Shown one piece after another: positions 1-60,581 of a stretch of 60,581 nucleotides of DNA. Both the position numbers and the translations under genes were made by a program. The notes beneath the pieces are model-generated. The model searched no databases. It worked only from the letters and a program-made list of their open reading frames with translations, and was not told where the DNA came from. This DNA is from Synechococcus sp. AG-679-B05 (GTDB taxonomy: Bacteria > Cyanobacteriota > Cyanobacteriia > PCC-6307 > Cyanobiaceae), in assembly GCA_003210795.1 (NCBI GenBank), contig QCUJ01000006.1, forward strand, positions 1-60,581, written 5' to 3'. The first letter of the stretch is position 1. The number at the start of each line of letters is the position of its first letter.

Positions 1-402
1 GCAGCCTTCATCGCGTCGATTGCGCAGGATGCGCACACCGGCGTCGTTGTCGGAATCGACGCTGGCCGCGGCGGCGTAGCTGCCCATCAGGCCGGAGCCC
101 ATGCCGAGCAGGCCGCCGATCAGGGTCTCCCCCCAGGGGCCGAAGCTGGCGAAGGTGGTCAATGTGGTGATCTTGGTGAATGTCACCCCAGCCAGGAATC
201 CGAACGGCATCAACCAGCGCGCCATGGACTTCTGACGCTTGTCACGGGTGACGTCGGGGCTGAGCAGCTCCACCGAGTTGATTGAATCCCCTTCAGGAGG
301 GATTGCCAGACACTGCATCAGCGGTACGTCGGTGTCCCGCAGTTGCTGCGTCAGCCCTTCGGCTGCCGCGTTGTCGGAGACCACCACCACGCAGACGGGC
401 AT
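1..402 (-). CDS. Conserved membrane protein, 3' end beyond the window
   Basis: An open minus-strand frame runs from an ATG at 402 to the left edge, giving 134 codons without a stop. The start reads MPVCVVVVSDNAAAEG. After about 60 soluble residues there is a hydrophobic stretch (WLMPFGFLAGVTF), then a Gly/Met-rich segment (LIGGLLGMGSGLMGSYAAAA) that looks membrane-embedded, then a polar DSDNDAGVRILRNRRDE tail. I do not recognise the family. It is divergent from serA, whose ATG lies 104 bases away, so the two probably share a promoter region. Function unknown; the open frame and residue pattern make it a likely real gene. Confidence 0.6.
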   Translation of the reverse strand, partial: MPVCVVVVSDNAAAEGLTQQLRDTDVPLMQCLAIPPEGDSINSVELLSPDVTRDKRQKSMARWLMPFGFLAGVTFTKITTLTTFASFGPWGETLIGGLLGMGSGLMGSYAAAASVDSDNDAGVRILRNRRDEGC

Positions 403-506
403 CCATACATATTCAATGGGCTGAATTCTGAACCCTGTCAGCCTGATTAGAGAGGTTGGTTAGTACCGATCTCTACAGTTCCGAAAGGCAGTGCTGCGCC
501 CTTTTG

Positions 507-2093
507 ATGACGAAAGTTCTGGTATCCGATCCGATTGACCAGGCCGGAATCGACATTCTCAGCCAGGTGGCGCAGGTTGATCAACGCCCTGGGCTCTCCC
601 CGGAGGAATTGGTCCAGGTGATCGCTGACTACGACGGACTGATGATCCGCTCGGGAACTCAGGTCACGGCAGAGGTGATCGCGGCGGCGTCGCGTCTCAA
701 AATCATTGGCCGTGCCGGCGTTGGAGTGGACAACGTCGATGTGCCCGCCGCCACCCAGCGCGGTGTTTTGGTAGTGAATTCCCCCGAGGGCAACACCATC
801 GCTGCTGCGGAACATGCCCTGGCGATGATGCTTTCCATCTCCCGTCATGTGCCCCAGGCCCATGCCGGCATGCGTGTCGGGAAATGGGACCGCAAGAAAT
901 ATGTCGGCAACGAGCTTTATAAAAAGACCCTTGGTGTGGTGGGCCTCGGCAAGATCGGATCCCATGTGGCCAAGGTTGCCCGGGCCATGGGGATGGAGGT
1001 GATTGCGTATGACCCGTTCGTCGCCGCAGATCGGGCTCAGCAGATGCAGGTGCGTTTGACCGAGCTGGCTGAGCTATTCCGTACGGCCGATTACGTGACG
1101 CTGCATATCCCACGCACCAAGGACACCGAGAACCTGGTGAATGCAGAGCTGCTGCGCACGATGAAGCCCAGTGCACGGATCGTGAACTGTGCCCGTGGAG
1201 GTGTGGTTGATGAAGCCGCCATCGCTGAAGCGATCGACAAGGGGGTGATCGCTGGTGCCGGTTTGGATGTGTTCGCCAGCGAGCCGCTTGCGGAGGACTC
1301 ACCGCTTCGGGCTGTTGAGCGTGGACTGGTGCTGACTCCGCACCTGGGGGCCTCCACGGAGGAAGCCCAGGAGAACGTTGCCATCGATGTGGCGGAGCAG
1401 ATTCGCGATGTTCTGCTTGGCCTGCCGGCGCGCAGCGCCGTGAATATTCCAGGCCTGAGTGCCGAGATCATGGAGCGGCTGAAACCGCACCTCCAGCTGG
1501 CGGAGACCGTGGGCGGGTTGCTGAGCCAGCTGGCCGGTGGTCAGGTTCAGGAGCTGGAACTGCGTTTACAAGGTGAGTTCGCCAGCCATCCCTCCCAGCC
1601 GCTGCTGATTGCTTCGCTGAAAGGTCTGCTCGGGGCTGTTCTCGGGGACAGCATCAATTTCGTCAACGCTTCTCTGGAGGCCAAGGCCCGTGGCATTAGG
1701 GTGGTCGAGGTGAAGGATGAAGCCAGCCGTGATTTCACCGGTGGTTCGCTGCAGCTGATCAGCCGCGGTGATCAGGGCAGCCGCAGCGTGACCGGTGCTG
1801 TTTTTGCTGATGGTGAACTGCGCATCACCAGCATCGATGCCTACCCGGTGAACGTGACCCCAAGTAGTCACATGCTGTTCACCCGTCACCGCGACATGCC
1901 TGGGATCATCGGCAAGCTGGGGTCGCTGCTGGGCGAGCACAACGTCAACATCGCCTCGATGCAGGTGGGTCGCAAGATCGTCCGAGGTGATGCGGTGATG
2001 GTGCTGAGCATTGATGATCCCGTTCCTGCGGCTCTGCTGGAAGCGCTGACGGCAATCGATGGCATTCAGGAAGCGCATCCGGTCACCCTTTGA
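507..2093 (+). CDS. serA: D-3-phosphoglycerate dehydrogenase
   Basis: Catalyses the NAD-dependent oxidation of 3-phosphoglycerate, the first step of serine synthesis, in the cytoplasm. The 528-residue product begins MTKVLVSDPIDQAG. An in-frame ATG 51 bases upstream exists, but its 17 extra residues do not resemble the family. It has the D-2-hydroxyacid dehydrogenase fold with the nucleotide-binding motif GVVGLGKIGSHVA, the GGVVDEAAIAEAI segment and the catalytic-His region PHLGASTEEAQ. A long intervening domain and a C-terminal ACT domain (RHRDMPGIIGKLGSLLGEHN) follow, the long cyanobacterial form; ACT domains usually bind regulatory serine. The stop overlaps the start of prmA, so the two are probably cotranscribed. 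Confidence 0.96.
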   Translation: MTKVLVSDPIDQAGIDILSQVAQVDQRPGLSPEELVQVIADYDGLMIRSGTQVTAEVIAAASRLKIIGRAGVGVDNVDVPAATQRGVLVVNSPEGNTIAAAEHALAMMLSISRHVPQAHAGMRVGKWDRKKYVGNELYKKTLGVVGLGKIGSHVAKVARAMGMEVIAYDPFVAADRAQQMQVRLTELAELFRTADYVTLHIPRTKDTENLVNAELLRTMKPSARIVNCARGGVVDEAAIAEAIDKGVIAGAGLDVFASEPLAEDSPLRAVERGLVLTPHLGASTEEAQENVAIDVAEQIRDVLLGLPARSAVNIPGLSAEIMERLKPHLQLAETVGGLLSQLAGGQVQELELRLQGEFASHPSQPLLIASLKGLLGAVLGDSINFVNASLEAKARGIRVVEVKDEASRDFTGGSLQLISRGDQGSRSVTGAVFADGELRITSIDAYPVNVTPSSHMLFTRHRDMPGIIGKLGSLLGEHNVNIASMQVGRKIVRGDAVMVLSIDDPVPAALLEALTAIDGIQEAHPVTL

Positions 2094-2980
2094 TGTGGTG
2101 GCGTCTGACGATGGGCTGCCTTCCTGAACTGGAGGAGTCGCTTGTCTGGAAATTGAATGATCTGGGGTTGCATCGCCATGCCGTGCAGCACTCTCCGGAG
2201 ACCCCCGATTGCAAGCAGCTGCTGCTCTGGCTCCCAAAGTCTGAGTGGCCAGACGCTGAACGCCGCCAGTTGCTGGCCAGTCTCGCTCCCATGGCACAGC
2301 CGTTCGGCCTCACTCTGCCGGAGGGGCGCTGGGATGACGTTGCCGATGAAGACTGGAGCCTGAGCTGGAAGCAGCACTGGCAACCGGATCCTGTTGGCAA
2401 CGGATTCCTGATCTTGCCGGCCTGGCTTGAGGTCCCTGTGGAGCATGCCGATCGCCTGGTGATCCGGATGGATCCCGGGAGTGCTTTCGGCACCGGCAGC
2501 CATCCCACCACGCGCCTCTGTCTTGAGGCCTTGGAGATGTCTCCGCCCGAAGGGAGCCTTGTGGCCGATCTGGGTTGCGGCAGTGGGGTGCTGGGGCTCG
2601 CGGCCCTTGGTTTGGGAGCTCAGGCCGTGGTTGCGGCAGATACAGACTCTCTTGCTGTTCGGGCCACGACCGACAATCGCAGCCTTAATCAGCATGACGA
2701 GGCACAGCTGGCGGTGGCTCTGGGTTCGGTTGAGACCTTGCAGGGCTTGCTTGCGGGGCGTCGGGCTGACCTGCTGCTCTGCAACATCCTGGCGCCGGTG
2801 ATCGAAGCCCTGGCGCCGAGCTTTGAATCGCTTTTGGCCAAGGAGGGTCGAGCGCTTCTGAGCGGGCTTCTGGTGGACCAGGCACCCCGCTTGAAACAGG
2901 TGCTTGGTGAACTGGGTTGGACGGTGACGTTGTCAGCAGAACAAGGCCGCTGGGGCTTGCTGGAAATCCGTCGGGCCTGA
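2093..2980 (+). CDS. prmA: Ribosomal protein L11 methyltransferase
   Basis: Class I SAM-dependent methyltransferase that trimethylates ribosomal protein L11. The SAM-binding motif VADLGCGSGVLGLAALGLGA is clear, preceded by the family sequence DPGSAFGTGSHPTTRLCLEAL and followed by the catalytic NILAPVIEAL motif. The ATG at 2093 overlaps the serA TGA by one base. The length of 295 residues is normal. An upstream TTG three bases earlier is in frame but not needed. Confidence 0.94.
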   Translation: MWWRLTMGCLPELEESLVWKLNDLGLHRHAVQHSPETPDCKQLLLWLPKSEWPDAERRQLLASLAPMAQPFGLTLPEGRWDDVADEDWSLSWKQHWQPDPVGNGFLILPAWLEVPVEHADRLVIRMDPGSAFGTGSHPTTRLCLEALEMSPPEGSLVADLGCGSGVLGLAALGLGAQAVVAADTDSLAVRATTDNRSLNQHDEAQLAVALGSVETLQGLLAGRRADLLLCNILAPVIEALAPSFESLLAKEGRALLSGLLVDQAPRLKQVLGELGWTVTLSAEQGRWGLLEIRRA

Positions 2981-3135
2981 GCAGGCTTGTTTATAAGCCG
3001 GGCTTATCGGTGGGGGGCTATTGATTGGGCTTGGCGTCCAAAGTGGCCAATAAGGCCTCAAAAGCTCGTTATCTGAGTTACAAATGTTCTGTTCTGCAGA
3101 GACGCTCGCCGTCCCCTGCACGTATTCACCAAGTC

Positions 3136-3435
3136 ATGGCTTCCTACAAGGTCACTCTGGTTTCTGAAAGCGAGGGTCTGAACAAGACCATTGAGGTGCC
3201 AGACGACCAGTACATCCTCGACGCTGCTGAAGAGCAGGGCATCGACCTGCCCTACTCCTGCCGAGCCGGTGCTTGCTCCACCTGCGCTGGCAAGGTCACC
3301 GCTGGCAGCGTGGACCAGTCCGACCAGAGCTTCCTGGACGACGATCAGATCGAAGCGGGCTTCGTGCTCACCTGCGTGGCCTATCCCACCTCCGATTGCA
3401 CCATTAGCACCCACGCCGAGGAAGAGCTCTATTGA
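3136..3435 (+). CDS. petF: [2Fe-2S] plant-type ferredoxin
   Basis: Soluble electron carrier that takes electrons from photosystem I and passes them to FNR and other reductases. The 99-residue product has the plant-type cluster ligands C42, C47, C50 (CRAGACSTC) and C80 (VLTCVAYP), and the typical acidic C-terminus. The start [11 protein letters not shown] is the family start; the longer frame upstream from 3025 has no family similarity. About 155 bases separate it from prmA and a strong terminator hairpin follows at once, so it is probably a monocistronic, highly expressed gene. Confidence 0.96.
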
Positions 3436-3463
3436 GCTTTGGCTGATTGCAGCATGTGTCCTG

Positions 3464-3488
3464 GCCACCCCTGCGGGGGTGGTTTTTT
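3464..3488 (+). terminator. Rho-independent terminator of petF
   Basis: A GC-rich stem (CCACCCC pairing with GGGGTGG around a short loop) is followed by six T. It starts about 30 bases after the petF stop. Confidence 0.85.
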
Positions 3489-3532
3489 ATGGTCTTGCGA
3501 TCCTTAAAGCTCACAGAGCCTCCTCCCGCATC

Positions 3533-3919
3533 GTGAGCCGTCCTGAAGTCAAGGCATTGCTGGAGACCGGCAGCATTCACACCAGTCCTGGCGGCCAGTA
3601 CAGCTTCCGCGTTGTCGGGCCCTGTTGCCGCCTTTTTGATCGCGAGGAACTCCCTTGGCCTTGCTGCCGTCTCGCATGGAGAAGCAAGGAGCCCAGCTGG
3701 CGCAGGGTGGGTCGGCGTTTTGTTGCCGACCTTGCAGCGCGCCGTTGTCCCTCTTACGCCGTTGAGCTTCTGCAGCCCGGCTCGCGGCCGACAGCAACCG
3801 TGCTCACCTTGTTTCCGGTTCATCTCAGTCGTGAGATGCAGGAATGGTGGTACAGCCGCCACCCCAGTTCGATGCTTGAGGCCCATTGGCAACCCCAACA
3901 AAAAACTCCGGCAGCTTGA
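3533..3919 (+). CDS. Conserved hypothetical protein, Cys/Trp/Arg rich
   Basis: A 128-residue product if started at GTG 3533 (SRPEVKALLETGSIHTSPGG). It is rich in Arg, Trp and Cys (VVGPCCRLFD, LPWPCCRLAW) and ends EAHWQPQQKTPAA. I do not recognise the family. The frame stays open upstream through the petF terminator and back into petF, and the upstream part reads like a membrane helix (LWLIAACVLATPAGVVFYGL). No good start codon exists there, so the true start is uncertain. Function unknown. Confidence 0.55.
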   Translation: MSRPEVKALLETGSIHTSPGGQYSFRVVGPCCRLFDREELPWPCCRLAWRSKEPSWRRVGRRFVADLAARRCPSYAVELLQPGSRPTATVLTLFPVHLSREMQEWWYSRHPSSMLEAHWQPQQKTPAA

Positions 3920-3932
3920 AGCCACCGGAGTT
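3897..3932 (-). terminator. Minus-strand terminator
   Basis: An 8-bp stem, AACTCCGG (3904-3911) with CCGGAGTT (3925-3932), is followed on the minus strand by a T run. It overlaps the 3' end of the plus-strand gene ending at 3919. It implies a minus-strand transcript from the 3.94-4.27 kb gap. Confidence 0.6.
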
Positions 3933-4274
3933 GGCGTGCACTGAGTTGATGATGCTCGATCAGCAGTAGATCTTGCCGGTACAGCAGGGCTGATCCCTTG
4001 CCTTGTCAAGAGTGGCAAGGCTGAATGGTGATCATGTTCTAGGACGTCAACCACTCAACACAGAGGCCTTGCAGAGGCGTGTTGAGAGAGACGACTTCAG
4101 GAGCGCATCAGAAAAAAGCGGCAGGTATGCCCACCATCAAGCAACGAAGGAGATGCGTCGACGATGCTGTTCGTGCAAGCCCAGCCACCATCTTCAGAAG
4201 GGCTAGGCAACTGTGGACGTCGTTAACGACCTGTTGTTTATCAAAACCCCAGGCCACATCCTGAAGGCAGCGAG
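3933..4274. other. Gap with a probable unannotated minus-strand transcript
   Basis: No conventional gene is visible. A 7-bp inverted repeat (CCTTGCC/GGCAAGG) lies at about 3999-4021. On the minus strand a short open frame ends KARDQPCCTGKIYC, just upstream of the minus-strand terminator, but it has no ATG, GTG or TTG start. It could be a small RNA or a tiny peptide with an unusual start. Confidence 0.3.
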
Positions 4275-4520
4275 ATGTGCCTAACGATGAAAATGCTTCT
4301 GACGGTTACATCCTTGATGCTCACCGCCCTGTCAGTTGTGGCCAGTGATTCCGGGCAAGGGGTTTTTCTGCCCATGCGGGAATTCGACCGCAGGATGGAT
4401 AACGCTCACGCCAGCTGTGCTTCCAAGGACTTGGAATTTTCCTTTGGGTTTTACGACTGCCTGGATAAGGAGATGGAAGGGATCTATCTCGACAGCAGCA
4501 CCGTCCGCTCACGCCATTGA
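4275..4520 (+). CDS. Small secreted hypothetical protein
   Basis: An 81-residue product (or 77 from the second ATG at 4287) with an N-terminal signal peptide: MKMLLTV, then a hydrophobic core, then a likely cleavage after VVASDSG. The mature part has two Cys (HASCASKD and YDCLDKE), which could form a disulfide in the periplasm. GAAGG lies about 7 bases before the 4275 ATG, which supports that start. No family recognised. Confidence 0.6.
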   Translation: MCLTMKMLLTVTSLMLTALSVVASDSGQGVFLPMREFDRRMDNAHASCASKDLEFSFGFYDCLDKEMEGIYLDSSTVRSRH

Positions 4521-4887
4521 ACCGTCACAAAAAAAGGTGTTCCCTCAAACACCCCATCGTCTCGACGCATGACCCCCTTTGCGGGAACCGCGCGGTTCAG
4601 AGCGCTACAGGAATTGCTTGCTCATCGTTGCCGTGACGACCAAAGAACGGCTGGATTTGAACCCAAAAAAAGGAAGGCCCCCTCAGGCCTTCCAGGTTCG
4701 ACGCATTCACCCTCTTTCCAAGGGCTGTAACGAACGATAACAAAAGGCATTATTGCTCGCAACTCTGGCCCTGATACATGTAACTGGCAGCCCTCATGCG
4801 ATCGCACCACTTGGTCTCCCCTCGCCCAGCTCTCGGGCGCATCCGAGGGGCCGTTATGGTCCTAGTGAACTTATGTAAAGCATTCCT
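4521..4887. other. Gap containing a minus-strand transcript end
   Basis: No clear CDS. On the minus strand a terminator at 4664-4693 marks the end of a transcript starting somewhere in 4700-4890. The only short minus-strand frame with an ATG there is 15 codons (MRAASYMYQGQSCEQ). It is either a tiny peptide or chance, so a small RNA is equally possible. Confidence 0.3.
4664..4693 (-). terminator. Minus-strand terminator
   Basis: A perfect 8-bp stem, GGAAGGCC (4672-4679) with GGCCTTCC (4686-4693), has an eight-base T run on the minus strand. No recognised gene lies directly upstream of it on that strand. Confidence 0.7.
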
Positions 4888-4986
4888 ATGGCGTTCTCCA
4901 CCCAGGACCTGCTCGTTCTCTTCGGCAGCTTCGGCATGGCTCTCTTCGCCCTGAACATTTACAAGATCAATACGGCTCGGGGATGA
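4888..4986 (+). CDS. 32-residue single-helix membrane peptide
   Basis: The frame MAFSTQDLLVLFGSFGMALF continues to a polar end (NIYKINTARG). It is one hydrophobic helix with a positively charged tail, the size and shape of the small subunits found in thylakoid complexes. I could not match it to PetG/L/M/N, PsaI/J/M/X or a Psb subunit, so no symbol is given. The TGA at 4984 overlaps a possible ATG of the next frame (ATGA). Confidence 0.55.
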   Translation: MAFSTQDLLVLFGSFGMALFALNIYKINTARG

Positions 4987-5198
4987 GCTTCGCTATTGAA
5001 CTTTTGATCGCAGCGGCAGAGATCGCCATTGCGCTTCTAATGGCAACGTCACTGCCAGGTCCAGTTCCGCCCATCGGCGGTAGGCCTCCACTGGGGCGCA
5101 CAATCAGGGCACACAAAAGGCCCTCCCGAAGGAGAGCCAGAACAGCAGTCCTGTCAGTGACTGCGGTCGGTTTGTGTAAGCCTTTCGATCAGAAATAG
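4983..5198 (+). CDS. Possible short membrane protein
   Basis: The 71-codon frame overlaps the preceding 32-residue peptide gene by ATGA and starts with a plausible helix (MSFAIELLIAAAEIAIALLM). The rest is Pro/Arg-rich and runs across the psbV terminator and into the psbV 3' end on the other strand. That makes the C-terminal half suspect. It may be a short real peptide, or chance. Confidence 0.25.
   Translation: MSFAIELLIAAAEIAIALLMATSLPGPVPPIGGRPPLGRTIRAHKRPSRRRARTAVLSVTAVGLCKPFDQK
5115..5138 (-). terminator. Terminator of psbV
   Basis: Minus-strand stem GGCTCTCC/GGAGGGCC with a TTCG loop, followed by TTTT, about 50 bases past the psbV stop. Confidence 0.75.
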
Positions 5199-5701
5199 AT
5201 CTTGCCGCCTCCCCAGGCCGTTCCCTGCACTTTGGGGGCCACGAGGATGTATCCGGCCATCAGCCGTAACTCTTCGTCGGTGAGATCTCGCATGGCTGGA
5301 TACAGCTCGGCGTCGCGCATGCTTGGGTGCAGGTCAGCAATGCTGTATTCGCCGTCGTAGGAGGTGGGATCCCTCATGTAATCCACCAGAGCGTCGACGT
5401 TGTCACGCGCCGGTGTGGCCAAGGCCAGGGTCTCAGGGTCCAATCCCACGTTGTGGTTGGTTTTGGTGATACCACCGGCATGGCAGGTGCCGCAGCTGGT
5501 GTTGAACACCTTGCGACCGGTATTGAATTCCTGTTCGCTGAAGGTGACCTGAATCCCTTCAGGATCCGCTGGAACCGTGAGGGTCTCCGCGTCCCAACTG
5601 GCTGCATCAGCCTGGGAGGTGAACACCAGCCCAATCAAAACGGGAACCAGGATCAGAAGCCCCTTCAGGGACCGCTGTAGATACGAAAGAAGAGAGGCCA
5701 T
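5189..5701 (-). CDS. psbV: Photosystem II cytochrome c550
   Basis: Extrinsic lumenal subunit of photosystem II that stabilises the oxygen-evolving Mn cluster. The ATG at 5701 gives 170 residues (MASLLSYLQRSLKGLL), with a signal peptide ending near SQADAASWD. The c-type haem site is C70-G-T-C73-H74. The end GGGKIYF matches the family. An upstream start would add 12 residues before the signal peptide and is unlikely. A good terminator follows. Confidence 0.93.
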   Translation of the reverse strand: MASLLSYLQRSLKGLLILVPVLIGLVFTSQADAASWDAETLTVPADPEGIQVTFSEQEFNTGRKVFNTSCGTCHAGGITKTNHNVGLDPETLALATPARDNVDALVDYMRDPTSYDGEYSIADLHPSMRDAELYPAMRDLTDEELRLMAGYILVAPKVQGTAWGGGKIYF

Positions 5702-5775
5702 GAAGGATGCCAGGGGGTTGACGCACAAACCGCACAAGCTCTTGTATCACGGCAGACCGGCCGTCCGTGGGCGAA

Positions 5776-6735
5776 TCACGAACTATTGCAGCGGGGCTTT
5801 ACGTCGAGGCTGAGAAAGTCTTTGGCCAGAACGGTGTTGGGAAAGATTGCCTGGGCCTCCTGAAGCAGGTCGTTGGGGGTCACTGAATTTCCTGGAACGT
5901 AACGCGGGCTCAGATGCGTCAGCACCAGTTGGCCAACCCCTGCTTCCGCTGCGGTCTGGGCTGCCATGGTGCTGGTGGAATGCTGTTTTTGAAACGCCAT
6001 CTCCGATTCGGCGTGCGCGAAGGTTGATTCGTGGATCAGCAGGTCGGCTCCTCGGGCCAATTCCACGGCCGCCTCGCTGAAGACGGTGTCGGTGCAATAC
6101 ACAACACTCACGCCGGGTCGCTCCGGGCCGCAGAGGGTGGTGCCATCGATCGTGCGACCGTCCGAGAGGGTGACGGTCTCGCCGCGTTTGAGCTGGGCGT
6201 ACACCGGCCCTGGTGGGATCTCAAGGGCCCGGGCCTGGTCGATATCGAATCGCCCGGCCAGGGGCTTCTGCTCCACGCGATAGGCGTAGGCCGGCACCCG
6301 ATGGGTGAGAGGCGTGCAGCGAACGATCAGGTCGGCGTCCTCAAACACCACACTGCCCTGCTCGGCGGCGGGCCGCACCCGGTGCACCTGCAGGGGATAG
6401 CCAATGCGGGTAGAGCTGTTGGCCAGGGCCCCCTTCAGGAAGCTTTCCAGGGGGTCAGGCCCATAGAGGTCGATGCCCTCGTTGCTGTTTCCGGCCAGTC
6501 CGAGGCTGGCGAGAAGACCCGGCAGGCCAAACACATGGTCGCCATGCATGTGGGTGATGAACACCCGCCTCAGCTGTGACAAGCGCAGATCGCTGCGTAG
6601 GAACTGATGCTGCGTGCCTTCGCCGCAGTCGAACAGCCACATCTCCGAGCGTTGCGGCAGCCGCAGTGCCACGGCTGAAACGTTGCGAGCCCTGGTGGGT
6701 ACGCCGGAGCTGGTTCCGAGAAAGGTGACCTGCAA
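5776..6735 (-). CDS. rnz: Ribonuclease Z
   Basis: Metallo-beta-lactamase-fold endonuclease that trims tRNA 3' trailers. It has 319 residues, normal for the family. The zinc-binding motif is H62-M-H64-G-D66-H67, with later ligands in CTDTVF and LTHLSPRY. It is separated from psbV by about 75 bases on the same strand and is divergent from the SpoIID-like gene at 6757. Confidence 0.94.
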
Positions 6736-6756
6736 GGCCGCTGATCCTCAGTCGTC

Positions 6757-8163
6757 ATGCTGCCATCTAGCTGGCCCTGGACATGCGGGCCACACTGGGT
6801 GACGTTCTGGTGTTGTGTGCGTTTCGCTCCGGTTCTGGTTCTGGGGGCATGTTCGGCCTTCAGCGTGATCTTTCCCGCTGCCGCCGTACCGCTGGGGAGA
6901 GAGCCCCAGATGCGGGTGCTGGTGCAGGAATCGTCACGGCTTTCCCTGCGATCCGATGGGGATCGGCTTCTCCAAGTGAATGGTCTTCCCGGAGGCAGAC
7001 GCCAGCTGCGTCGGATGACAGTTCAGCTAAAGGCTGGCCGGCTGAATATTGATCTGGATGGCCGGCGCCATTCGCTCCCGATCATCAGTGAGCTTCGGAT
7101 CACGAACCAGGATCCCCGAGGCATCTGGCTGGGGCCGAGGCGTTATCGCGGCGTGCTTCACCTCAGTGCTGCGGGGGGGACTCTGCGCGCGATCAACCAT
7201 CTCGGTATTGAAAGTTATCTGCCCAGCGTGGTGGGAAGCGAGATGCCTCACCGGTGGCCACTGGCAGCCCTGCAGGCCCAGTCAGTCGCTGCGCGCACCT
7301 ATGCACTTCGCAAGCGCAACCGAGGTGGGCCATGGGATGTGAAAGCCACCATCGCCAGCCAGGTGTACAAGGGCGTGGAGTCGGAAACCCCCAGCACGTT
7401 GAAGGCGGTTGCCAGCACCCGCTCGCTGGTGTTGGTGCATGGAGGGAAGCTGATCAATGCGGTGTTCCACAGCAGTTCCGGGGGCGCCACCGAGGCCAGC
7501 GGCATGGTGTGGCGTCAGCAGTTGCCCTATCTGGTGAGCGTGCCGGACCATGATCAGCACAGCCCCATGCATCGCTGGCAGCAGCGTTTCGATCCGGTGG
7601 GTCTGCGTCAACGACTGCCGGAGACCGGTGGGGTGGATGCGGTGCAGGTGCTGAGCCGTTCCAGCAGCGGTCGGGTGCGCCAGGCGCGATTGCAGGGACC
7701 CAGGGGCTCGCTGATGCTCACGGGTGCGGACCTGCGCAGTCGACTTGGACTCAAAAGCACCCTGGTTGAGTTCGAGATGGTGCCAGCGAGATCAACTTCC
7801 GCTCTGGCAACGGCATTTCCAGTGACACCGCAACGGAAGGCATCACGGATTCATCAGCTCACGGCATCGGTGCGGGGGAGCAGGCGTAACAGCTCATTTC
7901 TGGTCGCGCCGCCCCCGCCGCTGCGACGGGGGATGCAATCCGGTCGATCCGTTGCGGGTTTGCAGCTGCTGGTGCGCGGCCAGGGCTATGGCCATGGGGT
8001 TGGCATGAGCCAGTGGGGGGCCCATGGTCTAGCCCAGCGGGGCGCGGATTTTCGCTCCATCCTTCGCCATTACTACCGCGGTGCAGATGTGATGCCTTAT
8101 CGGCCTTTCCACGATCCAACCCTGGCGCAGGCAGCCCCATCCGAGCCACGTTGGAGGGGTTGA
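6757..8163 (+). CDS. SpoIID/LytB-domain protein
   Basis: 468 residues. The N-terminus has a hydrophobic segment (FAPVLVLGACSAFSVIF) typical of a signal peptide. The body matches the SpoIID/LytB family, whose members act on peptidoglycan: IESYLPSVVGSEMP, WPLAALQAQSVAARTYAL and near the end GQGYGHGVGMSQWGAHGLA. In cyanobacteria the role is presumably cell-wall remodelling in the periplasm. The start is uncertain; GTG at 6799 gives a more usual signal peptide. The next gene starts about 14 bases after the stop. Confidence 0.85.
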   Translation: MLPSSWPWTCGPHWVTFWCCVRFAPVLVLGACSAFSVIFPAAAVPLGREPQMRVLVQESSRLSLRSDGDRLLQVNGLPGGRRQLRRMTVQLKAGRLNIDLDGRRHSLPIISELRITNQDPRGIWLGPRRYRGVLHLSAAGGTLRAINHLGIESYLPSVVGSEMPHRWPLAALQAQSVAARTYALRKRNRGGPWDVKATIASQVYKGVESETPSTLKAVASTRSLVLVHGGKLINAVFHSSSGGATEASGMVWRQQLPYLVSVPDHDQHSPMHRWQQRFDPVGLRQRLPETGGVDAVQVLSRSSSGRVRQARLQGPRGSLMLTGADLRSRLGLKSTLVEFEMVPARSTSALATAFPVTPQRKASRIHQLTASVRGSRRNSSFLVAPPPPLRRGMQSGRSVAGLQLLVRGQGYGHGVGMSQWGAHGLAQRGADFRSILRHYYRGADVMPYRPFHDPTLAQAAPSEPRWRG

Positions 8164-8176
8164 TGCGGCTGCGCCG

Positions 8177-8953
8177 TTGACCTGTTCCTCCCTGCAACTT
8201 CGTCGCTTCGATGCGCCGATATCTCTGTGCAAATCGCTGGTGGATGTGCTGGAGCAGGAGCTTCGCCAGCTGTTGATCCATGGGCTTGCGGCGCGTCCCC
8301 TCGGTTTAGCCACTGGGCGCACCATGGAGCCGGTCTATGCCGGACTGGTGATGCGGCTGCAGGGTTGGTCCGCCACCGACCGCCAGCGGTTGCGCCTGGT
8401 CTGGTCCAGTTTCAACCTGGACGAATACATCGGACTGGCGAGCAGAGATCCGCGCAGCTACCGCGCGTTCATGGACACCTGGTTGGGCCAACCGCTGCAG
8501 CTGACGTCCTCATGCCTGCGTGTTCCGGACGGGCAGGCGATGGACCCGACTGTTGCGGCTGAGGACTATTCCCGCGATGTGCAGGCCAGCGGAGGCATCG
8601 GGCTGCAGTTGCTGGGCTTGGGTGCCAACGGGCATGTGGGCTTCAACGAGCCCCCTTGCGGGCCGGAGCAGAGGTGTCATGTGGTCACCCTGTCGGAAGC
8701 GACCCGACATCAGAATGCGTCGATGTTCGATGGAACTCCAGCGGCCGTTCCCCATCAGGCGATCACGCTGGGAGTGGCTGAAATCCTGGCTGCACGGGAA
8801 ATTCACCTGGTGGTGACCGGTCGAGCCAAGGCGCCGATCCTGGCGCGTTTGCTTGAGATGCAGCGGCCTGACCCGTCTCTTCCGGCCAGCTGGCTTCTCG
8901 AACACCAGCGGGTGCAGCTTTGGGCTGATGCCGAGGCGCTCTCACTAACGTGA
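8177..8953 (+). CDS. nagB: Glucosamine-6-phosphate deaminase-like sugar-phosphate isomerase
   Basis: 258 residues from a TTG start. It belongs to the NagB/6-phosphogluconolactonase superfamily: GLATGRTMEPVYAGL near the N-terminus, the acidic NLDEYIGL motif and the GLGANGHVGFNEP loop with its active-site His. These features fit NagB better than 6-phosphogluconolactonase. It would convert glucosamine-6-phosphate to fructose-6-phosphate and ammonia. It sits directly after the SpoIID-like gene, consistent with amino-sugar recycling. Confidence 0.82.
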   Translation: MTCSSLQLRRFDAPISLCKSLVDVLEQELRQLLIHGLAARPLGLATGRTMEPVYAGLVMRLQGWSATDRQRLRLVWSSFNLDEYIGLASRDPRSYRAFMDTWLGQPLQLTSSCLRVPDGQAMDPTVAAEDYSRDVQASGGIGLQLLGLGANGHVGFNEPPCGPEQRCHVVTLSEATRHQNASMFDGTPAAVPHQAITLGVAEILAAREIHLVVTGRAKAPILARLLEMQRPDPSLPASWLLEHQRVQLWADAEALSLT

Positions 8954-8972
8954 CGGACCTTCTGGCCTGAGC

Positions 8973-9236
8973 ATGAGCATCGATCCCGTGGAGCGGGGCC
9001 TGGAACAGAGTTTCGAGGCCGAGCGCTGGCGACGCTTCATTCACGACTGCAAGGACATCGAGCAGCTGCGCGATTTGGCCCTGGCTCTGGTTCAGCAGCT
9101 GGCGCAGCAGAAAGCTGCAAGCGCCTGGATGGCGACCCGGGCATCCGAATCGGAGAACGCCAAGCTGGAGATGCTGGCCAGCCTGATCCGTGAGCGTTCC
9201 GGCTCGGCAGATCAATCCACCGATCAGGGGGAGTGA
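8973..9236 (+). CDS. Conserved hypothetical, helical, 87 residues
   Basis: Begins MSIDPVERGLEQSFEAERWR and is predicted almost wholly alpha-helical (DIEQLRDLALALVQQLAQQK). No signal peptide or Cys. It resembles small cyanobacterium-specific conserved proteins with no assigned role. It starts 19 bases after the nagB-like gene and is followed by a hairpin, so it is probably the last gene of that operon. Confidence 0.75.
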   Translation: MSIDPVERGLEQSFEAERWRRFIHDCKDIEQLRDLALALVQQLAQQKAASAWMATRASESENAKLEMLASLIRERSGSADQSTDQGE

Positions 9237-9250
9237 TCCTGGGTGTCCGA

Positions 9251-9276
9251 GCCAGAGGATCTCAGGGTCCTCTGGC
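9251..9276. terminator. Hairpin between convergent genes
   Basis: Perfect 9-bp arms GCCAGAGGA (9251-9259) and TCCTCTGGC (9268-9276). Only four T follow on the plus strand. It probably ends transcripts converging from both sides. Confidence 0.55.
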
Positions 9277-9293
9277 ATCGGTTTTGCTGAAAA

Positions 9294-9467
9294 TCAGCTG
9301 TGGTCTTTCTGCCAACGGCTGAGGTTGGCTGGGGAAAATTTGTGGCCGTGTCGTGCCGCCACTTTCACCACGCAGGAGTTGTCTTCACCGCATCGCTGCA
9401 CCTCGGTGCGGATGTTGTCGTTGCTCTGAACGCGCGACATGAAAGTTTCGAGCTGTTTCATCGACAT
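9294..9467 (-). CDS. Nif11-family small protein
   Basis: 57 residues (MSMKQLETFMSRVQSNDN). The Leu/Phe spacing at the N-terminus followed by AARHGHKFSPANLSRW is typical of the Nif11 domain. Some Nif11 proteins in marine picocyanobacteria serve as leaders of ribosomal peptides. This one has no Gly-Gly cleavage site or Cys-rich core, so it is not an obvious precursor. GGAGG lies five bases before the ATG at 9467, which decides the start. Its function is unknown. Confidence 0.75.
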   Translation of the reverse strand: MSMKQLETFMSRVQSNDNIRTEVQRCGEDNSCVVKVAARHGHKFSPANLSRWQKDHS

Positions 9468-9568
9468 GGGAACCTCCGGATGGGGTGCCCCCGGCGTAGC
9501 TGTGGCTACCAGAACAGACCGTGCTCGCAAGGTTTGATCCCGATTTCCCTTGCGATTAACCGGCCTGG

Positions 9569-10315
9569 TCAGCTGCTGAGTTCCAGATCATCGGGAAGAT
9601 CGAGGTTGGCGTTGACGCTGCGCACGTCGTCGAGTTCATCGAGGCAATCGAGCAGCTTGAGGGCTTGTCGTGCCGTATCGGCATCGTGGATGGGGGCCGT
9701 GGTGATGGCCGTCCAGTTGTGCCCCCACTCCCGCACATCCCAGCCCTGGCCCCGCAGGCCGTCCTGCAGTGATTCGAGGGCGGCAAAGGGGCCATGCACC
9801 ACCGTTTCCTCGTCCTGCAGCTCATAGCCGTCGGCGTCCAGTTCCAGAAGCCCCTCCAGCAAGCGTTCTTCATCCGCAGCTGCCGCAGTGATCGTGACCT
9901 CACTGCGGTGGTTGAACAGATAGCCAACACAACCGTTCTCGCCGAGATTTCCACCGTTCTTGCTGAAGGCCAGGCGCAGGTCGGCTGCCGTGCGGTTGCG
10001 GTTGTCGGTCAGGGCTTCCACCAGCACTGCCATGCCCCCTGGGCCATAGCCCTCGTAGCGCACCTCCTCCAGCTGCATTCCATCAGCGCTCTGGCCAGCT
10101 CCTTTGGCGATGGCCCGCTCGATGTTGGCGGATGGCATGCCCGCTGATTTGGCTCTGGTGATTGCCGTGCGCAGCTGAAAATTGCCGGTCGGATCCGCTC
10201 CGGCTCGAGCCGCCACCATAATTTCCCGGCCCAGACGCGTGAAAACGGCACCGCGCTTGGCATCGACCACCGCTTTGGTGCGTTTGATCTGGGACCATTT
10301 GCTGTGGCCGGCCAT
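9569..10315 (-). CDS. yebC: YebC/PmpR-family translation/regulatory protein
   Basis: 248 residues starting [20 protein letters not shown], the hallmark YebC N-terminus. [22 protein letters not shown] is the second family signature. YebC-family proteins have been described as transcription regulators and as ribosome-associated factors easing polyproline translation. Which applies here cannot be told. The longer frame upstream lacks family similarity. It lies about 60 bases downstream of truB on the same strand, probably in one operon. Confidence 0.92.
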
Positions 10316-10373
10316 GGTCCGATCGAACCCTGCTGAACTTGGTTGGGAAGGGTACTCAGCGAGGCTGTCGTCC

Positions 10374-11288
10374 TCAGCCGGCGGCGTCGAAAACCACCTT
10401 CGGTCGCAATAGCTTGGGGGATTCCCTGTGCCCGATGCCCGCCATGGTCCCGTCGGGATTGCACACCACCACAACGTCTTCGCTTGGCTGATTCAGCTCC
10501 AGGCGCCGTCCGCAGCGCCAGTCGGCCTGTTGCTGCTTATCGAGGTGGTGCTGGGGCAGATGGCTCAGGGCCATCAGCGGAGAGAGTGGCTCCGGCAGGG
10601 TTTCGCTGGCCTCCGGCAGGGGTGAAGCCTGGTGTTCGTGGAAGCCGAGCGCTTGGGTCCGCCGCAGGGAGGCCAGGCAGCCACCGCAGCCGATGGCATC
10701 CCCCAGATCCCTCGCAATGGAGCGGATGTAGGTGCCGGAGGAGCAGTGCACCTCAATGGCCAGTTGTCCAGCCTCCGGATCCCAGTGGTTCAACTCAAGC
10801 CGGTGCAGGGTGACCGGTCGGGCTTTCAGCTCCATCACTTCGCCGCGGCGGGCCCGGGCGTGGGCTCGCTCGCCGTCCACGTGCACGGCCGACACCTGGG
10901 GGGGGCGCTGCTGAATCGCGCCGTGAAACGGAGCCAGAGCCTGCTTGAGCTCGACCTCGCTGAGGTGGGGCCAGTCCTGCTGCTCCAGCAGTTCACCCTG
11001 CAGGTCGTCGGTGCTGGTGCGCTGCCCCAGCTGGATCACGCCGCGGTAGGTCTTGTCGCCGGGCAGGTAGGGCAGCAGCCGGGTGGCAGGCCCCAGAGCA
11101 ATCGGCAGAACACCGGTGACGGCGGGGTCGAGGGTGCCGCCATGGCCGACGCGTCGAAGCCCATAGCAGCGGCGAAGACGGCCAACACAGCTGTGGGAGG
11201 TCAGTCCGGCTGGCTTGTCGATCACCACAAAGCCGAAGGGGCCGTCCACAGGGGCAGGTCGTCGTGAGCTCAGACTGTTGCATCCCAT
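10374..11288 (-). CDS. truB: tRNA pseudouridine(55) synthase
   Basis: Makes pseudouridine 55 in the T-loop of tRNAs. It has 304 residues with [14 protein letters not shown] and the catalytic motif [15 protein letters not shown] (nucleophile D54), then [12 protein letters not shown]. The C-terminus carries a PUA-like segment. The start region overlaps the longest possible form of the divergent methyltransferase gene, so one of the two starts later than its longest frame. Confidence 0.93.
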
Positions 11289-11299
11289 CGGTTTTGCCT

Positions 11300-12052
11300 G
11301 TGCCCCAGCTTCGTGACAGCCGCAGTGTTTCTGTAGACGCGTTTCTGCAGGACGGTCTTGCTGTAAAGGAGCACCTCAGCCGTTATCTGCAGCTGCCGCT
11401 GGAGGTTGTGGAGCAGCGGTTGCCCACCAGCACCGATGACCTGGCCGATCTGCATCCCGGAGCGTTCCGCCCGGAGGATGCAACGACGTTCTACGAAGAC
11501 ACGGTCGGCACGGGGCACTTGCTGGAGCTGGCCGCCTGGCATCTCAGCAGTGCGTATTACATCGCTGACACGCTGCGTCTGCAGGGCATGGCGGTGGGGG
11601 GACAGGTGTTGGATTTCGGCGGAGGCATCGGCACGCATGCTCTTTCGGCGGCAGCTCTGCCACAGGTGGATCACGTCTGGTTTGTGGATCTCAACCCACA
11701 AAACCGGGCGTTTGTGCAAAGCCGGGCAGAGATCCTTGGCCTGGCTCCCAAACTTTCGGTGCATCGCGATCTCGAAACCACCGGTGATGTTCGCTTCGAC
11801 GCTGTGGTGTGTCTCGATGTGCTGGAGCACCTGCCTGATCCATCAGCGCAGCTGACGGAATTTCATCGGCGTATGGCGCCGGAGGCCATTGCCCTGATGA
11901 ACTGGTATTTCTTCAAGGGCCACAACGGTGAGTACCCGTTCCATTTCGATGCTCCGCAGCTGGTGAACGGCTTCTTCCAAACACTGCAGAGTCGCTTTCT
12001 GGAGGTGTTTCACCCCCTGCTGATCACGGCCCGGCTTTACAGGAAAGCCTGA
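11300..12052 (+). CDS. Class I SAM-dependent methyltransferase
   Basis: About 250 residues from GTG 11300. The frame opens at 11264 but that would overlap truB head-on. The SAM-binding motif is VLDFGGGIGTHALSAAALP, with acidic motif VWFVDLNPQNR and motif IV VVCLDVLEHLPDPSAQL. The C-terminal part (MNWYFFKGHNGEYPFHFD) is distinctive. The substrate cannot be told. It is flanked by truB and the rpmA terminator. Confidence 0.75.
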   Translation: MPQLRDSRSVSVDAFLQDGLAVKEHLSRYLQLPLEVVEQRLPTSTDDLADLHPGAFRPEDATTFYEDTVGTGHLLELAAWHLSSAYYIADTLRLQGMAVGGQVLDFGGGIGTHALSAAALPQVDHVWFVDLNPQNRAFVQSRAEILGLAPKLSVHRDLETTGDVRFDAVVCLDVLEHLPDPSAQLTEFHRRMAPEAIALMNWYFFKGHNGEYPFHFDAPQLVNGFFQTLQSRFLEVFHPLLITARLYRKA

Positions 12053-12063
12053 GGACACGGCAC

Positions 12064-12101
12064 CAAAAAGCCCCAGTCACCCTTAGTGGTGCTGGGGCTC
12101 T
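12064..12101 (-). terminator. Terminator of the rplU-rpmA operon
   Basis: Arms AGCCCCAG (12069-12076) and CTGGGGCT (12092-12099), with a T run on the minus strand. It may also stop the plus-strand methyltransferase transcript. Confidence 0.7.
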
Positions 12102-12140
12102 GGATCAGCGTTGTTGCGTCTTGCCGCGATCACGCCGCTG

Positions 12141-12407
12141 TCACACGGCAGCAGCGATGTTGATGCGCTTGCGGTTACGCAGGCCGCGGCGGATGGTTTC
12201 GAACTTCACCACACCATCGGTGAGCGCAAAAAGGGTGTCGTCCTTGCCTTTGCCGACGTTGATGCCGGGCAGCACGGAGGTGCCGCGCTGACGGATCAGG
12301 ATCGAACCGGCGGACACACTTTCGCCGCCGTAAGCCTTCACTCCAAGGCGCTTGGAATTGGAATCGCGACCGTTGCGTGTTGAGCCTGTGCCTTTCTTAT
12401 GGGCCAT
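12141..12407 (-). CDS. rpmA: 50S ribosomal protein L27
   Basis: 88 residues, [20 protein letters not shown], a typical bacterial L27 of the large ribosomal subunit near the peptidyl transferase centre. It follows rplU by 45 bases on the same strand, the standard arrangement. Confidence 0.97.
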
Positions 12408-12452
12408 GGGGAGGAAAAAGGGGGGTGGGGCGGAAATAAAGAACCGGGAGGG

Positions 12453-12818
12453 TCAGCCGATGGCCTTGCCGCCCACGGAGATGGACTGAACCATCACCCG
12501 GGTGAGCTCCTGACGGTGTCCATTCTTGCTGCGGGTCTTCTTTTTCGGGCGCATTTTGTACACGATCACCTTGGGACCGCGACGGTGGGACATGACCTTC
12601 AGCTCGACGGTTGCGTCCTTGACAAAGGGCTGACCCAGGGTTGTGCCCTTGGCATCCTTCACCAGCAGCACGTTCTCGAGCTTGATGGTGTCGTCGACCT
12701 CAGCCTGAAGACGATCCAGGTCGTAGTAGCGGTTGGTTTGAACCCAGACCTGGGTGCCGGAGGCTTCAACGATGGCGTAAGCCTCGTTTGATTCGGGTGC
12801 TTTTTTGGTGTCGTCCAT
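12453..12818 (-). CDS. rplU: 50S ribosomal protein L21
   Basis: 121 residues with AYAIVEASGTQVWVQTNRYYDLDRL and the basic C-terminal segment MRPKKKTRSKNGHRQELTRV, diagnostic of L21. The N-terminus has a short acidic extension (MDDTKKAPESN). It is divergent from kaiA, with about 130 bases between the starts. Confidence 0.96.
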   Translation of the reverse strand: MDDTKKAPESNEAYAIVEASGTQVWVQTNRYYDLDRLQAEVDDTIKLENVLLVKDAKGTTLGQPFVKDATVELKVMSHRRGPKVIVYKMRPKKKTRSKNGHRQELTRVMVQSISVGGKAIG

Positions 12819-12949
12819 GCAGATGAGACGCGGTCAGGCTCGGCGGAACCGATTTGGCCTGAGGCCGCAATCGAAAGACAAACAAAGATCTTCGACCCTC
12901 AAGCCCCCTACCGTCAACATTCAGGAACGTTTTATTCCTGACCCTGCGG

Positions 12950-13828
12950 ATGGCCAGGCCCGGCCTCACCATTGCTCTGCTGCTGCGAACCCCTGGACTG
13001 GCGCAGTCCTGCCGGCAATGGCTGCCCGAAAATCGCTACGAACCGATCGATCTCCTGACGGATGACGATCGGGATCTTGTGGAGATCCTGCATCAACGGC
13101 AGGAGGCCATTGATGCGGTGGTGATCGAGCAGGACCTGCTTGACAGTGACAGCCGGGAGCAGCTTGTGGCGGGAGGTCTTCTGTTTCCAGCGGTCCTGGT
13201 GGGAGAGGTCAAAGGGCGTGTTGATTACCACCCCGAGGAACTGCATCTTGCGGCGGACCAGCTGGCTCAACTCGGATACAACATCGATGCCGCTATCTCC
13301 CGCTTTCTGCGTCAAGGTCGCGCCGATGGCCGTTCCGAGGAACAGAGGGCCGGCGCTGTGGATCGCCTGTCGCAGCGGTTGCAGGAGCGGCTGGGATACC
13401 TAGGGGTTTTTTACAAGCGAGATCCATCTCGATTCCTCGGACGGTTGTCGGCCGAGGAACGCAATGAGTTGCTCGAGTCGTTGCAGCGCACCTATCGCGA
13501 CTTACTGGCGAGCTACTTCAGTGATCCGGCGGCATCAAACCAGGCTCTGGAGAGCTTTGTGAACACGGCTTTCTTCAGTGATCTGCCGATCACGCGAACA
13601 GTGGAGATCCACGTGAACCTCATTGATGAGTTCTGGACGCAGCTGCGACTGGAGGGTCACAAAAGTGATTTTCTCCAGGATTACCGCCTTGCGCTTCTTG
13701 ATGTGATGGCGCATTTGTGTGAGATGTACAGGCGTTCCGTCCCGCCGGAGATTCCTCTGGCGGGTTCGCTCACCGGTCGCAACCTGGCTGAGTCAGATCC
13801 ATCGAATGCCTCGGAGGTGTCGTCATGA
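12950..13828 (+). CDS. kaiA: Circadian clock protein KaiA
   Basis: 292 residues. The N-terminal pseudo-receiver domain ([20 protein letters not shown]) is followed by the linker and a helical C-terminal dimer domain that binds the KaiC tail ([40 protein letters not shown]). KaiA stimulates KaiC autophosphorylation. A full-length kaiA argues against Prochlorococcus, which lacks it. The kaiA TGA overlaps the kaiB ATG by four bases, suggesting translational coupling. Confidence 0.95.
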
Positions 13829-14196
13829 GTCCTCGCAAGACTTACATCCTCAAGCTCTACGTCGCTGGCAACACGCCCAATTCAATGCGGGCTCTCAAGA
13901 CCCTGCGCAACATTCTCGAAACCGAGTTCCGCGGGGTTTATGCCCTGAAGGTGATCGATGTGCTCAAGAATCCTCAGTTGGCGGAAGAGGACAAGATCCT
14001 CGCCACTCCAACGCTCTCCAAAATTCTGCCGCCACCGGTCCGCCGGATCATCGGGGACCTGTCCGATCGGGAGCGGGTGCTGATCGGCCTCGATCTGCTT
14101 TACGACGAGTTGGCAGACAACACGTTTGGCTCCGGTTATCTCGATGCCGTTGATGGGGATGACGAAATCCCCCCCGAGGAATCCACCGATTCTTAA
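13825..14196 (+). CDS. kaiB: Circadian clock protein KaiB
   Basis: 123 residues, with the thioredoxin-like KaiB fold: [40 protein letters not shown] and [20 protein letters not shown]. It binds the KaiC CI ring at night and sequesters KaiA. It carries an acidic C-terminal extension ([14 protein letters not shown]) of about 20 residues beyond the roughly 102-residue form of S. elongatus. kaiC starts 66 bases after its stop. Confidence 0.95.
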
Positions 14197-14262
14197 GCGA
14201 GGTGGTGATCACTTCGCCTCAGCTCAAGGTTCTATCTACGTTCCATTCATAAGTGTTGCGCC

Positions 14263-15801
14263 ATGCAGTTTCCTCCCACCAGCGGCCCGACCCAGATGCA
14301 GGTTCAGAAGCTCCCGACCGGAATCGAGGGCTTCGATGATGTCTGTCAGGGTGGACTCCCCGTTGGTCGCAGCACCCTGGTCAGCGGCACATCCGGCACC
14401 GGCAAGACGGTGTTCTCGCTGCACTTTTTACACAACGGCATCAAGGATTTCGACGAGCCCGGAATCTTCGTCACCTTCGAGGAGTCGCCGCTCGACATCC
14501 TGCGCAATGCCGCCAGTTTCGGCTGGAACCTGCAGGAGATGGTGGAACAGGACAAGCTGTTCATCCTGGATGCTTCCCCTGATCCTGATGGCCAGGATGT
14601 CGCGGGGAACTTCGATCTTTCCGGCCTGATCGAACGGATCAATTACGCCATCCGCAAGTACAAGGCGAAAAGGGTGGCGATCGATTCGATCACCGCCGTA
14701 TTCCAGCAGTACGACGCCGTTTTCGTGGTGCGGCGTGAGATCTTCCGCCTGATCGCCCGGCTCAAGGAGATCGGGGTCACCACGTTGATGACGACCGAGC
14801 GCATCGATGAGTACGGGCCGATTGCGCGCTACGGCGTTGAGGAATTCGTCTCCGACAACGTCGTGATCCTGCGCAACGTTCTTGAGGGAGAACGGCGTCG
14901 GCGCACGGTGGAGATCCTCAAGCTGCGCGGCACCACTCACATGAAAGGAGAATTCCCTTTCACCATGGGTGCGCACGGCATCAGCATTTTTCCGTTGGGT
15001 GCCATGCGGCTCACTCAGCGATCGTCGAATGTGCGGGTTAGCTCCGGTGTGCCACGCCTGGACGACATGTGCGGTGGAGGCTTCTTCAAGGATTCGATCA
15101 TCCTGGCCACCGGTGCCACGGGAACCGGCAAAACCATGCTGGTGTCCAAGTTCATCGAAGACGCCTGTCGCAACAAGGAGCGAGCCATCCTGTTTGCCTA
15201 TGAGGAATCCCGTGCCCAGCTGCTGCGCAATGGCACCAGCTGGGGGATTGATTTTGAGCAGATGGAACAGGATGGAATGCTCAAGATCATCTGTGCCTAT
15301 CCCGAGTCGACAGGACTTGAGGATCACCTGCAGATCATCAAGACGGAAATCAGCCAGTTCAAGCCGTCGCGCATGGCGATCGATTCGCTGTCGGCTCTGG
15401 CCCGAGGCGTGAGTCACAATGCCTTCCGCCAGTTTGTGATCGGCGTAACCGGCTACGCCAAGCAAGAGGAAATCGCAGGTTTCTTCACGAACACCTCAGA
15501 GGAGTTTATGGGCAGCCATTCGATCACCGATTCCCACATCTCCACGATCACCGACACGATCCTGCTGCTGCAGTATGTGGAGATTCGCGGTGAGATGGCT
15601 CGGGCTCTAAATGTGTTCAAGATGCGTGGTTCCTGGCATGACAAGGGCATCCGCGAATTCGTGATCACCGGTAACGGGCCGCAGATCAAGGATTCCTTCT
15701 CCAACTTCGAGCGGATTATTTCGGGTGTTCCGCATCGGGTCACCAACGATGAACGCAGCGAGTTGTCCCGCATTGCGCGAGGGGTTTCTGGCGAAGAATG
15801 A
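14263..15801 (+). CDS. kaiC: Circadian clock ATPase/autokinase KaiC
   Basis: 512 residues with two RecA-like domains. CI has Walker A GTSGTGKT at 42-49; CII has GATGTGKT at 284-291. The phosphorylation pair lies in DSHISTITDT, with Ser427 and Thr428 equivalent to S431/T432 of S. elongatus. The C-terminal tail (DERSELSRIARGVSGEE) is the KaiA-binding segment. It converges on nblS, with only 13 bases between the stops. Confidence 0.97.
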   Translation: MQFPPTSGPTQMQVQKLPTGIEGFDDVCQGGLPVGRSTLVSGTSGTGKTVFSLHFLHNGIKDFDEPGIFVTFEESPLDILRNAASFGWNLQEMVEQDKLFILDASPDPDGQDVAGNFDLSGLIERINYAIRKYKAKRVAIDSITAVFQQYDAVFVVRREIFRLIARLKEIGVTTLMTTERIDEYGPIARYGVEEFVSDNVVILRNVLEGERRRRTVEILKLRGTTHMKGEFPFTMGAHGISIFPLGAMRLTQRSSNVRVSSGVPRLDDMCGGGFFKDSIILATGATGTGKTMLVSKFIEDACRNKERAILFAYEESRAQLLRNGTSWGIDFEQMEQDGMLKIICAYPESTGLEDHLQIIKTEISQFKPSRMAIDSLSALARGVSHNAFRQFVIGVTGYAKQEEIAGFFTNTSEEFMGSHSITDSHISTITDTILLLQYVEIRGEMARALNVFKMRGSWHDKGIREFVITGNGPQIKDSFSNFERIISGVPHRVTNDERSELSRIARGVSGEE

Positions 15802-15814
15802 GTGGGGGATTGCT

Positions 15815-17863
15815 TCAGGCCAGTTGTTCAGTACGGGACCGTCGCTCCGCCTGCAACTGGAGTTCATCCTGATCTGCTTCTCCTAAGGGGAGATCGAACC
15901 AGAAGGTTGTGCCCACATCCGGCTCGCTGGCCATGGCCACCTGCGCGCCGTGCTTGTCCAATATTCCGCGAACGATCGATAGCCCAAGGCCGGTACCGAT
16001 CTCGGTGTGGACTGCATTTTCGACACGGAAGAAGCGGTCGAAGATGCGTTCCTGGTCCGCTGCACTGATGCCGTAGCCCGTGTCAGCGACCTCGACGCGG
16101 AGTCTTGGCAGCGGTGAGGTGAGCTGGCAGGTGGGACCCTCAGGATCATCATTCGGCTCAGTGACGACCATCTGACAGCTGTCGGGCCATGCATAAGCCC
16201 TCAGGGCCAATACGCCTCCCGGTCGACTGAACTTCAGAGCATTGCCCACCAGATTGTCGAGCACCTGAAGCAGCAGATCCCAGTTGGCAAGAACCTCCGG
16301 AAGATCCTCCGGGGCATCCAGCTGCAGTTGAACGTTCTTCTCGTCGGCATTGAGCCGATAGGTGCGCAGGGTCTGCTCCATGGCCGGTCGCATGCTCATC
16401 GCCTCGAACTGAACGGCACGTCCTGATTCCAGCCGGGAGAGATCGAGAACATCGTTCACCAGACGGGTGAGGCGATCGGTCTCGGCATTGGCGACACCAA
16501 GAAATTCCTGCTTCTCTTCATCGCTCAGTTGATCCCCCATGTCGTGGAGAGTCTCCACATAGCTCTTGATGTTGAACAGCGGTGTACGCAATTCATGGGA
16601 GACATTGCTGATGAAACGGCTCTGGGCCGCATTCAGCTCCACCTCGCGGGTGAGATCCTGCACGGTCACGGCGATTCCCTTGAGCGTTTCGCCACTGGCA
16701 TCGCGCACGGACTGCAGCACGATTCGCAGTGTTCGTGCGGGCTCCCCAACGCTGCAGCGCAGATCTTCGCTGTCGGCGCCGCGGCTCAGCAGCAGATCGA
16801 GGGGAACATGCAGTTCGATCGCCAGCAGATCCGGCAGTTCCTCCACCAGCTCCTGTCCTTCGAGATTGCGGCCTTCCCAGCGGAACAGACGACGTGCCGT
16901 GGGATTTGCCAGCACGATCCGGCCCTCTGCATCGAGCAGGATGGCCCCATCGGCCATGGTGGCGATCAGCGATTGCTGCTTCACCTGCGCTGCGGTGAGC
17001 TCTTCGATGTTGGCTTCGTCGTAGGCCTCCAGCTGGGAGGCCATCGCGTTGAAACCGGTGAGCAGTTCCCCCAGTTCTCCGCCGACCGGCAGATCGATGC
17101 GGGCGTTGAAATTGCCGAGGGCAATGGAACGCACCCCGCGCAGCAACTCCTTCACCGGTCGGGTGATAGTGAGGGCGTTGAACACCGCCCCAAGAATCAC
17201 CAGAACCCAGATGGAGATGAACACGGCGACAGTGACCTCACGGGTGAGGGCTGCACTGGCCAGTGCGGTTTCATTGGGGTTCACCCCAAGCCCGAGCACG
17301 CCGTAATACCTACCGTTGCGAATCAGGGGCACGAACACATCGGTGACGCGTCCCTGGGGGGTGAGGTGTTGACGTACCAATGGGTTCTGGGGCCGCCGCC
17401 GCAATTCCTCAGGCAGTTCAAGCCGCCGATTGAGGCGAAGGTCTCCTTCGGCGGTCGACGAGGACGCACTGATGGGAATGCCGAGGTAGATGATTCCATC
17501 AGGATCGGCGAAGAAGATGTAGCGAACGCTGCGGCTGGAGCGCCAGAATTTTTCTGCAACGTCGGCGAGTTCGCGGTCCTGCCCCTGGGCCACCAGTTCG
17601 GTGACATTCCCCGCAAGGAGTAGTCCCAGATCTCTGGCGTAGCGGGTGTCGTTCATGACGGCATCGCGCTGGATACCACTGAGGGCCAAAAAGGTGATGC
17701 CGGTCATCACCAGGCTCACCACCAGGGTGGCGATGGCCAGAAGCTTGGTCTGCAGGCTGAATTCTGCCCACCAGGCGGCGATCCGCTGCCAGAGACTCTC
17801 GGAATCCGGATCCGGCCCGCCGGGTTTCGGCATGGCCCAGTCAGCGGTCGCGGGAGTTGTCAT
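15815..17863 (-). CDS. nblS: NblS/Hik33-type membrane sensor histidine kinase
   Basis: 682 residues in the usual NblS order. There is a first membrane helix (LLAIATLVVSLVMTGITFL), a periplasmic sensor loop, a second helix (VAVFISIWVLVILGAVF), then HAMP, PAS, HisKA (SHELRTPL, phospho-acceptor His423) and a HATPase domain (DTGYGISAADQERIFDRFFR; GTGLGLSIVRGIL). Homologues control responses to high light, cold and nutrient stress with NblR/RpaB-type regulators. Its ATG overlaps the purD stop by four bases. Confidence 0.9.
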   Translation of the reverse strand: MTTPATADWAMPKPGGPDPDSESLWQRIAAWWAEFSLQTKLLAIATLVVSLVMTGITFLALSGIQRDAVMNDTRYARDLGLLLAGNVTELVAQGQDRELADVAEKFWRSSRSVRYIFFADPDGIIYLGIPISASSSTAEGDLRLNRRLELPEELRRRPQNPLVRQHLTPQGRVTDVFVPLIRNGRYYGVLGLGVNPNETALASAALTREVTVAVFISIWVLVILGAVFNALTITRPVKELLRGVRSIALGNFNARIDLPVGGELGELLTGFNAMASQLEAYDEANIEELTAAQVKQQSLIATMADGAILLDAEGRIVLANPTARRLFRWEGRNLEGQELVEELPDLLAIELHVPLDLLLSRGADSEDLRCSVGEPARTLRIVLQSVRDASGETLKGIAVTVQDLTREVELNAAQSRFISNVSHELRTPLFNIKSYVETLHDMGDQLSDEEKQEFLGVANAETDRLTRLVNDVLDLSRLESGRAVQFEAMSMRPAMEQTLRTYRLNADEKNVQLQLDAPEDLPEVLANWDLLLQVLDNLVGNALKFSRPGGVLALRAYAWPDSCQMVVTEPNDDPEGPTCQLTSPLPRLRVEVADTGYGISAADQERIFDRFFRVENAVHTEIGTGLGLSIVRGILDKHGAQVAMASEPDVGTTFWFDLPLGEADQDELQLQAERRSRTEQLA

Positions 17864-19167
17864 CCGCCGGAGCGCACCTGATGTCCGATGTCGCGACGGT
17901 AGGTGATTCCTGCGAATTGCACCTGATCAAGTCTTCGATAGGCGCTGGCAAACGCTTCATCAAAGCTGGCTCCCTGCGCCACCACCGCCAGCACGCGCCC
18001 TCCGGCCGTCACCAGCTCGCCATCTTCGTTGCGGCGGGTGCCGGCATGAAACAGCTGCCGCTCAGCATCGCTGTCGAACCCGAGCTGAATGGCGTCCCCC
18101 TTGCGCGGTGACTCCGGGTAACCCGCTGCAGCCGCCACGACGCATGCGCTGCAGCGCTCGGCGATCTGCAGCGCTGGAGCCAGATCCAGTCGTCCCAAAG
18201 CGCAGGCCTGCAGCACCCGGCCCAGTTCCGCTCCCAGCAGTGGCATCAGGGTCTGGCACTCCGGATCGCCGAAGCGGCAGTTGAACTCGATCACCTGCGG
18301 TCCATCCGCCGTGAGCATCAGCCCGGCATAGATCACGCCTCGGTAGTCGATGCCCCGTTGTCGCAGGGCTTGCACCGTGGGTTCGAGCACCGTCTTACGA
18401 ACCAGCTCCAGGCCATCGGCATCCAGCAAAGGTGCGGGGGCGTAGGCCCCCATGCCACCGGTGTTGGGACCCCGGTCTCCTTCTTGCAATCGTTTGTGGT
18501 CCTGGGCTGGAGGTAAAAGCACAATCCGCTCGCCATCGCAGAGCGCAAACACCGACACTTCCGGCCCTTGCAGCCGCTCCTCCAGGACCAGCTGTGCTCC
18601 GGCACTGCCGAAGCGACCAGCGAAGGCATCACGGATCGCGGCCTCGGCCTCCTCCACGTTGTCTGCCACGGTGACGCCCTTCCCGGCGGCCAGTCCATCG
18701 GCTTTCACCACCAGCGGCCGGTTCACCTGCTTCAGAACCGCCAGGCCCTCGACTTCCGTTGTTACGGCCCAGTGCCCGGCGGTGGGGATGCCCGCGTCCT
18801 GCATCAATTGCTTGGCCCAGGCCTTGCTCGCCTCCAGCTGTGCGCCATCGGCGCCGGGGCCGAAAACGGCGATGCCGGCGTCCCGCAGGGCATCCGCCAC
18901 ACCGGCAGCAAGGGGAGCTTCCGGTCCCACCACCACGAGATCCACGTCGTTGCCCAGGCAGTGCTCTATCAGGCCGCGGCTGTCGGTTTCCTCCAGGTCC
19001 AGCCCGTGCTGTCCGCTGCCGGCATTCCCGGGGGTGATCCAGACCGTTTCGAGCTCCTCGCCGCGTTGCAGGGCCCAGCTGAGGGCGTGCTCCCTGCCGC
19101 CGCTTCCAACGACGAGAACCCGCCGGAGATCGGGCAGCGAGTTGGGACGGGTGGACGAGATGGCCAT
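17860..19167 (-). CDS. purD: Phosphoribosylamine-glycine ligase
   Basis: ATP-grasp enzyme of step 2 in purine synthesis. The ATG at 19167 gives 435 residues beginning MAISSTRPNSLPDLRRVLVV, with VVGSGGREHALSWAL and FNCRFGDPECQTLMPLL as family signatures. A frame extending 134 codons further upstream is the shadow of the opposite-strand gene at 19226 and lacks family similarity. Its stop overlaps the nblS start. Confidence 0.95.
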   Translation of the reverse strand: MAISSTRPNSLPDLRRVLVVGSGGREHALSWALQRGEELETVWITPGNAGSGQHGLDLEETDSRGLIEHCLGNDVDLVVVGPEAPLAAGVADALRDAGIAVFGPGADGAQLEASKAWAKQLMQDAGIPTAGHWAVTTEVEGLAVLKQVNRPLVVKADGLAAGKGVTVADNVEEAEAAIRDAFAGRFGSAGAQLVLEERLQGPEVSVFALCDGERIVLLPPAQDHKRLQEGDRGPNTGGMGAYAPAPLLDADGLELVRKTVLEPTVQALRQRGIDYRGVIYAGLMLTADGPQVIEFNCRFGDPECQTLMPLLGAELGRVLQACALGRLDLAPALQIAERCSACVVAAAAGYPESPRKGDAIQLGFDSDAERQLFHAGTRRNEDGELVTAGGRVLAVVAQGASFDEAFASAYRRLDQVQFAGITYRRDIGHQVRSGG

Positions 19168-19225
19168 GGGAGCGGGCAGACCAGGACGGGCCTCGTAAGT
19201 TTTCCTTTGTAGAACGCAGCCCTCC

Positions 19226-20152
19226 ATGGGACTCACTTCCATCCCATTGGCGCTGTCGCTGCTGGCGGCTGCAGTTCCTGTGCCCGAGGCGGCACCGATG
19301 GCGCCCAAGTCAGCACCGATGGCGTCCAAGTCAGCACCGATGGCGTCCGAGGCTTTCGCCGCCTGGTTGCAGCAGGCCAATCGGGAGGAGCTGGAGCTGG
19401 GCTGCGTTGATCCTGCCATCGGCATGGCCGATGCCCGGCGGCAGCAGATCCGTAACCGGCTTCTGGAGCTTGATCCGGCCCCACAACCGTTTGATGTGGT
19501 TTTGGCCAATGCAACGGCCTTGCTGCGCTGTGGATCGCCGGACAGCGCCGCTGTGGTGCTGCAACGCACCAGCCCCGGATCACCGCAGGGAAGGCGGCGG
19601 TGGCTTCTCCTGCGCTGGCGCGCCGCCGCCGCCGGGCTCGACCATCGCCAGGCGGCCCTTGCGTTGCGTCGTCTCGTGAGGGGCGATCTGCAGGCGCTCA
19701 GTGAGCTGGAGCTGGAGCCTGGCCTGACGGGGCTGGACCAGTTGGCTGAACATGAGGCTGCGCTCGGTCGGAGTCTGATCGCGGCTGAGCTGCAGCTGAT
19801 GGTGCCTGCACCATCACCGCGTCAGCTGAGCCGGGCTGCCGAATGGCTGGCGCCCGAGGATCCCGAGCGGGCTGATGAGCTGTTGGAAGCGGCCTTGGAT
19901 CAGGCCGCTGCTGATCAGGCCTGGGGACTTGCCGTTGAACTGCTACAGCAGCAATTGCGTCTTCAGCGCGCTGCAGGACGCGATGGGGATGGCCCCCGTC
20001 ATCGGCTGGAACGCCTGACGGCCCAGATTGAGGATCACTACAGCCAATGGCAGTTGGGGGGTGGTGCCGGTGAGGAACCACTGCTTCGGTCGCCACGACT
20101 GCCGGGCGGCCATGCTGCGGTAAGAGATTCCTCGGATGTATCGCTGCCATGA
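19226..20152 (+). CDS. Hypothetical helical-repeat protein with signal-like N-terminus
   Basis: 308 residues starting [20 protein letters not shown], a plausible signal peptide. Next comes a short tandem repeat ([21 protein letters not shown]) encoded by three near-identical 21-bp units at about 19291-19350. The rest is Leu/Ala-rich helices ([20 protein letters not shown]) resembling TPR-like repeats. No family recognised. Divergent from purD; overlaps purC by four bases. Confidence 0.7.
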
Positions 20153-20916
20153 GCCCTGCTGGCGCAAGCCCTGTTCACGGAGATCTGCTCTATGAAGGCA
20201 AGGCCAAACGCGTGTTTGCCTCCGATCGTGTTGATCGGGTGGTGGTCGAGTTCAAGAACGACGCCACGGCGTTCAACGCGCAGAAAAAGGCTCAGCTGGA
20301 CGACAAAGGGCGGTTAAACTGTCAGATCTCGGCGCGTCTGTTCGAGTTGTTGGAAGCCAAGGGCATCCCATCCCACTACGTAGGTCTTGTTTCCGACACC
20401 TGGATGGTGGTCCAGCGGGTCGAAATCATTCCTCTGGAAGTTGTGCTGCGCAACGTTGCCACCGGTTCCCTCTGTCGTCAGACCCCGATCGAGGAGGGCA
20501 CGGCGATTGAGCCGGCTCTGCTCGATCTCTATTACAAGGATGATTCTCTTGGTGATCCTTTGCTGACGGAGGCAAGGGTGAAACTTCTGGGTCTGGTGGA
20601 TGACACGCAGATGACGGCGATTGAAGGCCTGGCGCGGCGAATCAATGCAGTGCTGGTTCCTTTTTTTGCTGATCTCGACCTTCAACTGGTGGATTTCAAG
20701 CTGGAACTTGGGTTCAACGCTGATGGTCAGCTGCTGCTGGCCGATGAGATCAGCCCTGATACTTGCCGCTTCTGGGATCGCCGCAGCAGTGATGCCCAGG
20801 ACCGAATTCTGGACAAGGATCGCTTCCGTAAGGATTTGGGGGGTGTGATGAAGGCCTACGGGGAGGTCCTCAAACGGGTCCAATCCGCCTGCCCTGAACC
20901 CCGCAAAAGCCTGTAA
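20149..20916 (+). CDS. purC: SAICAR synthetase
   Basis: Phosphoribosylaminoimidazole-succinocarboxamide synthase of purine biosynthesis. 255 residues with [22 protein letters not shown] and the C-terminal [18 protein letters not shown] motif. It overlaps the upstream hypothetical gene (ATGA) and is followed 41 bases later by the Omp85 gene. Confidence 0.95.
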
Positions 20917-20957
20917 GGTCGGCGAACTTTCTGTGGCCCCGGCCCGGCTTTGCTTCG

Positions 20958-23135
20958 ATGACCCGTCGCCAGACTCGCCGCTCCACGGTTGTCGTTGGTC
21001 AAGGAGTTCTGGGGTTGGCCCTGGGCTTGCCAATCTCTGTGATGGCTCTTGCCCCTGCGCCCTTAATGGCTCAGGAGGCTGAACCCCAAGAGTTCCAGGA
21101 GGAGGCGGCTACCGAAATCGAGGTGGAGTCGCCTCGAGTTCTGATTTCCGAGGTGCTGATCGAGGGTCTCGATGGACACCCCGAGCTGGACAAACTCCAG
21201 GTTGAGGCTTACGACGCGATGCAGGTTCGCCCCGGCAGCAGGGTGACCCGGGAAGAACTTCAAAGGGATCTGAACGCGATTCAGGCCACCGGTTGGTTCT
21301 CCGATGTGCGGATCACGCCGATTGACGGCCCGCTTGGCGTTCAGGTGATCGTTCAGCTGGAACCCTTCCCTGCACTGACGGCAGTGAACCTGGATCCCTC
21401 TTCAGACTTGCTGCCTCAGGCGGTGATCGAAGACTCGTTCAGCTCTGATTACGGCCGCACCCTCAATCTCAATGACCTGCAGCTGCGGATGAAGGCGCTG
21501 CAGGGTTTTCTTGCCGGTGAGGGCTATTCCCTGGCTCGCATCTCCGGTCCGGAGAGGGTCAGTCCCGATGGTGTTGTCACCCTGAAGCTGACCCAGGGCC
21601 GTGTTGCGGGTGTGGAGGTGCAATTCCTCAACGAGGAAGGTGAGAACGAGAACGAGAACGGTGAGCCCATCGTTGGCAAAACAAAGGAATGGGTGGTGAC
21701 ACGGGAGATCTCGATTCAGCCCGGTGATCCCTTCAACCGCAACAAGCTGGAGCGCGATATCAAGCGTCTCTACGGCACCCAGCTGTTCAGCGACGTCAAG
21801 GTGACTCTGAAACCCGTCCCTGAGCAGGTCGGTGACGTGACCATTGTGCTCGGTATTGTTGAGCAGTCCACGGGACAGCTCTCCGGCGGCCTTGGCTACA
21901 GCCAGAGCCAAGGTGTGTTCGGCCAGGGTCAGGTGCAGGACACAAACATGTTCGGTCGTGCCTGGAATGTGGGTCTGAATGTCACCTACGGACAGTACGG
22001 AGCCCTGGCAGATGTCAACTTCAGTGATCCCTGGATCAAGGGTGACAAGCACCGCACGTCCTTCCGAAGTTCGTTGTTTATCAGCCAGCAGGTGCCTCAG
22101 GCCTTCCAAAGTGAAGACAACGGCAACATTCGCACCATTGACGACTATGAGGACAATGGCAATAAATATGCTTACGATATCAACTCGGACAAAAATCCAG
22201 CTGGCGATGATTTCAACAGTGTTAAAAAAGCGCTGAATGAGTTTCCCAACCGCAGTTGGTTTGATTACGAGGGAGACACCGTTGTTCTGCGCAAAACAGG
22301 AGGAAGTTTCTCTTTCTCCAGGCCTCTCAACGGTGGTGATCCCTTCAAGGATTCACCCTGGCGAGTACTCGCGGGCATGTCTATCACTGATGTTCGCCCG
22401 ATTAATTTCAGAGGAAATACACGAACCGAAGCCGTATCGACTCGAAATTACAAGAAAGGAAGGGTTAAAAACAAAGATGTTATTTGCGTGTCTTTTAACT
22501 GCGCAGATAACAACCTGCTGACCGGTTTGCGTCTCGCTACCACATACAACAATCTCAACGACAATCGCCAGCCGACGAGCGGTAATTTCTTCACCGTCAG
22601 CACCGAGCAGTTTCTCGGTGTGGATGACGATTCGCCCACCTTCAATCGTCTTCGGGGCAGTTACACCCAGTTCTTCCCAGTTAATTGGTTGAAATTGCAC
22701 AAGGGCTGCCGGCCTGAGGAAGGCGAGAAGGCCGATTGCCCGCAGGCCATCGGAGTGCAGGTCAAAGGTGGAATGATCGTGGGAGATCTGCCTCCCTATG
22801 AAGCCTTCTGTGTTGGCGGATCCAACTCGATTCGCGGTTGGTACAACTGCGACTTAGCCGTGGCCCGCAACTTCGGTGAGGTCACGATCGAGTACCGCTT
22901 CCCGATCATCAGCGTCTTTTCTGGCGAGTTATTTGTGGATGCAGGTACCGACTTCGACACTCAGAAGAACGTGCCTGGCAAGCCCGGCCTGAAGTTGAAC
23001 AAAGACGGTTCAGGTGTCTCGGTGGGAACCGGTGTGATTGTTGACACCCCTGTTGGTCCTCTTCGCCTTGAGATCGCCACCCAGGACTTCACGAGCGACT
23101 ACCGCTTCAACCTTGGTGTGGGCTACAAGTTCTAG
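20958..23135 (+). CDS. Omp85/BamA-family outer-membrane assembly protein
   Basis: 725 residues: a signal peptide (LALGLPISVMALAPAPLMAQ), an acidic linker, then POTRA domains (VLISEVLIEGLDGHPELDKL; PGDPFNRNKLERDIKRLYG). A C-terminal beta-barrel follows, with the family motif CVGGSNSIRGWYN and a terminal Phe (FNLGVGYKF). It inserts beta-barrel proteins into the outer membrane. It is a BamA/Toc75 relative. The first gene of the lpx series overlaps its stop by one base, which ties outer-membrane protein and lipid A assembly together. Confidence 0.92.
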   Translation: MTRRQTRRSTVVVGQGVLGLALGLPISVMALAPAPLMAQEAEPQEFQEEAATEIEVESPRVLISEVLIEGLDGHPELDKLQVEAYDAMQVRPGSRVTREELQRDLNAIQATGWFSDVRITPIDGPLGVQVIVQLEPFPALTAVNLDPSSDLLPQAVIEDSFSSDYGRTLNLNDLQLRMKALQGFLAGEGYSLARISGPERVSPDGVVTLKLTQGRVAGVEVQFLNEEGENENENGEPIVGKTKEWVVTREISIQPGDPFNRNKLERDIKRLYGTQLFSDVKVTLKPVPEQVGDVTIVLGIVEQSTGQLSGGLGYSQSQGVFGQGQVQDTNMFGRAWNVGLNVTYGQYGALADVNFSDPWIKGDKHRTSFRSSLFISQQVPQAFQSEDNGNIRTIDDYEDNGNKYAYDINSDKNPAGDDFNSVKKALNEFPNRSWFDYEGDTVVLRKTGGSFSFSRPLNGGDPFKDSPWRVLAGMSITDVRPINFRGNTRTEAVSTRNYKKGRVKNKDVICVSFNCADNNLLTGLRLATTYNNLNDNRQPTSGNFFTVSTEQFLGVDDDSPTFNRLRGSYTQFFPVNWLKLHKGCRPEEGEKADCPQAIGVQVKGGMIVGDLPPYEAFCVGGSNSIRGWYNCDLAVARNFGEVTIEYRFPIISVFSGELFVDAGTDFDTQKNVPGKPGLKLNKDGSGVSVGTGVIVDTPVGPLRLEIATQDFTSDYRFNLGVGYKF

Positions 23136-23962
23136 TGATCTGCTGGCCTGAGGATTACTCCGGGGCCTGGACCCTGGTCGATGAGGTGGAGCGCCGTGGC
23201 ATCGGCCTTCACAGCGGTGATCAGGCGGTGGTGCGTCTCACCCCCAGTGACAAGCCGGGTTATCACATCCGCTTCACCGATGATCCGGATCCGATCCGTC
23301 TGTCCCCAGATCAGGTGAGGGACAGCCAGCTGTGCACCACTCTTGATCTTGGCTCCCGACGGGTTTCAACCGTTGAGCACCTGCTCTCGGCACTGGCTGG
23401 TTGTGGTGTCACCCATGCCGACATCGTTCTCGGGGGTTCTGAGGTGCCGCTCTTGGATGGTTCAGCTAAGGGATGGGTCGATGCCATTGCTGAGGTTGGA
23501 CTACAACCCGCTTCAACGCCGCGTCCGTGCCCCCCTTCCTTGGACGAACCGCTGCTGCGTCATCGCGGCAGCAGCGTGATCGCCGTCACTCCAGCCGAGA
23601 CGTTTCGCGTGGTGGGCATCATCGATTTTCCGCAGCCGGCCATCGGTCGGCAGATGTTGGCGCTGGATCTGTCCCCTCAGGTGTTCGTCGAGGAGATCGC
23701 TCCGGCGCGCACCTTTGGATTCCGTGAGCAGGTTGAGCAGCTGCGGGCGGCTGGCCTGATTCAGGGCGGTGCCTTGGATAACGCTCTGGTCTGTGATGGC
23801 GATCACTGGGTCAACCCCCCTCTGCGGTTCCCCGATGAGCCGGTGCGCCATAAGCTGCTTGACCTCATTGGTGATCTGGCCCTTGTGGGTTTCCCCAAGG
23901 CTCAGGTCCTCGTGTACAGGGGGTCCCATGGGCTCCACACCGATCTCGCCGCTGCCTTGTGA
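23135..23962 (+). CDS. lpxC: UDP-3-O-acyl-N-acetylglucosamine deacetylase
   Basis: Zinc deacetylase catalysing the committed step of lipid A synthesis. 275 residues from GTG 23135 (overlapping the Omp85 TAG). Motifs: [35 protein letters not shown] and the zinc-ligand region [13 protein letters not shown]. It overlaps fabZ by four bases. Confidence 0.94.
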
Positions 23963-24414
23963 CTGAATCCTCTGCGCCGGATGTTGTGTTGACCAGCGAA
24001 CAGATTGCTGGTCTGTTGCCGCACCGCTATCCCTTTGCGCTGGTGGATCGTGTGATTGCCCATGACCCTGGTGTCTCGGCGACGGCGATCAAGAACGTCA
24101 CGATGAACGAGCCGCAGTTCCAGGGGCATTTCCCTGAGCGTCCCTTGATGCCAGGGGTGCTGATCGTTGAGGCCATGGCTCAGGTGGGTGGCCTGATCGT
24201 GACCCAGATGCCCGATCTGCCCAAAGGGCTGTTCGTGTTTGCCGGAATTGACGGGGTAAGGTTTCGTCGCCCGGTGGTGCCTGGTGATCAGCTGGTGATT
24301 CGCTGTGAGCTGCTCAGTCTCAAACGCAAACGCTTTGGCAAGGTGAAGGCCGAGGCCACTGTGGACGGAGATCTGGTCTGCTCCGGTCAGCTGATGTTCT
24401 CCCTGGTGGATTGA
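23959..24414 (+). CDS. fabZ: 3-hydroxyacyl-ACP dehydratase
   Basis: 151 residues from a GTG that overlaps lpxC. Hot-dog-fold dehydratase with [14 protein letters not shown] and [20 protein letters not shown], which hold the catalytic His and Glu. It supplies fatty-acid elongation and competes with LpxA for 3-hydroxyacyl-ACP, which explains its usual placement among lpx genes. Confidence 0.95.
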
Positions 24415-24419
24415 TCCGG

Positions 24420-25247
24420 ATGACGGCCGATCTCTCTGCGGTGAAGATTCATCCCCAGGCGGTGGTGGATGCCAGAGCCGAGCTGGCAGACGGGGTTGTG
24501 GTCGGGCCGGGTGCTGTGGTCGGCCCCGATGTTGTGATTGGCGCCAACACCTGGATTGGTCCGAATTCCGTGCTGGACGGCCGGCTGCGTCTGGGACGTG
24601 ACAACCGCGTGTTCCCGGGGGCTTGTCTCGGCCTGGAACCTCAGGATCTCAAGTACAAGGGTGCTCCCACGGAAGTGGTGATCGGAGATGGCAACACCAT
24701 TCGGGAATGCGTCACCATCAACCGCGCCACCGATGAGGGAGAGCGCACGTTTGTGGGTGATCGCAACCTGTTGATGGCGTATTGCCATCTGGGCCACAAC
24801 TGTGAACTGGGCAACCAAATCGTGATGTCGAATGCGATTCAGGTGGCCGGCCACGTGATCATCGAAGACAGGGCCGTTATCGGAGGCTGCCTTGGCATTC
24901 ACCAGTTCGTCCATGTCGGCACCATGGCCATGGTGGGTGGGATGACCCGTGTTGAGAGGGATGTTCCGCCCTACTGCCTGGTGGAAGGTCATCCCGGTCG
25001 GGTCCGGGGGTTGAATCGGGTCGGTCTCCGGCGCAGTGGCATGGGAGATCGCGACGGAGGCAGGGAGTTCAAGCAGCTGCAGGAGGTCTGGAACCTGGTT
25101 TATCGCTCTGATCTGGTGATCGCAGACGCTCTGGAGCAGGCCAAGGACCAGGAGCTGTTGCCGGCGGCCTCCCATTTCTGCCGTTTTCTGGGCGCCTCCA
25201 TTGCCCAGGGGCGACGTGGTCCGATGCCTGCCGTGAGCAATCGCTGA
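24420..25247 (+). CDS. lpxA: UDP-N-acetylglucosamine acyltransferase
   Basis: First enzyme of lipid A synthesis. The ATG at 24420 gives 275 residues; a TTG at 24411 would overlap fabZ. The left-handed beta-helix hexapeptide repeats are obvious ([20 protein letters not shown]), with the catalytic-His region [19 protein letters not shown] and IHQFVHVG. The stop overlaps the lpxB ATG. Confidence 0.95.
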
Positions 25248-26437
25248 TGGTGCGGTTGCTGATCAGCACCGGAGAGGTCTCCGGTGATCTGCAGGGCAGC
25301 CTGTTGATCAAGGCGTTGAAGCTCGAGGCTGACCGCCGTGACATGGACCTGGAGCTGCTGGCTCTCGGGGGGGGGCGGATGGAAGCAGCCGGCGCTGAAC
25401 TGCTCGCGGATACGGCCCCGATGGGAGCGATCGGTTTGTGGGAGGCCCTGCCTTTGATCCTTCCGACTCTGCGCTTGCAGGCCAGGGTGGACCGTCTGTT
25501 GAGGCGAAAGGCTTTGGATGGTTTGGTGCTGATTGATTACGTCGGTGCCAACGTCAGGCTCGGTCGCAAACTCCGGAGTCAGTACCCGAAGTTGCCGATC
25601 ACCTATTACATCGCTCCCCAGGAGTGGGCCTGGCGTTTCGGTGATGGCAGCACCACGGAGCTGCTGGGCTTCACCGATCGGATCCTGGCTATTTTTCCTG
25701 CGGAAGCCGAGTTCTATTCCGGCCGCGGTGCCGAAGTGACCTGGGTGGGTCACCCGCTCCTGGATCACTACCGGGAGTTGCCGGATCGTCTGGACTCCAG
25801 GCGGAACCTGGGGCTTGATCCGGACGCACCGGTGCTGCTGTTGCTACCGGCCTCCCGGCCGCAGGAACTCACCTATCTGATGCCAACCCTGGCTCAGGCC
25901 GCAGCCCTGATCCAGCAACGGCATCCCACCCTGCAGGTGCTGGTGCCTGCAGGGTTATCTCATTTTGAGCAGCCATTGCAGAAGGCTCTCGATGCTGCTG
26001 GGGTGCGCTCAGCCCGGGTGATTCCAGCCGATCAGGCGGATGCTCTGAAGAAGACCCTGGGGGCCGCTGCTGATCTGGCCCTGAGCAAGTCGGGAACCGT
26101 GAATCTGGAACTGGCCCTTCAGGGGGTGCCCCAGGTGGTTGCCTACCGGGTGAGCCGTTTCACGGCGGCCATCGCCAAATATCTGCTTGGATTCAATGTG
26201 GAGCACATCTCTCCGGTGAATTTGCTGCTCAAGCAACGGCTCGTTCCGGAGCTATTGCAGGACGAGCTCACGGCTGAGGCGCTCGTGGAGCAGGCCCTGC
26301 CTCTGCTGGAGAACGGCCCGCAACGGCAGCGGATGATGGATGGTTACGGTCGTTTGCGCGACACCCTGGGGGCACCGGGCGTGACCGAACGAGCTGCCCA
26401 GGCCATTCTCGATCAGGTGAACCCATGCAGCGATTGA
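25247..26437 (+). CDS. lpxB: Lipid-A-disaccharide synthase
   Basis: GT-B-fold glycosyltransferase joining two acylated glucosamine units. 396 residues with [37 protein letters not shown] and the [15 protein letters not shown] motif. It overlaps the start of msrA by 13 bases. Confidence 0.95.
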
Positions 26438-27042
26438 TTGCCGTTCTGTTGATCGCCCTGATGGCGTTCCCGAATCCGGCCTGGGCCGCTCAGGCCACGG
26501 CGGTGTTCGCCGGGGGCTGTTTCTGGTGCCTTGAGCACGATCTTGAGCATCTCCCAGGGGTAATTGAAGCCACCAGTGGTTACAGCGGCGGCCAGCTGGA
26601 ACGGCCCACCTATCGCCAGGTGAGCAGCGAAACCACCGGGCACCAGGAAGCGGTGCAGGTGCGCTTCGATCCCGATCAGATCAGTTATGCCGAACTGCTC
26701 CGCAGTTACTGGCGCAATGTGGATCCCCTCGACGGTGGCGGTCAGTTCTGTGATCGCGGTGATTCCTATCGCCCGGTGATCTTCACGGCGGATGACGCCC
26801 AGTCCCAAGAAGCAAACAGCAGTGCCGAGGCGGCAGCCAGGGAGTTGGATCAGCCCGTTTCAGCCCTGAAGGTGGAAATCCGCCCCGCTGCTCGCTTATG
26901 GCCGGCTGAGGGCTACCACCAGAATTACGCCGAGTTGAACTCACTCAAATACAACTTTTACCGCTTCAGTTGTGGACGCGATCGTCGACTGGATGATGTT
27001 TGGGGTGACAAGGCCCGTAGCGGCAATCCCTGGAGCGACTGA
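26425..27042 (+). CDS. msrA: Exported peptide-methionine (S)-S-oxide reductase
   Basis: 205 residues with a clear signal peptide ([20 protein letters not shown], cleavage near AWA-AQ), so it should act in the periplasm or lumen. The active site is GGCFWC, with catalytic Cys32 and Cys35. ATSGYSGG and GYHQNYAE are family signatures. It is the sixth overlapping gene of the Omp85-lpx series, which suggests repair of oxidised methionines in envelope proteins. Confidence 0.92.
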
Positions 27043-27233
27043 TGACTCTGCAGCTGCTGTTTGCCTTGCTCGTCCCTACGGTGCTTTTGGTGGGTCTGAC
27101 GTATCTGGTGTCGACGGGGCGGTTGCGCTTTTCTCCTGGGGCATTGTCTTTGTTGGCTCAACGCCGTGAAATCTGGATGGCGGGAATTATTGCCCTCGTT
27201 ACAGCAGGCGCCATCAAGGCATTGTTTGGTTGA
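27042..27233 (+). CDS. Small membrane protein, 63 residues
   Basis: Two hydrophobic helices (LLFALLVPTVLLVGLTYLVS and WMAGIIALVTAGAIKALFG) separated by a basic loop (RLRFSPGALSLLAQRRE). One-base overlap with msrA. No family recognised; the two-helix layout and tight coupling support a real gene at the end of the operon. Confidence 0.7.
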   Translation: MTLQLLFALLVPTVLLVGLTYLVSTGRLRFSPGALSLLAQRREIWMAGIIALVTAGAIKALFG

Positions 27234-27442
27234 GCACTCTGGTGGCTGTTGATGCTTTTTCAGGTCCCAATTGAAACGCACTGAAAACGAAAAAAGCCTT
27301 AAGAACCATGCATAAAACCTATGGAAAAGATTAAGCGAACGAGGCGGCTTAATTCATTCAGTTTCCAGTGAACAGACGGGTTCCCGTCCATCGACGACCA
27401 TGGAAGCCATGCCTAAGATCCTGAAAAGACAGGAGGAAATGT
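27234..27442. other. Intergenic region, nothing assigned
   Basis: AT-richer than its surroundings. It probably holds the promoter of the small gene at 27443. No clear hairpin with a T run was found. Confidence 0.4.
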
Positions 27443-27637
27443 ATGTATCTGCTGACCATTAAGGATGGTCTCGGAACCCGCCACATCGGTCCATATCCAT
27501 CACCGAAGCATGCTTCGGATGATCTGGACAGGGTTCTGGAGTCGTGCTCTGAACGAGCACGCTGGCAGATTCATGCGCTGGAAACACCTGACCGCACCAC
27601 TGGGGCGGCCCACTTCCCAGCTGCCGTTGCGTCCTGA
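27443..27637 (+). CDS. Hypothetical protein, 64 residues
   Basis: Starts MYLLTIKDGLGTRHIGPYPS and has SPKHASDDLDRVLESCSERA; soluble, one Cys. A strong Shine-Dalgarno (GGAGG, six bases before the ATG at 27443) supports the start. Function unknown. Confidence 0.65.
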   Translation: MYLLTIKDGLGTRHIGPYPSPKHASDDLDRVLESCSERARWQIHALETPDRTTGAAHFPAAVAS

Positions 27638-27665
27638 AGCCAGGCCTTTTGTGTTGAAGAAATTT

Positions 27666-27911
27666 CTAGCTGTCTGAAGGGCGTCGACGAGCGGGGAAGC
27701 CTTTGGTCAGGCCGCTTTCAATCATCAGTCCGATCCCGGCATTGATGCAGATCAGGCTCAGGGTTCCGGTCCAGAACCATTCGCCGGCCTCCCCACCCAT
27801 CATTTGCACCACTTTGCGGCTCACCGCCTCACCGAAGAGGCACAAACCCACCGGCAGCAGCAGCACCCCGGCCTGGGCCTTCAGGTACCAGTTCAGTCGG
27901 TTGTTGCTCAT
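27666..27911 (-). CDS. Small membrane protein, 81 residues
   Basis: MSNNRLNWYLKAQAGVLLLP leads into a first helix; a second is WFWTGTLSLICINAGIGLMI. It overlaps the pepA stop by four bases (ATGA), so it is translated with pepA. It resembles uncharacterised small cyanobacterial membrane proteins. Confidence 0.75.
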   Translation of the reverse strand: MSNNRLNWYLKAQAGVLLLPVGLCLFGEAVSRKVVQMMGGEAGEWFWTGTLSLICINAGIGLMIESGLTKGFPARRRPSDS

Positions 27912-29371
27912 GAGGGGTTACAGACCCAGTTCACCAGTGTGCGCACGCCGTAGCCGGTTGCGCCGGCAGGATTCATCCCCTGGCCCTTGTCACTCCAGAC
28001 GGTGCCGGCGATGTCCACATGGGCCCAGGCGATTCCCTTGCTGACGAAGTGCTCCAGGAACAGGGCCGCTGTGATCGATCCGCCCGGGCGAGGGCCTGTG
28101 TTCTTGAAATCGGCCAGCTTGGATTTGAGCCCATCCTTGTAGGAGCGGCGCAAGGGCATCCGCCACAAACCCTCGCCAACAGCCTCGGCCGCCCGGTCGA
28201 GTGATTCTGCGAGGTCATCGTTGTTGCTCCAAAGACCTGCCATCTCGCTACCCAGTGCAACCACAATCGCTCCGGTGAGGGTGGCGACGTCGACCACCGC
28301 ATCGGGTTTCTGCTCACAGGCGTAGAGCAGGGCGTCGGCCAGGGTGAGCCGCCCTTCCGCGTCGGTGTTGTTGATCTCGATCGTGGTGCCGTCGGCGGCG
28401 CTGACGATGTCACCGGGGTGCACGGCCGAGCCGTTGATCATGTTTTCGCATGAGGCAACGATCATGTGCACCTCAACGCCGGCAGGTTTCCGTTCGGCAA
28501 TGGCACGCATCGCGCCGAACACCGAGGCGCTGCCGCCCATGTCGAACTTCATCATGTCGATCTGAGCCCCTCCCACCTTGAGGTTGTACCCGCCGGAATC
28601 GAAGGTGAGCCCCTTGCCAACCAGCGCCAGGCGACGCGTCAACTCACCTTCCGCTCGATACACCAGGTGGATCAACTTGGGGTCGAGGTCCGACCCCTGG
28701 CTCACCGCCAGGAAGGCACCCATGCCTCGCGCCTCGCAATCGGCGCGTTCGAGCACCGTAAGCTCCAGCCCATAGCTCTCCGCAATTTCAGCGGCGGTCT
28801 GGGCCAGGGCTGCGGGGGTCACCACGTTCGGTGGGGCCGCCACCAGCTGCCGGGCCAGCTCCACACCGGCGCAATCGGCATTCACCCGCTCGAAGCCCGC
28901 GGCGGCCTGGGGGGGCAGGCCGATTAGCTCCAGGCCGGCCGGTTGAGGTTTCGCGTCGGACGATTTGCGAAAACGCTGGTCGGTGTAGAGGGAAAGACGC
29001 ACAGCTTCCGCAGCAGCACCCGCTGCAGCGGTCGGCTCAAGACCCTCCCAGTTCAGTTGCAGGCCGAGTCGGCCGGTGGAGGCACCCGCAGCCCTAGCGG
29101 CAGCTGCTGCTGCATGTCTCACCCCATCGAGGTTGAAGGCCGCGGCATCTCCCAGTCCCAGCACCACCAGCCGTTGGGGGCCGGAGGCCTCCAGCAGATT
29201 CACCACCAGCTGCTGTCCGGGTTTGCCGCTGAACTGTTCACGACTCAGCGTGTTGGCCAGGCCCGGCCAGCGGCTGTCCAGTTCCGTGGCGGGCTGATCC
29301 TTAAACAGCCCCACCGCCAACACCTCACCACTCCAGGTCGAGAGTCCGTCGTTGGCGAGGGAGAGAAGCAT
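27908..29371 (-). CDS. pepA: Leucyl aminopeptidase
   Basis: 487-residue M17-family metallo-aminopeptidase releasing N-terminal amino acids in the cytoplasm. The signature NTDAEGRLTLADAL is present, preceded by the metal-ligand segments VGKGLTFDSGGYNLK and KFDMGGSASV. The N-terminal half (MLLSLANDGLSTWSGEVLAV) is the usual divergent regulatory domain. Confidence 0.95.
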   Translation of the reverse strand: MLLSLANDGLSTWSGEVLAVGLFKDQPATELDSRWPGLANTLSREQFSGKPGQQLVVNLLEASGPQRLVVLGLGDAAAFNLDGVRHAAAAAARAAGASTGRLGLQLNWEGLEPTAAAGAAAEAVRLSLYTDQRFRKSSDAKPQPAGLELIGLPPQAAAGFERVNADCAGVELARQLVAAPPNVVTPAALAQTAAEIAESYGLELTVLERADCEARGMGAFLAVSQGSDLDPKLIHLVYRAEGELTRRLALVGKGLTFDSGGYNLKVGGAQIDMMKFDMGGSASVFGAMRAIAERKPAGVEVHMIVASCENMINGSAVHPGDIVSAADGTTIEINNTDAEGRLTLADALLYACEQKPDAVVDVATLTGAIVVALGSEMAGLWSNNDDLAESLDRAAEAVGEGLWRMPLRRSYKDGLKSKLADFKNTGPRPGGSITAALFLEHFVSKGIAWAHVDIAGTVWSDKGQGMNPAGATGYGVRTLVNWVCNPS

Positions 29372-29419
29372 GGACGGCTCCGGTCAAAAGGCGAGCGTAG
29401 CCATCTCCATTGACCAGAT

Positions 29420-29846
29420 TCATCGCGCTGGGCAACGCCGCTCGAGCGCCGCGATGATCAGTGCCTCAGCGTCCGGCTGGCTCTGCAGGCGAAAGGCCTC
29501 CTGTTCCAGGGCCTGGTGGTCCTGGCTGTAGTAATTGTTCAGCAGGTAGGGAATCCGGCTTTCCACCACCGGGCTGCTCTGGCGATCTGGCTTGAGCAAT
29601 GTGAGCTGGCCATCGGGGCAGCTCTGGGCCGCATGAACCGCCTCATGCAGCAGCACCGGTCGAGTGATGCCGAGATCCTGCACCAGTGGTGAGATCTCGA
29701 GCAACTTGCGGCTGAAAATGAAGCGGCCGTAGGCCCCACCGGGAGGTTGGCGGACTTCGATCTGGAAACCGTGGCTCAACAAGGTCTGCTGCGATCGCCG
29801 GGGCAGGAACCAGTACGGCCAACAGCCCCAGCAGACGTCGGTTCAT
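29420..29846 (-). pseudogene. Secreted HExxH protein, split by a frameshift after the signal peptide
   Basis: The ATG at 29846 opens a good signal peptide (MNRRLLGLLAVLVPAPAIA). In this frame the sequence then becomes meaningless. The next frame, from about 29800, continues sensibly as QQTLLSHGFQIEVRQPPGGA and LLHEAVHAAQSCPDG, then ELEQEAFRLQSQPDAEALI-like residues to the stop at 29420. The HEAVH (HExxH) suggests a small zinc-binding, perhaps protease-like, exported protein. A net shift of one base, for example loss of CA from a CACAG run, would explain it. It is a true pseudogene, a sequencing error or, less likely, programmed frameshifting. Confidence 0.55.
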
Positions 29847-29887
29847 GGGTCAGTGGTGAGTGGTGTGGCCCACCCGGATCGAATGGG

Positions 29888-30031
29888 TCAGAAACCAATT
29901 TGACTAAGGATTCCCTGGCCAGTGAGTAACTCGGTGCCAAGGCCAATGACAAAGCCCAGCATTGCTAGACGGCCATTCCAGGTTTCAGCGACGTTGCTGA
30001 AGCCGAATCTGGATTGAGTTGAAGTCGTCAT
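29888..30031 (-). CDS. hli: High-light-inducible protein
   Basis: 47 residues (MTTSTQSRFGFSNVAETWNG). The chlorophyll-binding ExxNxR motif is E16-TW-N19-G-R21, followed by LAMLGFVIGLGTELLTGQG, a single membrane helix. Hli proteins bind pigment under light or nutrient stress and protect photosystem II assembly. It sits in a sparse region next to a small-protein gene on the same strand. Confidence 0.92.
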   Translation of the reverse strand: MTTSTQSRFGFSNVAETWNGRLAMLGFVIGLGTELLTGQGILSQIGF

Positions 30032-30084
30032 GTTTTTGATTGAGTGGGTGAGCCTCACAGATGTGAGGCTTGGATCTGCAGTAA

Positions 30085-30255
30085 TCAGCCAGCTACAGCT
30101 GAAATGCTGTAAGGAGCTTCAGGGGAGCTGGTGGGCATGGGGTCGAGCTTGCCGAGTGCCAATGCTTTGGCGCGGACATACATCTGACTTGATGTGGCAC
30201 CAGCTGCTTCCATCGCTTTGGCGACGATGTCCCAGTTACGAACTTCGGTAGACAT
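30085..30255 (-). CDS. Small protein, paralogue of the one at 56504-56662
   Basis: 56 residues starting MSTEVRNWDIVAKAMEAAGA. The pattern W-x-IxxKMEAxG-T/A-x-S-x-x-Y-x-RAKAx-x-x-GKxDPMP is shared with the protein at 56504-56662, so both belong to one family. Soluble and helical, no Cys. Start chosen by alignment with the paralogue. It lies just upstream of hli on the same strand. I do not know its function. Confidence 0.7.
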   Translation of the reverse strand: MSTEVRNWDIVAKAMEAAGATSSQMYVRAKALALGKLDPMPTSSPEAPYSISAVAG

Positions 30256-30575
30256 TTGAGGTTGCGTTAAAGATGAAACAACCATCGCCAGCCAGCTGAT
30301 CTGCCCGTGACGGTGAAAACCGACAAGGGACCGAACACGCGAAACGAAATGTTTCCCGCTAAGCCCTCCTGGATCGATCCGGTTCATATCACTCAACTGA
30401 GCTATTTCGGTCAACCATCAGCTGGGACTGACCAGCCCTGTTCATGGGTAAGGCCAAGGACTGTCTGAACAAAACGGATGATGTCCGGCGGTGCCGCCTC
30501 ACGAACGGATTGAGGTGTGTTGTTCATTCGTTGGTGATGGTTGAGGTGAATTTCTCGATCAGCCCCCTGAAGAAG
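30256..30575. other. Gap with no visible gene
   Basis: Only short frames without coding character in both directions. Confidence 0.4.
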
Positions 30576-30818
30576 TCAGACGTGAATGACTTGCTGCCTG
30601 CCTGGCGAGCAACCACAATCGTCGCCTTCAAAGGCCTCGAGTGTGGGAGTTGCGACTACGCCGCTGTCTTTGGCGAAGTCTGTCCACTCACCACAGCACT
30701 TGGAGTCAGTGATGGTGATCAAGCCTTCCCAGCCATCAACCTTGGAGAGCTGGCCCTTCACGTATTGGCAGGGGCGGCAGCCTTCTTGAACGAAGAGATG
30801 GATTTGTGGGGTGTTCAT
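30576..30818 (-). CDS. Thioredoxin/glutaredoxin-like miniprotein
   Basis: 80 residues (MNTPQIHLFVQEGCRPCQYV). The redox motif is C14-R-P-C17. The cis-Pro region VVATPTLEAFEGD matches a thioredoxin fold. An extra Cys pair (DSKCCGEW) and a C-terminal CGC follow. It is shorter than normal thioredoxin, like the minimal glutaredoxins of phages and some bacteria. AGAGGA before the ATG supports the start. Confidence 0.75.
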   Translation of the reverse strand: MNTPQIHLFVQEGCRPCQYVKGQLSKVDGWEGLITITDSKCCGEWTDFAKDSGVVATPTLEAFEGDDCGCSPGRQQVIHV

Positions 30819-30884
30819 GGTTCCTCTCAGATAGTTGTTGGTGGGGCTTGATCACAAGCGGGAATGGCAGGAGCCGATTGCGTT

Positions 30885-31094
30885 TCAGTCGCAGAGGTTT
30901 TCGTCTCTGTCTTGGAGGGTGTTCTCGTAGATGGAGGAGTGGATCAGGTCGTTGGCATTGGCAGGCTTGGGGGTCAGCACATCCATCGCGAACATCGTCG
31001 ACGCCGCCATAAGGGCAGCTGCCACACCACCAGCGAAAGCACCAACAACAGTGCGATCAAAAGTGCCATCACAAGTGCGATTAAAACTTTTCAT
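30885..31094 (-). CDS. Small exported protein
   Basis: 69 residues from ATG 31094 (MKSFNRTCDGTFDRTVVGAF). A hydrophobic helix (FAGGVAAALMAASTMFAMDV) leads to a likely cleavage near PANA-ND, and an acidic tail (DRDENLCD) follows. The frame stays open upstream, but that part has no coding character. Function unknown. Confidence 0.5.
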   Translation of the reverse strand: MKSFNRTCDGTFDRTVVGAFAGGVAAALMAASTMFAMDVLTPKPANANDLIHSSIYENTLQDRDENLCD

Positions 31095-31438
31095 CTGCTC
31101 AACTCGTCTGATAACAACATCGCTGCAGGAGGTTGTGAGCACATCCCCCATTCGATTGATTGCTCTGGGCGATTCATGGGGTTTGTATCCCCCGTCCGGT
31201 TGTTGACGGAAGCCTGCTTCTGTCAACAAAAACCCTGCCATTGCTGACGGGGCGAATGGTTGATCTGCAGGACTTTGATCCGGGCGTTGCGATCTATGCG
31301 CAATGGAAAGTTGGTCGGTCCTTAAAAGCTTTTTTGACAACCAATTGTGTCACTTACAAGAAGGATCTGGCCATGGAATTGGTTTCGCTGCAAGCTGAAT
31401 TGATGAGCTTTTCTTGAATTGTCCTGTAGCTGCGTTGA

Positions 31439-31740
31439 CCTCGGCCGACTTGACGTTGATGCCTCTGTTCAGCGATCTGGCAACAGAACAGCTTCAGCGC
31501 CGTTTGTAGCGCTACTGCAGTAAGAGGCTGAGTTTGCTTTGGCTCTGGCACGTCTCGAGACCTCGGGACTGAGGGATCTCAATCAGCGCTTCGCCTTGCA
31601 AACCGCTGATGCCACCACACGATGACTAGATGCCTTGGCTTATTTGGCTCGCAAGACCGGGCCGTTAGCCAAGCTCACTGATCGCAGGCTTGGCGCGGGA
31701 AACGGTTTTTTAACAACTTTGCTATTAGTGCCTGTCTGAT
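31439..31740 (+). pseudogene. Decayed gene remnant, unknown function
   Basis: Coding-like residues appear in consecutive plus-strand frames broken by stops and a shift. One segment reads LTSADLTLMPLFSDLATEQL. Another, starting at about 31530, reads FALARLETSGLRDLNQRFAL, then a TGA, then LDALAYLARKTGPLAKLTDR to a stop near 31740. The character (Leu/Ala/Arg, few rare residues) is like a real protein. No family recognised. Confidence 0.35.
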
Positions 31741-32434
31741 GCGTTGGCAAGACTGCGCCGCATAACTTGCGCCAAAGAGGAAGGCCGCCCTTCCCGGTGG
31801 AAAGACGGCCTAGCTCGCTCGTTTATGCATGGTTCAACCCATCACTTCAGGAAAGAGAGAGGGTCGAAGCGTCTGGCTCAAGGCGCCCTGGGGCCATTTG
31901 CTCTAGGGGATGGGTCGTTTTCTCCGAGGGCACCTGGGGCGGTGCAAGTGGAGCGTCGCTTGGCGTGACGTAGCTGATGTGTACCTAGCCAAACGACCAA
32001 CCCTGGTCATTCTTGAGACTGTTGGAGCAGGGGCCAGAAAGTCAGTCTGCTTCTGTGATCTGCTCAGGTGGAGTGTCGTCCGTCAAGGCTCCTCCGATCT
32101 CGCTATGCACACTCTCGTCAGGGGACGCACACAATGCCATCGGCAAAAACGCTCATTTCGCGCGGGGCGCGGAACATCTGATTCCAACGGAGCGCAGCTT
32201 GCTTTGATGGGGCATCGGTTCCTTGACCGAAATAGCGCAACTGATCGATCTGTCCGGGTTCATTCGGGTCAGAGGATGGCGGCCTGATGCAGCTTCTCCA
32301 CCAGCTGCTCACCCTCCAGGGCAAGATCGATCCGCCTTTCGCTGGTCAGTTCAATAGTTCACCAGTCAACATGTTCCTGAGAAGCGCAAGCGATCAAAAG
32401 AAGGGACTAGACCTCTTAAGGGGTCATCGTTAAC
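31741..32434. other. Gene-poor stretch with fragments
   Basis: A long imperfect hairpin lies at about 31782-31812 (AGGCCG/CGGCCT outer arms). A minus-strand open segment at 32269-32358 reads LTSERRIDLALEGEQLVEKL and ends HQAAIL. It looks coding but has no start codon and may be the 3' end of a lost gene. Nothing else is convincing. Confidence 0.3.
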
Positions 32435-32554
32435 TTAGTTGATCGGAAGATAATCTTCCAAGATCTTGTCAGAGTGCAGAATTTTCCATTCACCATTATC
32501 CCAGGTAACGAGGTAGAACTCCTCGTTGATTTGGCGGTACTTAGCTTTATCCAT
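32435..32554 (-). CDS. Possible 39-residue protein
   Basis: MDKAKYRQINEEFYLVTWDN then GEWKILHSDKILEDYLPIN. The composition is coding-like, unlike the upstream part of the same frame. No family recognised, no clear Shine-Dalgarno. Confidence 0.4.
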   Translation of the reverse strand: MDKAKYRQINEEFYLVTWDNGEWKILHSDKILEDYLPIN

Positions 32555-33098
32555 GAGTCCACGTAAACATATGTAAAGGCATGGTCTAGTGCTGTCTGAT
32601 ACCTCCCGTGTCCACAGATGTTGCGGGTCCTGGGAGCAACTACACCCCTTTGGGGTGCTGACGCGGAGCCGTGATCCGCTGATGTGCAGCGTTGCTATGG
32701 GATTGGGTGTTGCCCTCAGCCCACAGGCCGCTTTCACGTTTTCTATTCCGCAATGCCTTTGAGGCAAAGCAGTCCGTTCAGCGTGAAGTCCCCAGTGCCG
32801 TGACTGCGATGCTCAGCGAGTTAGGCAGCCACATCCTTGAGCCATCGTCCAGCAACAGAGTGGTCATGATCCATTGCTGAAGCTCTTGCGTCTCGTCAAC
32901 GAAACCCGAGAGACCGTCCGCGATGTTGTCGATAGCAGTGGCATCAAGAGGAGCTATCAGGAGAGTCGTTGTTATCTGGCAAAGGACGTTCCCATTTCTG
33001 AGAAGACCAAAAAAGAGAGCTGCCGATAGGCAGCTAAAGGGATTGCATCTGTGAAAGATGTATGCGCATACTGATTCATATCGTCACCTCAACAATCG
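32555..33098. other. Gap upstream of cyAbrB with a start-less open frame and a hairpin
   Basis: On the minus strand, 32777 to about 33030 is open and partly coding-like (LDATAIDNIADGLSGFVDET, then QQWIMTTLLLDDGSRMW) but has no start codon. It may be a decayed gene. A hairpin AGCTGCC/GGCAGCT at 33018-33035 is followed by a T run on the minus strand. The plus-strand promoter of cyAbrB must lie near 33040-33095. Confidence 0.3.
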
Positions 33099-33461
33099 AT
33101 GCTTACTGGATCTGACCTGCTCGCAAAAGTGAAAGAGCTGGGTGACATAGCCAAGTCAGAGCTCGTAAGAGAGTGCGGCTATGTCTCGACGAAAAAGGAT
33201 GGTGGAGAGCGTTTGAATTTCACCTCCTTCTATGAGGCACTGCTGGAAGCAAAAGGTGTCAGCCTTGGTGGAGATGGGGCTGTAGGCAAGGGCGGACGCA
33301 AGCTCAGCTACACCGCCAAGGTTCAGGGCAACGGCAACCTCTTAGTCGGCAAGGCCTACACAGCGATGCTGGATCTGTCGCCAGGAGATGAGTTTGATAT
33401 CAAGCTTGGTAAGAAAGCCATTCGTCTCATCCCTGTTGGTGGAAGCGAAGAAGAGGAGTGA
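33099..33461 (+). CDS. cyAbrB-type AbrB-like transcription regulator
   Basis: 120 residues (MLTGSDLLAKVKELGDIAKS). The C-terminal AbrB-like beta domain, GRKLSYTAKVQGNGNLLVGK and LSPGDEFDIKLGKKAIRLI, matches the cyanobacterial AbrB family, which has its DNA-binding AbrB region at the C-terminus. In other cyanobacteria these proteins regulate nitrogen, carbon and stress genes. A strong terminator follows, so it is monocistronic. Confidence 0.88.
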   Translation: MLTGSDLLAKVKELGDIAKSELVRECGYVSTKKDGGERLNFTSFYEALLEAKGVSLGGDGAVGKGGRKLSYTAKVQGNGNLLVGKAYTAMLDLSPGDEFDIKLGKKAIRLIPVGGSEEEE

Positions 33462-33495
33462 GGATAACGGCTAACCGATAGCCCTTTACTCATGT

Positions 33496-33523
33496 CCCCA
33501 TCTCAAACGAGGTGGGGTTTTTT
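33496..33523 (+). terminator. Terminator of cyAbrB gene
   Basis: Stem CCCCATCT (33496-33503) with AGGTGGGG (33510-33517), followed by six T. It overlaps the 3' end of the minus-strand remnant. Confidence 0.8.
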
Positions 33524-33733
33524 ATTGCTTTGCCTCGGCATAGGTATCGAAGCGAGGTGAGCAGACGTCACGCCCGCTGTCGTGGATATGTATTTGTACC
33601 TGCCATTGGCAGAAGGATGCACCATTGCGCACAACCAGGGTTGTTGAAGACTGCTTGGTTGATGACCAGCTTGCCACCATTGAGAAGGTGAGCATCTGGG
33701 CCAGGAAGATTCGTTGTCGAAGAAGATCGACAT
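33522..33733 (-). pseudogene. Hypothetical gene broken by two frameshifts
   Basis: Three frames give a continuous sensible protein if one extra base is skipped twice. The first frame starts at ATG 33733 and reads MSIFFDNESSWP. The next, after a CCC run, reads DAHLLNGGKLVINQAVFNNP. The third reads LVVRNGASFCQWQVQIHIHD and ends SPRFDTYAEAKQ at 33522. Each shift equals one inserted base. The product would be about 70 residues, family unknown. It is a decayed gene or an error-rich stretch. Confidence 0.45.
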
Positions 33734-33740
33734 GGCGCTG

Positions 33741-34291
33741 TTGTTGATGCATGGTTCGCCTTATTGGATTTCATCTGCGTTGCTGGGACGAAAAAAACGC
33801 ACATAACTGAAACTGGTCCAGAAAGAGCGCACTGACCCCACGCCTAGCAAAGCTCCCGCCAGCCTTTGAGAAAGCGCTGTCTCCAAAGTAGGGACTATCT
33901 GATCGTGATCGTCTCTCTATTGGTTTTGGCGGTGTTACTTGTGTGGGGAGTTGTGAGGAAAGCGTGTAAGTCCAAGGAGTAAAAACCCACTTAATCGGTC
34001 AAGCGATTGGTGATGGCTACAGCTCAGTCACCAGTGGCGTGGACGAAAGGGGTCTTCTTGAGCATTTGTAGCTTGATCGGCGGGTCATCAACAGAGTGGA
34101 GGAAGACCTCTTGCCCTGTCTTGTCTGAGTGGTCTTTGCGCCAGCCAATTTGTTTCATGAAGATGCGGCAGGTGTCATTCGGTTTGCCATTTCAGGCTTT
34201 GTCTATGTGCATATTTGAGTCCATAGAGGGTCTGTCATGGTTATAAATTAATTGCCTATGTAAGATCAATTTTCAAGGAAAGGAGCAGCCT
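33741..34291. other. Gene-poor stretch
   Basis: Apart from the tiny peptide frame at 33905, no coding signal is convincing. AT-richer than the flanks. Confidence 0.35.
33905..33982 (+). CDS. Possible 25-residue membrane peptide
   Basis: GTG start; the product reads (M)IVSLLVLAVLLVWGVVRKA then CKSKE. A single hydrophobic helix with a basic tail fits an inner-membrane peptide. No strong Shine-Dalgarno, so existence is uncertain. Confidence 0.3.
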   Translation: MIVSLLVLAVLLVWGVVRKACKSKE

Positions 34292-34549
34292 TCAGTGCCG
34301 CTCTCCTGTGAGTTTGTTTTCTATCTCTTGTCGCTGGTTGATCTTTTGTTCGTAACGATCAGAGGCTTGATTGCGGGCTCTGGAGGCGACACTCGCATCA
34401 TCGGCAGCAGTCGAGGGGTGCAAGCGTGCTTCTTGTGGTGGAAGCGATCCACTGGCTCGGGCCTTCGTGTCGTGGTTTTTAGGCAAGGGAGGCAGGAACC
34501 CTTGGCTTGATGCCTGCCGTACCCCTAACCAAGCCGCCTCGCCGAGCAC
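34292..34549 (-). CDS. Hypothetical protein, possibly 5'-truncated by a frameshift
   Basis: From GTG 34549 the product is 85 residues, including LGEAAWLGVRQASSQGFLPP and a polar helical tail (RYEQKINQRQEIENKLTGER). Coding-like sequence continues upstream in frame (GPSPDKWLSFDQIAWAV) to a point next to an ATG at 34602 that is one base out of frame. Restoring one base after that ATG would give MAGPSPDKW. The annotated start is therefore doubtful. Family unknown. Confidence 0.45.
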   Translation of the reverse strand: MLGEAAWLGVRQASSQGFLPPLPKNHDTKARASGSLPPQEARLHPSTAADDASVASRARNQASDRYEQKINQRQEIENKLTGERH

Positions 34550-34725
34550 AGCCCACGCAATTTGATCGAAGGACAGCCACTTGTCAGGCGACGGCCCTGC
34601 ATCTTTAGATTAAATACGGATGTACTAGGTGGAGTTCGTTTGGTTGTCTTCTCCGTTGCCTTGAAAATTGTCCCGTCAAAATAATTGGAAGAAATTAAAG
34701 TCTGTCATCGCAGTTGTTTTTGGCT

Positions 34726-35298
34726 TCAAACGTCAGCGGTGAATGGTGTGGTCCAGCGCTGACGGGTTTCCTTGTTGAACGGCGGTAGCCAACGCTGGAT
34801 CAGGGCCTGTTCAATGGCACGCCGTGGTCGGGTGGCGGCGGGCACATCGGTGCAGAAGCGGATGCTCAATTGATGGGGCAGAGCACAGCGCTGCAGTGCC
34901 TCGCCGTAGGCCGCCAGGTATGCCTTGCAGTCGTGCTCCCCCTTCCAGCGCTTGTCCGCCGCCAGGGTCTCGCCCACATAGAGCAACAGCGGTTGTTCCA
35001 GCTCCGGTGGTCGGTCCAACACGAAGTAGATGGCGGCGCCGCGGTGGGGGCTCTCGGGCCAGCGCCAGAAGTTCATGGGCAGCGGCGTCAGGCCGATGGG
35101 GTTGATGGTTGCCGCAGGGGCGTCGGAATCGGCTGCGAACAGATCAACCTGGTGGCTCCTCGGCTGTTCACCTCGGAACAGCGGTGCCTGGTGTTGATGC
35201 AGGCGGGATTGCCAATGCCACAGCTGCTCGGCGTCGAGGGGGAGGTTCGGCGTTGGTGATGTCGCCGGGGCTGCGCCTGCGAACAGATCCCCCTGCAT
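34726..35298 (-). CDS. GIY-YIG-like nuclease-domain protein
   Basis: 190 residues. The N-terminal half is variable (MQGDLFAGAAPATSPTPNLP). The C-terminal half resembles a GIY-YIG module: AAIYFVLDR, LLLYVGETLAADKRWKGEH and AIEQALIQRWLPPFNKE, the last like the Glu/Asn end of these folds. The substrate is unknown, probably DNA. Its ATG overlaps the stop of the ComEA-like gene by one base, so the two act from one transcript. Confidence 0.7.
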   Translation of the reverse strand: MQGDLFAGAAPATSPTPNLPLDAEQLWHWQSRLHQHQAPLFRGEQPRSHQVDLFAADSDAPAATINPIGLTPLPMNFWRWPESPHRGAAIYFVLDRPPELEQPLLLYVGETLAADKRWKGEHDCKAYLAAYGEALQRCALPHQLSIRFCTDVPAATRPRRAIEQALIQRWLPPFNKETRQRWTTPFTADV

Positions 35299-35864
35299 CA
35301 GTTCAGCGGCAGGGATGGGCCGGCCCGGCGACTACCGAAGTTCACCCGGCCGATCAGCGATTCCACCGTGCTCGCTGGCAGGCAGAGACGCTCCTGAAGA
35401 TCGGCCATGTCGCAGAACCCGGCCCGACGACGCTCCTGCAGCAAGCGTTGCAGGCGGCTGTCAGGCCAGTTGAGCTGCTGCAGCGCCTCTGGAGTGGCGT
35501 TGTTCAAATCCAGAGCCGCCACCGGGGGTTGTGGGGGTGCATCGCCATACCAATGGAACAGCAGATGGGGATCCCAGAGGCTCTGCAGATCGAGGGGCAG
35601 CTCCAGAAGTCGGAACAGATCTTCGGCGCTGCTGAACTGCACGCCGCCCTGCTGCAGCCGCACCAACAGATCGGCGGTGTCCTTGCTGCATCCGGGTAAT
35701 TGCAGCCATTGGTCTCTGCTGGCCCGGTTCACATCCAGCATCCAGCTGGGTTCGGCCGGCGCTGGAGCTGTGGCTGGAGCCTGGGGTTGTGTTGGCGGCG
35801 GCAGTTGGCCGGTGGCCTGCAGCACCCGCCGCGCCAGGGGATCCAACCAGTGGCTGCGGCCCAT
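35298..35864 (-). CDS. ComEA-like helix-hairpin-helix protein
   Basis: 188 residues. Two HhH units are visible: LDVNRASRDQWLQLPGCSKD and LDLNNATPEALQQLNWPDSR, each of the N(R/N)A-x-x-x-x-LxxLPG type. Such domains bind DNA without sequence specificity. A Pro/Ala linker (PPPTQPQAPATAPAPAEPSW) precedes them. No signal peptide, so it is probably cytoplasmic, unlike true ComEA. It is paired with the GIY-YIG-like gene, suggesting DNA processing. Confidence 0.75.
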   Translation of the reverse strand: MGRSHWLDPLARRVLQATGQLPPPTQPQAPATAPAPAEPSWMLDVNRASRDQWLQLPGCSKDTADLLVRLQQGGVQFSSAEDLFRLLELPLDLQSLWDPHLLFHWYGDAPPQPPVAALDLNNATPEALQQLNWPDSRLQRLLQERRRAGFCDMADLQERLCLPASTVESLIGRVNFGSRRAGPSLPLN

Positions 35865-35941
35865 TCCTGCAAACAGCGGTGCGGTGACCTTAACGAGGGT
35901 GAGTCATTCGGTTCATACTCTTTCGCTACAGCCGTTCACGA

Positions 35942-36592
35942 TCACCAGCGGGGGCTTGGTTGCGGTGGATCCATCAGTCCGCGTTGGAAGGCCATCAGCA
36001 CCAGTTGCGTGCGGTCGTTGGCGTCGAACTTGCGCAGCAGGCCGGTGATGCCGTGCTTCACCGTGTTGATTGACAGGTGCAGTTCAGCGGCGATGGCCTG
36101 ATTGTTGAGGCCGTTGCACAGGCTGCGCAGCAGGTCTTCCTCCCGCTGGCTGAGGGATGGCTCTTGTGGACTGACCCAATCCCCCGTTCTGCCCGCCTGA
36201 CTCCGCTGCAACACACCGCTGATCAGCGGGTCGAAATGAATGCCATCGGTTTCCATGGACCGCAGCACCACCAGCAGGCCCCCGCGCCCGAGCCGTTTTC
36301 CACTGCACAGCCCTTCACAGCCCGCAGCCAGGGCCGCAAGGATCGTGCTGAGCAAAGGCCGTTGAATTAGCATTACACAGCGCAGCTTGGGATACTGCTG
36401 CTTGGCGGCGGCCACCAGGGCTGGTCCATCGCCACTGTCAAGTTGGTCGGTGCAGATCAGCAGCTCCACGCCACCGACCCCCAGGCACTCCAGGGCGGCG
36501 TCCTGGCTAGTGGCGGCACCCACCAGCGGCCCGATGCCGTCGAACAGCTGGGTGAGGCTGCTGATCGGCAGCCGGTTGCTGCTGGCCACCAC
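35942..36592 (-). CDS. LuxR-type response regulator-like transcription factor
   Basis: 216 residues from a GTG start. The N-terminal half has a receiver-like layout (VELLICTDQLDSGDGPALV; LRCVMLIQR). The phospho-acceptor and Lys positions are not clearly conserved. The C-terminal GerE/LuxR helix-turn-helix is clear: LSQREEDLLRSLCNGLNNQA then AAELHLSINTVKHGI. It likely binds DNA. The target is unknown. Divergent from the DUF1825 gene. Confidence 0.8.
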   Translation of the reverse strand: MVASSNRLPISSLTQLFDGIGPLVGAATSQDAALECLGVGGVELLICTDQLDSGDGPALVAAAKQQYPKLRCVMLIQRPLLSTILAALAAGCEGLCSGKRLGRGGLLVVLRSMETDGIHFDPLISGVLQRSQAGRTGDWVSPQEPSLSQREEDLLRSLCNGLNNQAIAAELHLSINTVKHGITGLLRKFDANDRTQLVLMAFQRGLMDPPQPSPRW

Positions 36593-36779
36593 GGTGCGGC
36601 GCTGGTGTAGCAGCGGTTGGCTGCGCCCTGGAATGGCCCGTATCAGATGCAGTTGGCTGGTTAGATTAACGCCGGCACAAGTGGGCGACTGCTGGAACCA
36701 TGGGGCATGGCGTGAATCCGCACTGCCACGGACGACATAAATTCTGCAGAATTTGCGTTAGGGAAACGAAATTCGAGCC

Positions 36780-37109
36780 ATGGCCTTCTTCGATTCCGAC
36801 ATCGTTCAGAATGAAGCCAAGCGTCTGTTCGGCGACTACCAGCAGCTGATGCAGCTGGGGAGCGACTACGGCAAGTTCGACCGTGAGGGCAAGAAGAAGT
36901 TCATCGAGACGATGGAGGAGCTGATGGGCCGCTACCGCGTGTTCATGAAGCGCTTCGAACTCTCGGAAGACTTCCAGGCCAAGCTGACCGTTGAACAGCT
37001 GCGCACTCAGCTGGGTCAGTTCGGCATCACTCCGGAACAGATGTTCGAGCAGATGAACAGCACCCTTGAGCGGATGAAGGCCCAGATCGAACCGCCTGCC
37101 TCCAACTGA
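36780..37109 (+). CDS. DUF1825-family protein
   Basis: 109 residues ([20 protein letters not shown]). Highly helical and charged, without Cys or signal. The family is restricted to cyanobacteria and has no assigned role. It is followed 55 bases later by tyrS. Confidence 0.88.
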
Positions 37110-37164
37110 GGCGAGTGCATCGCCAGGCTTCCGTACGATCTCCAGCGCACGCCAACAGCGCCCC

Positions 37165-38412
37165 ATGCCGGAGTCAACCCCGTCCCTGCCGAGCTGGCTG
37201 TCGCGCGGCATGGCCGACCTGTTCCCGGCAGGGGATCCAAAGGATGCCGATCAGGCGCTGGCGGCACGGCTCACGCAGGCGGAGAAGGAGGGGCGGCCCC
37301 TGCGGGTGAAGCTGGGAATCGACCCCACCGGAAGCAACATTCACCTGGGGCACAGCATCCTGTTCCGCAAGCTGCGGGCCTTCCAGGACGCCGGCCACAC
37401 AGCGGTGCTGATCATCGGCGACTTCACCGCACGGATCGGTGATCCCACCGGCAAGAGCGCCACGCGGGTGCAGCTCAGCAAGGAGCAGGTGGCCGCCAAC
37501 GCCTCCACCTATCTGCGTCAGCTCGGGCAGGACCAGCCGAAGGACACGGCGCTGCTGGATTTCGAGACCCCTGGGCGGCTGGAGGTTCGCTACAACTCCG
37601 AATGGCTGGAGGGCATGGACCTGCCGGCGGTGATCGGGTTGCTTGGCACCGGCACCGTGGGCCAGATGCTGGCCAAGGACGACTTCTCCAAGCGCTATGG
37701 CAGTGGCACCCCGATCGCCCTGCATGAATTCCTCTACCCGCTGCTGCAGGGGTACGACTCGGTGGCGGTGAACGCCGATGTGGAGCTGGGGGGAACCGAT
37801 CAGAAGTTCAACGTGGCCATGGGCCGCGATCTGCAGCGCCACTTCGACAAGGGCACCCAGTTCGGCCTGCTGCTGCCGATCCTGGTGGGGCTGGATGGCG
37901 TTCAGAAGATGAGCAAGAGCCTCGGCAATGTGGTGGGCCTGGATGAGGATCCGCTTTCGATGTACTCCAAATTGGAGAAGGTCGGCGATGCGGCGATCAA
38001 CGACTACCTCACATTGCTGACCGACCTCGATCTGGCGACGTTGCCGGAGAACCCAAGGGAGAAGCAAAAGGCGATGGCTCTGGCGGTGACCGCCAGCCGC
38101 CATGGCCTGGAGGCTGCGCAGAAGGCGCAGGTGGATGCGGCGTCCCTTGTGGGTGGAGCCGGTGATGCCGATGCGGAGGTGCCTGAGGCGTCGTTGGCGA
38201 CGGTGAATTTCCCCGCGAAAGTCTTTTATCTTCTCAGTGCCGTGGGCATCTGCGCCAGCAGCAGCGAGGCGCGCCGTCAGATCAAGGGGGGTGCCGCCCG
38301 GCTGGAGGGGGAGAAGATCACCGATCCCAACCAGGAATTCGCCACGGCGGCCGAGCTGGAGGGCAAGGTGCTGCAGCTGGGCAAGAAGACTTTCCGGCGG
38401 CTGACGGCCTGA
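37165..38412 (+). CDS. tyrS: Tyrosyl-tRNA synthetase
   Basis: 415-residue class Ic enzyme charging tRNA-Tyr. Motifs: HLGH at 60-63 (HIGH) and KMSKS at 248-252. The C-terminal S4 RNA-binding domain ([20 protein letters not shown]) is intact. Start [20 protein letters not shown] fits the family. Confidence 0.96.
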
Positions 38413-38447
38413 GGAAGAGCTCGGCTCCCGCAATTGGATGCCTTTGC

Positions 38448-38477
38448 TATTAATGCGCATTAATGTGCGCATTAATA
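38448..38477. promoter_or_regulatory. Inverted-repeat operator upstream of the vapB-like gene
   Basis: 12-bp arms TATTAATGCGCA (38448-38459) and TGCGCATTAATA (38466-38477), with a six-base spacer, lie 13 bases before the antitoxin ATG. VapB-type antitoxins autoregulate by binding such palindromes. Confidence 0.65.
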
Positions 38478-38490
38478 GAAGGGTTCAGCC

Positions 38491-38733
38491 ATGCGAACAA
38501 CGCTTGAGTTGCCTGATCCGCTGTTTGCGCGGTTGAAAGCCAGGGCTGCGATGAAGCAGGTGAGTTTGAAGCAATTGCTCCACGACTATGTGGAGCAAGG
38601 GCTTGATGCACCTGATCCATCTGCCTCTCAGGGCCGTCGTTCTGCAAGTGATTTGCCGATGCTTCGAGCGCCGTTGCAACAGCAGAACGTCTCCTTCAGC
38701 AATGCGGGTTTGTTTGAGCTGCTTGAGTCTTGA
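38491..38733 (+). CDS. vapB: VapB-like antitoxin
   Basis: 80 residues (MRTTLELPDPLFARLKARAA). The N-terminus is a ribbon-helix-helix DNA-binding module; the C-terminus ([17 protein letters not shown]) would wrap the toxin. Overlaps the PIN toxin gene by four bases and follows a perfect inverted repeat. Confidence 0.85.
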   Translation: MRTTLELPDPLFARLKARAAMKQVSLKQLLHDYVEQGLDAPDPSASQGRRSASDLPMLRAPLQQQNVSFSNAGLFELLES

Positions 38734-39164
38734 GCGCCATCGCTGATCTGCCGGATCTGAACGTTTGGCTGGCTTTGGCGTCTCCGACGCATCAGCACCA
38801 CTCCAGTGCGGTGAAGTACTGGGAGGAGCAGGCCTCCCAACAGGTGCTGTTCTGCACGGTCACTGCCCTGGGCCTGGTGCGATTGGTGATGCAGCCCAAG
38901 CTGATGGGTGATGCCGTGCTGACAGCTGCCGAAGCCTCAGCTCTGCTGGAGACGTTTGTGCAGCAAACTGGGGTTAGCCATGCACAGCCATCCAGCGAGG
39001 GCTGGGATGTGTTCCATGGCCTGATTCGCCAACCGGAGATATCGCCACGCCTGTGTACCGATGCTCACCTGGCGGCACTGGCGATCACGAACCAGTGGCG
39101 ATTGGTGAGCTTCGATCGTGACTTTCAATCGTTTCCCGGTCTGAATCTGCTGCAACTGCGTTGA
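38730..39164 (+). CDS. vapC: VapC-like PIN-domain toxin
   Basis: 144 residues from a TTG overlapping the antitoxin gene. PIN-domain acidic residues are visible in [22 protein letters not shown] and [11 protein letters not shown]. VapC toxins are ribonucleases, usually acting on tRNA or rRNA. The module sits between tyrS and pyrF, a typical accessory insertion between core genes. Confidence 0.87.
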
Positions 39165-39216
39165 TTCCTGCGGTGCCACTGGCGCGACAGGATGGATTCC
39201 GGATCAATCGCTTGCC

Positions 39217-39945
39217 TTGGCTCCATCGCTCTCCTCTAACCCCGCCGATCGAATCATCGTGGCCCTCGATGGCATGGCACCAGAGCAGGCCATGGCCTTT
39301 GCGGCGCGGGTGGAGGGATTGCGCTGGGTGAAGGTGGGCCTGGAGCTGTTCGTGCAGGCGGGGCCAGAGATTGTTGGTCAGCTGCGGCGGCAGGGGCTGC
39401 GGGTGTTCCTCGATCTCAAGTTCCACGACATCCCCGCCACGATGGCGGGGGCTTGTCGGCGGGCGGCGGCTCTGGGGGCGGAGCTGATCACCGTGCACGC
39501 CTGCGCCGGTAGCGAAGCGTTGCAGGCGGCCCAGGCCGCGGCGGTGGATGGGGCCCAGCAGGGAGGTCTCGACGTTCCCACTTTGTTGGCGGTGACGGTG
39601 CTCACCAGCTGGGACGAGCAGCGTTTGCAACAGGAACTCGCCATTGGGCAATCCATTGGCGAGCGGGTGCCGGCGTTAGCGCAGCTCTCGGCAACCGCCG
39701 GTATCGGTGGCTGTGTGTGTTCACCGCTTGAGGCTGCAGCGTTGCGAGCGCAGCACCCGGAGCCGTTTGCACTTGTCACGCCGGGCATTCGACCCAAAGG
39801 GGCTGCAGTGGGCGATCAGGCCCGGGTGATGGGGCCGGCCGAGGCGATGGCGGCTGGGGCGAGCCAGCTGGTGATCGGCAGGCCGATCACCAAAGCCGAG
39901 GATCCCAGTGCAGCGTTTGCCGCCTTCTGCGCAGAGCTCAGTTGA
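39217..39945 (+). CDS. pyrF: Orotidine-5'-phosphate decarboxylase
   Basis: Last step of UMP synthesis. 242 residues from a TTG start, with [10 protein letters not shown], the catalytic DLKFHDIP motif (D66, K68, D71) and LVTPGIRP. Length and motifs are complete. Confidence 0.95.
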
Positions 39946-39976
39946 TTCCTGTGGTCCAGGGAGCGAGCATGGCGGG

Positions 39977-40544
39977 ATGACCACGCCGGACATTCGCTGG
40001 ATTCAACGGCTGGAGAATTTCCAGCGCGCCTTGGCCACGCTGCAGCGGGCGATCGATCTGGGCTTGAGTCGGCCGTTGAGTGAACTTGAGGAACAGGGGC
40101 TGATTCAGGCCAACTGAGTTCACCCATGAACTCAGTTGGCTGCTGATCCGGGATTTTCTGGTGGACCAGGGGGTCACTGGGGTCAGTGGTTCAAGAGATG
40201 CGGTGCGTGAGGCGGTGGCACGGCAACTGCTGCCGCAGGGGGATGAATCGGTGTGGATGGCGATGATCCGCAGCCGTAATCTCACCAGCCACATCTACAA
40301 CCAGTTGGGTGATGCGTTCTATCTGGAGGACAACAGCGGCGATCGCCCCTGGCCTGTGATGCAGCGGCAGCTGAATGCAGCGCTGGATGCTGTCGCGGAG
40401 CAGGCCGCGTGTGAGGACGGCTTAGAGGTGGATGTGGTGGCGATGGGTGATGACACCGATGCCGACTTCCCAGCGATCTACGGCGATTTGTTCTCCGACA
40501 AGACGTTTGATCCATCCAGCGGAGGCTGGAGTTACGCGGTGTAG
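39977..40544 (+). pseudogene. HI0074-like nucleotidyltransferase-partner gene, frameshifted and with a chimeric 3' end
   Basis: The first part (ATG 39977) reads MTTPDIRWIQRLENFQRALA and stops after EEQGLIQAN. The family continues with F-EFTHELSW, and this is present one frame over from 40116: EFTHELSWLLIRDFLVDQGV, then GSRDAVREAVARQLLP and WMAMIRSRNLTSHIYNQ. The break coincides with a perfect 13-bp inverted repeat. After SHIYNQ the family similarity ends and an unrelated acidic sequence (GDDTDADFPAIYGDLFSD) runs to 40544. HI0074-type HEPN proteins pair with minimal nucleotidyltransferases; no such partner is seen here. Confidence 0.65.
40110..40139. repeat. Perfect 13-bp inverted repeat at the frameshift
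   Basis: Arms CCAACTGAGTTCA (40110-40122) and TGAACTCAGTTGG (40127-40139) with a CCCA loop, inside the broken HI0074-like gene. Confidence 0.9.
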
Positions 40545-40619
40545 GACAGCTATGGGTTGCCGGAATTCGACGGCTGATTGAACAGGGATTGGTCAGGAGC
40601 GTGAACGGCTCAGGCCTTC

Positions 40620-40661
40620 TGCTTCTGGCCGATCCTGATCCTGATTTTGGTGCCAGCCATC
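40620..40661 (-). repeat. Duplicated fragment of the plsY 3' end
   Basis: TGCTTCTGGCCGATCC (40620-40635) and GGTGCCAGCCATC (40649-40661) match 41309-41324 and 41332-41344 at the plsY 3' end. They are separated by 13 bases here and 7 there. The repeats flank the yefM-yoeB module. Confidence 0.7.
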
Positions 40662-40730
40662 TCGTCGGTTGCTCATTGACTCAAGCCTGCAGCGGGGATT
40701 GTGATTCGCCGTGCAATGTCTCTGCATCCT

Positions 40731-41000
40731 CTAGGTGTAATGGCTCCAGAGCCTTAAGACTTTCACGATCCGTTCTTCATCCAGCACCTGATAAACGAGA
40801 CGGTGTTGGATGTTGATCCGACGGGAACAAGCGCCTTTCAGGTCGCCCATCAATGCTTCATAGGGGGGAGGCTGTTGGTAGGGATCAACCTTGAGCAAAC
40901 CGATCAAGCGTTCCGCTTTGCTTTTCAGGGCTGGCGAAGCACTGTCCAATTTACGTGCATCTTTTTGAGCTTGGCGGGTGAACAGCACACGCCAGGTCAC
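40731..41000 (-). CDS. yoeB: YoeB/Txe-like mRNA-interferase toxin
   Basis: 89 residues, MTWRVLFTRQAQKDARKLDS, with LIGLLKVDPYQQPPPYEALM and INIQHRLVYQVLDEERIVKV, the signature of the Txe/YoeB family. The C-terminal LWSHYT matches. It cleaves ribosome-bound mRNA when free of its antitoxin. It overlaps the antitoxin gene by four bases. Confidence 0.92.
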   Translation of the reverse strand: MTWRVLFTRQAQKDARKLDSASPALKSKAERLIGLLKVDPYQQPPPYEALMGDLKGACSRRINIQHRLVYQVLDEERIVKVLRLWSHYT

Positions 41001-41239
41001 CAGCCCGGATCCTCACTCAGTTCGGTTGTTGGTGTTGCCATGCCCTCCAAAATCGACTCCCGCATTCCTGGAATGGTCGTCAGGTAGAGCGTTTCTTGAA
41101 TTGCGCGCCAGTCGTCTTCCGAGACCAGCACAGCATTGCCACGCTTGCCCTTGATTTCAATGGGAGTGTGGGATTCACCCACCTCATCGACCAAGGCGAA
41201 CAAGCGTTTGCGCGCCTCGGTGATGGAGATGGATGTCAT
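40997..41239 (-). CDS. yefM: YefM/Phd-like antitoxin
   Basis: 80 residues from ATG 41239 (MTSISITEARKRLFALVDEV), with the Phd/YefM fold and GNAVLVSEDDWRAIQETLYL. It neutralises YoeB and represses the operon. The frame upstream of 41239 is the plsY shadow. Confidence 0.92.
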   Translation of the reverse strand: MTSISITEARKRLFALVDEVGESHTPIEIKGKRGNAVLVSEDDWRAIQETLYLTTIPGMRESILEGMATPTTELSEDPGW

Positions 41240-41304
41240 TTCAACGGAGCTGATGTACAGGAAAGCGTACGTGTTTCGTGTGCCTTGTGCAGCCCTCTCG
41301 CTGA

Positions 41305-41901
41305 TTACTGCTTCTGGCCGATCCGTGGTTCGGTGCCAGCCATCAGCCGCTGGATGTTGCTTCGATGCCGCCAGATCACCATCGAGCTGGCCACCAGCGA
41401 CACCACCACGTAGGCGCTTCTGTTGTCGGCAACCAGCATCAACACCGGTAGGCCAATCGCTGCGACCACGCTCGCGAGCGACACGATTCGGCTCAGGCTG
41501 ATCGTCGCCATGAACAAGCCAAAGCTGGCAAGGCCCACTGGCCAGGCCAGCCCCAGAAACATCCCTAAGCCGGTGGAGACCGCTTTCCCTCCTTTCCAGC
41601 CCAGCCACACCGGCCAGATGTGACCGGCCAGGGCCGCCAGCCCCGCCAGCACCTGCCACCAATCGTTCAGCCCGAAGGTTTTGGCCAGCAGCACCGCCAG
41701 GGCGCCTTTGCCCACATCCAGCAGGAACACCAGCAGCGCTGGCCCCTTGCCCACGTTGCGCAGCACGTTGGTGGCGCCGGTGCTGCCGGAGCCGCAGTCG
41801 CGTAGATCAATGCCCTTCAACCAGCGGCCGGCGAGGTAACCGCATGGAATCGCTCCCAGCAAGTAGCCGATGGCGAGAAACAGAAGGGCGGTAAGGATCA
41901 C
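41305..41901 (-). CDS. plsY: Glycerol-3-phosphate acyltransferase
   Basis: 198-residue inner-membrane enzyme transferring an acyl group from acyl-phosphate to glycerol-3-phosphate. Motifs: YLLGAIPCGYLAGRW, GSGSTGATNVLRNVGKGPAL and GGKAVSTGLGMFLG. Multiple membrane helices. It overlaps the upstream DUF3086 gene by four bases. The toxin-antitoxin pair lies directly downstream, and part of the plsY 3' end is repeated beyond it. Confidence 0.94.
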   Translation of the reverse strand: MILTALLFLAIGYLLGAIPCGYLAGRWLKGIDLRDCGSGSTGATNVLRNVGKGPALLVFLLDVGKGALAVLLAKTFGLNDWWQVLAGLAALAGHIWPVWLGWKGGKAVSTGLGMFLGLAWPVGLASFGLFMATISLSRIVSLASVVAAIGLPVLMLVADNRSAYVVVSLVASSMVIWRHRSNIQRLMAGTEPRIGQKQ

Positions 41902-42896
41902 AGCAGGTCGTCGTCGTCGAGGCGTTCATCCGGTCCGGCCGCGAAGGCCAGCCAGAGCGGGAACTGAAGCACGGGGATCTCCACGCTGCGTTCGGCGGCA
42001 TCAATCAGGATCAGCGGCACCTCGCCCCGCTCCTCGAGCCGATCGGCGCGTTCCACCAGTGCTTCGGGTCGTTCGAACAGCACGATGCCGCTGCTGGGGC
42101 CGAAGTCTTCGCGGCCCAGGCCAAGGGCGTCCTGCAGGCCCCGGCGCCATTCGCCGAGGCGTTCCGGGCCGCCGGCCAGCACCAGGCACTGGAACTGATC
42201 GCCGTAGAGCTCGCCGATGATGGCGACCAGGGCCGCACTGGCAAGGATGTTCCGCGGTCGGCTGCCGCGGCTGGGCTGGGCACCGCGACCGCCCTGGTTG
42301 AAGAACCAGTCCTCCAGCAGGGCCGTGTCGCGCGCATCGATGCTGCGCCGCAGGTTCCAGGGGTCGGCATAGACATCCGGCTGTTTGAGGAACCGCTCCA
42401 GGGCTGCGCGAATCAGCTCTTCATCGGGGCGAAAGGTGTCGGCGACCGCCGCAGCCGGTGCTGCCGGACCTTCGCTGCCGGAAGCGGCGCCGTTGGAGTC
42501 GGCCTGCTGATCCAGGGGTGAGGGCTGCACCACCATCGGCTGCACCACCAGCTCCAGGTTTTCCACGCTCTGCACCAGGTCCCCAAGGGCTCCGCCCAGG
42601 TACTCCTGGAAGCCCTTCACGCGCCGGGCGATGGCATCGGACTGGCCGGCGAAGTTTGTTTTGAGCTCACGCTCCAGCTGTTGCTTGCGCTGGGCCAGCT
42701 CGCTGATCTCCTTCTCCAGCGCATCACGGCGTTCCTTCAGATCTTTGAGGGCCAGCTCCACCACCGCATCGAGCTCAGGAGTAGAGGCTTCAGCCTCTTG
42801 CTCCACTCCGGCGTCTGCGGGTGACTGCTCGGTCTCGGGTTCCTGCGGGTTCAGGTCGGTGTCGTCAGGCATTGCGTCAGCGGCCGTGCTCTCCAT
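41898..42896 (-). CDS. DUF3086-domain protein
   Basis: 332 residues from ATG 42896 (MESTAADAMPDDTDLNPQEP). An acidic N-terminus is followed by a coiled coil (LKDLKERRDALEKEISELAQ), a linker and a globular C-terminal DUF3086 domain (EDWFFNQGGRGAQPSRGSRP). The family is cyanobacterial and uncharacterised. Four-base overlap with plsY. Confidence 0.85.
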   Translation of the reverse strand: MESTAADAMPDDTDLNPQEPETEQSPADAGVEQEAEASTPELDAVVELALKDLKERRDALEKEISELAQRKQQLERELKTNFAGQSDAIARRVKGFQEYLGGALGDLVQSVENLELVVQPMVVQPSPLDQQADSNGAASGSEGPAAPAAAVADTFRPDEELIRAALERFLKQPDVYADPWNLRRSIDARDTALLEDWFFNQGGRGAQPSRGSRPRNILASAALVAIIGELYGDQFQCLVLAGGPERLGEWRRGLQDALGLGREDFGPSSGIVLFERPEALVERADRLEERGEVPLILIDAAERSVEIPVLQFPLWLAFAAGPDERLDDDDLL

Positions 42897-43205
42897 CGCT
42901 CCATTCCAGCCGACCAGACGCCAAGACACCAGGCCGGAACTGGTGTTGATGTATTTAGTGCAATATTTATACGATATATTGCCGAAATCGTGAGAATATC
43001 GTGCTTGTTGCTGAATGTGGCCTCGGCGAGCTTCAGCACTTGCTCGGTAACGCTGCGTGCCTGGTCGCTGGCTTGCTGTCGCAGCAGGCTCATCCGTGCA
43101 TCACGCTTGCGCCGCCGGATGGCGGATACCGTGGATGTTGTTGTTGGGCACGAACCGTCCATAACGAAACGCTATGGCGTGGTTCATGCCCTTGCAAGCC
43201 GGTCG
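42897..43205. other. Gap with a possible gene remnant
   Basis: A minus-strand frame contains MSLLRQQASDQARSVTEQVL then KLAEATFSNKHDILTI, which looks helical and coding-like but has no partner or full-length family. An AT-rich block (about 42950-42985) follows. Possibly a remnant; not called as a gene. Confidence 0.3.
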
Positions 43206-43604
43206 TCATTCACCCGCCGGCTTCGGCACCTCCAGCGCGCCCACCCGCAGCTCCAGTTGGTCCCGTAGCTCTTTCGGACTGAACAGGATCGGCAGGAAGT
43301 GAATACTCTGGGTTTCACGGAAATAGAACAACCCCGGCAGCCAGGGTGCAAACAAGCGCCAGGTGAGCCACTGGTCGTAGGGGAAACGCCTCAGCTCGCG
43401 GCTGTTCTGCCACACGATCAGAGCCCGTTCTTCAAATTCCAGCCGCAGGCTTGCGGTCTGGATGAGTAAGAACACGCCGAACAACACCACCACAACGGTG
43501 GGCCAGGGGCTCAGCGGCAGCGGCAGCAGGGCCACCCCAAGCACCACCACCAGCAGCGGCAGTCGGGCGTCGGGGCTCAGGGTTACAGAAGCAGGGGTCG
43601 TCAT
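43206..43604 (-). CDS. DUF3119-family membrane protein
   Basis: 132 residues with two adjacent hydrophobic segments (LPLLVVVLGVALLPLPL; PTVVVVLFGVFLLIQTA) and a soluble end (PYDQWLTWRLFAPWLPGLFY; FLPILFSPKELRDQL). It overlaps the MlaE-like permease gene by four bases, so it may work with that transporter. Confidence 0.83.
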   Translation of the reverse strand: MTTPASVTLSPDARLPLLVVVLGVALLPLPLSPWPTVVVVLFGVFLLIQTASLRLEFEERALIVWQNSRELRRFPYDQWLTWRLFAPWLPGLFYFRETQSIHFLPILFSPKELRDQLELRVGALEVPKPAGE

Positions 43605-44350
43605 CCGCCGAAAAGCATCTGGGTGAGAACGACATCCATGATCGCCACCAAAACCAGAATCATGACGACCGCTCCGGTGGTGCTGCTACCCACCTCCTTC
43701 GGGCCGCCTTTGGTGGTCAGCCCCCAGCCGCAGGACACGATCGCGATGATCATCCCGAACACCAGGGCCTTCAACAGCATCGACAGGAGATCGAGGGAGT
43801 CGACCCAGTTGCGCACGGAACCCCAGAACACCGCCGGTGGAATGTTGTAGAGCGCGGTGCTGGTGATCTGTCCGCTCCACAACGCCGCCAGGAAAAAGAA
43901 AAAGCACTGCACCGGTGCCATCACCACCATGGCGATCATTCGCGGCACCACCAGGTACTCCACGGGATCGGTGCGCAGCATCGTGATCGCATCGATCTGT
44001 TCAGTCACGTTCATCGTTCCCAGCTGGGCGGCGTAGGCGGTGGCCACCTTGCCGGCCAGCAGGCAGGAGGTAAGCAGCGGGGCAATCTCACGCGCCAGGC
44101 CGATGGCCAGGATGCCGCCAACGGTGGAGCCCGCCCCCTGCCTGGTGAGTTCTGCCGCTACCTGAATGTTGAACACCGACCCGGCGGCGACCGAGATGAT
44201 CAGCACAATCAGCAGGCTGCTTGGGCCGGCTTCCATCAGCTGGTCCTGAAGCTCGGATCGGTTGATCCGACCCTTCACGGTGGCGGTCACGGCCTGTCCA
44301 CCGATCACCAGGCTTGCAAGAAGGCGTTGAAGCCAGCGGGGGGAGCTCAT
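43601..44350 (-). CDS. MlaE-family ABC lipid-transport permease
   Basis: 249 residues from ATG 44350. The MlaE signature is complete: several helices, GSVFNIQVAAELTRQGAGST, REIAPLLTSCLLAGKVATAY, EQIDAITMLRTDPVEYLVVP. Relatives move phospholipids or, in chloroplasts (TGD1), lipids between membranes. The matching ATPase and MCE protein are not in this window. It is preceded by the MFS gene and followed by the DUF3119 gene. Confidence 0.88.
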   Translation of the reverse strand: MSSPRWLQRLLASLVIGGQAVTATVKGRINRSELQDQLMEAGPSSLLIVLIISVAAGSVFNIQVAAELTRQGAGSTVGGILAIGLAREIAPLLTSCLLAGKVATAYAAQLGTMNVTEQIDAITMLRTDPVEYLVVPRMIAMVVMAPVQCFFFFLAALWSGQITSTALYNIPPAVFWGSVRNWVDSLDLLSMLLKALVFGMIIAIVSCGWGLTTKGGPKEVGSSTTGAVVMILVLVAIMDVVLTQMLFGG

Positions 44351-45717
44351 CCGGCGGAAACGTTCAGATGGGCACCACGATCCGGCCAGCCTCGCATCAC
44401 CATCAGACCAAACAGCACCAACACCGCCGGCAGTGCACCCATGCACATTCGAATCGCCAGCAGGGCTGTTTCAGGTTGTTCGATGAAACTCAGCGCTCCG
44501 GAGCATTCCCCCTGGTTGGAGATGTACCCCGTGACTGAAAGAAGGCTGCCGAACACCGACATCGTCAGTCCGATGACCAGTTTCTGGCCCAGCACCATCC
44601 AGGCGGTGTAAAGCCCTGCCGGCTTGCCCGGGTCGGCATCAATGGCGTCCGGCAGCAGCGACCAGGGGATCAGATAGGCCGTTGCTGCACCGACACCCAG
44701 TAGAGCGATCAGCAATCCCAGAGGAAGGAGTTCTATCCAGCCGGGGTCCGCGCCCAGTGGCGGGAACAACATCGACAGCAGGCAGCCGATGATCCACAGC
44801 CCCGCTCCCCAGCGCAGGGTCGCCACCCGGCCGTTGCGGTTGCTCAGCACACTCCAGAGCTGCAGGCCTGCCAGTGAAGCGATCTGGAAGGGCAGCAGGA
44901 ACCAGGTGGAGAGATGCGGTGGTAGGTGCGCCACCTGCACCAGCCAGATCAAGGCCACAACCTGCATCAGTTGCAGGCCAAACCACAGCAGCAGATACAG
45001 CCCCACCACCTGGCGGAAGCGCGCATTGGCCAGCACCCGCTTTAACTGCTGCAGCGGGGGCTCATGGTTGGGTGCAGGACGCTGGGCCTTTTTGGCATAG
45101 GGGGCCAACCCCCAGCAGCTGATAAGGGTGGCCACTGCCGCAATGGTTCCGGTGATCCTTCCCATGGCCACATAGCCACCGCCTCCATCGGTGAGCACCA
45201 GGGAGGCCACGATCAACCCGCTCAGCCCCGCCAGGATCGAACCCGTGAAGCGGGCGGCGTTCAGGCGCGTGCGGGTGGCGGTGTCCTGCGTCAGCTCGGT
45301 GGAGAGCGCTGCATAGGGCAGGTTCACGCTGGTGTAGGCCGTCATCAGCAGCACCGCCATCACCACGTAGTAAATGGTTTTTTGCCCTATATCGCCGGGG
45401 GGCACCCACCACATCGCCGCCAGGCTGATGCCGAGGGGCAGGGCGCCGCTGAACATCCAGGGCAGCCGTGGACCCCAGCGACTGTTGGTGCGGTCGCTGA
45501 ACCAGCCGATCATTGGGTCGTTCAGGCCATCCCACACCTTGATCACAGTGAGCAGCGAGCCGGCGATGAAGGCGGGCAGACCTGCGTCGCAGATGAAGAA
45601 GGGAAACAGGTAAAAGCCGAGCTGGGCTGCTGCTAGCCCTGTACCGCCATCGCCGAGGCTGTAGGCCAGCATCAGGCGGCGGCGGGATCCTCCCCGGAGT
45701 GCGTCAGACGATGTCAC
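44347..45717 (-). CDS. MFS transporter of the GPH (glycoside-pentoside-hexuronide) type
   Basis: 456 residues from GTG 45717; the frame is open to 45774. Twelve helices are expected. Signatures: LMLAYSLGDGGTGLAAAQLG, KVWDGLNDPMIGWFSDRTNS and RWGPRLPWMFSGALPLG, typical of MelB/MFS_2 proteins. The substrate is unknown, perhaps a sugar or nucleoside-like solute. ATGA overlap with the permease gene. Confidence 0.85.
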   Translation of the reverse strand: MTSSDALRGGSRRRLMLAYSLGDGGTGLAAAQLGFYLFPFFICDAGLPAFIAGSLLTVIKVWDGLNDPMIGWFSDRTNSRWGPRLPWMFSGALPLGISLAAMWWVPPGDIGQKTIYYVVMAVLLMTAYTSVNLPYAALSTELTQDTATRTRLNAARFTGSILAGLSGLIVASLVLTDGGGGYVAMGRITGTIAAVATLISCWGLAPYAKKAQRPAPNHEPPLQQLKRVLANARFRQVVGLYLLLWFGLQLMQVVALIWLVQVAHLPPHLSTWFLLPFQIASLAGLQLWSVLSNRNGRVATLRWGAGLWIIGCLLSMLFPPLGADPGWIELLPLGLLIALLGVGAATAYLIPWSLLPDAIDADPGKPAGLYTAWMVLGQKLVIGLTMSVFGSLLSVTGYISNQGECSGALSFIEQPETALLAIRMCMGALPAVLVLFGLMVMRGWPDRGAHLNVSAG

Positions 45718-45806
45718 CCAGAAGCTTTTGTCATGCGGACCGCCATAATGCAGAAGTGCGGCTGCGCTGACCACCCATTTCGGGATTTGGCTAAGCGCTA
45801 TCCAGC

Positions 45807-45877
45807 GCGGGTGTTGTGTAGTGGTAAGACCTCAGCCTTCCAAGCTGATGACACGGGTTCGATTCCCGTCACCCGCT
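45807..45877 (+). tRNA. tRNA-Gly (anticodon TCC)
   Basis: Folds as a complete cloverleaf: acceptor GCGGGTG/CACCCGC, anticodon stem TCAGC/GCTGA around loop CTTCCAA and T-loop GGGTTCGATTCCC. The anticodon UCC reads GGA/GGG glycine codons. The 3' CCA is not encoded. Confidence 0.95.
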
Positions 45878-45879
45878 TT

Positions 45880-47982
45880 TCAGAACGAAAGGTCCGCTGT
45901 CATCTCGTCTGCGAGCAGCAGCACCAGGCTGCGGCTGGTGAGTTTCATGGTTGCTCCTTCGCTCAATGGCAGCTGCGCGGGCAGGTCCTCGCCGGGGGGG
46001 AGAGCCGTGTCGATGACCCGTCTCCAGGGTGACGTCGGCTCCGGCAGTTCGAACACCAGATCGTCGCTGTAGGCGTTGAAACCCGTCCACAGCAGGGCCC
46101 CGTCGCTACTGCGGTGCAGGCTCGTGGCTGCGGTGCGGCTCCAGGCTGCCCAGTCCGGCTGGCCCAGCTTCACGCCATGCCACTGGCGCCAGATGCAGGA
46201 GGGGGTCTCCACCGTTTTGCGGCGTACTTCCCTGGGCGGCACCACGGGATTGAACAGTTGCGGCAGTGCAGCCCGCAGCTTCAGCAGCCGTTGCAGGAAC
46301 TGCTTCAGCTCCAGATCGCAATGATCGTCACCCCACACCATCCAGCTGAGGGGGCTGTCCTGGCACCAGCTGTTGTTGTTGCCGCCCTGGCTGCGGCCCA
46401 CCTCATCCCCCATCAGCAGCATCGGCACCCCGCGCGCCAGCAGCAGGCTGCTCAGCAGGTTGCGTTGCTGCCGTTGCCGGAGTGCCTTGATCGTCGGGTC
46501 GGAGGTCGGCCCCTCCACGCCGTGGTTCCAGCTGTTGTTGTGGTTGTCCCCATCCCGGTTGTCCTCGCCGTTGGCCAGGTTGTGCTTACGGTTGTAAGCC
46601 ACAAGATCCGCCAGGCTGAAACCGTCATGGGCGGTGATCAGGTTCACCGAGCGCCCTAAAGCAGCGGGTTTGTTGCCGTAAAGATCGGGGCTGCCCTTGA
46701 ACCGCTCGGCCAGGGTCCAGCTGCTGTGCTCGTCACCTTTCCAGAAGCGACGCATCCCATCGCGGAAATGGCCGTTCCAGGTGCCGATCCGGCGAGAGGG
46801 GAAGTCCTCCAGCCTGTAAAGACCGCCGCAATCCCAGGGTTCGCTCACCAGCTTCAGGTCGCTCAGCTCTGGATCGGCGTCGATCGCAAGGAACAGCGGA
46901 GGGCGGTCGAGGGGTTTGAGCTGGTCGCCTCGGCTCAAGGCGATGCCGAGATCAAAGCGAAAACCATCCACCCCCAGTTCCAGGGCCCAGCAGCGCATCG
47001 ATTCGAGAATCAGCCGCGTGGTGATCGGCTGGTTGGCGGCGATGGAGTTGCCGCAACCGCTCACATCGAGATATTCGCCATTGCTGGTCTGGTGGTAGTA
47101 GCTGCGATCAGCGAAGCCGCGCCAGCTGAGGGTTGGGCCGCATCGGCTGCTTTCGCTGGTGTGGTTATAAACCACATCCAGCAGCACCTCGATCTGGGCG
47201 TCATGGCAGGCGGCCACCAGCTCACGCATCTGATGGCGCAGCTGCAGCGGGTCGTCGCCGCAGGCATAGCCGTGATGGGGGCTGAACCAGCTGAGAGGGC
47301 TGTACCCCCAAACGTTGTCGCGGCCGGGGGGTGCATCGGCTGGATCAAAGGCGAACACAGGCAGCAGTTCGATCGCCGTGATGCCCAGATCCTTGAGATA
47401 GGGAAGTTTCTGGATCAGCCCGCGGTAGCTGCCTCGCTGCTCCGGTGGCACCCCGGAATCCTCCCGGCGGGTGAAGCCCCCCAGATGGAGCTCATAGATC
47501 ACCGAGCGCTGCCAGCTGTTGCGGGGGCGTGGGTGGGCCTGGAAGTCGAAACGATCCCGTTCGGTCACCACCCCCTTCAGGCAGGCGTGGGTGTTGGGGC
47601 CGGGGCCGGTGGCCAGGTCGCGGTCGTAGACGTCCCAGCCGGTAATGGCGCGGGCTGTGGGATCGAGCAGCACCTTGGCGGGTTGAAAGCCATGGCCGCC
47701 GGGCACCCGAGGGCCGAACACCCGATAGCCGTAGCAGCACCCCTCGCCCAGACCCTCCACTTCCACGTGCCAGTACTCACCGGAGCGGTTGCGGAGGCTG
47801 TCCAGTTCGATCACCTGCGACGGTGCCGTGGCAGAACCGTTGCTGAACAAAAGCAGTTCGATCCGGTGAGCAGCGGGGGCTGCCACCGAGAAATTCACAC
47901 CCCTGGCTGTGCAACTGCTGCCGAGAGGCCAGGGGCTTCCTGAATGAATGCCGCTCAAGACCGTGGGGCAATCGAACTTCAA
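45880..47982 (-). CDS. glgX: Glycogen debranching enzyme (isoamylase-type)
   Basis: 700-residue GH13 enzyme cleaving alpha-1,6 branches in glycogen. It has an N-terminal CBM48 domain (GVNFSVAAPAAHRIELLLFS) and a catalytic barrel with VLLDVVYNHTSE, GVDGFRFDLGIALS (nucleophile Asp) and LITAHDGFSLADLV. The C-terminus is intact. It starts about 30 bases from the divergent gene at 48012. Confidence 0.93.
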   Translation of the reverse strand: MKFDCPTVLSGIHSGSPWPLGSSCTARGVNFSVAAPAAHRIELLLFSNGSATAPSQVIELDSLRNRSGEYWHVEVEGLGEGCCYGYRVFGPRVPGGHGFQPAKVLLDPTARAITGWDVYDRDLATGPGPNTHACLKGVVTERDRFDFQAHPRPRNSWQRSVIYELHLGGFTRREDSGVPPEQRGSYRGLIQKLPYLKDLGITAIELLPVFAFDPADAPPGRDNVWGYSPLSWFSPHHGYACGDDPLQLRHQMRELVAACHDAQIEVLLDVVYNHTSESSRCGPTLSWRGFADRSYYHQTSNGEYLDVSGCGNSIAANQPITTRLILESMRCWALELGVDGFRFDLGIALSRGDQLKPLDRPPLFLAIDADPELSDLKLVSEPWDCGGLYRLEDFPSRRIGTWNGHFRDGMRRFWKGDEHSSWTLAERFKGSPDLYGNKPAALGRSVNLITAHDGFSLADLVAYNRKHNLANGEDNRDGDNHNNSWNHGVEGPTSDPTIKALRQRQQRNLLSSLLLARGVPMLLMGDEVGRSQGGNNNSWCQDSPLSWMVWGDDHCDLELKQFLQRLLKLRAALPQLFNPVVPPREVRRKTVETPSCIWRQWHGVKLGQPDWAAWSRTAATSLHRSSDGALLWTGFNAYSDDLVFELPEPTSPWRRVIDTALPPGEDLPAQLPLSEGATMKLTSRSLVLLLADEMTADLSF

Positions 47983-48011
47983 ACTAGTGGTTTCGGCGCG
48001 TTCTGAACGTC

Positions 48012-48668
48012 ATGACCATGACCACAGCTCTGGAGGCCGGCCGCCCTCCGCAGCAGCTGCGGCAAGACCTGTGGTTGTTCCCGCCCAACAAGGATTGCCA
48101 GGGCGGTAGTTCCTGGTGGTTGGAGGCGGAGCCGGAGCCGGTGTTGATCGACTGCCCGCCGCTCACGCAGGCCAGCCTCACGGCTCTGCAGGATTTGGCC
48201 GGCTCACGGGCACCTCGCATCCTGCTCACCAGTCGCGAGGGGCATGGTCGCTTGCGTCGTGTTCAGGAACGCCTCGGTTGGCCGGTTCTGGTGCAGGAGC
48301 AGGAGGCCTATCTGCTGCCCAATGTCTCGCCTCTGGACACCTTCGCTGCCGATCACGCCACCATCAGCGGCCTGCAGATGCTCTGGACTCCGGGACCAAC
48401 ACCGGGCAGTTGTGTGATTTATGCAACGTCTGCGGAGCTGCTTTTCTGCGGTCGTTTGCTGACGCCACTGGCTCCAGGGCGGCTTGGACCCCTGCGCCAT
48501 GGCCGGACCTTTCACTGGTCACGGCAGCTGGCGAGTCTGGAGCGACTGCGGGCTTGGCTTCCTTCAGAAGCAAGGCCAGCACTGGCTTCTGGGGCTGGCT
48601 TGGGGGCTCTGCGCGGTGAGCATTTGGTGCCCTTTAGCGGGTGGTCTGGGCCGGAGGGATCGAGCTAA
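48012..48668 (+). CDS. Metallo-beta-lactamase-like protein, probably degenerate
   Basis: 218 residues. The layout (NPxxLIDCPPLTQASLTAL, ILLTSREGHGRLRRVQERLG, TPGPTPGSCVIYATSAELLF, FCGRLLTPL) follows the MBL fold, but the HxHxDH zinc motif is replaced by SREGHGR. It is unlikely to bind two metals. Such forms occur in cyanobacteria without a known role. Confidence 0.7.
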   Translation: MTMTTALEAGRPPQQLRQDLWLFPPNKDCQGGSSWWLEAEPEPVLIDCPPLTQASLTALQDLAGSRAPRILLTSREGHGRLRRVQERLGWPVLVQEQEAYLLPNVSPLDTFAADHATISGLQMLWTPGPTPGSCVIYATSAELLFCGRLLTPLAPGRLGPLRHGRTFHWSRQLASLERLRAWLPSEARPALASGAGLGALRGEHLVPFSGWSGPEGSS

Positions 48669-48799
48669 AGCATTGCGGCACAGGACCTTTCGCTTGCAGC
48701 CCTTGGTCAGGCTCCATACGATTGGCGCGCTTGGGGAAGGCAGCGGCGGTTTCAAACGCCGTTTCAGCGCCGTCTCCGCCTCCCGACTCTTCCGTTTCC

Positions 48800-49075
48800 A
48801 TGAACAAAGCAGACCTGGTGAATTTGGTTGCAGCTCGCACCGAGCTCACCAAGACCGATGTCTCGATGGTGGTCGACGCCGCAATCGAAACCATCATCGA
48901 CTCCGTTGTCGAAGGTAAGAAGGTATCGATCCTTGGCTTCGGTTCCTTTGAACCTCGCGAGCGTTCCGCCCGTCAGGGACTGAACCCCAAGACCGGCCAG
49001 AAGATCGCCATCCCCGCCAAGCGTGTTCCCGCTTTCACCGCCGGCAAGATGTTCAAGGATCGCGTTCAGGGCTGA
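48800..49075 (+). CDS. hup: HU-family DNA-binding protein
   Basis: 91 residues (MNKADLVNLVAARTELTKTD) with the HU core VSILGFGSFEPRERSARQG and GLNPKTGQKIAIPAKRVPAF. Bends and compacts DNA in the nucleoid. It has its own strong terminator; the frame extends upstream but the ATG at 48800 is the family start. Confidence 0.96.
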   Translation: MNKADLVNLVAARTELTKTDVSMVVDAAIETIIDSVVEGKKVSILGFGSFEPRERSARQGLNPKTGQKIAIPAKRVPAFTAGKMFKDRVQG

Positions 49076-49107
49076 TCCGCCGTATCAACTGTGGAATCCA
49101 ACCTGAT

Positions 49108-49133
49108 AGCGGCCCCGAGTGGGCCGCTTTTTT
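49108..49133 (+). terminator. Terminator of the HU gene
   Basis: Perfect stem AGCGGCCC (49108-49115) with GGGCCGCT (49121-49128), then TTTTTT. The gluQ start lies inside the T run. Confidence 0.9.
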
Positions 49134-49134
49134 G

Positions 49135-50016
49135 ATGTTGATTCCAGGCCATCTGCAGCAGCAGCTCGACCAGGGCCTGCAGCTCCGAAGAAGCAGTGGC
49201 TATCGAGGCCGCTATGCGCCGTCACCAACGGGTGTGCTTCACCGGGGCAATCTGCAGACGGCCCTGCTCTCATGGTTGCAAGCCCGGCAGCGCCGTGGCA
49301 GCTGGTTGCTGCGCATCGACGATCTCGATACCCCGCGCAATCGACCCGGCGCCATCGAGGCCATCGAGGCCGATCTGCGCTGGCTTGGCCTGGATTGGGA
49401 TGGGCCGATCATCCTGCAAAGCCTTCGGAAAGAGGTTTACGACGCCTGGCTGTCCTGGCTGCAACTGAGCGGGCAGTTGTTTGCCTGCCGCTGCTCTCGC
49501 CGCCAGTTGGCTGGCCTGGCCCGTTATCCCGGCACCTGTCGAACTGCCGGTCATCACTGGGGCTGGCTGAACGAACGCCTGCCCAGCTGGCGACTGCAGG
49601 TACCGGATTCGGATCCAGAGGGCAGCGGTGATGTGGTGCTGCGTCGATCCGATGGCTTCATCGCTTATCAACTGGCCACCGTGCTCGATGAACTGACCTT
49701 GGGGATCACCGATGTGGTGCGTGGGCAGGATCTTCTCCAGGCCTTGCCTGCCCAGCGCAGCATCTACCGGGCGTTGAATCAGACGCCGCCTCGCTTTCAC
49801 CATGGCCCGCTGGTTTGCGATGGGTCTGGAAACAAGCTCAGCAAGCGCGAGGCCAGTGCTGGACTGGCTGCATTGCGCAAGCAGGGGATGGACGCCGCCG
49901 ATGTGGTGGGTCTGCTGGCCTCAGGTCTCGATTTGGTCGATGAAGGTTCGCGGTTGACGGCCCGGGAACTGCTCGAGTGCTTGACGCAGGACCCGATCCA
50001 TGCTGTTGATTCTTAA
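49135..50016 (+). CDS. gluQ: Glutamyl-Q tRNA(Asp) synthetase
   Basis: 293 residues. A glutamyl-tRNA synthetase catalytic core without the anticodon domain: GRYAPSPTGVLHRGNLQTAL (HIGH equivalent), zinc-like Cys pair FACRCSRRQLAGL, and KLSKREASAG (KMSKS equivalent). It attaches glutamate to queuosine in tRNA-Asp. The first 24 residues precede the family start, so the true start may be later; the ATG lies in the HU terminator's T run. Confidence 0.9.
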   Translation: MLIPGHLQQQLDQGLQLRRSSGYRGRYAPSPTGVLHRGNLQTALLSWLQARQRRGSWLLRIDDLDTPRNRPGAIEAIEADLRWLGLDWDGPIILQSLRKEVYDAWLSWLQLSGQLFACRCSRRQLAGLARYPGTCRTAGHHWGWLNERLPSWRLQVPDSDPEGSGDVVLRRSDGFIAYQLATVLDELTLGITDVVRGQDLLQALPAQRSIYRALNQTPPRFHHGPLVCDGSGNKLSKREASAGLAALRKQGMDAADVVGLLASGLDLVDEGSRLTARELLECLTQDPIHAVDS

Positions 50017-50078
50017 GGAAGGCTTCGGGATCGAAAACGGGAATTCCGACCACACTGAATCCAGCATCCAGCCAGCCC

Positions 50079-50267
50079 ATGAGTACCTGCACGGTCTGCG
50101 GAGGAACCGGAATTCAACGTGTGTCCAGTCAGCGTTTCCGCACCTGCCTGGATTGCCTGGGTACGGGAAAAATCATTGCTGTGTCCCCGTCGGCACCGGC
50201 CAATCAAATCAAGACAGCAGCCATGGTGATGACCTGCTCAAGTTCCCGGTCAGGACAAGCTGTTTGA
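50079..50267 (+). CDS. Small DnaJ-type zinc-finger protein
   Basis: 62 residues: MSTCTVCGGTGIQRVSSQRF then RTCLDCLGTGKIIAVS. Two CxxCxGxG units as in the DnaJ central domain make one zinc site. The rest is short and polar. It could bind unfolded protein or help assembly of a photosystem component. Confidence 0.72.
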   Translation: MSTCTVCGGTGIQRVSSQRFRTCLDCLGTGKIIAVSPSAPANQIKTAAMVMTCSSSRSGQAV

Positions 50268-50274
50268 TTGCGGC

Positions 50275-50394
50275 TCAGCTAAGAGGTGCTTTCTGTTTGT
50301 TGCGGAAAACAAAAAAGGTTGCCGTGGCGACAACTACAAGCAGAGGCACCGCAGTGAACAGCAGCAGGGCAATCGCAGACCAGTCGGTGTACAC
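50275..50394 (-). CDS. 39-residue single-helix membrane protein
   Basis: GTG start at 50394: (M)YTDWSAIALLLFTAVPLLV, then a hydrophobic run and a basic tail (FRNKQKAPLS). One membrane helix, cytoplasm-facing tail by the positive-inside rule. I could not match it to a named photosystem subunit. Confidence 0.5.
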   Translation of the reverse strand: MYTDWSAIALLLFTAVPLLVVVATATFFVFRNKQKAPLS

Positions 50395-50450
50395 GGCTGA
50401 AAGGGGTCGGGAAGTTGCGCCATCATCTCAGTAAGCCCAGGTCCTGTTGC

Positions 50451-50768
50451 GTGATTGCACGACCCGTCACAGTTGCTGGTCTCGTTCTTCTGCTGGCTGA
50501 TGTTGCGGGAGCTCAGCCAATCAGCCTTCCCGTGGTTCTGAATGGCGCTCATCGCTGCTTGCAGAGGTTTGATGAGCGGGCCTGCGAGCAGACGCTCGAC
50601 CAGGCGGAGCTTCTGCAGCAGCGTGCTGCGTCACGCGAGGCTTATCCATGCCAGACCCTGCTGCTGGGCTTGCAAGCCGATCTGATTCTTCAGCAGTTGG
50701 GCAGCGGACGCTCCGATCAAGCGGTTGACGATCTTGGCTCGATTCAGCGCGGTTGCGCGGGCTTGTGA
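50451..50768 (+). CDS. Small exported protein with Cys pairs
   Basis: 105 residues from GTG 50451; an in-frame TTG at 50415 is possible. Signal peptide IARPVTVAGLVLLLADVAGA. The mature part is helical with spaced Cys (AHRCLQRFDERACEQTLDQA; AYPCQTLLLG; RGCAGL), suitable for disulfides. No family recognised. Confidence 0.55.
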   Translation: MIARPVTVAGLVLLLADVAGAQPISLPVVLNGAHRCLQRFDERACEQTLDQAELLQQRAASREAYPCQTLLLGLQADLILQQLGSGRSDQAVDDLGSIQRGCAGL

Positions 50769-51019
50769 ACAACATTTCCCTTTCAGTTGTTCAGTCCATG
50801 GTGGCCTGAATGTCCACGCTGTATGCGTTCATCCAAGTACTGAGCAAGCCGCCATTTTTGCTGAATGAGAATTGCATTAATGGCATGAAGATTCATTGCT
50901 TCGGTTACTCGTTCTGAGATGCGAGCAATCCCAGCGAGCATGGTGCCGCAGGCGATGCCATGATCACGAAGGGCTGACTCGTTTCAAGGAAGCCCTTTGC
51001 CACATACGCGTTGCTGGAC

Positions 51020-52066
51020 ATGCCGCGTGGTCTTCGTTCGTGGTTGCTGCTCGTTGTCCTTGGCATGGCTTTGACCGTAGGGCTGGGGTCATGGGTTTCA
51101 GCAGATCCCTCGGTGATCCAGCCTCCATCGGGACCCACATCCCAGAAGATCGACTGGGGAACCTTTGAGCAAGGCCCAACGCAGCCGACCCTGCCTGGAT
51201 TGCGGGTGGGTGCCTACATCACGAACTTCAGCGACATCAATCTTCTCGATGATGAGTTCTCGATTGAATTGCTGCTCTGGACCCTCTGGAAGGGCGACCC
51301 AGACCTGAATCCAAGTGACCAACTTCGGATTCTGAATGGCATTTATGACGGAGATGTGCAGCGGTTTGAGCGGGTGCGACGGGATGTCGTGGATGGTGCC
51401 AGCTGGAGTCTTTACAAGGTGCGTTCAGCGGTGGTGAAGCGATGGAGGTTGCAGCGTTACCCCTTTGATGATCAGCTTCTCCGTGTACAGGTCGGCCTGG
51501 ATGATCCTTTTCAGCCCGTCAATCTGGACGTGGTGCCCAAGGATCCCCTGACGGTGACCCCCAGCCTGTTGCTTCCAGGCTGGGATCTGAAGGAACCGCA
51601 GGCCTATGCATCCACGGTCACGCTGATGAATGACCTGGGGCGTCCCACTGCTCCGGGTATCTCTGTTCGGCGTCAGCCAACGGTGTCTTTTGATGTGCCG
51701 ATTCAACGCCGCAGCTTGTTGTTTGTGGCTCCAGATTTCCTTGGTTACATGTTGGCCGTGGGGCTCTGCTGCATGAGCCTGCTGATCACCCGCAGCCGCG
51801 ATGATTTGATTCTGGCCGCGGTGGTGTCCGCCGGCGGAAACTATGTGTTTATCGCGGGTCAGCTGCCCGTCACAGCGATGACCGGTTTCATCGGACATCT
51901 TCAGCTGATTATTTTTCTTGGGATTCTCTATGTGGTTGCCGCTGATGAATTGATTGATCATCAGCTCAGCCATCTCAGTGCACGTTTTGCGCAATGGTTG
52001 CGTGTCCTGTTATTACCCAGCTACGTAGGAATGACGCTTTTCGGGATCTGGTGGATCATTCCGTGA
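51020..52066 (+). CDS. Pentameric ligand-gated ion channel homologue
   Basis: 348 residues. A signal peptide is followed by an extracellular beta-sandwich: LRVGAYITNFSDINLLDDEF resembles the first strands of Cys-loop receptors, and YPFDDQ (147-152) the conserved FPFDxQ of the Pro-loop. Four helices follow: LLFVAPDFLGYMLAVGLCCM, DLILAAVVSAGGNYVFIAG, GFIGHLQLIIFLGILYVVAA and LRVLLLPSYVGMTLFGIWW. There is no disulfide Cys pair, as in GLIC/ELIC-type bacterial channels. It overlaps a binding-protein-like gene. Ligand unknown. Confidence 0.78.
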   Translation: MPRGLRSWLLLVVLGMALTVGLGSWVSADPSVIQPPSGPTSQKIDWGTFEQGPTQPTLPGLRVGAYITNFSDINLLDDEFSIELLLWTLWKGDPDLNPSDQLRILNGIYDGDVQRFERVRRDVVDGASWSLYKVRSAVVKRWRLQRYPFDDQLLRVQVGLDDPFQPVNLDVVPKDPLTVTPSLLLPGWDLKEPQAYASTVTLMNDLGRPTAPGISVRRQPTVSFDVPIQRRSLLFVAPDFLGYMLAVGLCCMSLLITRSRDDLILAAVVSAGGNYVFIAGQLPVTAMTGFIGHLQLIIFLGILYVVAADELIDHQLSHLSARFAQWLRVLLLPSYVGMTLFGIWWIIP

Positions 52067-53157
52067 GCACAGATCAGGCACAAACTCCTGAGTCAGACTC
52101 TCAGCCAATATCGGCTGCTGTGACCCTCGTCTCAACGGTCATCACCTTGATGACGATGTCGTTGGGTGCATTGTTAATCCAGCCAAGACTGGTGGAACGA
52201 CGTGCTTTGGTCGACGACCAGCATATCCTCACCCTCGCTGAGGTGAAGGCCCTGCCGGAAGGGGTTCTGGCTGTGGTGTTGGATCGCTCGCCGGGTCAGG
52301 ATCAGTCCGATTTTCGATACCAGCTGCTCAAGCTCGTCATGGAGCGCAGTGGCAGGCCCTACGCGCTTGGCTTGAGTGAACAGACGATCTCTCAAGACGA
52401 GGCGATTGCTGCTCTGGATCAACCCAGTTGGAACCAGGGTCGTAATCCGTTGGCCATCAGCGTTGGGCTTTATGGAGCAGGCTTGGAGCTCAACCGTCGT
52501 CTTCAGCCTGTTCCGATCCCTGTGACGGGAGGCATCCTCGGCTTGAGAGCGGGTTGGACCCATCGCGATGGTGTGGAGCGTATGGCTTCAGTTCGGAGCC
52601 TGAATGATCTGCGCGACATCGTTCTGCTCCAGGGGCTGGGATGGAGTGATGTGGATATTTTTGATGCCTCCGGCATGCGCACGTTCACCGCACGATCGGA
52701 TGACCTGTTTCGGTTGGTGGACCACCGCCGCGTGCAGTTGTTTCCCCGTGGAATTGCCGAACTCGAGCGCGATGCTGTGATTGTGCGGGACACAGCAACT
52801 TCAACCCAGCTGGATCCACATCTGTTAATTGCTTATCCCTTTGCCGGATTCTTTTACGTCAGCCGATCCAATCCAGCGCTTGCCGATGCGATTCAACTGG
52901 GTTTTTCGCGAGCCATTGACGATGGTTCGTATCAGATGTTGTTGGAACGTCTCATCCTCACGCCATGGTTGCGCCGGCATCTTCAGCTGGCGAATCGGTC
53001 GGTGGTGGTTCTTCCCAACCCGGTGGCTGCATCCGTCTTGGCTGATGTCGATCCAACACATTGGATCGTCCCCTGGGGTGACCTGCTGCAGGGAACAATC
53101 TCTTCTGGGTCTCAACTTTGTGAAACCCCTTCGCTGCGTGTGCTCTGCGAGGGATAA
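52063..53157 (+). CDS. Membrane-anchored solute-binding-like protein
   Basis: 364 residues from GTG 52063, overlapping the channel gene by GTGA. One N-terminal helix (ISAAVTLVSTVITLMTMSLG) anchors a periplasmic part resembling family 3 (amino-acid type) binding proteins: GVLAVVLDRSPGQDQSDFRY, VRSLNDLRDIVLLQGLGWSD, LFRLVDHRRVQLFPRGIAEL and ADAIQLGFSRAIDDGSYQML. No ABC permease or ATPase is nearby. The overlap with a ligand-gated channel suggests it captures or presents the ligand. Function is inferred. Confidence 0.75.
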   Translation: MSTDQAQTPESDSQPISAAVTLVSTVITLMTMSLGALLIQPRLVERRALVDDQHILTLAEVKALPEGVLAVVLDRSPGQDQSDFRYQLLKLVMERSGRPYALGLSEQTISQDEAIAALDQPSWNQGRNPLAISVGLYGAGLELNRRLQPVPIPVTGGILGLRAGWTHRDGVERMASVRSLNDLRDIVLLQGLGWSDVDIFDASGMRTFTARSDDLFRLVDHRRVQLFPRGIAELERDAVIVRDTATSTQLDPHLLIAYPFAGFFYVSRSNPALADAIQLGFSRAIDDGSYQMLLERLILTPWLRRHLQLANRSVVVLPNPVAASVLADVDPTHWIVPWGDLLQGTISSGSQLCETPSLRVLCEG

Positions 53158-53222
53158 ACAACATGCTTTCAGCCAGGGAGTGGACTTTTGCTCTCACCCC
53201 CTGTTCGCTTGCGCTCTCTCGG

Positions 53223-53558
53223 TTACCAGTTAGCGAAGCCTCCCCGGTAGCGGGCATTGGCAAATCCGCCGCCGCCATTGCCCCAGGCACCGCCACGGGC
53301 GTTACCGAATACACCGCCGCCACCGCCTCCATTGGCCCAGCCACGTCCGCGGCCGTTGCCCCAGGCAGCGATGTCCGGGTGTTCGTTCGATGTTTGCTTG
53401 AGCAGGGGAGACCACCTGTCGTTGCTGCGGGCTGCTGCAATGCGCTGTTCGATGCTGTTGTCAGCCTTCTCATAGGTGTAGGCCCCTGCTGCAGTGGCGC
53501 CAACACTGCTCCAGGTGCTGAGCAGAACCAGTGTTCCAAAGAGGGTGGTGGGTTTCAT
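53223..53558 (-). CDS. grrA: GrrA-like Gly-rich ribosomal-peptide precursor
   Basis: 111 residues. A signal peptide (MKPTTLFGTLVLLSTWSSVG) is followed by a leader-like helix (SIEQRIAAARSNDRWSPLLK) and a Gly/Asn/aromatic core of 47 residues. The core holds six aromatic-X-Asn triplets: W66-N68, W74-N76, F84-N86, W92-N94, F99-N101 and F108-N110. This is the pattern of GRRM-system GrrA peptides, on which a radical SAM maturase (GrrM) makes three-residue cyclophanes. No grrM is next to it. It lies 39 bases downstream of grrP on the same strand. Confidence 0.82.
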   Translation of the reverse strand: MKPTTLFGTLVLLSTWSSVGATAAGAYTYEKADNSIEQRIAAARSNDRWSPLLKQTSNEHPDIAAWGNGRGRGWANGGGGGGVFGNARGGAWGNGGGGFANARYRGGFANW

Positions 53559-53597
53559 GGGTTGCGATCAGAAAGTGTTTTGGGTCTTGCAGGAAAA

Positions 53598-54506
53598 TCA
53601 GTCGGGTTGGGTTTGGGTATCGATCCCCGTCACGGTTGACAGCACAGCGTTGTAGTAGGTGGCAATGGTCTCCGTCGACAGGCCCACAGCACTCTCAGGA
53701 CCGATCCAGCGGTTGATTCGGTTGGTGCTGGTGTCGTCTCCGTCGATGTAGTTCTGCAGCAGCTGGGCGATGGCCACATTGGCCTTGGCCAGCAGCGCCT
53801 GGTTCTCAGAGGCGACGACGCAGGCAACGGCTGAGCGGCCGTAGGGACGTTCCGGCACGGCCTTGCTTCCGGGGACCGCACCGGCATTGGCCTTGGCCCA
53901 TAGGGCCCCACTGGCGATGGCGTCCACGCTGCCCTGCTTGAGGGCATCCAGGGCAGCCTCTGGAGAGTCGAATTGCTCCAGCTCGGTTTCAGGCAACTGC
54001 TTGGCCACCACGTCAGCTGGGACGGAGTCCTTGACCACGCCGATGCTCGTTCCTTTGAGCGCCTCAGGTGTTCCATCGTTGTCGCCGGTGGTGAGCAGTC
54101 GGACCCCTCCAACGGCGAAAGGCAGGGAGTAGCTCAGTTGCTCGGCCCGCTCCCAACTGAAGCTCACCCCGCAGGCGATGTTCGCGGAACCATCTTTGAG
54201 GGCTTCACCAGCGGCTTTGATGCTGGTGACATCAATGATTTCAGGCGCGGCATCACCACCGAGTTCAGCCTGGATCACACCCAGGACCTCATGGGCCAGT
54301 CCTTCCCACTCCTGCTCGTTTTGGGAGCTGTAGGGCAGGGCATCGCTCAAGGCCACGGCCTTGAGCTTGGTGATCGGTTCTGGGGTGGGGGCAGGCGCTT
54401 CAGCCTCTGACGTTGAGGCCGTTGAGCTCGTCTGTGGCGTCGAACAGGCGGTTAGGGCTGTGAGTGCCAGGAGGAGAGCAGAGCAGCGAAGAAGCATCAG
54501 TCGCAT
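53598..54506 (-). CDS. grrP: GrrP-like lipoprotein, orphan substrate-binding protein
   Basis: 302 residues. A lipobox (ALTALTAC, lipidated Cys21) anchors a Thr/Ser/Pro linker and a family 3 binding-protein fold (SANIACGVSFSWERAEQLSY; GTPEALKGTSIGVVKDSVPA; ALDALKQGSVDAIASGALWA). It fits the extracellular substrate-binding-like orphan protein of the GRRM cluster and has no ABC partner here. Four copies of an 8-bp repeat lie just upstream of its start. Confidence 0.82.
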   Translation of the reverse strand: MRLMLLRCSALLLALTALTACSTPQTSSTASTSEAEAPAPTPEPITKLKAVALSDALPYSSQNEQEWEGLAHEVLGVIQAELGGDAAPEIIDVTSIKAAGEALKDGSANIACGVSFSWERAEQLSYSLPFAVGGVRLLTTGDNDGTPEALKGTSIGVVKDSVPADVVAKQLPETELEQFDSPEAALDALKQGSVDAIASGALWAKANAGAVPGSKAVPERPYGRSAVACVVASENQALLAKANVAIAQLLQNYIDGDDTSTNRINRWIGPESAVGLSTETIATYYNAVLSTVTGIDTQTQPD

Positions 54507-54516
54507 CGAGCAGCTG

Positions 54517-54547
54517 AATTGCTTAATTGCTTAATTGCTTAATTGCT
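54517..54547. repeat. Four-copy 8-bp tandem repeat upstream of grrP
   Basis: AATTGCTT repeated almost four times at 54517-54547, ending 11 bases from the grrP ATG (54506). Copy-number change would alter spacing in the 5' leader. Confidence 0.9.
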
Positions 54548-54703
54548 GAAGTAGTAGCCACGTTGCAGCCGAATGCGTCTGTTTTGGGAAGCACGCAGCT
54601 GGGGCAGCCGTCCAAGGTGCCAATGCACAAGCCAGTCCACCATCAGCTCGGCAACAAGAGCACAAACATCTTGGTGTCGTGGGTCATGGTTCAGATCGCT
54701 TTG

Positions 54704-54847
54704 TCAGCAAAAGGCTCGTTGTGTCATCGACTCCCAGTGACTGAGGCGTTTCACTTGAAAATCAATCAATGAACTCGCAACTTTCACAATGGAAGCGTCT
54801 GAAATGGTTTCGTCTTCAGGAATCCAATGGCCATAATGATGCGCCAT
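54704..54847 (-). CDS. Possible 47-residue protein
   Basis: From ATG 54847: MAHHYGHWIPEDETISDASI then VKVASSLIDFQVKRLSHWES. The composition looks coding, unlike the frame upstream. No family or Shine-Dalgarno recognised. Confidence 0.4.
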   Translation of the reverse strand: MAHHYGHWIPEDETISDASIVKVASSLIDFQVKRLSHWESMTQRAFC

Positions 54848-55280
54848 GAGATGTGGGCCATCGTTACTATTTTCGGCATGTGTTGCAGGGATTATTTTGC
54901 GGTTGATGTGATCAACAATATTCAGGGCAGATGCTTGGCTCGCGGTGCTCTCAACGCGAATCACATGGCTTCGTTGCAGGGTGTTCCCCAAGGCGACATC
55001 TTGCACTGATGGTCATTCATGAAAAATCAGACATTGCCTATCCCCGCAGTGCTTTCGATGACGTCGAATCAGTCGTGATATCGCATGGCTGATTCCTGGT
55101 TTTCTCTGAAGATGAATGATCCAAGATAGGCAGGTGATACTTGACTGAGGATGCTGGTGCAGCGACGCAGGACATGATTTCATTTCTGTTGTGTTGACTT
55201 GGTATTACAAAAAAGAACCATTCGTAATCTCACGCCGAGATTATTTCTGATACATATTCATGACTTTTGAGCGGAAAGTC
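54848..55280. other. Gap with no visible gene
   Basis: AT-rich. Probably carries the promoter of the membrane-protein gene at 55281. Nothing else supported. Confidence 0.35.
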
Positions 55281-55505
55281 ATGAGCGAACTGGGGCCAAT
55301 GGACGATGAAGCTGTCGCCAGGTCCGTCATGTATCTGGCCGGGGCAGTCCTCTTGATCGCTGTTTTTGCGGTTGTCGGTCTATTGCTCAATGCGGAGCTT
55401 GGTGAGCAAGCGAAGCTCAAAGCACAAGCTGAGCAGTCCGTTGTGGTTCAAACCACTTCTCCGCTCACTTCAACAGGTTGGTTCTGGCGGCGCCATAACG
55501 GGTGA
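55281..55505 (+). CDS. Small membrane protein
   Basis: 74 residues from ATG 55281 (MSELGPMDDEAVARSVMYLA); an ATG at 55260 is also in frame. One membrane helix (AGAVLLIAVFAVVGLLLNAE) with a Gln/Thr-rich tail ending TGWFWRRHNG. Function unknown. Confidence 0.6.
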   Translation: MSELGPMDDEAVARSVMYLAGAVLLIAVFAVVGLLLNAELGEQAKLKAQAEQSVVVQTTSPLTSTGWFWRRHNG

Positions 55506-55579
55506 GTGAAAGGCCAATGCTTTTCTTTATGGATTTTGATGAAGGAATCAAGCAGGCTTAGATGACCGAATAAAAGTGG

Positions 55580-55628
55580 AGGGGATAGCGAAGTTGGTAG
55601 CTCGCTGCACTTTTCACACAAGGGTTTT
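55580..55628 (+). other. tRNA D-arm-like element before a terminator
   Basis: A segment around 55585-55607 folds like a tRNA D-arm (AGCGA/TCGCT around AGTTGGTAGC), but there is no matching acceptor or T-arm. It is directly followed by a terminator. It may be a decayed tRNA or a small RNA. Confidence 0.3.
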
Positions 55629-55629
55629 G

Positions 55630-55660
55630 GCGGGCACCCAGTTTGGGCGTCCGCTTTTTA
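55630..55660 (+). terminator. Terminator
   Basis: Ten-pair stem with one mismatch (GCGGGCACCC at 55630-55639 with GGGCGTCCGC at 55645-55654) followed by TTTTTATTT. It ends the transcript that includes the D-arm-like element and perhaps the membrane protein at 55281. Confidence 0.75.
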
Positions 55661-55782
55661 TTTGCTTTCCTCAGAGTATTTAGTTGTGTTGCGTTAGTCG
55701 AAAAAACACTAGGTCATTAAGCTTATTTCATGAACTTCCGTAAAGACGACGTGTGATAATGGCCAGATCGCAATACTCCTAA

Positions 55783-55944
55783 ATGCTGAGTCTTCAGATT
55801 CCCTTTAGATTGTTTGGAGCGTTGATTCTGGGCTCTGCCCTTTTTCCAATGGCACAATCAGCCAAAGACGCTGCTCTCTTGGGAGGAGCATTTTTAGTCG
55901 GACTGGGCGCAATCGAAATTGTCTTGAGGTTTGGGGGCCTCTAG
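55783..55944 (+). CDS. 53-residue membrane protein
   Basis: ATG 55783: MLSLQIPFRLFGALILGSAL, then FPMAQSAKDAALLGGAFLVG and GLGAIEIVLRFGGL. Two hydrophobic segments flank a polar loop. A terminator follows 30 bases after the TAG, which supports a real short transcript. Family unknown. Confidence 0.5.
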   Translation: MLSLQIPFRLFGALILGSALFPMAQSAKDAALLGGAFLVGLGAIEIVLRFGGL

Positions 55945-55975
55945 ATCATCAAATCGTTTGAGGGAACCCTGCCCT

Positions 55976-55999
55976 GGCCCTGATTGCTGGGGCTTTTTT
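55976..55999 (+). terminator. Terminator after the 53-residue ORF
   Basis: A short stem (GCCC/GGGC, nine-base loop) followed by seven T. Confidence 0.5.
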
Positions 56000-56014
56000 A
56001 TGGGCTGTACCCAC

Positions 56015-56040
56015 AAAAAACCGCCCTCGAACGAGCGGTT
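56015..56040 (-). terminator. Minus-strand terminator
   Basis: Stem ACCGC/GCGGT region with inner CTCG/CGAG pairing and a six-base T run on the minus strand. It implies a minus-strand transcript through 56.05-56.5 kb, perhaps from the small-protein gene starting at 56662. Confidence 0.55.
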
Positions 56041-56152
56041 TCATGATGCCGACTAATCCCCATCACCCGGCCACAATCACTACATAGAGTCGTGATTTTC
56101 AAATAGTACATCAATCACCGCACATGTGGTGCTTGTCTGCTGATTAGCTTTC

Positions 56153-56233
56153 GTGAAGGCTGAAGAAATCTTTGCCGTTTTAACCAGCATCAAGCGGAAC
56201 CCTGTCCATAGCGTCGAAATGGCTATAAGGTGA
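56153..56233 (+). CDS. Possible 26-residue peptide
   Basis: GTG 56153: (M)KAEEIFAVLTSIKRNPVHS then VEMAIR. Its stop lies 17 bases before a perfect terminator, so a plus-strand transcript exists here; the peptide itself is uncertain and the region could be a small RNA. Confidence 0.3.
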   Translation: MKAEEIFAVLTSIKRNPVHSVEMAIR

Positions 56234-56250
56234 GTTCCCCCATCACCCGG

Positions 56251-56276
56251 CCTGTCGCTTGCGACAGGTTTTTTTA
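56251..56276 (+). terminator. Strong terminator
   Basis: Perfect 8-bp stem CCTGTCGC (56251-56258) with GCGACAGG (56261-56268), then seven T. Confidence 0.85.
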
Positions 56277-56503
56277 TTTCCAAACGCTACCGCTAGGGCT
56301 TGTGGCTCAGAAAAAATAATCCCCACTTTTAGGGGGCGAGGGACGTTTTTTCAAAAATCGAACTGATGGGTTGTTGACTCAGGCGTCGGTCGCTTCTGCC
56401 AGCCATTTCCAATGAACTGATGGGGGGTCTGGTTTGATTCCAACGACTCCAGATAACTCCGGAGGTGGATTGATGGAGCGGTTTTGATCGGAACGGCTTT
56501 GTA

Positions 56504-56662
56504 TCAAACCGAATCAGGCATCAGTTGGGAAATCTCCGGCATCGGGTCTGGTTTTCCCTCGGCAATGGCCTTGGCACGCTTGTAAAACCAGCTCTCGGTG
56601 GTGCCATTGGCTTCCATCTTTTCGGCGATGGATTTCCAGTTGTTGAGTTCGGCTTGATCCAT
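56504..56662 (-). CDS. Small protein, paralogue of the one at 30085-30255
   Basis: 52 residues from ATG 56662 (MDQAELNNWKSIAEKMEANG), chosen by alignment with the paralogue; an ATG at 56716 would add 18 residues. Shares IAEKMEANGTTESWFYKRAK and GKPDPMP with it. Helical, soluble, no Cys. Its role is unknown; both copies are in small-protein-rich islands. Confidence 0.7.
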   Translation of the reverse strand: MDQAELNNWKSIAEKMEANGTTESWFYKRAKAIAEGKPDPMPEISQLMPDSV

Positions 56663-56847
56663 GGGAATAACGCGTTGCGTCAATGCTGCTGAACGATCCT
56701 TACCTTCGCTATTCATTCAGGTTGTGATAACCGTCACCGCGATCAATCGCGATGAGATCAGCGCATGCCCAATGATCAGATGGATGCCGACAAGACAGAC
56801 ACTTCTGTCTTTTCAGGCAACGATTGCCTAGTTTTAAAGGTTTTGAG

Positions 56848-57147
56848 ATGGCGCGTTTCATGATCCATTGGTGTGCTCCCGATCCCACCAGTCAGGAGTA
56901 CACCGAGGCCATCGTGAATTACATCAAGGGCGGCAAGTCCATGGATGAATTTGCCGGTTTCGCAGTGCTGGCGCGTCAGATCCACCCTCAGACCGGTGGT
57001 GGCGTGCTGCTGGTGGAAGCCGACAACCTGGCGGCTGTGCAGAAGCACACTTATCCCTGGACCAAGGGGCTGGGCGTCACGGCAACGATTACCCCCGGCC
57101 TCAGCGATGAAGAGTCTGTCGAGCTGGAAGAGAGCATGACCAGCTAA
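56848..57147 (+). CDS. DUF3303-like small protein
   Basis: 99 residues from ATG 56848 (MARFMIHWCAPDPTSQEYTE). An alpha/beta dimeric fold is likely (GVLLVEADNLAAVQKHTYPW; GVTATITPGLSDEESVELEE). The family is found in cyanobacteria and others and is uncharacterised. Confidence 0.78.
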   Translation: MARFMIHWCAPDPTSQEYTEAIVNYIKGGKSMDEFAGFAVLARQIHPQTGGGVLLVEADNLAAVQKHTYPWTKGLGVTATITPGLSDEESVELEESMTS

Positions 57148-57219
57148 CTATTTGCAATCATTTGGCTCCGATCGTCTCGAGTCCCATCCCTCAACCTCCT
57201 GGTGCTTCCAGTTGCAGCA

Positions 57220-57826
57220 TCAATTGCAGGCCTGCACCGAGATCCTGTAACTGAAACCGGTGCCTCCGCGGTCCTTGTTGGCTCCGATTTTGAAATTCAC
57301 CTGGTTCACAACCTTGCCAGCAGGAGAGGTGAACGGCCCAAATTGTGCCCCGGTGCCCGTCGGAGGTTTCATGGACTGATCCACAACTTTCATGTTGCTG
57401 CCATCAGCAAACTTGAGATAAGCCTCGATCGGGTAAGACCCCGGCGTGCCTTCCGTGGAATCGGCGGTGAAAAAGAGCTTGAAGCGATTGCTGGGTTGAT
57501 CGACCACGAAATCGGTGTTCCAGTTGGTGCGCCCAATGGCATTGCCGATTGGTGCGCCCAATGGCATTGCCGATCAGACCCTTGGGGCGTTGAACCTGCT
57601 TTTTGACGATATGAAGGGCGGGACCATTCCCGTTGCCTCCAACAGGCATGAGGAAGTTGCTGCGTTCTGCGGCGGCTGGCGTTGGCATGGCCAGGCCTGA
57701 GAGCACAACACCGAGAGACGTCAGGGCGATCCGGTTTTGGCCAATCCAAGTGGTCTGTTCATCTGTGATTCCGAGTTGGAAAGAGGCTTGGATCTGAGTC
57801 CTAATCATCAGGACTGATTGCGCCAA
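57220..57826 (-). pseudogene. Secreted protein gene interrupted by a 25-bp tandem duplication
   Basis: The 5' frame (from 57826) has a hydrophobic export segment (IALTSLGVVLSGLAMPTPAA) and then ERSNFLMPVGGNGNGPALHI, VKKQVQRPKGLIGNAIGRTN. There it enters a second copy of a 25-bp unit and is pushed out of frame. The 3' frame picks up at IGNAIGRTNWNTDFVVDQPS, then FKLFFTADSTEGTPGSYPIE and QVNFKIGANKDRGGTGFSYR to the stop at 57220. Removing one unit restores a single protein of about 190 residues. Function unknown; the C-terminal part looks beta-rich. Confidence 0.7.
57525..57574. repeat. Exact 25-bp tandem duplication
   Basis: Unit 57525-57549 is repeated identically at 57550-57574 (it begins TGGTGCGCCCAATGG). 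As 25 is not a multiple of three, it shifts the reading frame of the minus-strand gene. Confidence 0.97.
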
Positions 57827-58163
57827 CTCTTTTCCTCAGCACTCTTTGACGTCGGTATGGTCTGACTTATTCAGCACTTCTGGCAAGTGCCTTCGGAGTC
57901 CTGGGACAATCAATCGCCTGGAGGCATCCTCCATCGGCCAGGGGGTGCCATTTCACCGGTCAAATGGGCAGGGTGTTTTTGAACAGCTGATCGTTTTCGA
58001 TTTGCCGCTTGTCGCTATTGATCCCGATAAGACTTCACACCAATGTCGCCACAAATGGAGCGAATCGACCTGGCATTCATGTGCAGTTCACACGAGCGAA
58101 TGTAGTGGTTGATTAGTTCCAGTTACAGCGAAGTACTCTTGCTGCAACTTGGTTTTGCTAATA
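57827..58163. other. Gap with no visible gene
   Basis: No convincing frame, hairpin or RNA was seen on either strand. Confidence 0.4.
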
Positions 58164-58236
58164 AGCCGATGACCTGACTTGAACAGGCGACCCACGCTTT
58201 ACGAAAGCGTTGCTCTACCGGCTGAGCTACATCGGC
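58164..58236 (-). tRNA. tRNA-Thr (anticodon CGT)
   Basis: A complete cloverleaf on the minus strand: acceptor GCCGATG/CATCGGC, D-arm GCTC/GAGC, anticodon stem ACGCT/AGCGT around TTCGTAA, T-arm CCTG/CAGG around TTCAAGT. Anticodon CGU reads ACG threonine codons. The CCA is not encoded. Confidence 0.95.
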
Positions 58237-58274
58237 GACACATTCAATTTAACATTTCCACAAATGCTAGATCT

Positions 58275-58547
58275 GTGTTGACCAACGAGCGACCGGCTGA
58301 TAAAAACCTTGACCCCGCTGTCAGGGAGCGCTTGTTGCGGGAATCACAAACCCCCTGGCGTGGACTCCGTCGTTTGGTTTGGGTCGCTCTCTTCGCCTCC
58401 GCTGGTCTCGGGCTGTTCACCATGCTGTTCCGCTTCTCCGCCGGCGACAGCGTCCCCCTCAACGACTTCGGCATCCAGGCTGGTGCTCTCTTGATCTTTT
58501 CCTCTCTGCTCTGGTTCGACCGCAATCGCAGCGGTGCTGGTGATTGA
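58275..58547 (+). CDS. DUF3493-family membrane protein
   Basis: 90 residues from GTG 58275; TTG at 58278 is an alternative. Family sequence LDPAVRERLLRESQTPWRGL, then two helices (WVALFASAGLGLFTMLF and FGIQAGALLIFSSLLWF). Found in cyanobacteria and plastids, uncharacterised. Its 3' end overlaps the opposite-strand low-complexity-tail gene by 204 bases. Confidence 0.82.
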   Translation: MLTNERPADKNLDPAVRERLLRESQTPWRGLRRLVWVALFASAGLGLFTMLFRFSAGDSVPLNDFGIQAGALLIFSSLLWFDRNRSGAGD

Positions 58548-59426
58548 GGCCTGCTCCTCCAACGATGCATCGTTGAGCACCGTTACGTCCTCTTCAGTCA
58601 AGTCCTCTTCAGTCAAGTCCTCTTCAGTCAAGTCCTCTTCAGTCAGGTCCTCTCCCATCACGTCTCGCGTCCCTTCCTCAGACGCCGGTGCGTCGGGGTC
58701 GGGATCTTCTCCACTTGTTGCGTCCGTTTCTTCCGCCTTGTTCTCGGGATTGACTGCCTCATTTGCAGGTATGCCCTCAGGCTCTGGAGTTGGTTCAGGT
58801 TCTGGAGTTGGTGTCGTCTCTTCGTTTGAACTGGATTCTGGCCAGTTCAGGAGCGGGATCCGGAGCAATGGAAGTCCGAAATTGCTGCGTTCGTTCTTGA
58901 GCCGTTGAGAATCCCATGGCTCCGTTGACTCGTCGCTTCGAGCCCCACCGCTGAGCAGCTGTATCGCCTGAACCAATTGCTGCCCTTGCCAAACCACCAA
59001 TGCAAGCAGTGGTGTGCTGAGCAGCAGGGTCACCAATCGCGATCTGTGCTGCACGGGCGACAGTTCCTGCACCAATCCGGCCGATTCATCCAGCCACCAG
59101 ATCAGGGGCAGCATCCCAACCGTGATCACGACAAGGACGACCTTGTTGATCAGCCCCCCTTGATGACTGCTGAGTTGCTCTTGCTGCTTGGTGCGTGTTT
59201 CCGTTGGGATACGAAGCAGGAGCACCGACCCCCAGTCCGCTGGGCGTCTCCACAGAGCAACTGCCGGAGCGAGTACGGCAACCGCCCAGAGCAGCAGCCG
59301 CTCCAGCAATGGCACTGGCCCTGGATCCGCACCCGCCAGCAACACCCTGATCAGCAGCAATTCCAGTGGAATTACGCCGATTGCGAGGCACTGAAGCCAG
59401 AGCAGAGGCTCGCGGCGGGGCTGCAC
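58344..59426 (-). CDS. Membrane protein with low-complexity acidic tail
   Basis: 360 residues. The N-terminal half has four or five hydrophobic helices (LLWLQCLAIGVIPLELLLIR; LLWAVAVLAPAVALW; VVLVVITVGMLPLIWWL; LVTLLLSTPLLALVVWQG). The C-terminal 180 residues are acidic and repetitive, including four copies of DLTEE encoded by 15-bp repeats. The last 68 codons lie opposite the DUF3493 gene. The tail may have arisen by extension into the neighbour. Its role is unknown. Confidence 0.8.
   Translation of the reverse strand: MQPRREPLLWLQCLAIGVIPLELLLIRVLLAGADPGPVPLLERLLLWAVAVLAPAVALWRRPADWGSVLLLRIPTETRTKQQEQLSSHQGGLINKVVLVVITVGMLPLIWWLDESAGLVQELSPVQHRSRLVTLLLSTPLLALVVWQGQQLVQAIQLLSGGARSDESTEPWDSQRLKNERSNFGLPLLRIPLLNWPESSSNEETTPTPEPEPTPEPEGIPANEAVNPENKAEETDATSGEDPDPDAPASEEGTRDVMGEDLTEEDLTEEDLTEEDLTEEDVTVLNDASLEEQASITSTAAIAVEPEQRGKDQESTSLDAEVVEGDAVAGGEAEQHGEQPETSGGEESDPNQTTESTPGGL
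58587..58653. repeat. 15-bp tandem repeat in the acidic tail
   Basis: GTCCTCTTCAGTCAA occurs four times (58587-58646, the last with one change) and a partial fifth, encoding (E)DLTE repeats on the minus strand. Confidence 0.95.
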
Positions 59427-59440
59427 GGTGACAGGTGGAA

Positions 59441-60581
59441 TCAGGTGGTGAGTTTGCGGCGCTGAGTGACCATCTTGAAGGCTTCAATCCGGTCGCCTTC
59501 CTCCCAGTTGGCGAAACGATCGGTGCCGACACCGCACTCGAAGCCGGTGGCAACCTCCTTGACGTCGTCTTTGTTGCGACGCAAGGAGTCGAGATCGCCT
59601 GCGAACACAACCTGCTTGCCGCGATGAACGCGGACCTTGCAGTTGCGATGCAGTTTGCCTGTGGTGATGTAGCAACCAGCCACAGCGCTTTTGCCAATGG
59701 TGAACACGGCTCGCACCTCGGCTTCGCCGAGAGCCTCCTCCACCAGCTCGGGTTCAAGCAGCCCTTCCATGGCCAGCTGGATGTCTTCGAGCAGTTTGTA
59801 GATGACGTCGTAGTCGCGCACATCCACGCCGGTGGCATCAGCGGCTTTCTTGGCACCGGAAGCCATCGAGGTGTTGAAGCCCACGATCACCGCACCGGAT
59901 GCGGCAGCCAGGTCCACATCTGTTTCCGTGATCTCACCCGGCGCTGACAACAGCACCCGCACCTGGACTTCATCCTTTGGCAGCTGTTCGAGCGAACCGA
60001 GGATGGCTTCCACGGAACCCTGCACATCGGCTTTGAGAATCAGGTTGAGTTCCTTCAGCTCACCTTCATTGGCCTGGCCGGACATGGCGGTCAGCGACAC
60101 CCGTCGTGATGCCATCTGCTGGGCCAGGCGTGTGGCGCGGGCATCGGAGGCCCGGTCGCCCACCACCGCTCGCGCCGATCTCTCATCGGCATAGACCTCG
60201 AATTCATCGCCCGCCGTTGGTACTTCACTGAAGCCGAGGGCTTCTACAGCGTAGGAAGGGCCTGCTTCCTTCAACCGCTGACGGTTGTCGTCGACCATGG
60301 CGCGCACCTTGCCGAGCACCGGACCAGCGGCGAGAACATCGCCGGTTCTGAGGGTGCCGTTCTGGATCAGCAGCGTAGCCACAGGGCCTTTGGCCTTGTC
60401 GAGATGAGCCTCGATCACGGTGCCGCGAGCCATGCGATCGGGGTTGGCCTGCAGGTCTTCCACCTCAGTAACCAGCAGAAGCATCTCGAGCAATTTGTCG
60501 ATGTTTTCTCTCTTGATGGCACTCACCGGCACCATCACCACATCGCCCCCCCAGTCTTCCGCCAGCAGGCTCTGCTCGGAG
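59441..60581 (-). CDS. infB: Translation initiation factor IF-2, C-terminal part
   Basis: The frame is open to the right edge, so the N-terminus and most of the GTPase domain are outside. What is seen: [20 protein letters not shown] (end of the G domain), [20 protein letters not shown] (domain 2), [20 protein letters not shown] (domain 3) and [20 protein letters not shown] (domain 4, which binds the initiator fMet-tRNA). The stop at 59441 is 15 bases from the low-complexity-tail gene on the same strand. Confidence 0.95.

Follow-up and report, generated by a model that had tools for sequence, protein, structure and literature searches.

The four genes examined here look like two separate things: a channel gene (CHAN) with a downstream gene for a binding protein (PART), and a grrP-grrA satellite. 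We consider it probable that CHAN-PART is the conserved unit and that grrP-grrA is an incidental neighbour, whose maturase gene (grrM) would lie in an assembly gap. The window (the whole stretch of 60,581 nucleotides that was analysed) represents one entire contig (C6) of an assembly that is 77% complete.

Gene layout of the window

ORF calling recovered all four genes in the window, and the coordinates, the strands and the CHAN/PART overlap given in a preliminary description of this DNA were confirmed (Table 1). A longer, ATG-started alternative of PART (from 51994) is likewise open. Between positions 50700 and 55300, promoter-like sites (2, vs 1.7 in shuffles) and terminator-like sites (6, vs 4.6 in shuffles) were found at about the level of shuffled sequence.

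Table 1. Positions of the channel pair, the satellite cassette and neighbouring features in the window.
Feature	Position	Strand	Details
CHAN, pLGIC homologue	51020..52066	+	ATG start, 348 aa
PART, type II periplasmic-binding (SBP family 3-like) protein	52063..53157	+	GTG start, 364 aa
CHAN/PART 4-base stop/start overlap (GTGA)	52063..52066	+	identical in L146, L147, L148
Satellite grrA, Gly-rich RiPP precursor	53223..53558	-	111 aa, six [WF]-x-N motifs; TIGR04260 + motifs
Satellite grrP, SBP-3-like protein	53598..54506	-	302 aa; TIGR04262, SBP_bac_3
Satellite grrP-grrA cassette	53216..54531	-	extent by similarity to copies at other sites
tRNA-Thr(CGT)	58164..58236	-	
infB C-terminal fragment	59441..60581	-	at contig end

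CHAN is a pentameric ligand-gated channel by predicted fold

Structure prediction and fold comparison gave CHAN the fold of a pentameric ligand-gated channel (pLGIC), as the preliminary description had proposed; the closest fold was that of GLIC (the proton-gated pLGIC of Gloeobacter violaceus), and not the unlike fold that the description had named as counter-evidence. The predicted architecture comprises an N-terminal hydrophobic helix, a beta extracellular domain and four transmembrane helices, and the protein presumably assembles as a homopentamer. The Pro-loop reads YPFD (residues 147-150), and its P148 and D150, together with R230 (the basic residue before M1), are invariant in 21 sequences. 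In comparison with GLIC, the identity in structural alignments is 14-16%, GLIC carries three extra residues at the start of M2 (profile alignment), and CHAN is paired with PART.

CHAN matched no Pfam family, and its hit to NCBIfam LGIC_1 (E 0.013) fell far under the model cut-off of 500 bits. As a single sequence it matched GLIC at E 0.26 (below an ATP-synthase entry at 0.021), and Neur_chan_LBD was touched by one of 21 relatives (E 0.01). The curated pLGIC models miss distant members, and we regard the fold test as the stronger one.

PART has a predicted type II binding-protein fold

The predicted PART model shows the two-lobed PBP-II fold (structure prediction and fold comparison), and the N-terminus forms a hydrophobic helix; the membrane-anchored binding-like protein of the preliminary description is in agreement with both. 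Single-sequence searches against Pfam, NCBIfam and PDB returned nothing, and only alignments and folds were informative. The window protein gave no match at the SBP_bac_3 Pfam cut-off, and 8 of 20 PART members matched this model at E values up to 1 (best 0.002). As the cut-off was not passed, we assign PART to the fold class and not to the Pfam family. The closest folds are those of SBP family 3/PBP-II amino-acid and opine binders (YtmK, LAO, SocA, NocT and the GluR0 core), with 6-17% identity in the listed matches, to which PART adds the N-terminal hydrophobic helix, a C-terminal extension of about 30-60 residues (with two cysteines kept in all 20 aligned members) and a channel gene as its constant neighbour.

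The hydrophobic helix and the cysteine pair suggest, at the sequence level, that PART may be exported. The charge pattern is ambiguous (no K/R in the N-terminal flank of the helix and three in the C-terminal flank, in the window protein), and hence topology is not settled by charge. A homology between PART and GrrP closer than their common fold class was rejected, as no clear profile similarity was found (hhalign probability 0.9%, E 0.065).

The CHAN-PART pair across genomes

PART was found directly downstream of CHAN, on the same strand, in all 28 whole-genome CHAN loci, and this arrangement recurs in 20 of 21 named loci, the remaining one being cut by a contig edge (the two sets overlap). 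Within the family (201 genomes) it was present with all 14 close CHAN homologues. Among the named loci with the pair are those of four Myxococcota MAGs and one Halioglobus MAG, at 38-40% (CHAN) and 33-35% (PART) identity. Comparisons with three relatives gave dN/dS values of 0.14-0.29 for CHAN and PART. Where the pair decays, both genes are hit (in G174 PART is interrupted and the channel has no match; only a PART remnant in G131; CHAN and PART both broken in L156), which we count in favour of CHAN-PART as one unit. From these lines of evidence (gene pairing, predicted folds and conservation), the two genes constitute a conserved unit and likely a ligand-gated system.

For five weak pLGIC matches out of 19 (L015-L019), the loci of 3.1-3.6 kb contained no match to PART, and these five were excluded when pairs were counted; thus, the pairing is a trait of the CHAN subfamily and not of pLGICs at large. 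A survey of 188 genomes from the phylum of L162 yielded three PART matches, all from already known pair carriers, so the pair looks rare there.

We deem it unlikely that PART simply serves an ABC importer as its solute-binding protein and lies beside the channel by chance. While its nearest folds (amino-acid and opine SBPs) would suit such a role, the channel remains the constant neighbour across very distant bacteria and the other window genes near PART differ from locus to locus; furthermore, the N-terminal hydrophobic helix and the C-terminal extension with its fixed cysteine pair (20/20 members) speak against such a role.

The satellite grrP-grrA cassette

The window grrA and grrP score above the curated cut-offs of TIGR04260 (E 9.3e-18) and TIGR04262 (E 3.6e-83), as expected for GRR/OscA-type triceptides (TIGR04260/04261/04262), and the W/F-x-N motifs of grrA fit the cross-links that excerpts of PMC11002830 describe for OscB; the satellite copy differs from such systems in having no adjacent maturase. 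This copy (1.3 kb) is 77-98% identical in grrP/grrA to those in G202, G203 and G197, whereas the window grrP shares only about 38-43% identity with canonical copies. Similarity with the copies found elsewhere breaks off at the stop of grrA on one side and ~25 bases ahead of the grrP start on the other. The cassette adjoins the channel pair only here and in two very close relatives (95-97% identical); in three other genomes it lies elsewhere, with unlike flanks, and no flanking genes (ORFs of 80+ aa, within the stretches compared) were common to its sites in the window, G203, G197 and G413. The grrA core is near-identical in several species at different loci.

PART and the tRNA/o122 are separated by 155-210 bases in G162, G112 and L148. 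Here, where the cassette intervenes, the distance is about 5 kb, and a spacing of about 5 kb also occurs in G147 and G089, which have no cassette there. Between 53101 and 58163 there was no exact match of at least 10 bases to the tRNA-Thr (as an attachment-site duplication would leave), and therefore tRNA-driven integration of the cassette is not demonstrated. The grrP-grrA cassette beside the channel looks like a later arrival. We propose that it is a satellite of the GRR cyclophane-peptide system which, in this lineage, would have landed in the interval from PART to tRNA-Thr, and that its proximity to the channel is incidental.

The maturase gene most likely lies in an assembly gap

The preliminary description held that the grr locus lacks its maturase. 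The window indeed contains no grrM, and the genome-wide search that it had recommended returned no TIGR04261 (GrrM) match in the 109 contigs of this 77%-complete assembly. Given this completeness, and the fact that the window is a whole contig, absence from the window does not equate to absence from the organism. In G203 a canonical grrM-grrA-grrP locus begins about 4.7 kb beyond the position that matches the end of the window's contig, and G202 (AG-679-D13) has it at about equal distance; the latter possesses both the satellite by the channel and the canonical grrP-grrA-grrM, on a contig that runs on through infB (by alignment to G203). Moreover, contig C82 of the genome under study (4130 b in all) matches the far side of the canonical locus at 97% identity, and the stretch missing between C6 and C82 corresponds in G203 to about 9.8 kb that carry grrM-grrA-grrP. 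Considering the canonical locus in two relatives and the C82 match, grrM most likely lies in this ~10-kb gap, a placement that rests on synteny with relatives and not on reads; the supposed lack would then be one of assembly. We suggest that the canonical locus sits beyond infB, lost between C6 and C82, and that its GrrM probably modifies the satellite GrrA in trans.

That grrA is a true orphan (its canonical locus lost, the precursor unmodified or a relic) would accord with the failure to find grrM in any contig, and seems very improbable in view of the incompleteness of the genome and the synteny of C6 and C82 with the grrM-bearing stretch. In addition, grrA and grrP are intact in the window, with dN/dS of 0.10-0.19, and a GrrM match, if in places a partial one, accompanies GrrA in 76 of 77 genomes (above the cut-off in 75), the one exception being this genome.

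Relation of the channel pair to the GRR genes

The preliminary description had grouped all four genes into a peptide-sensing or ligand-gated system. The pLGIC with a binding partner stood, and the membership of grrP-grrA did not: a peptide-sensing link between CHAN-PART and grrP-grrA is not supported. The four-gene neighbourhood is kept in 3 of the 21 channel-bearing genomes of the genus, all of one lineage (the window genome and its two close relatives), which comes near to, without literally being, the unconserved neighbourhood that the description had named as evidence against itself. The co-occurrence that it had proposed to examine gave a divided answer. Across 34 genomes of the genus (fragments and incomplete genomes included) 17 had channel and GrrP, 4 channel only, 8 GrrP only and 5 neither, which is not beyond chance (Fisher p 0.25), whereas across the 201 family genomes GrrM was present in 11 of 14 CHAN genomes vs 66 of 187 others (p 0.0027, before any correction for kinship or genome size).

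Within the genus there is a regional association. The channel lies 9-20 kb from the canonical grrM in five of nine genomes measured, all five within the genus, and in seven further genus genomes (G407, G408, G409, G411, G413, G421, G429) a GrrP match shares the channel's contig at a distance of 11-14 kb; in all four measured genomes outside the genus, channel and grrM are 0.95-1.36 Mb apart.

We judge it very improbable that CHAN, PART, GrrP and GrrA work together as a single peptide-sensing system, with the modified Gly-rich peptide gating the channel. The four genes are adjacent and intact here and in the two close relatives (with grrA shortened in L146), purifying selection acts on them, the family-wide CHAN-GrrM association is positive, and the proximity of canonical grr genes (9-20 kb) to the channel in twelve genus genomes slightly raises the odds. 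Against this, the direct neighbourhood is confined to one lineage, the genus-level co-occurrence is not beyond chance and the loci are far apart outside the genus; the pair also occurs without a GrrM match (in the complete G112, in G158, in four Myxococcota and in one Halioglobus), and the channel is missing from 66 of 77 genomes with GrrM over the cut-off. Adjacency at a variable spot in a fragmented genome had suggested a four-gene system with a missing enzyme, and the relatives bear out neither.

Proposed mode of action and precedent

For the CHAN-PART unit we infer a ligand, a contact between the two proteins, gating and ion selectivity along the following lines. PART, tethered to the membrane, would most likely capture a small ligand beyond the inner membrane; it would either hand this ligand to the CHAN extracellular domain or touch that domain, thereby setting the gating. 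Opening of CHAN may then let cations in, as deduced from the acidic residues at the predicted inner mouth of M2; acidic residues at this position favour cations. To our knowledge, natural ligands have been established for only a minority of bacterial pLGICs. A more specific version, in which CHAN-PART is an obligate receptor of two chains (the tethered type II binding protein gates a pLGIC that would not sense its physiological ligand alone), is put forward tentatively, as a possibility that we do not favour outright. If true, it would be a bacterial parallel to glutamate-receptor channels, with the binding clamp and the pore supplied by separate genes and the pore being of the Cys-loop class.

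The arrangement of a channel with a stand-alone PBP-II protein is already known since 2004/05. Excerpts of Tasneem et al. (Genome Biol. 2004/05; PMC549065) describe a bacterial ART-LGIC gene beside a stand-alone PBP-II gene, propose that the two products cooperate as a chemoreceptor and, in the legend of figure 1, mention a Synechococcus sp. sequence in the alignment. CHAN-PART resembles that neighbourhood in its adjacent and conserved genes; these excerpts do not name the bacteria that have the PBP-II neighbour, whereas the pairing is here enumerated across many genomes from several phyla, and PART is characterised by its hydrophobic N-terminal helix and its conserved cysteine-pair C-terminus. 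Of the literature matches listed for pLGICs with an adjacent binding protein, Tasneem et al. alone was relevant (a weak negative, with subscription journals thinly covered); those listed for GrrM/GrrA were unrelated, and among those listed for GRRM/RiPP in Synechococcus none was seen to treat GRR. One partner kept from picocyanobacteria to Myxococcota offers a defined pair for testing the 2004/05 proposal of PBP-II cooperation, and the named strains that carry it include Synechococcus sp. UW105, UW140 and Cyanobium sp. FACHB-13342.

Channel and binding-protein genes

The four genes named in the preliminary description are present as described among the window's ORFs: a predicted pentameric ligand-gated channel (pLGIC) homologue, a type II periplasmic-binding (PBP-II) protein with an N-terminal hydrophobic helix, grrA and grrP. 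Both grr genes exceed curated NCBIfam cut-offs, and single-sequence searches gave no significant match for the channel or the binding protein.

Coordinates of the features discussed (window positions unless stated)
Feature	Coordinates	Strand
Channel	51020-52066	+
Binding protein	52063-53157	+
grrA	53223-53558	-
GrrA stretch compared between genomes	53226-53558	
grrP	53598-54506	-
Maximum extent of satellite similarity	53216-54531	
8-base tandem repeat GCTTAATT, x4.4	54513-54547	
Binding protein to tRNA-Thr interval	53157-58164	
o115	57220-57826	
Perfect 25-base x2 tandem duplication	57524-57574	
15-base x4.5 near-perfect repeat	58587-58653	
grrA of AG-673-B04 (position in L146)	8205-8459	

The channel was matched in 19 of the 201 family genomes (14 close homologues and five weak ones, E 1e-5 to 1e-10, the latter with no binding-protein match within their loci), and the binding protein was detected in 16, i.e. 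the 14 with a close channel homologue and two with decayed copies. In the family and genus searches a same-strand binding-protein gene followed the channel in all 28 loci (counting L229, where both are fragmented), and in a scan of named genomes it lay directly downstream in 20 of 21 channel loci, including four from Myxococcota and one from Halioglobus; the sole locus without it (L158) stops just beyond the channel, and several genomes are common to both sets. Compared with three relatives (L146, L147, L148), dN/dS was 0.14-0.29 for the channel and 0.15-0.19 for the binding protein. Decay affects both genes: the binding protein is interrupted in G174 (where the channel match is absent) and a remnant in G131, and both are split in L156. 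That the genes are paired, have these predicted folds and decay together is established, and we regard the two as one unit.

Most likely, the binding protein would present or sense a small solute on behalf of the channel; we also infer contact between the two, a ligand, gating and cation selectivity. This kind of pair is already known, since Tasneem et al. (PMC549065) proposed such cooperation for pLGIC genes with adjoining stand-alone PBP-II genes; the present analysis adds how strongly and how widely the two genes are paired, and that the binding protein is anchored and has a cysteine pair.

Proposed link to the grr genes

Of the earlier reading, the channel/binding-protein half holds, as a pair of a known kind; the peptide-sensing half, which joined all four genes into one system, is not supported. 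The channel and GrrM (the radical SAM maturase of GRRM loci) co-occur over the 201 family genomes (p 0.0027, uncorrected for kinship), five genomes of the genus hold channel and grrM 9-20 kb apart around infB, and in seven further genomes of the genus the contig with the channel also has a GrrP match, 11-14 kb away; counting these seven raised the odds of a single system slightly, and it stays very unlikely. However, the channel is absent from 66 of the 77 genomes with GrrM over cut-off, genomes that have the pair and no GrrM match include G112 (complete), G158, four Myxococcota and one Halioglobus, and outside the genus channel and grrM lie 0.95-1.36 Mb apart in the four genomes measured. Within the genus (34 genomes) the channel/GrrP association has p 0.25, and of the 21 genomes with a channel only 3 show the four-gene arrangement: the window, L146 (AG-673-B04) and L147 (AG-679-D13). 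The link is not supported. In L148 (G203), next closest by channel identity, the binding-protein gene reaches the o122/tRNA end in 185 bases. We read the pair and the grr genes as two residents of one region, co-inherited within the genus.

Probable position of the maturase gene

The canonical locus (grrM-grrA-grrP) lies beyond infB in G162, G147, G197, G089, G061 and G203. In G202 (AG-679-D13; channel 95% and binding protein 97% identical to the window) the canonical grrP-grrA-grrM is on contig C9, which runs on through infB (by alignment to G203), and a satellite pair sits beside the channel on C29. The AG-679-B05 genome (1.88 Mb, 109 contigs, 77% complete) breaks here: contig C6, whose 60581 bases are the entire window, terminates inside infB, and contig C82 of the same genome (4130 bases, complete) aligns end-to-end with G202 C9 at 97%, stopping 2.6 kb short of grrP. 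The stretch absent between them (about 9.8 kb in G203) is therefore the one that holds grrM-grrA-grrP in G202 and G203, and the claim that the locus lacks its maturase is not supported, grrM most likely lying, by synteny, in this gap. Among the 77 family genomes with GrrA, AG-679-B05 alone is without any GrrM match, and G103 has a sub-cut-off piece only; AG-673-B04 (G201; 53% complete by its twin entry G418) gave no GrrM match.

The satellite precursor would likeliest be modified in trans, since it retains six W/F-x-N motifs, the motif class cross-linked by OscB (PMC11002830), and its leader is similar by eye to that of the canonical precursor (S-I/L-E-x-R-I).

Satellite copies and the variable interval

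The window's grr genes are a satellite. For GrrP and GrrA respectively, identity is 77% and 81% with a pair on a different G197 contig and 51% and 69% with a second pair of G147. The same satellite lies away from the channel in G203 (84% and 87%) and in G413 (GrrP 86%); identity to GrrP of grrM-adjoining pairs is about 38-43%. Similarity between the window, G203, G197 and G413 breaks off where the genes end; among flanking ORFs of at least 80 residues in the fetched stretches, none is common to the four sites. More distant copies in G147 and G411 occupy one shared site.

Satellite GrrA cores are near-identical in four genomes at different loci (window, L126, L132, L181), and leaders and GrrP vary more; this would make it a fixed second peptide, possibly with a conserved target. 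The AG-673-B04 grrA has lost 26 repeat-core residues in frame relative to the window. Related grrA genes occur in G004 and G061, where an adjoining grrP was not found. The GCTTAATT array immediately upstream of the grrP start is shorter in L147, and no such array was seen in the G203, G197 and G413 copies; variable-length control of the satellite is possible.

The interval between the binding protein and tRNA-Thr varies: in G162, G112 and L148 it is about 0.2 kb, in the window, G147 and G089 about 5 kb, with differing content. Near tRNA-Thr here lies o115, a gene that several relatives carry immediately after grrM; the 25-base duplication falls in the 5' part of its ORF, with an apparent frame shift there. 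The 15-base repeat lies within a 360-aa ORF adjoining infB.
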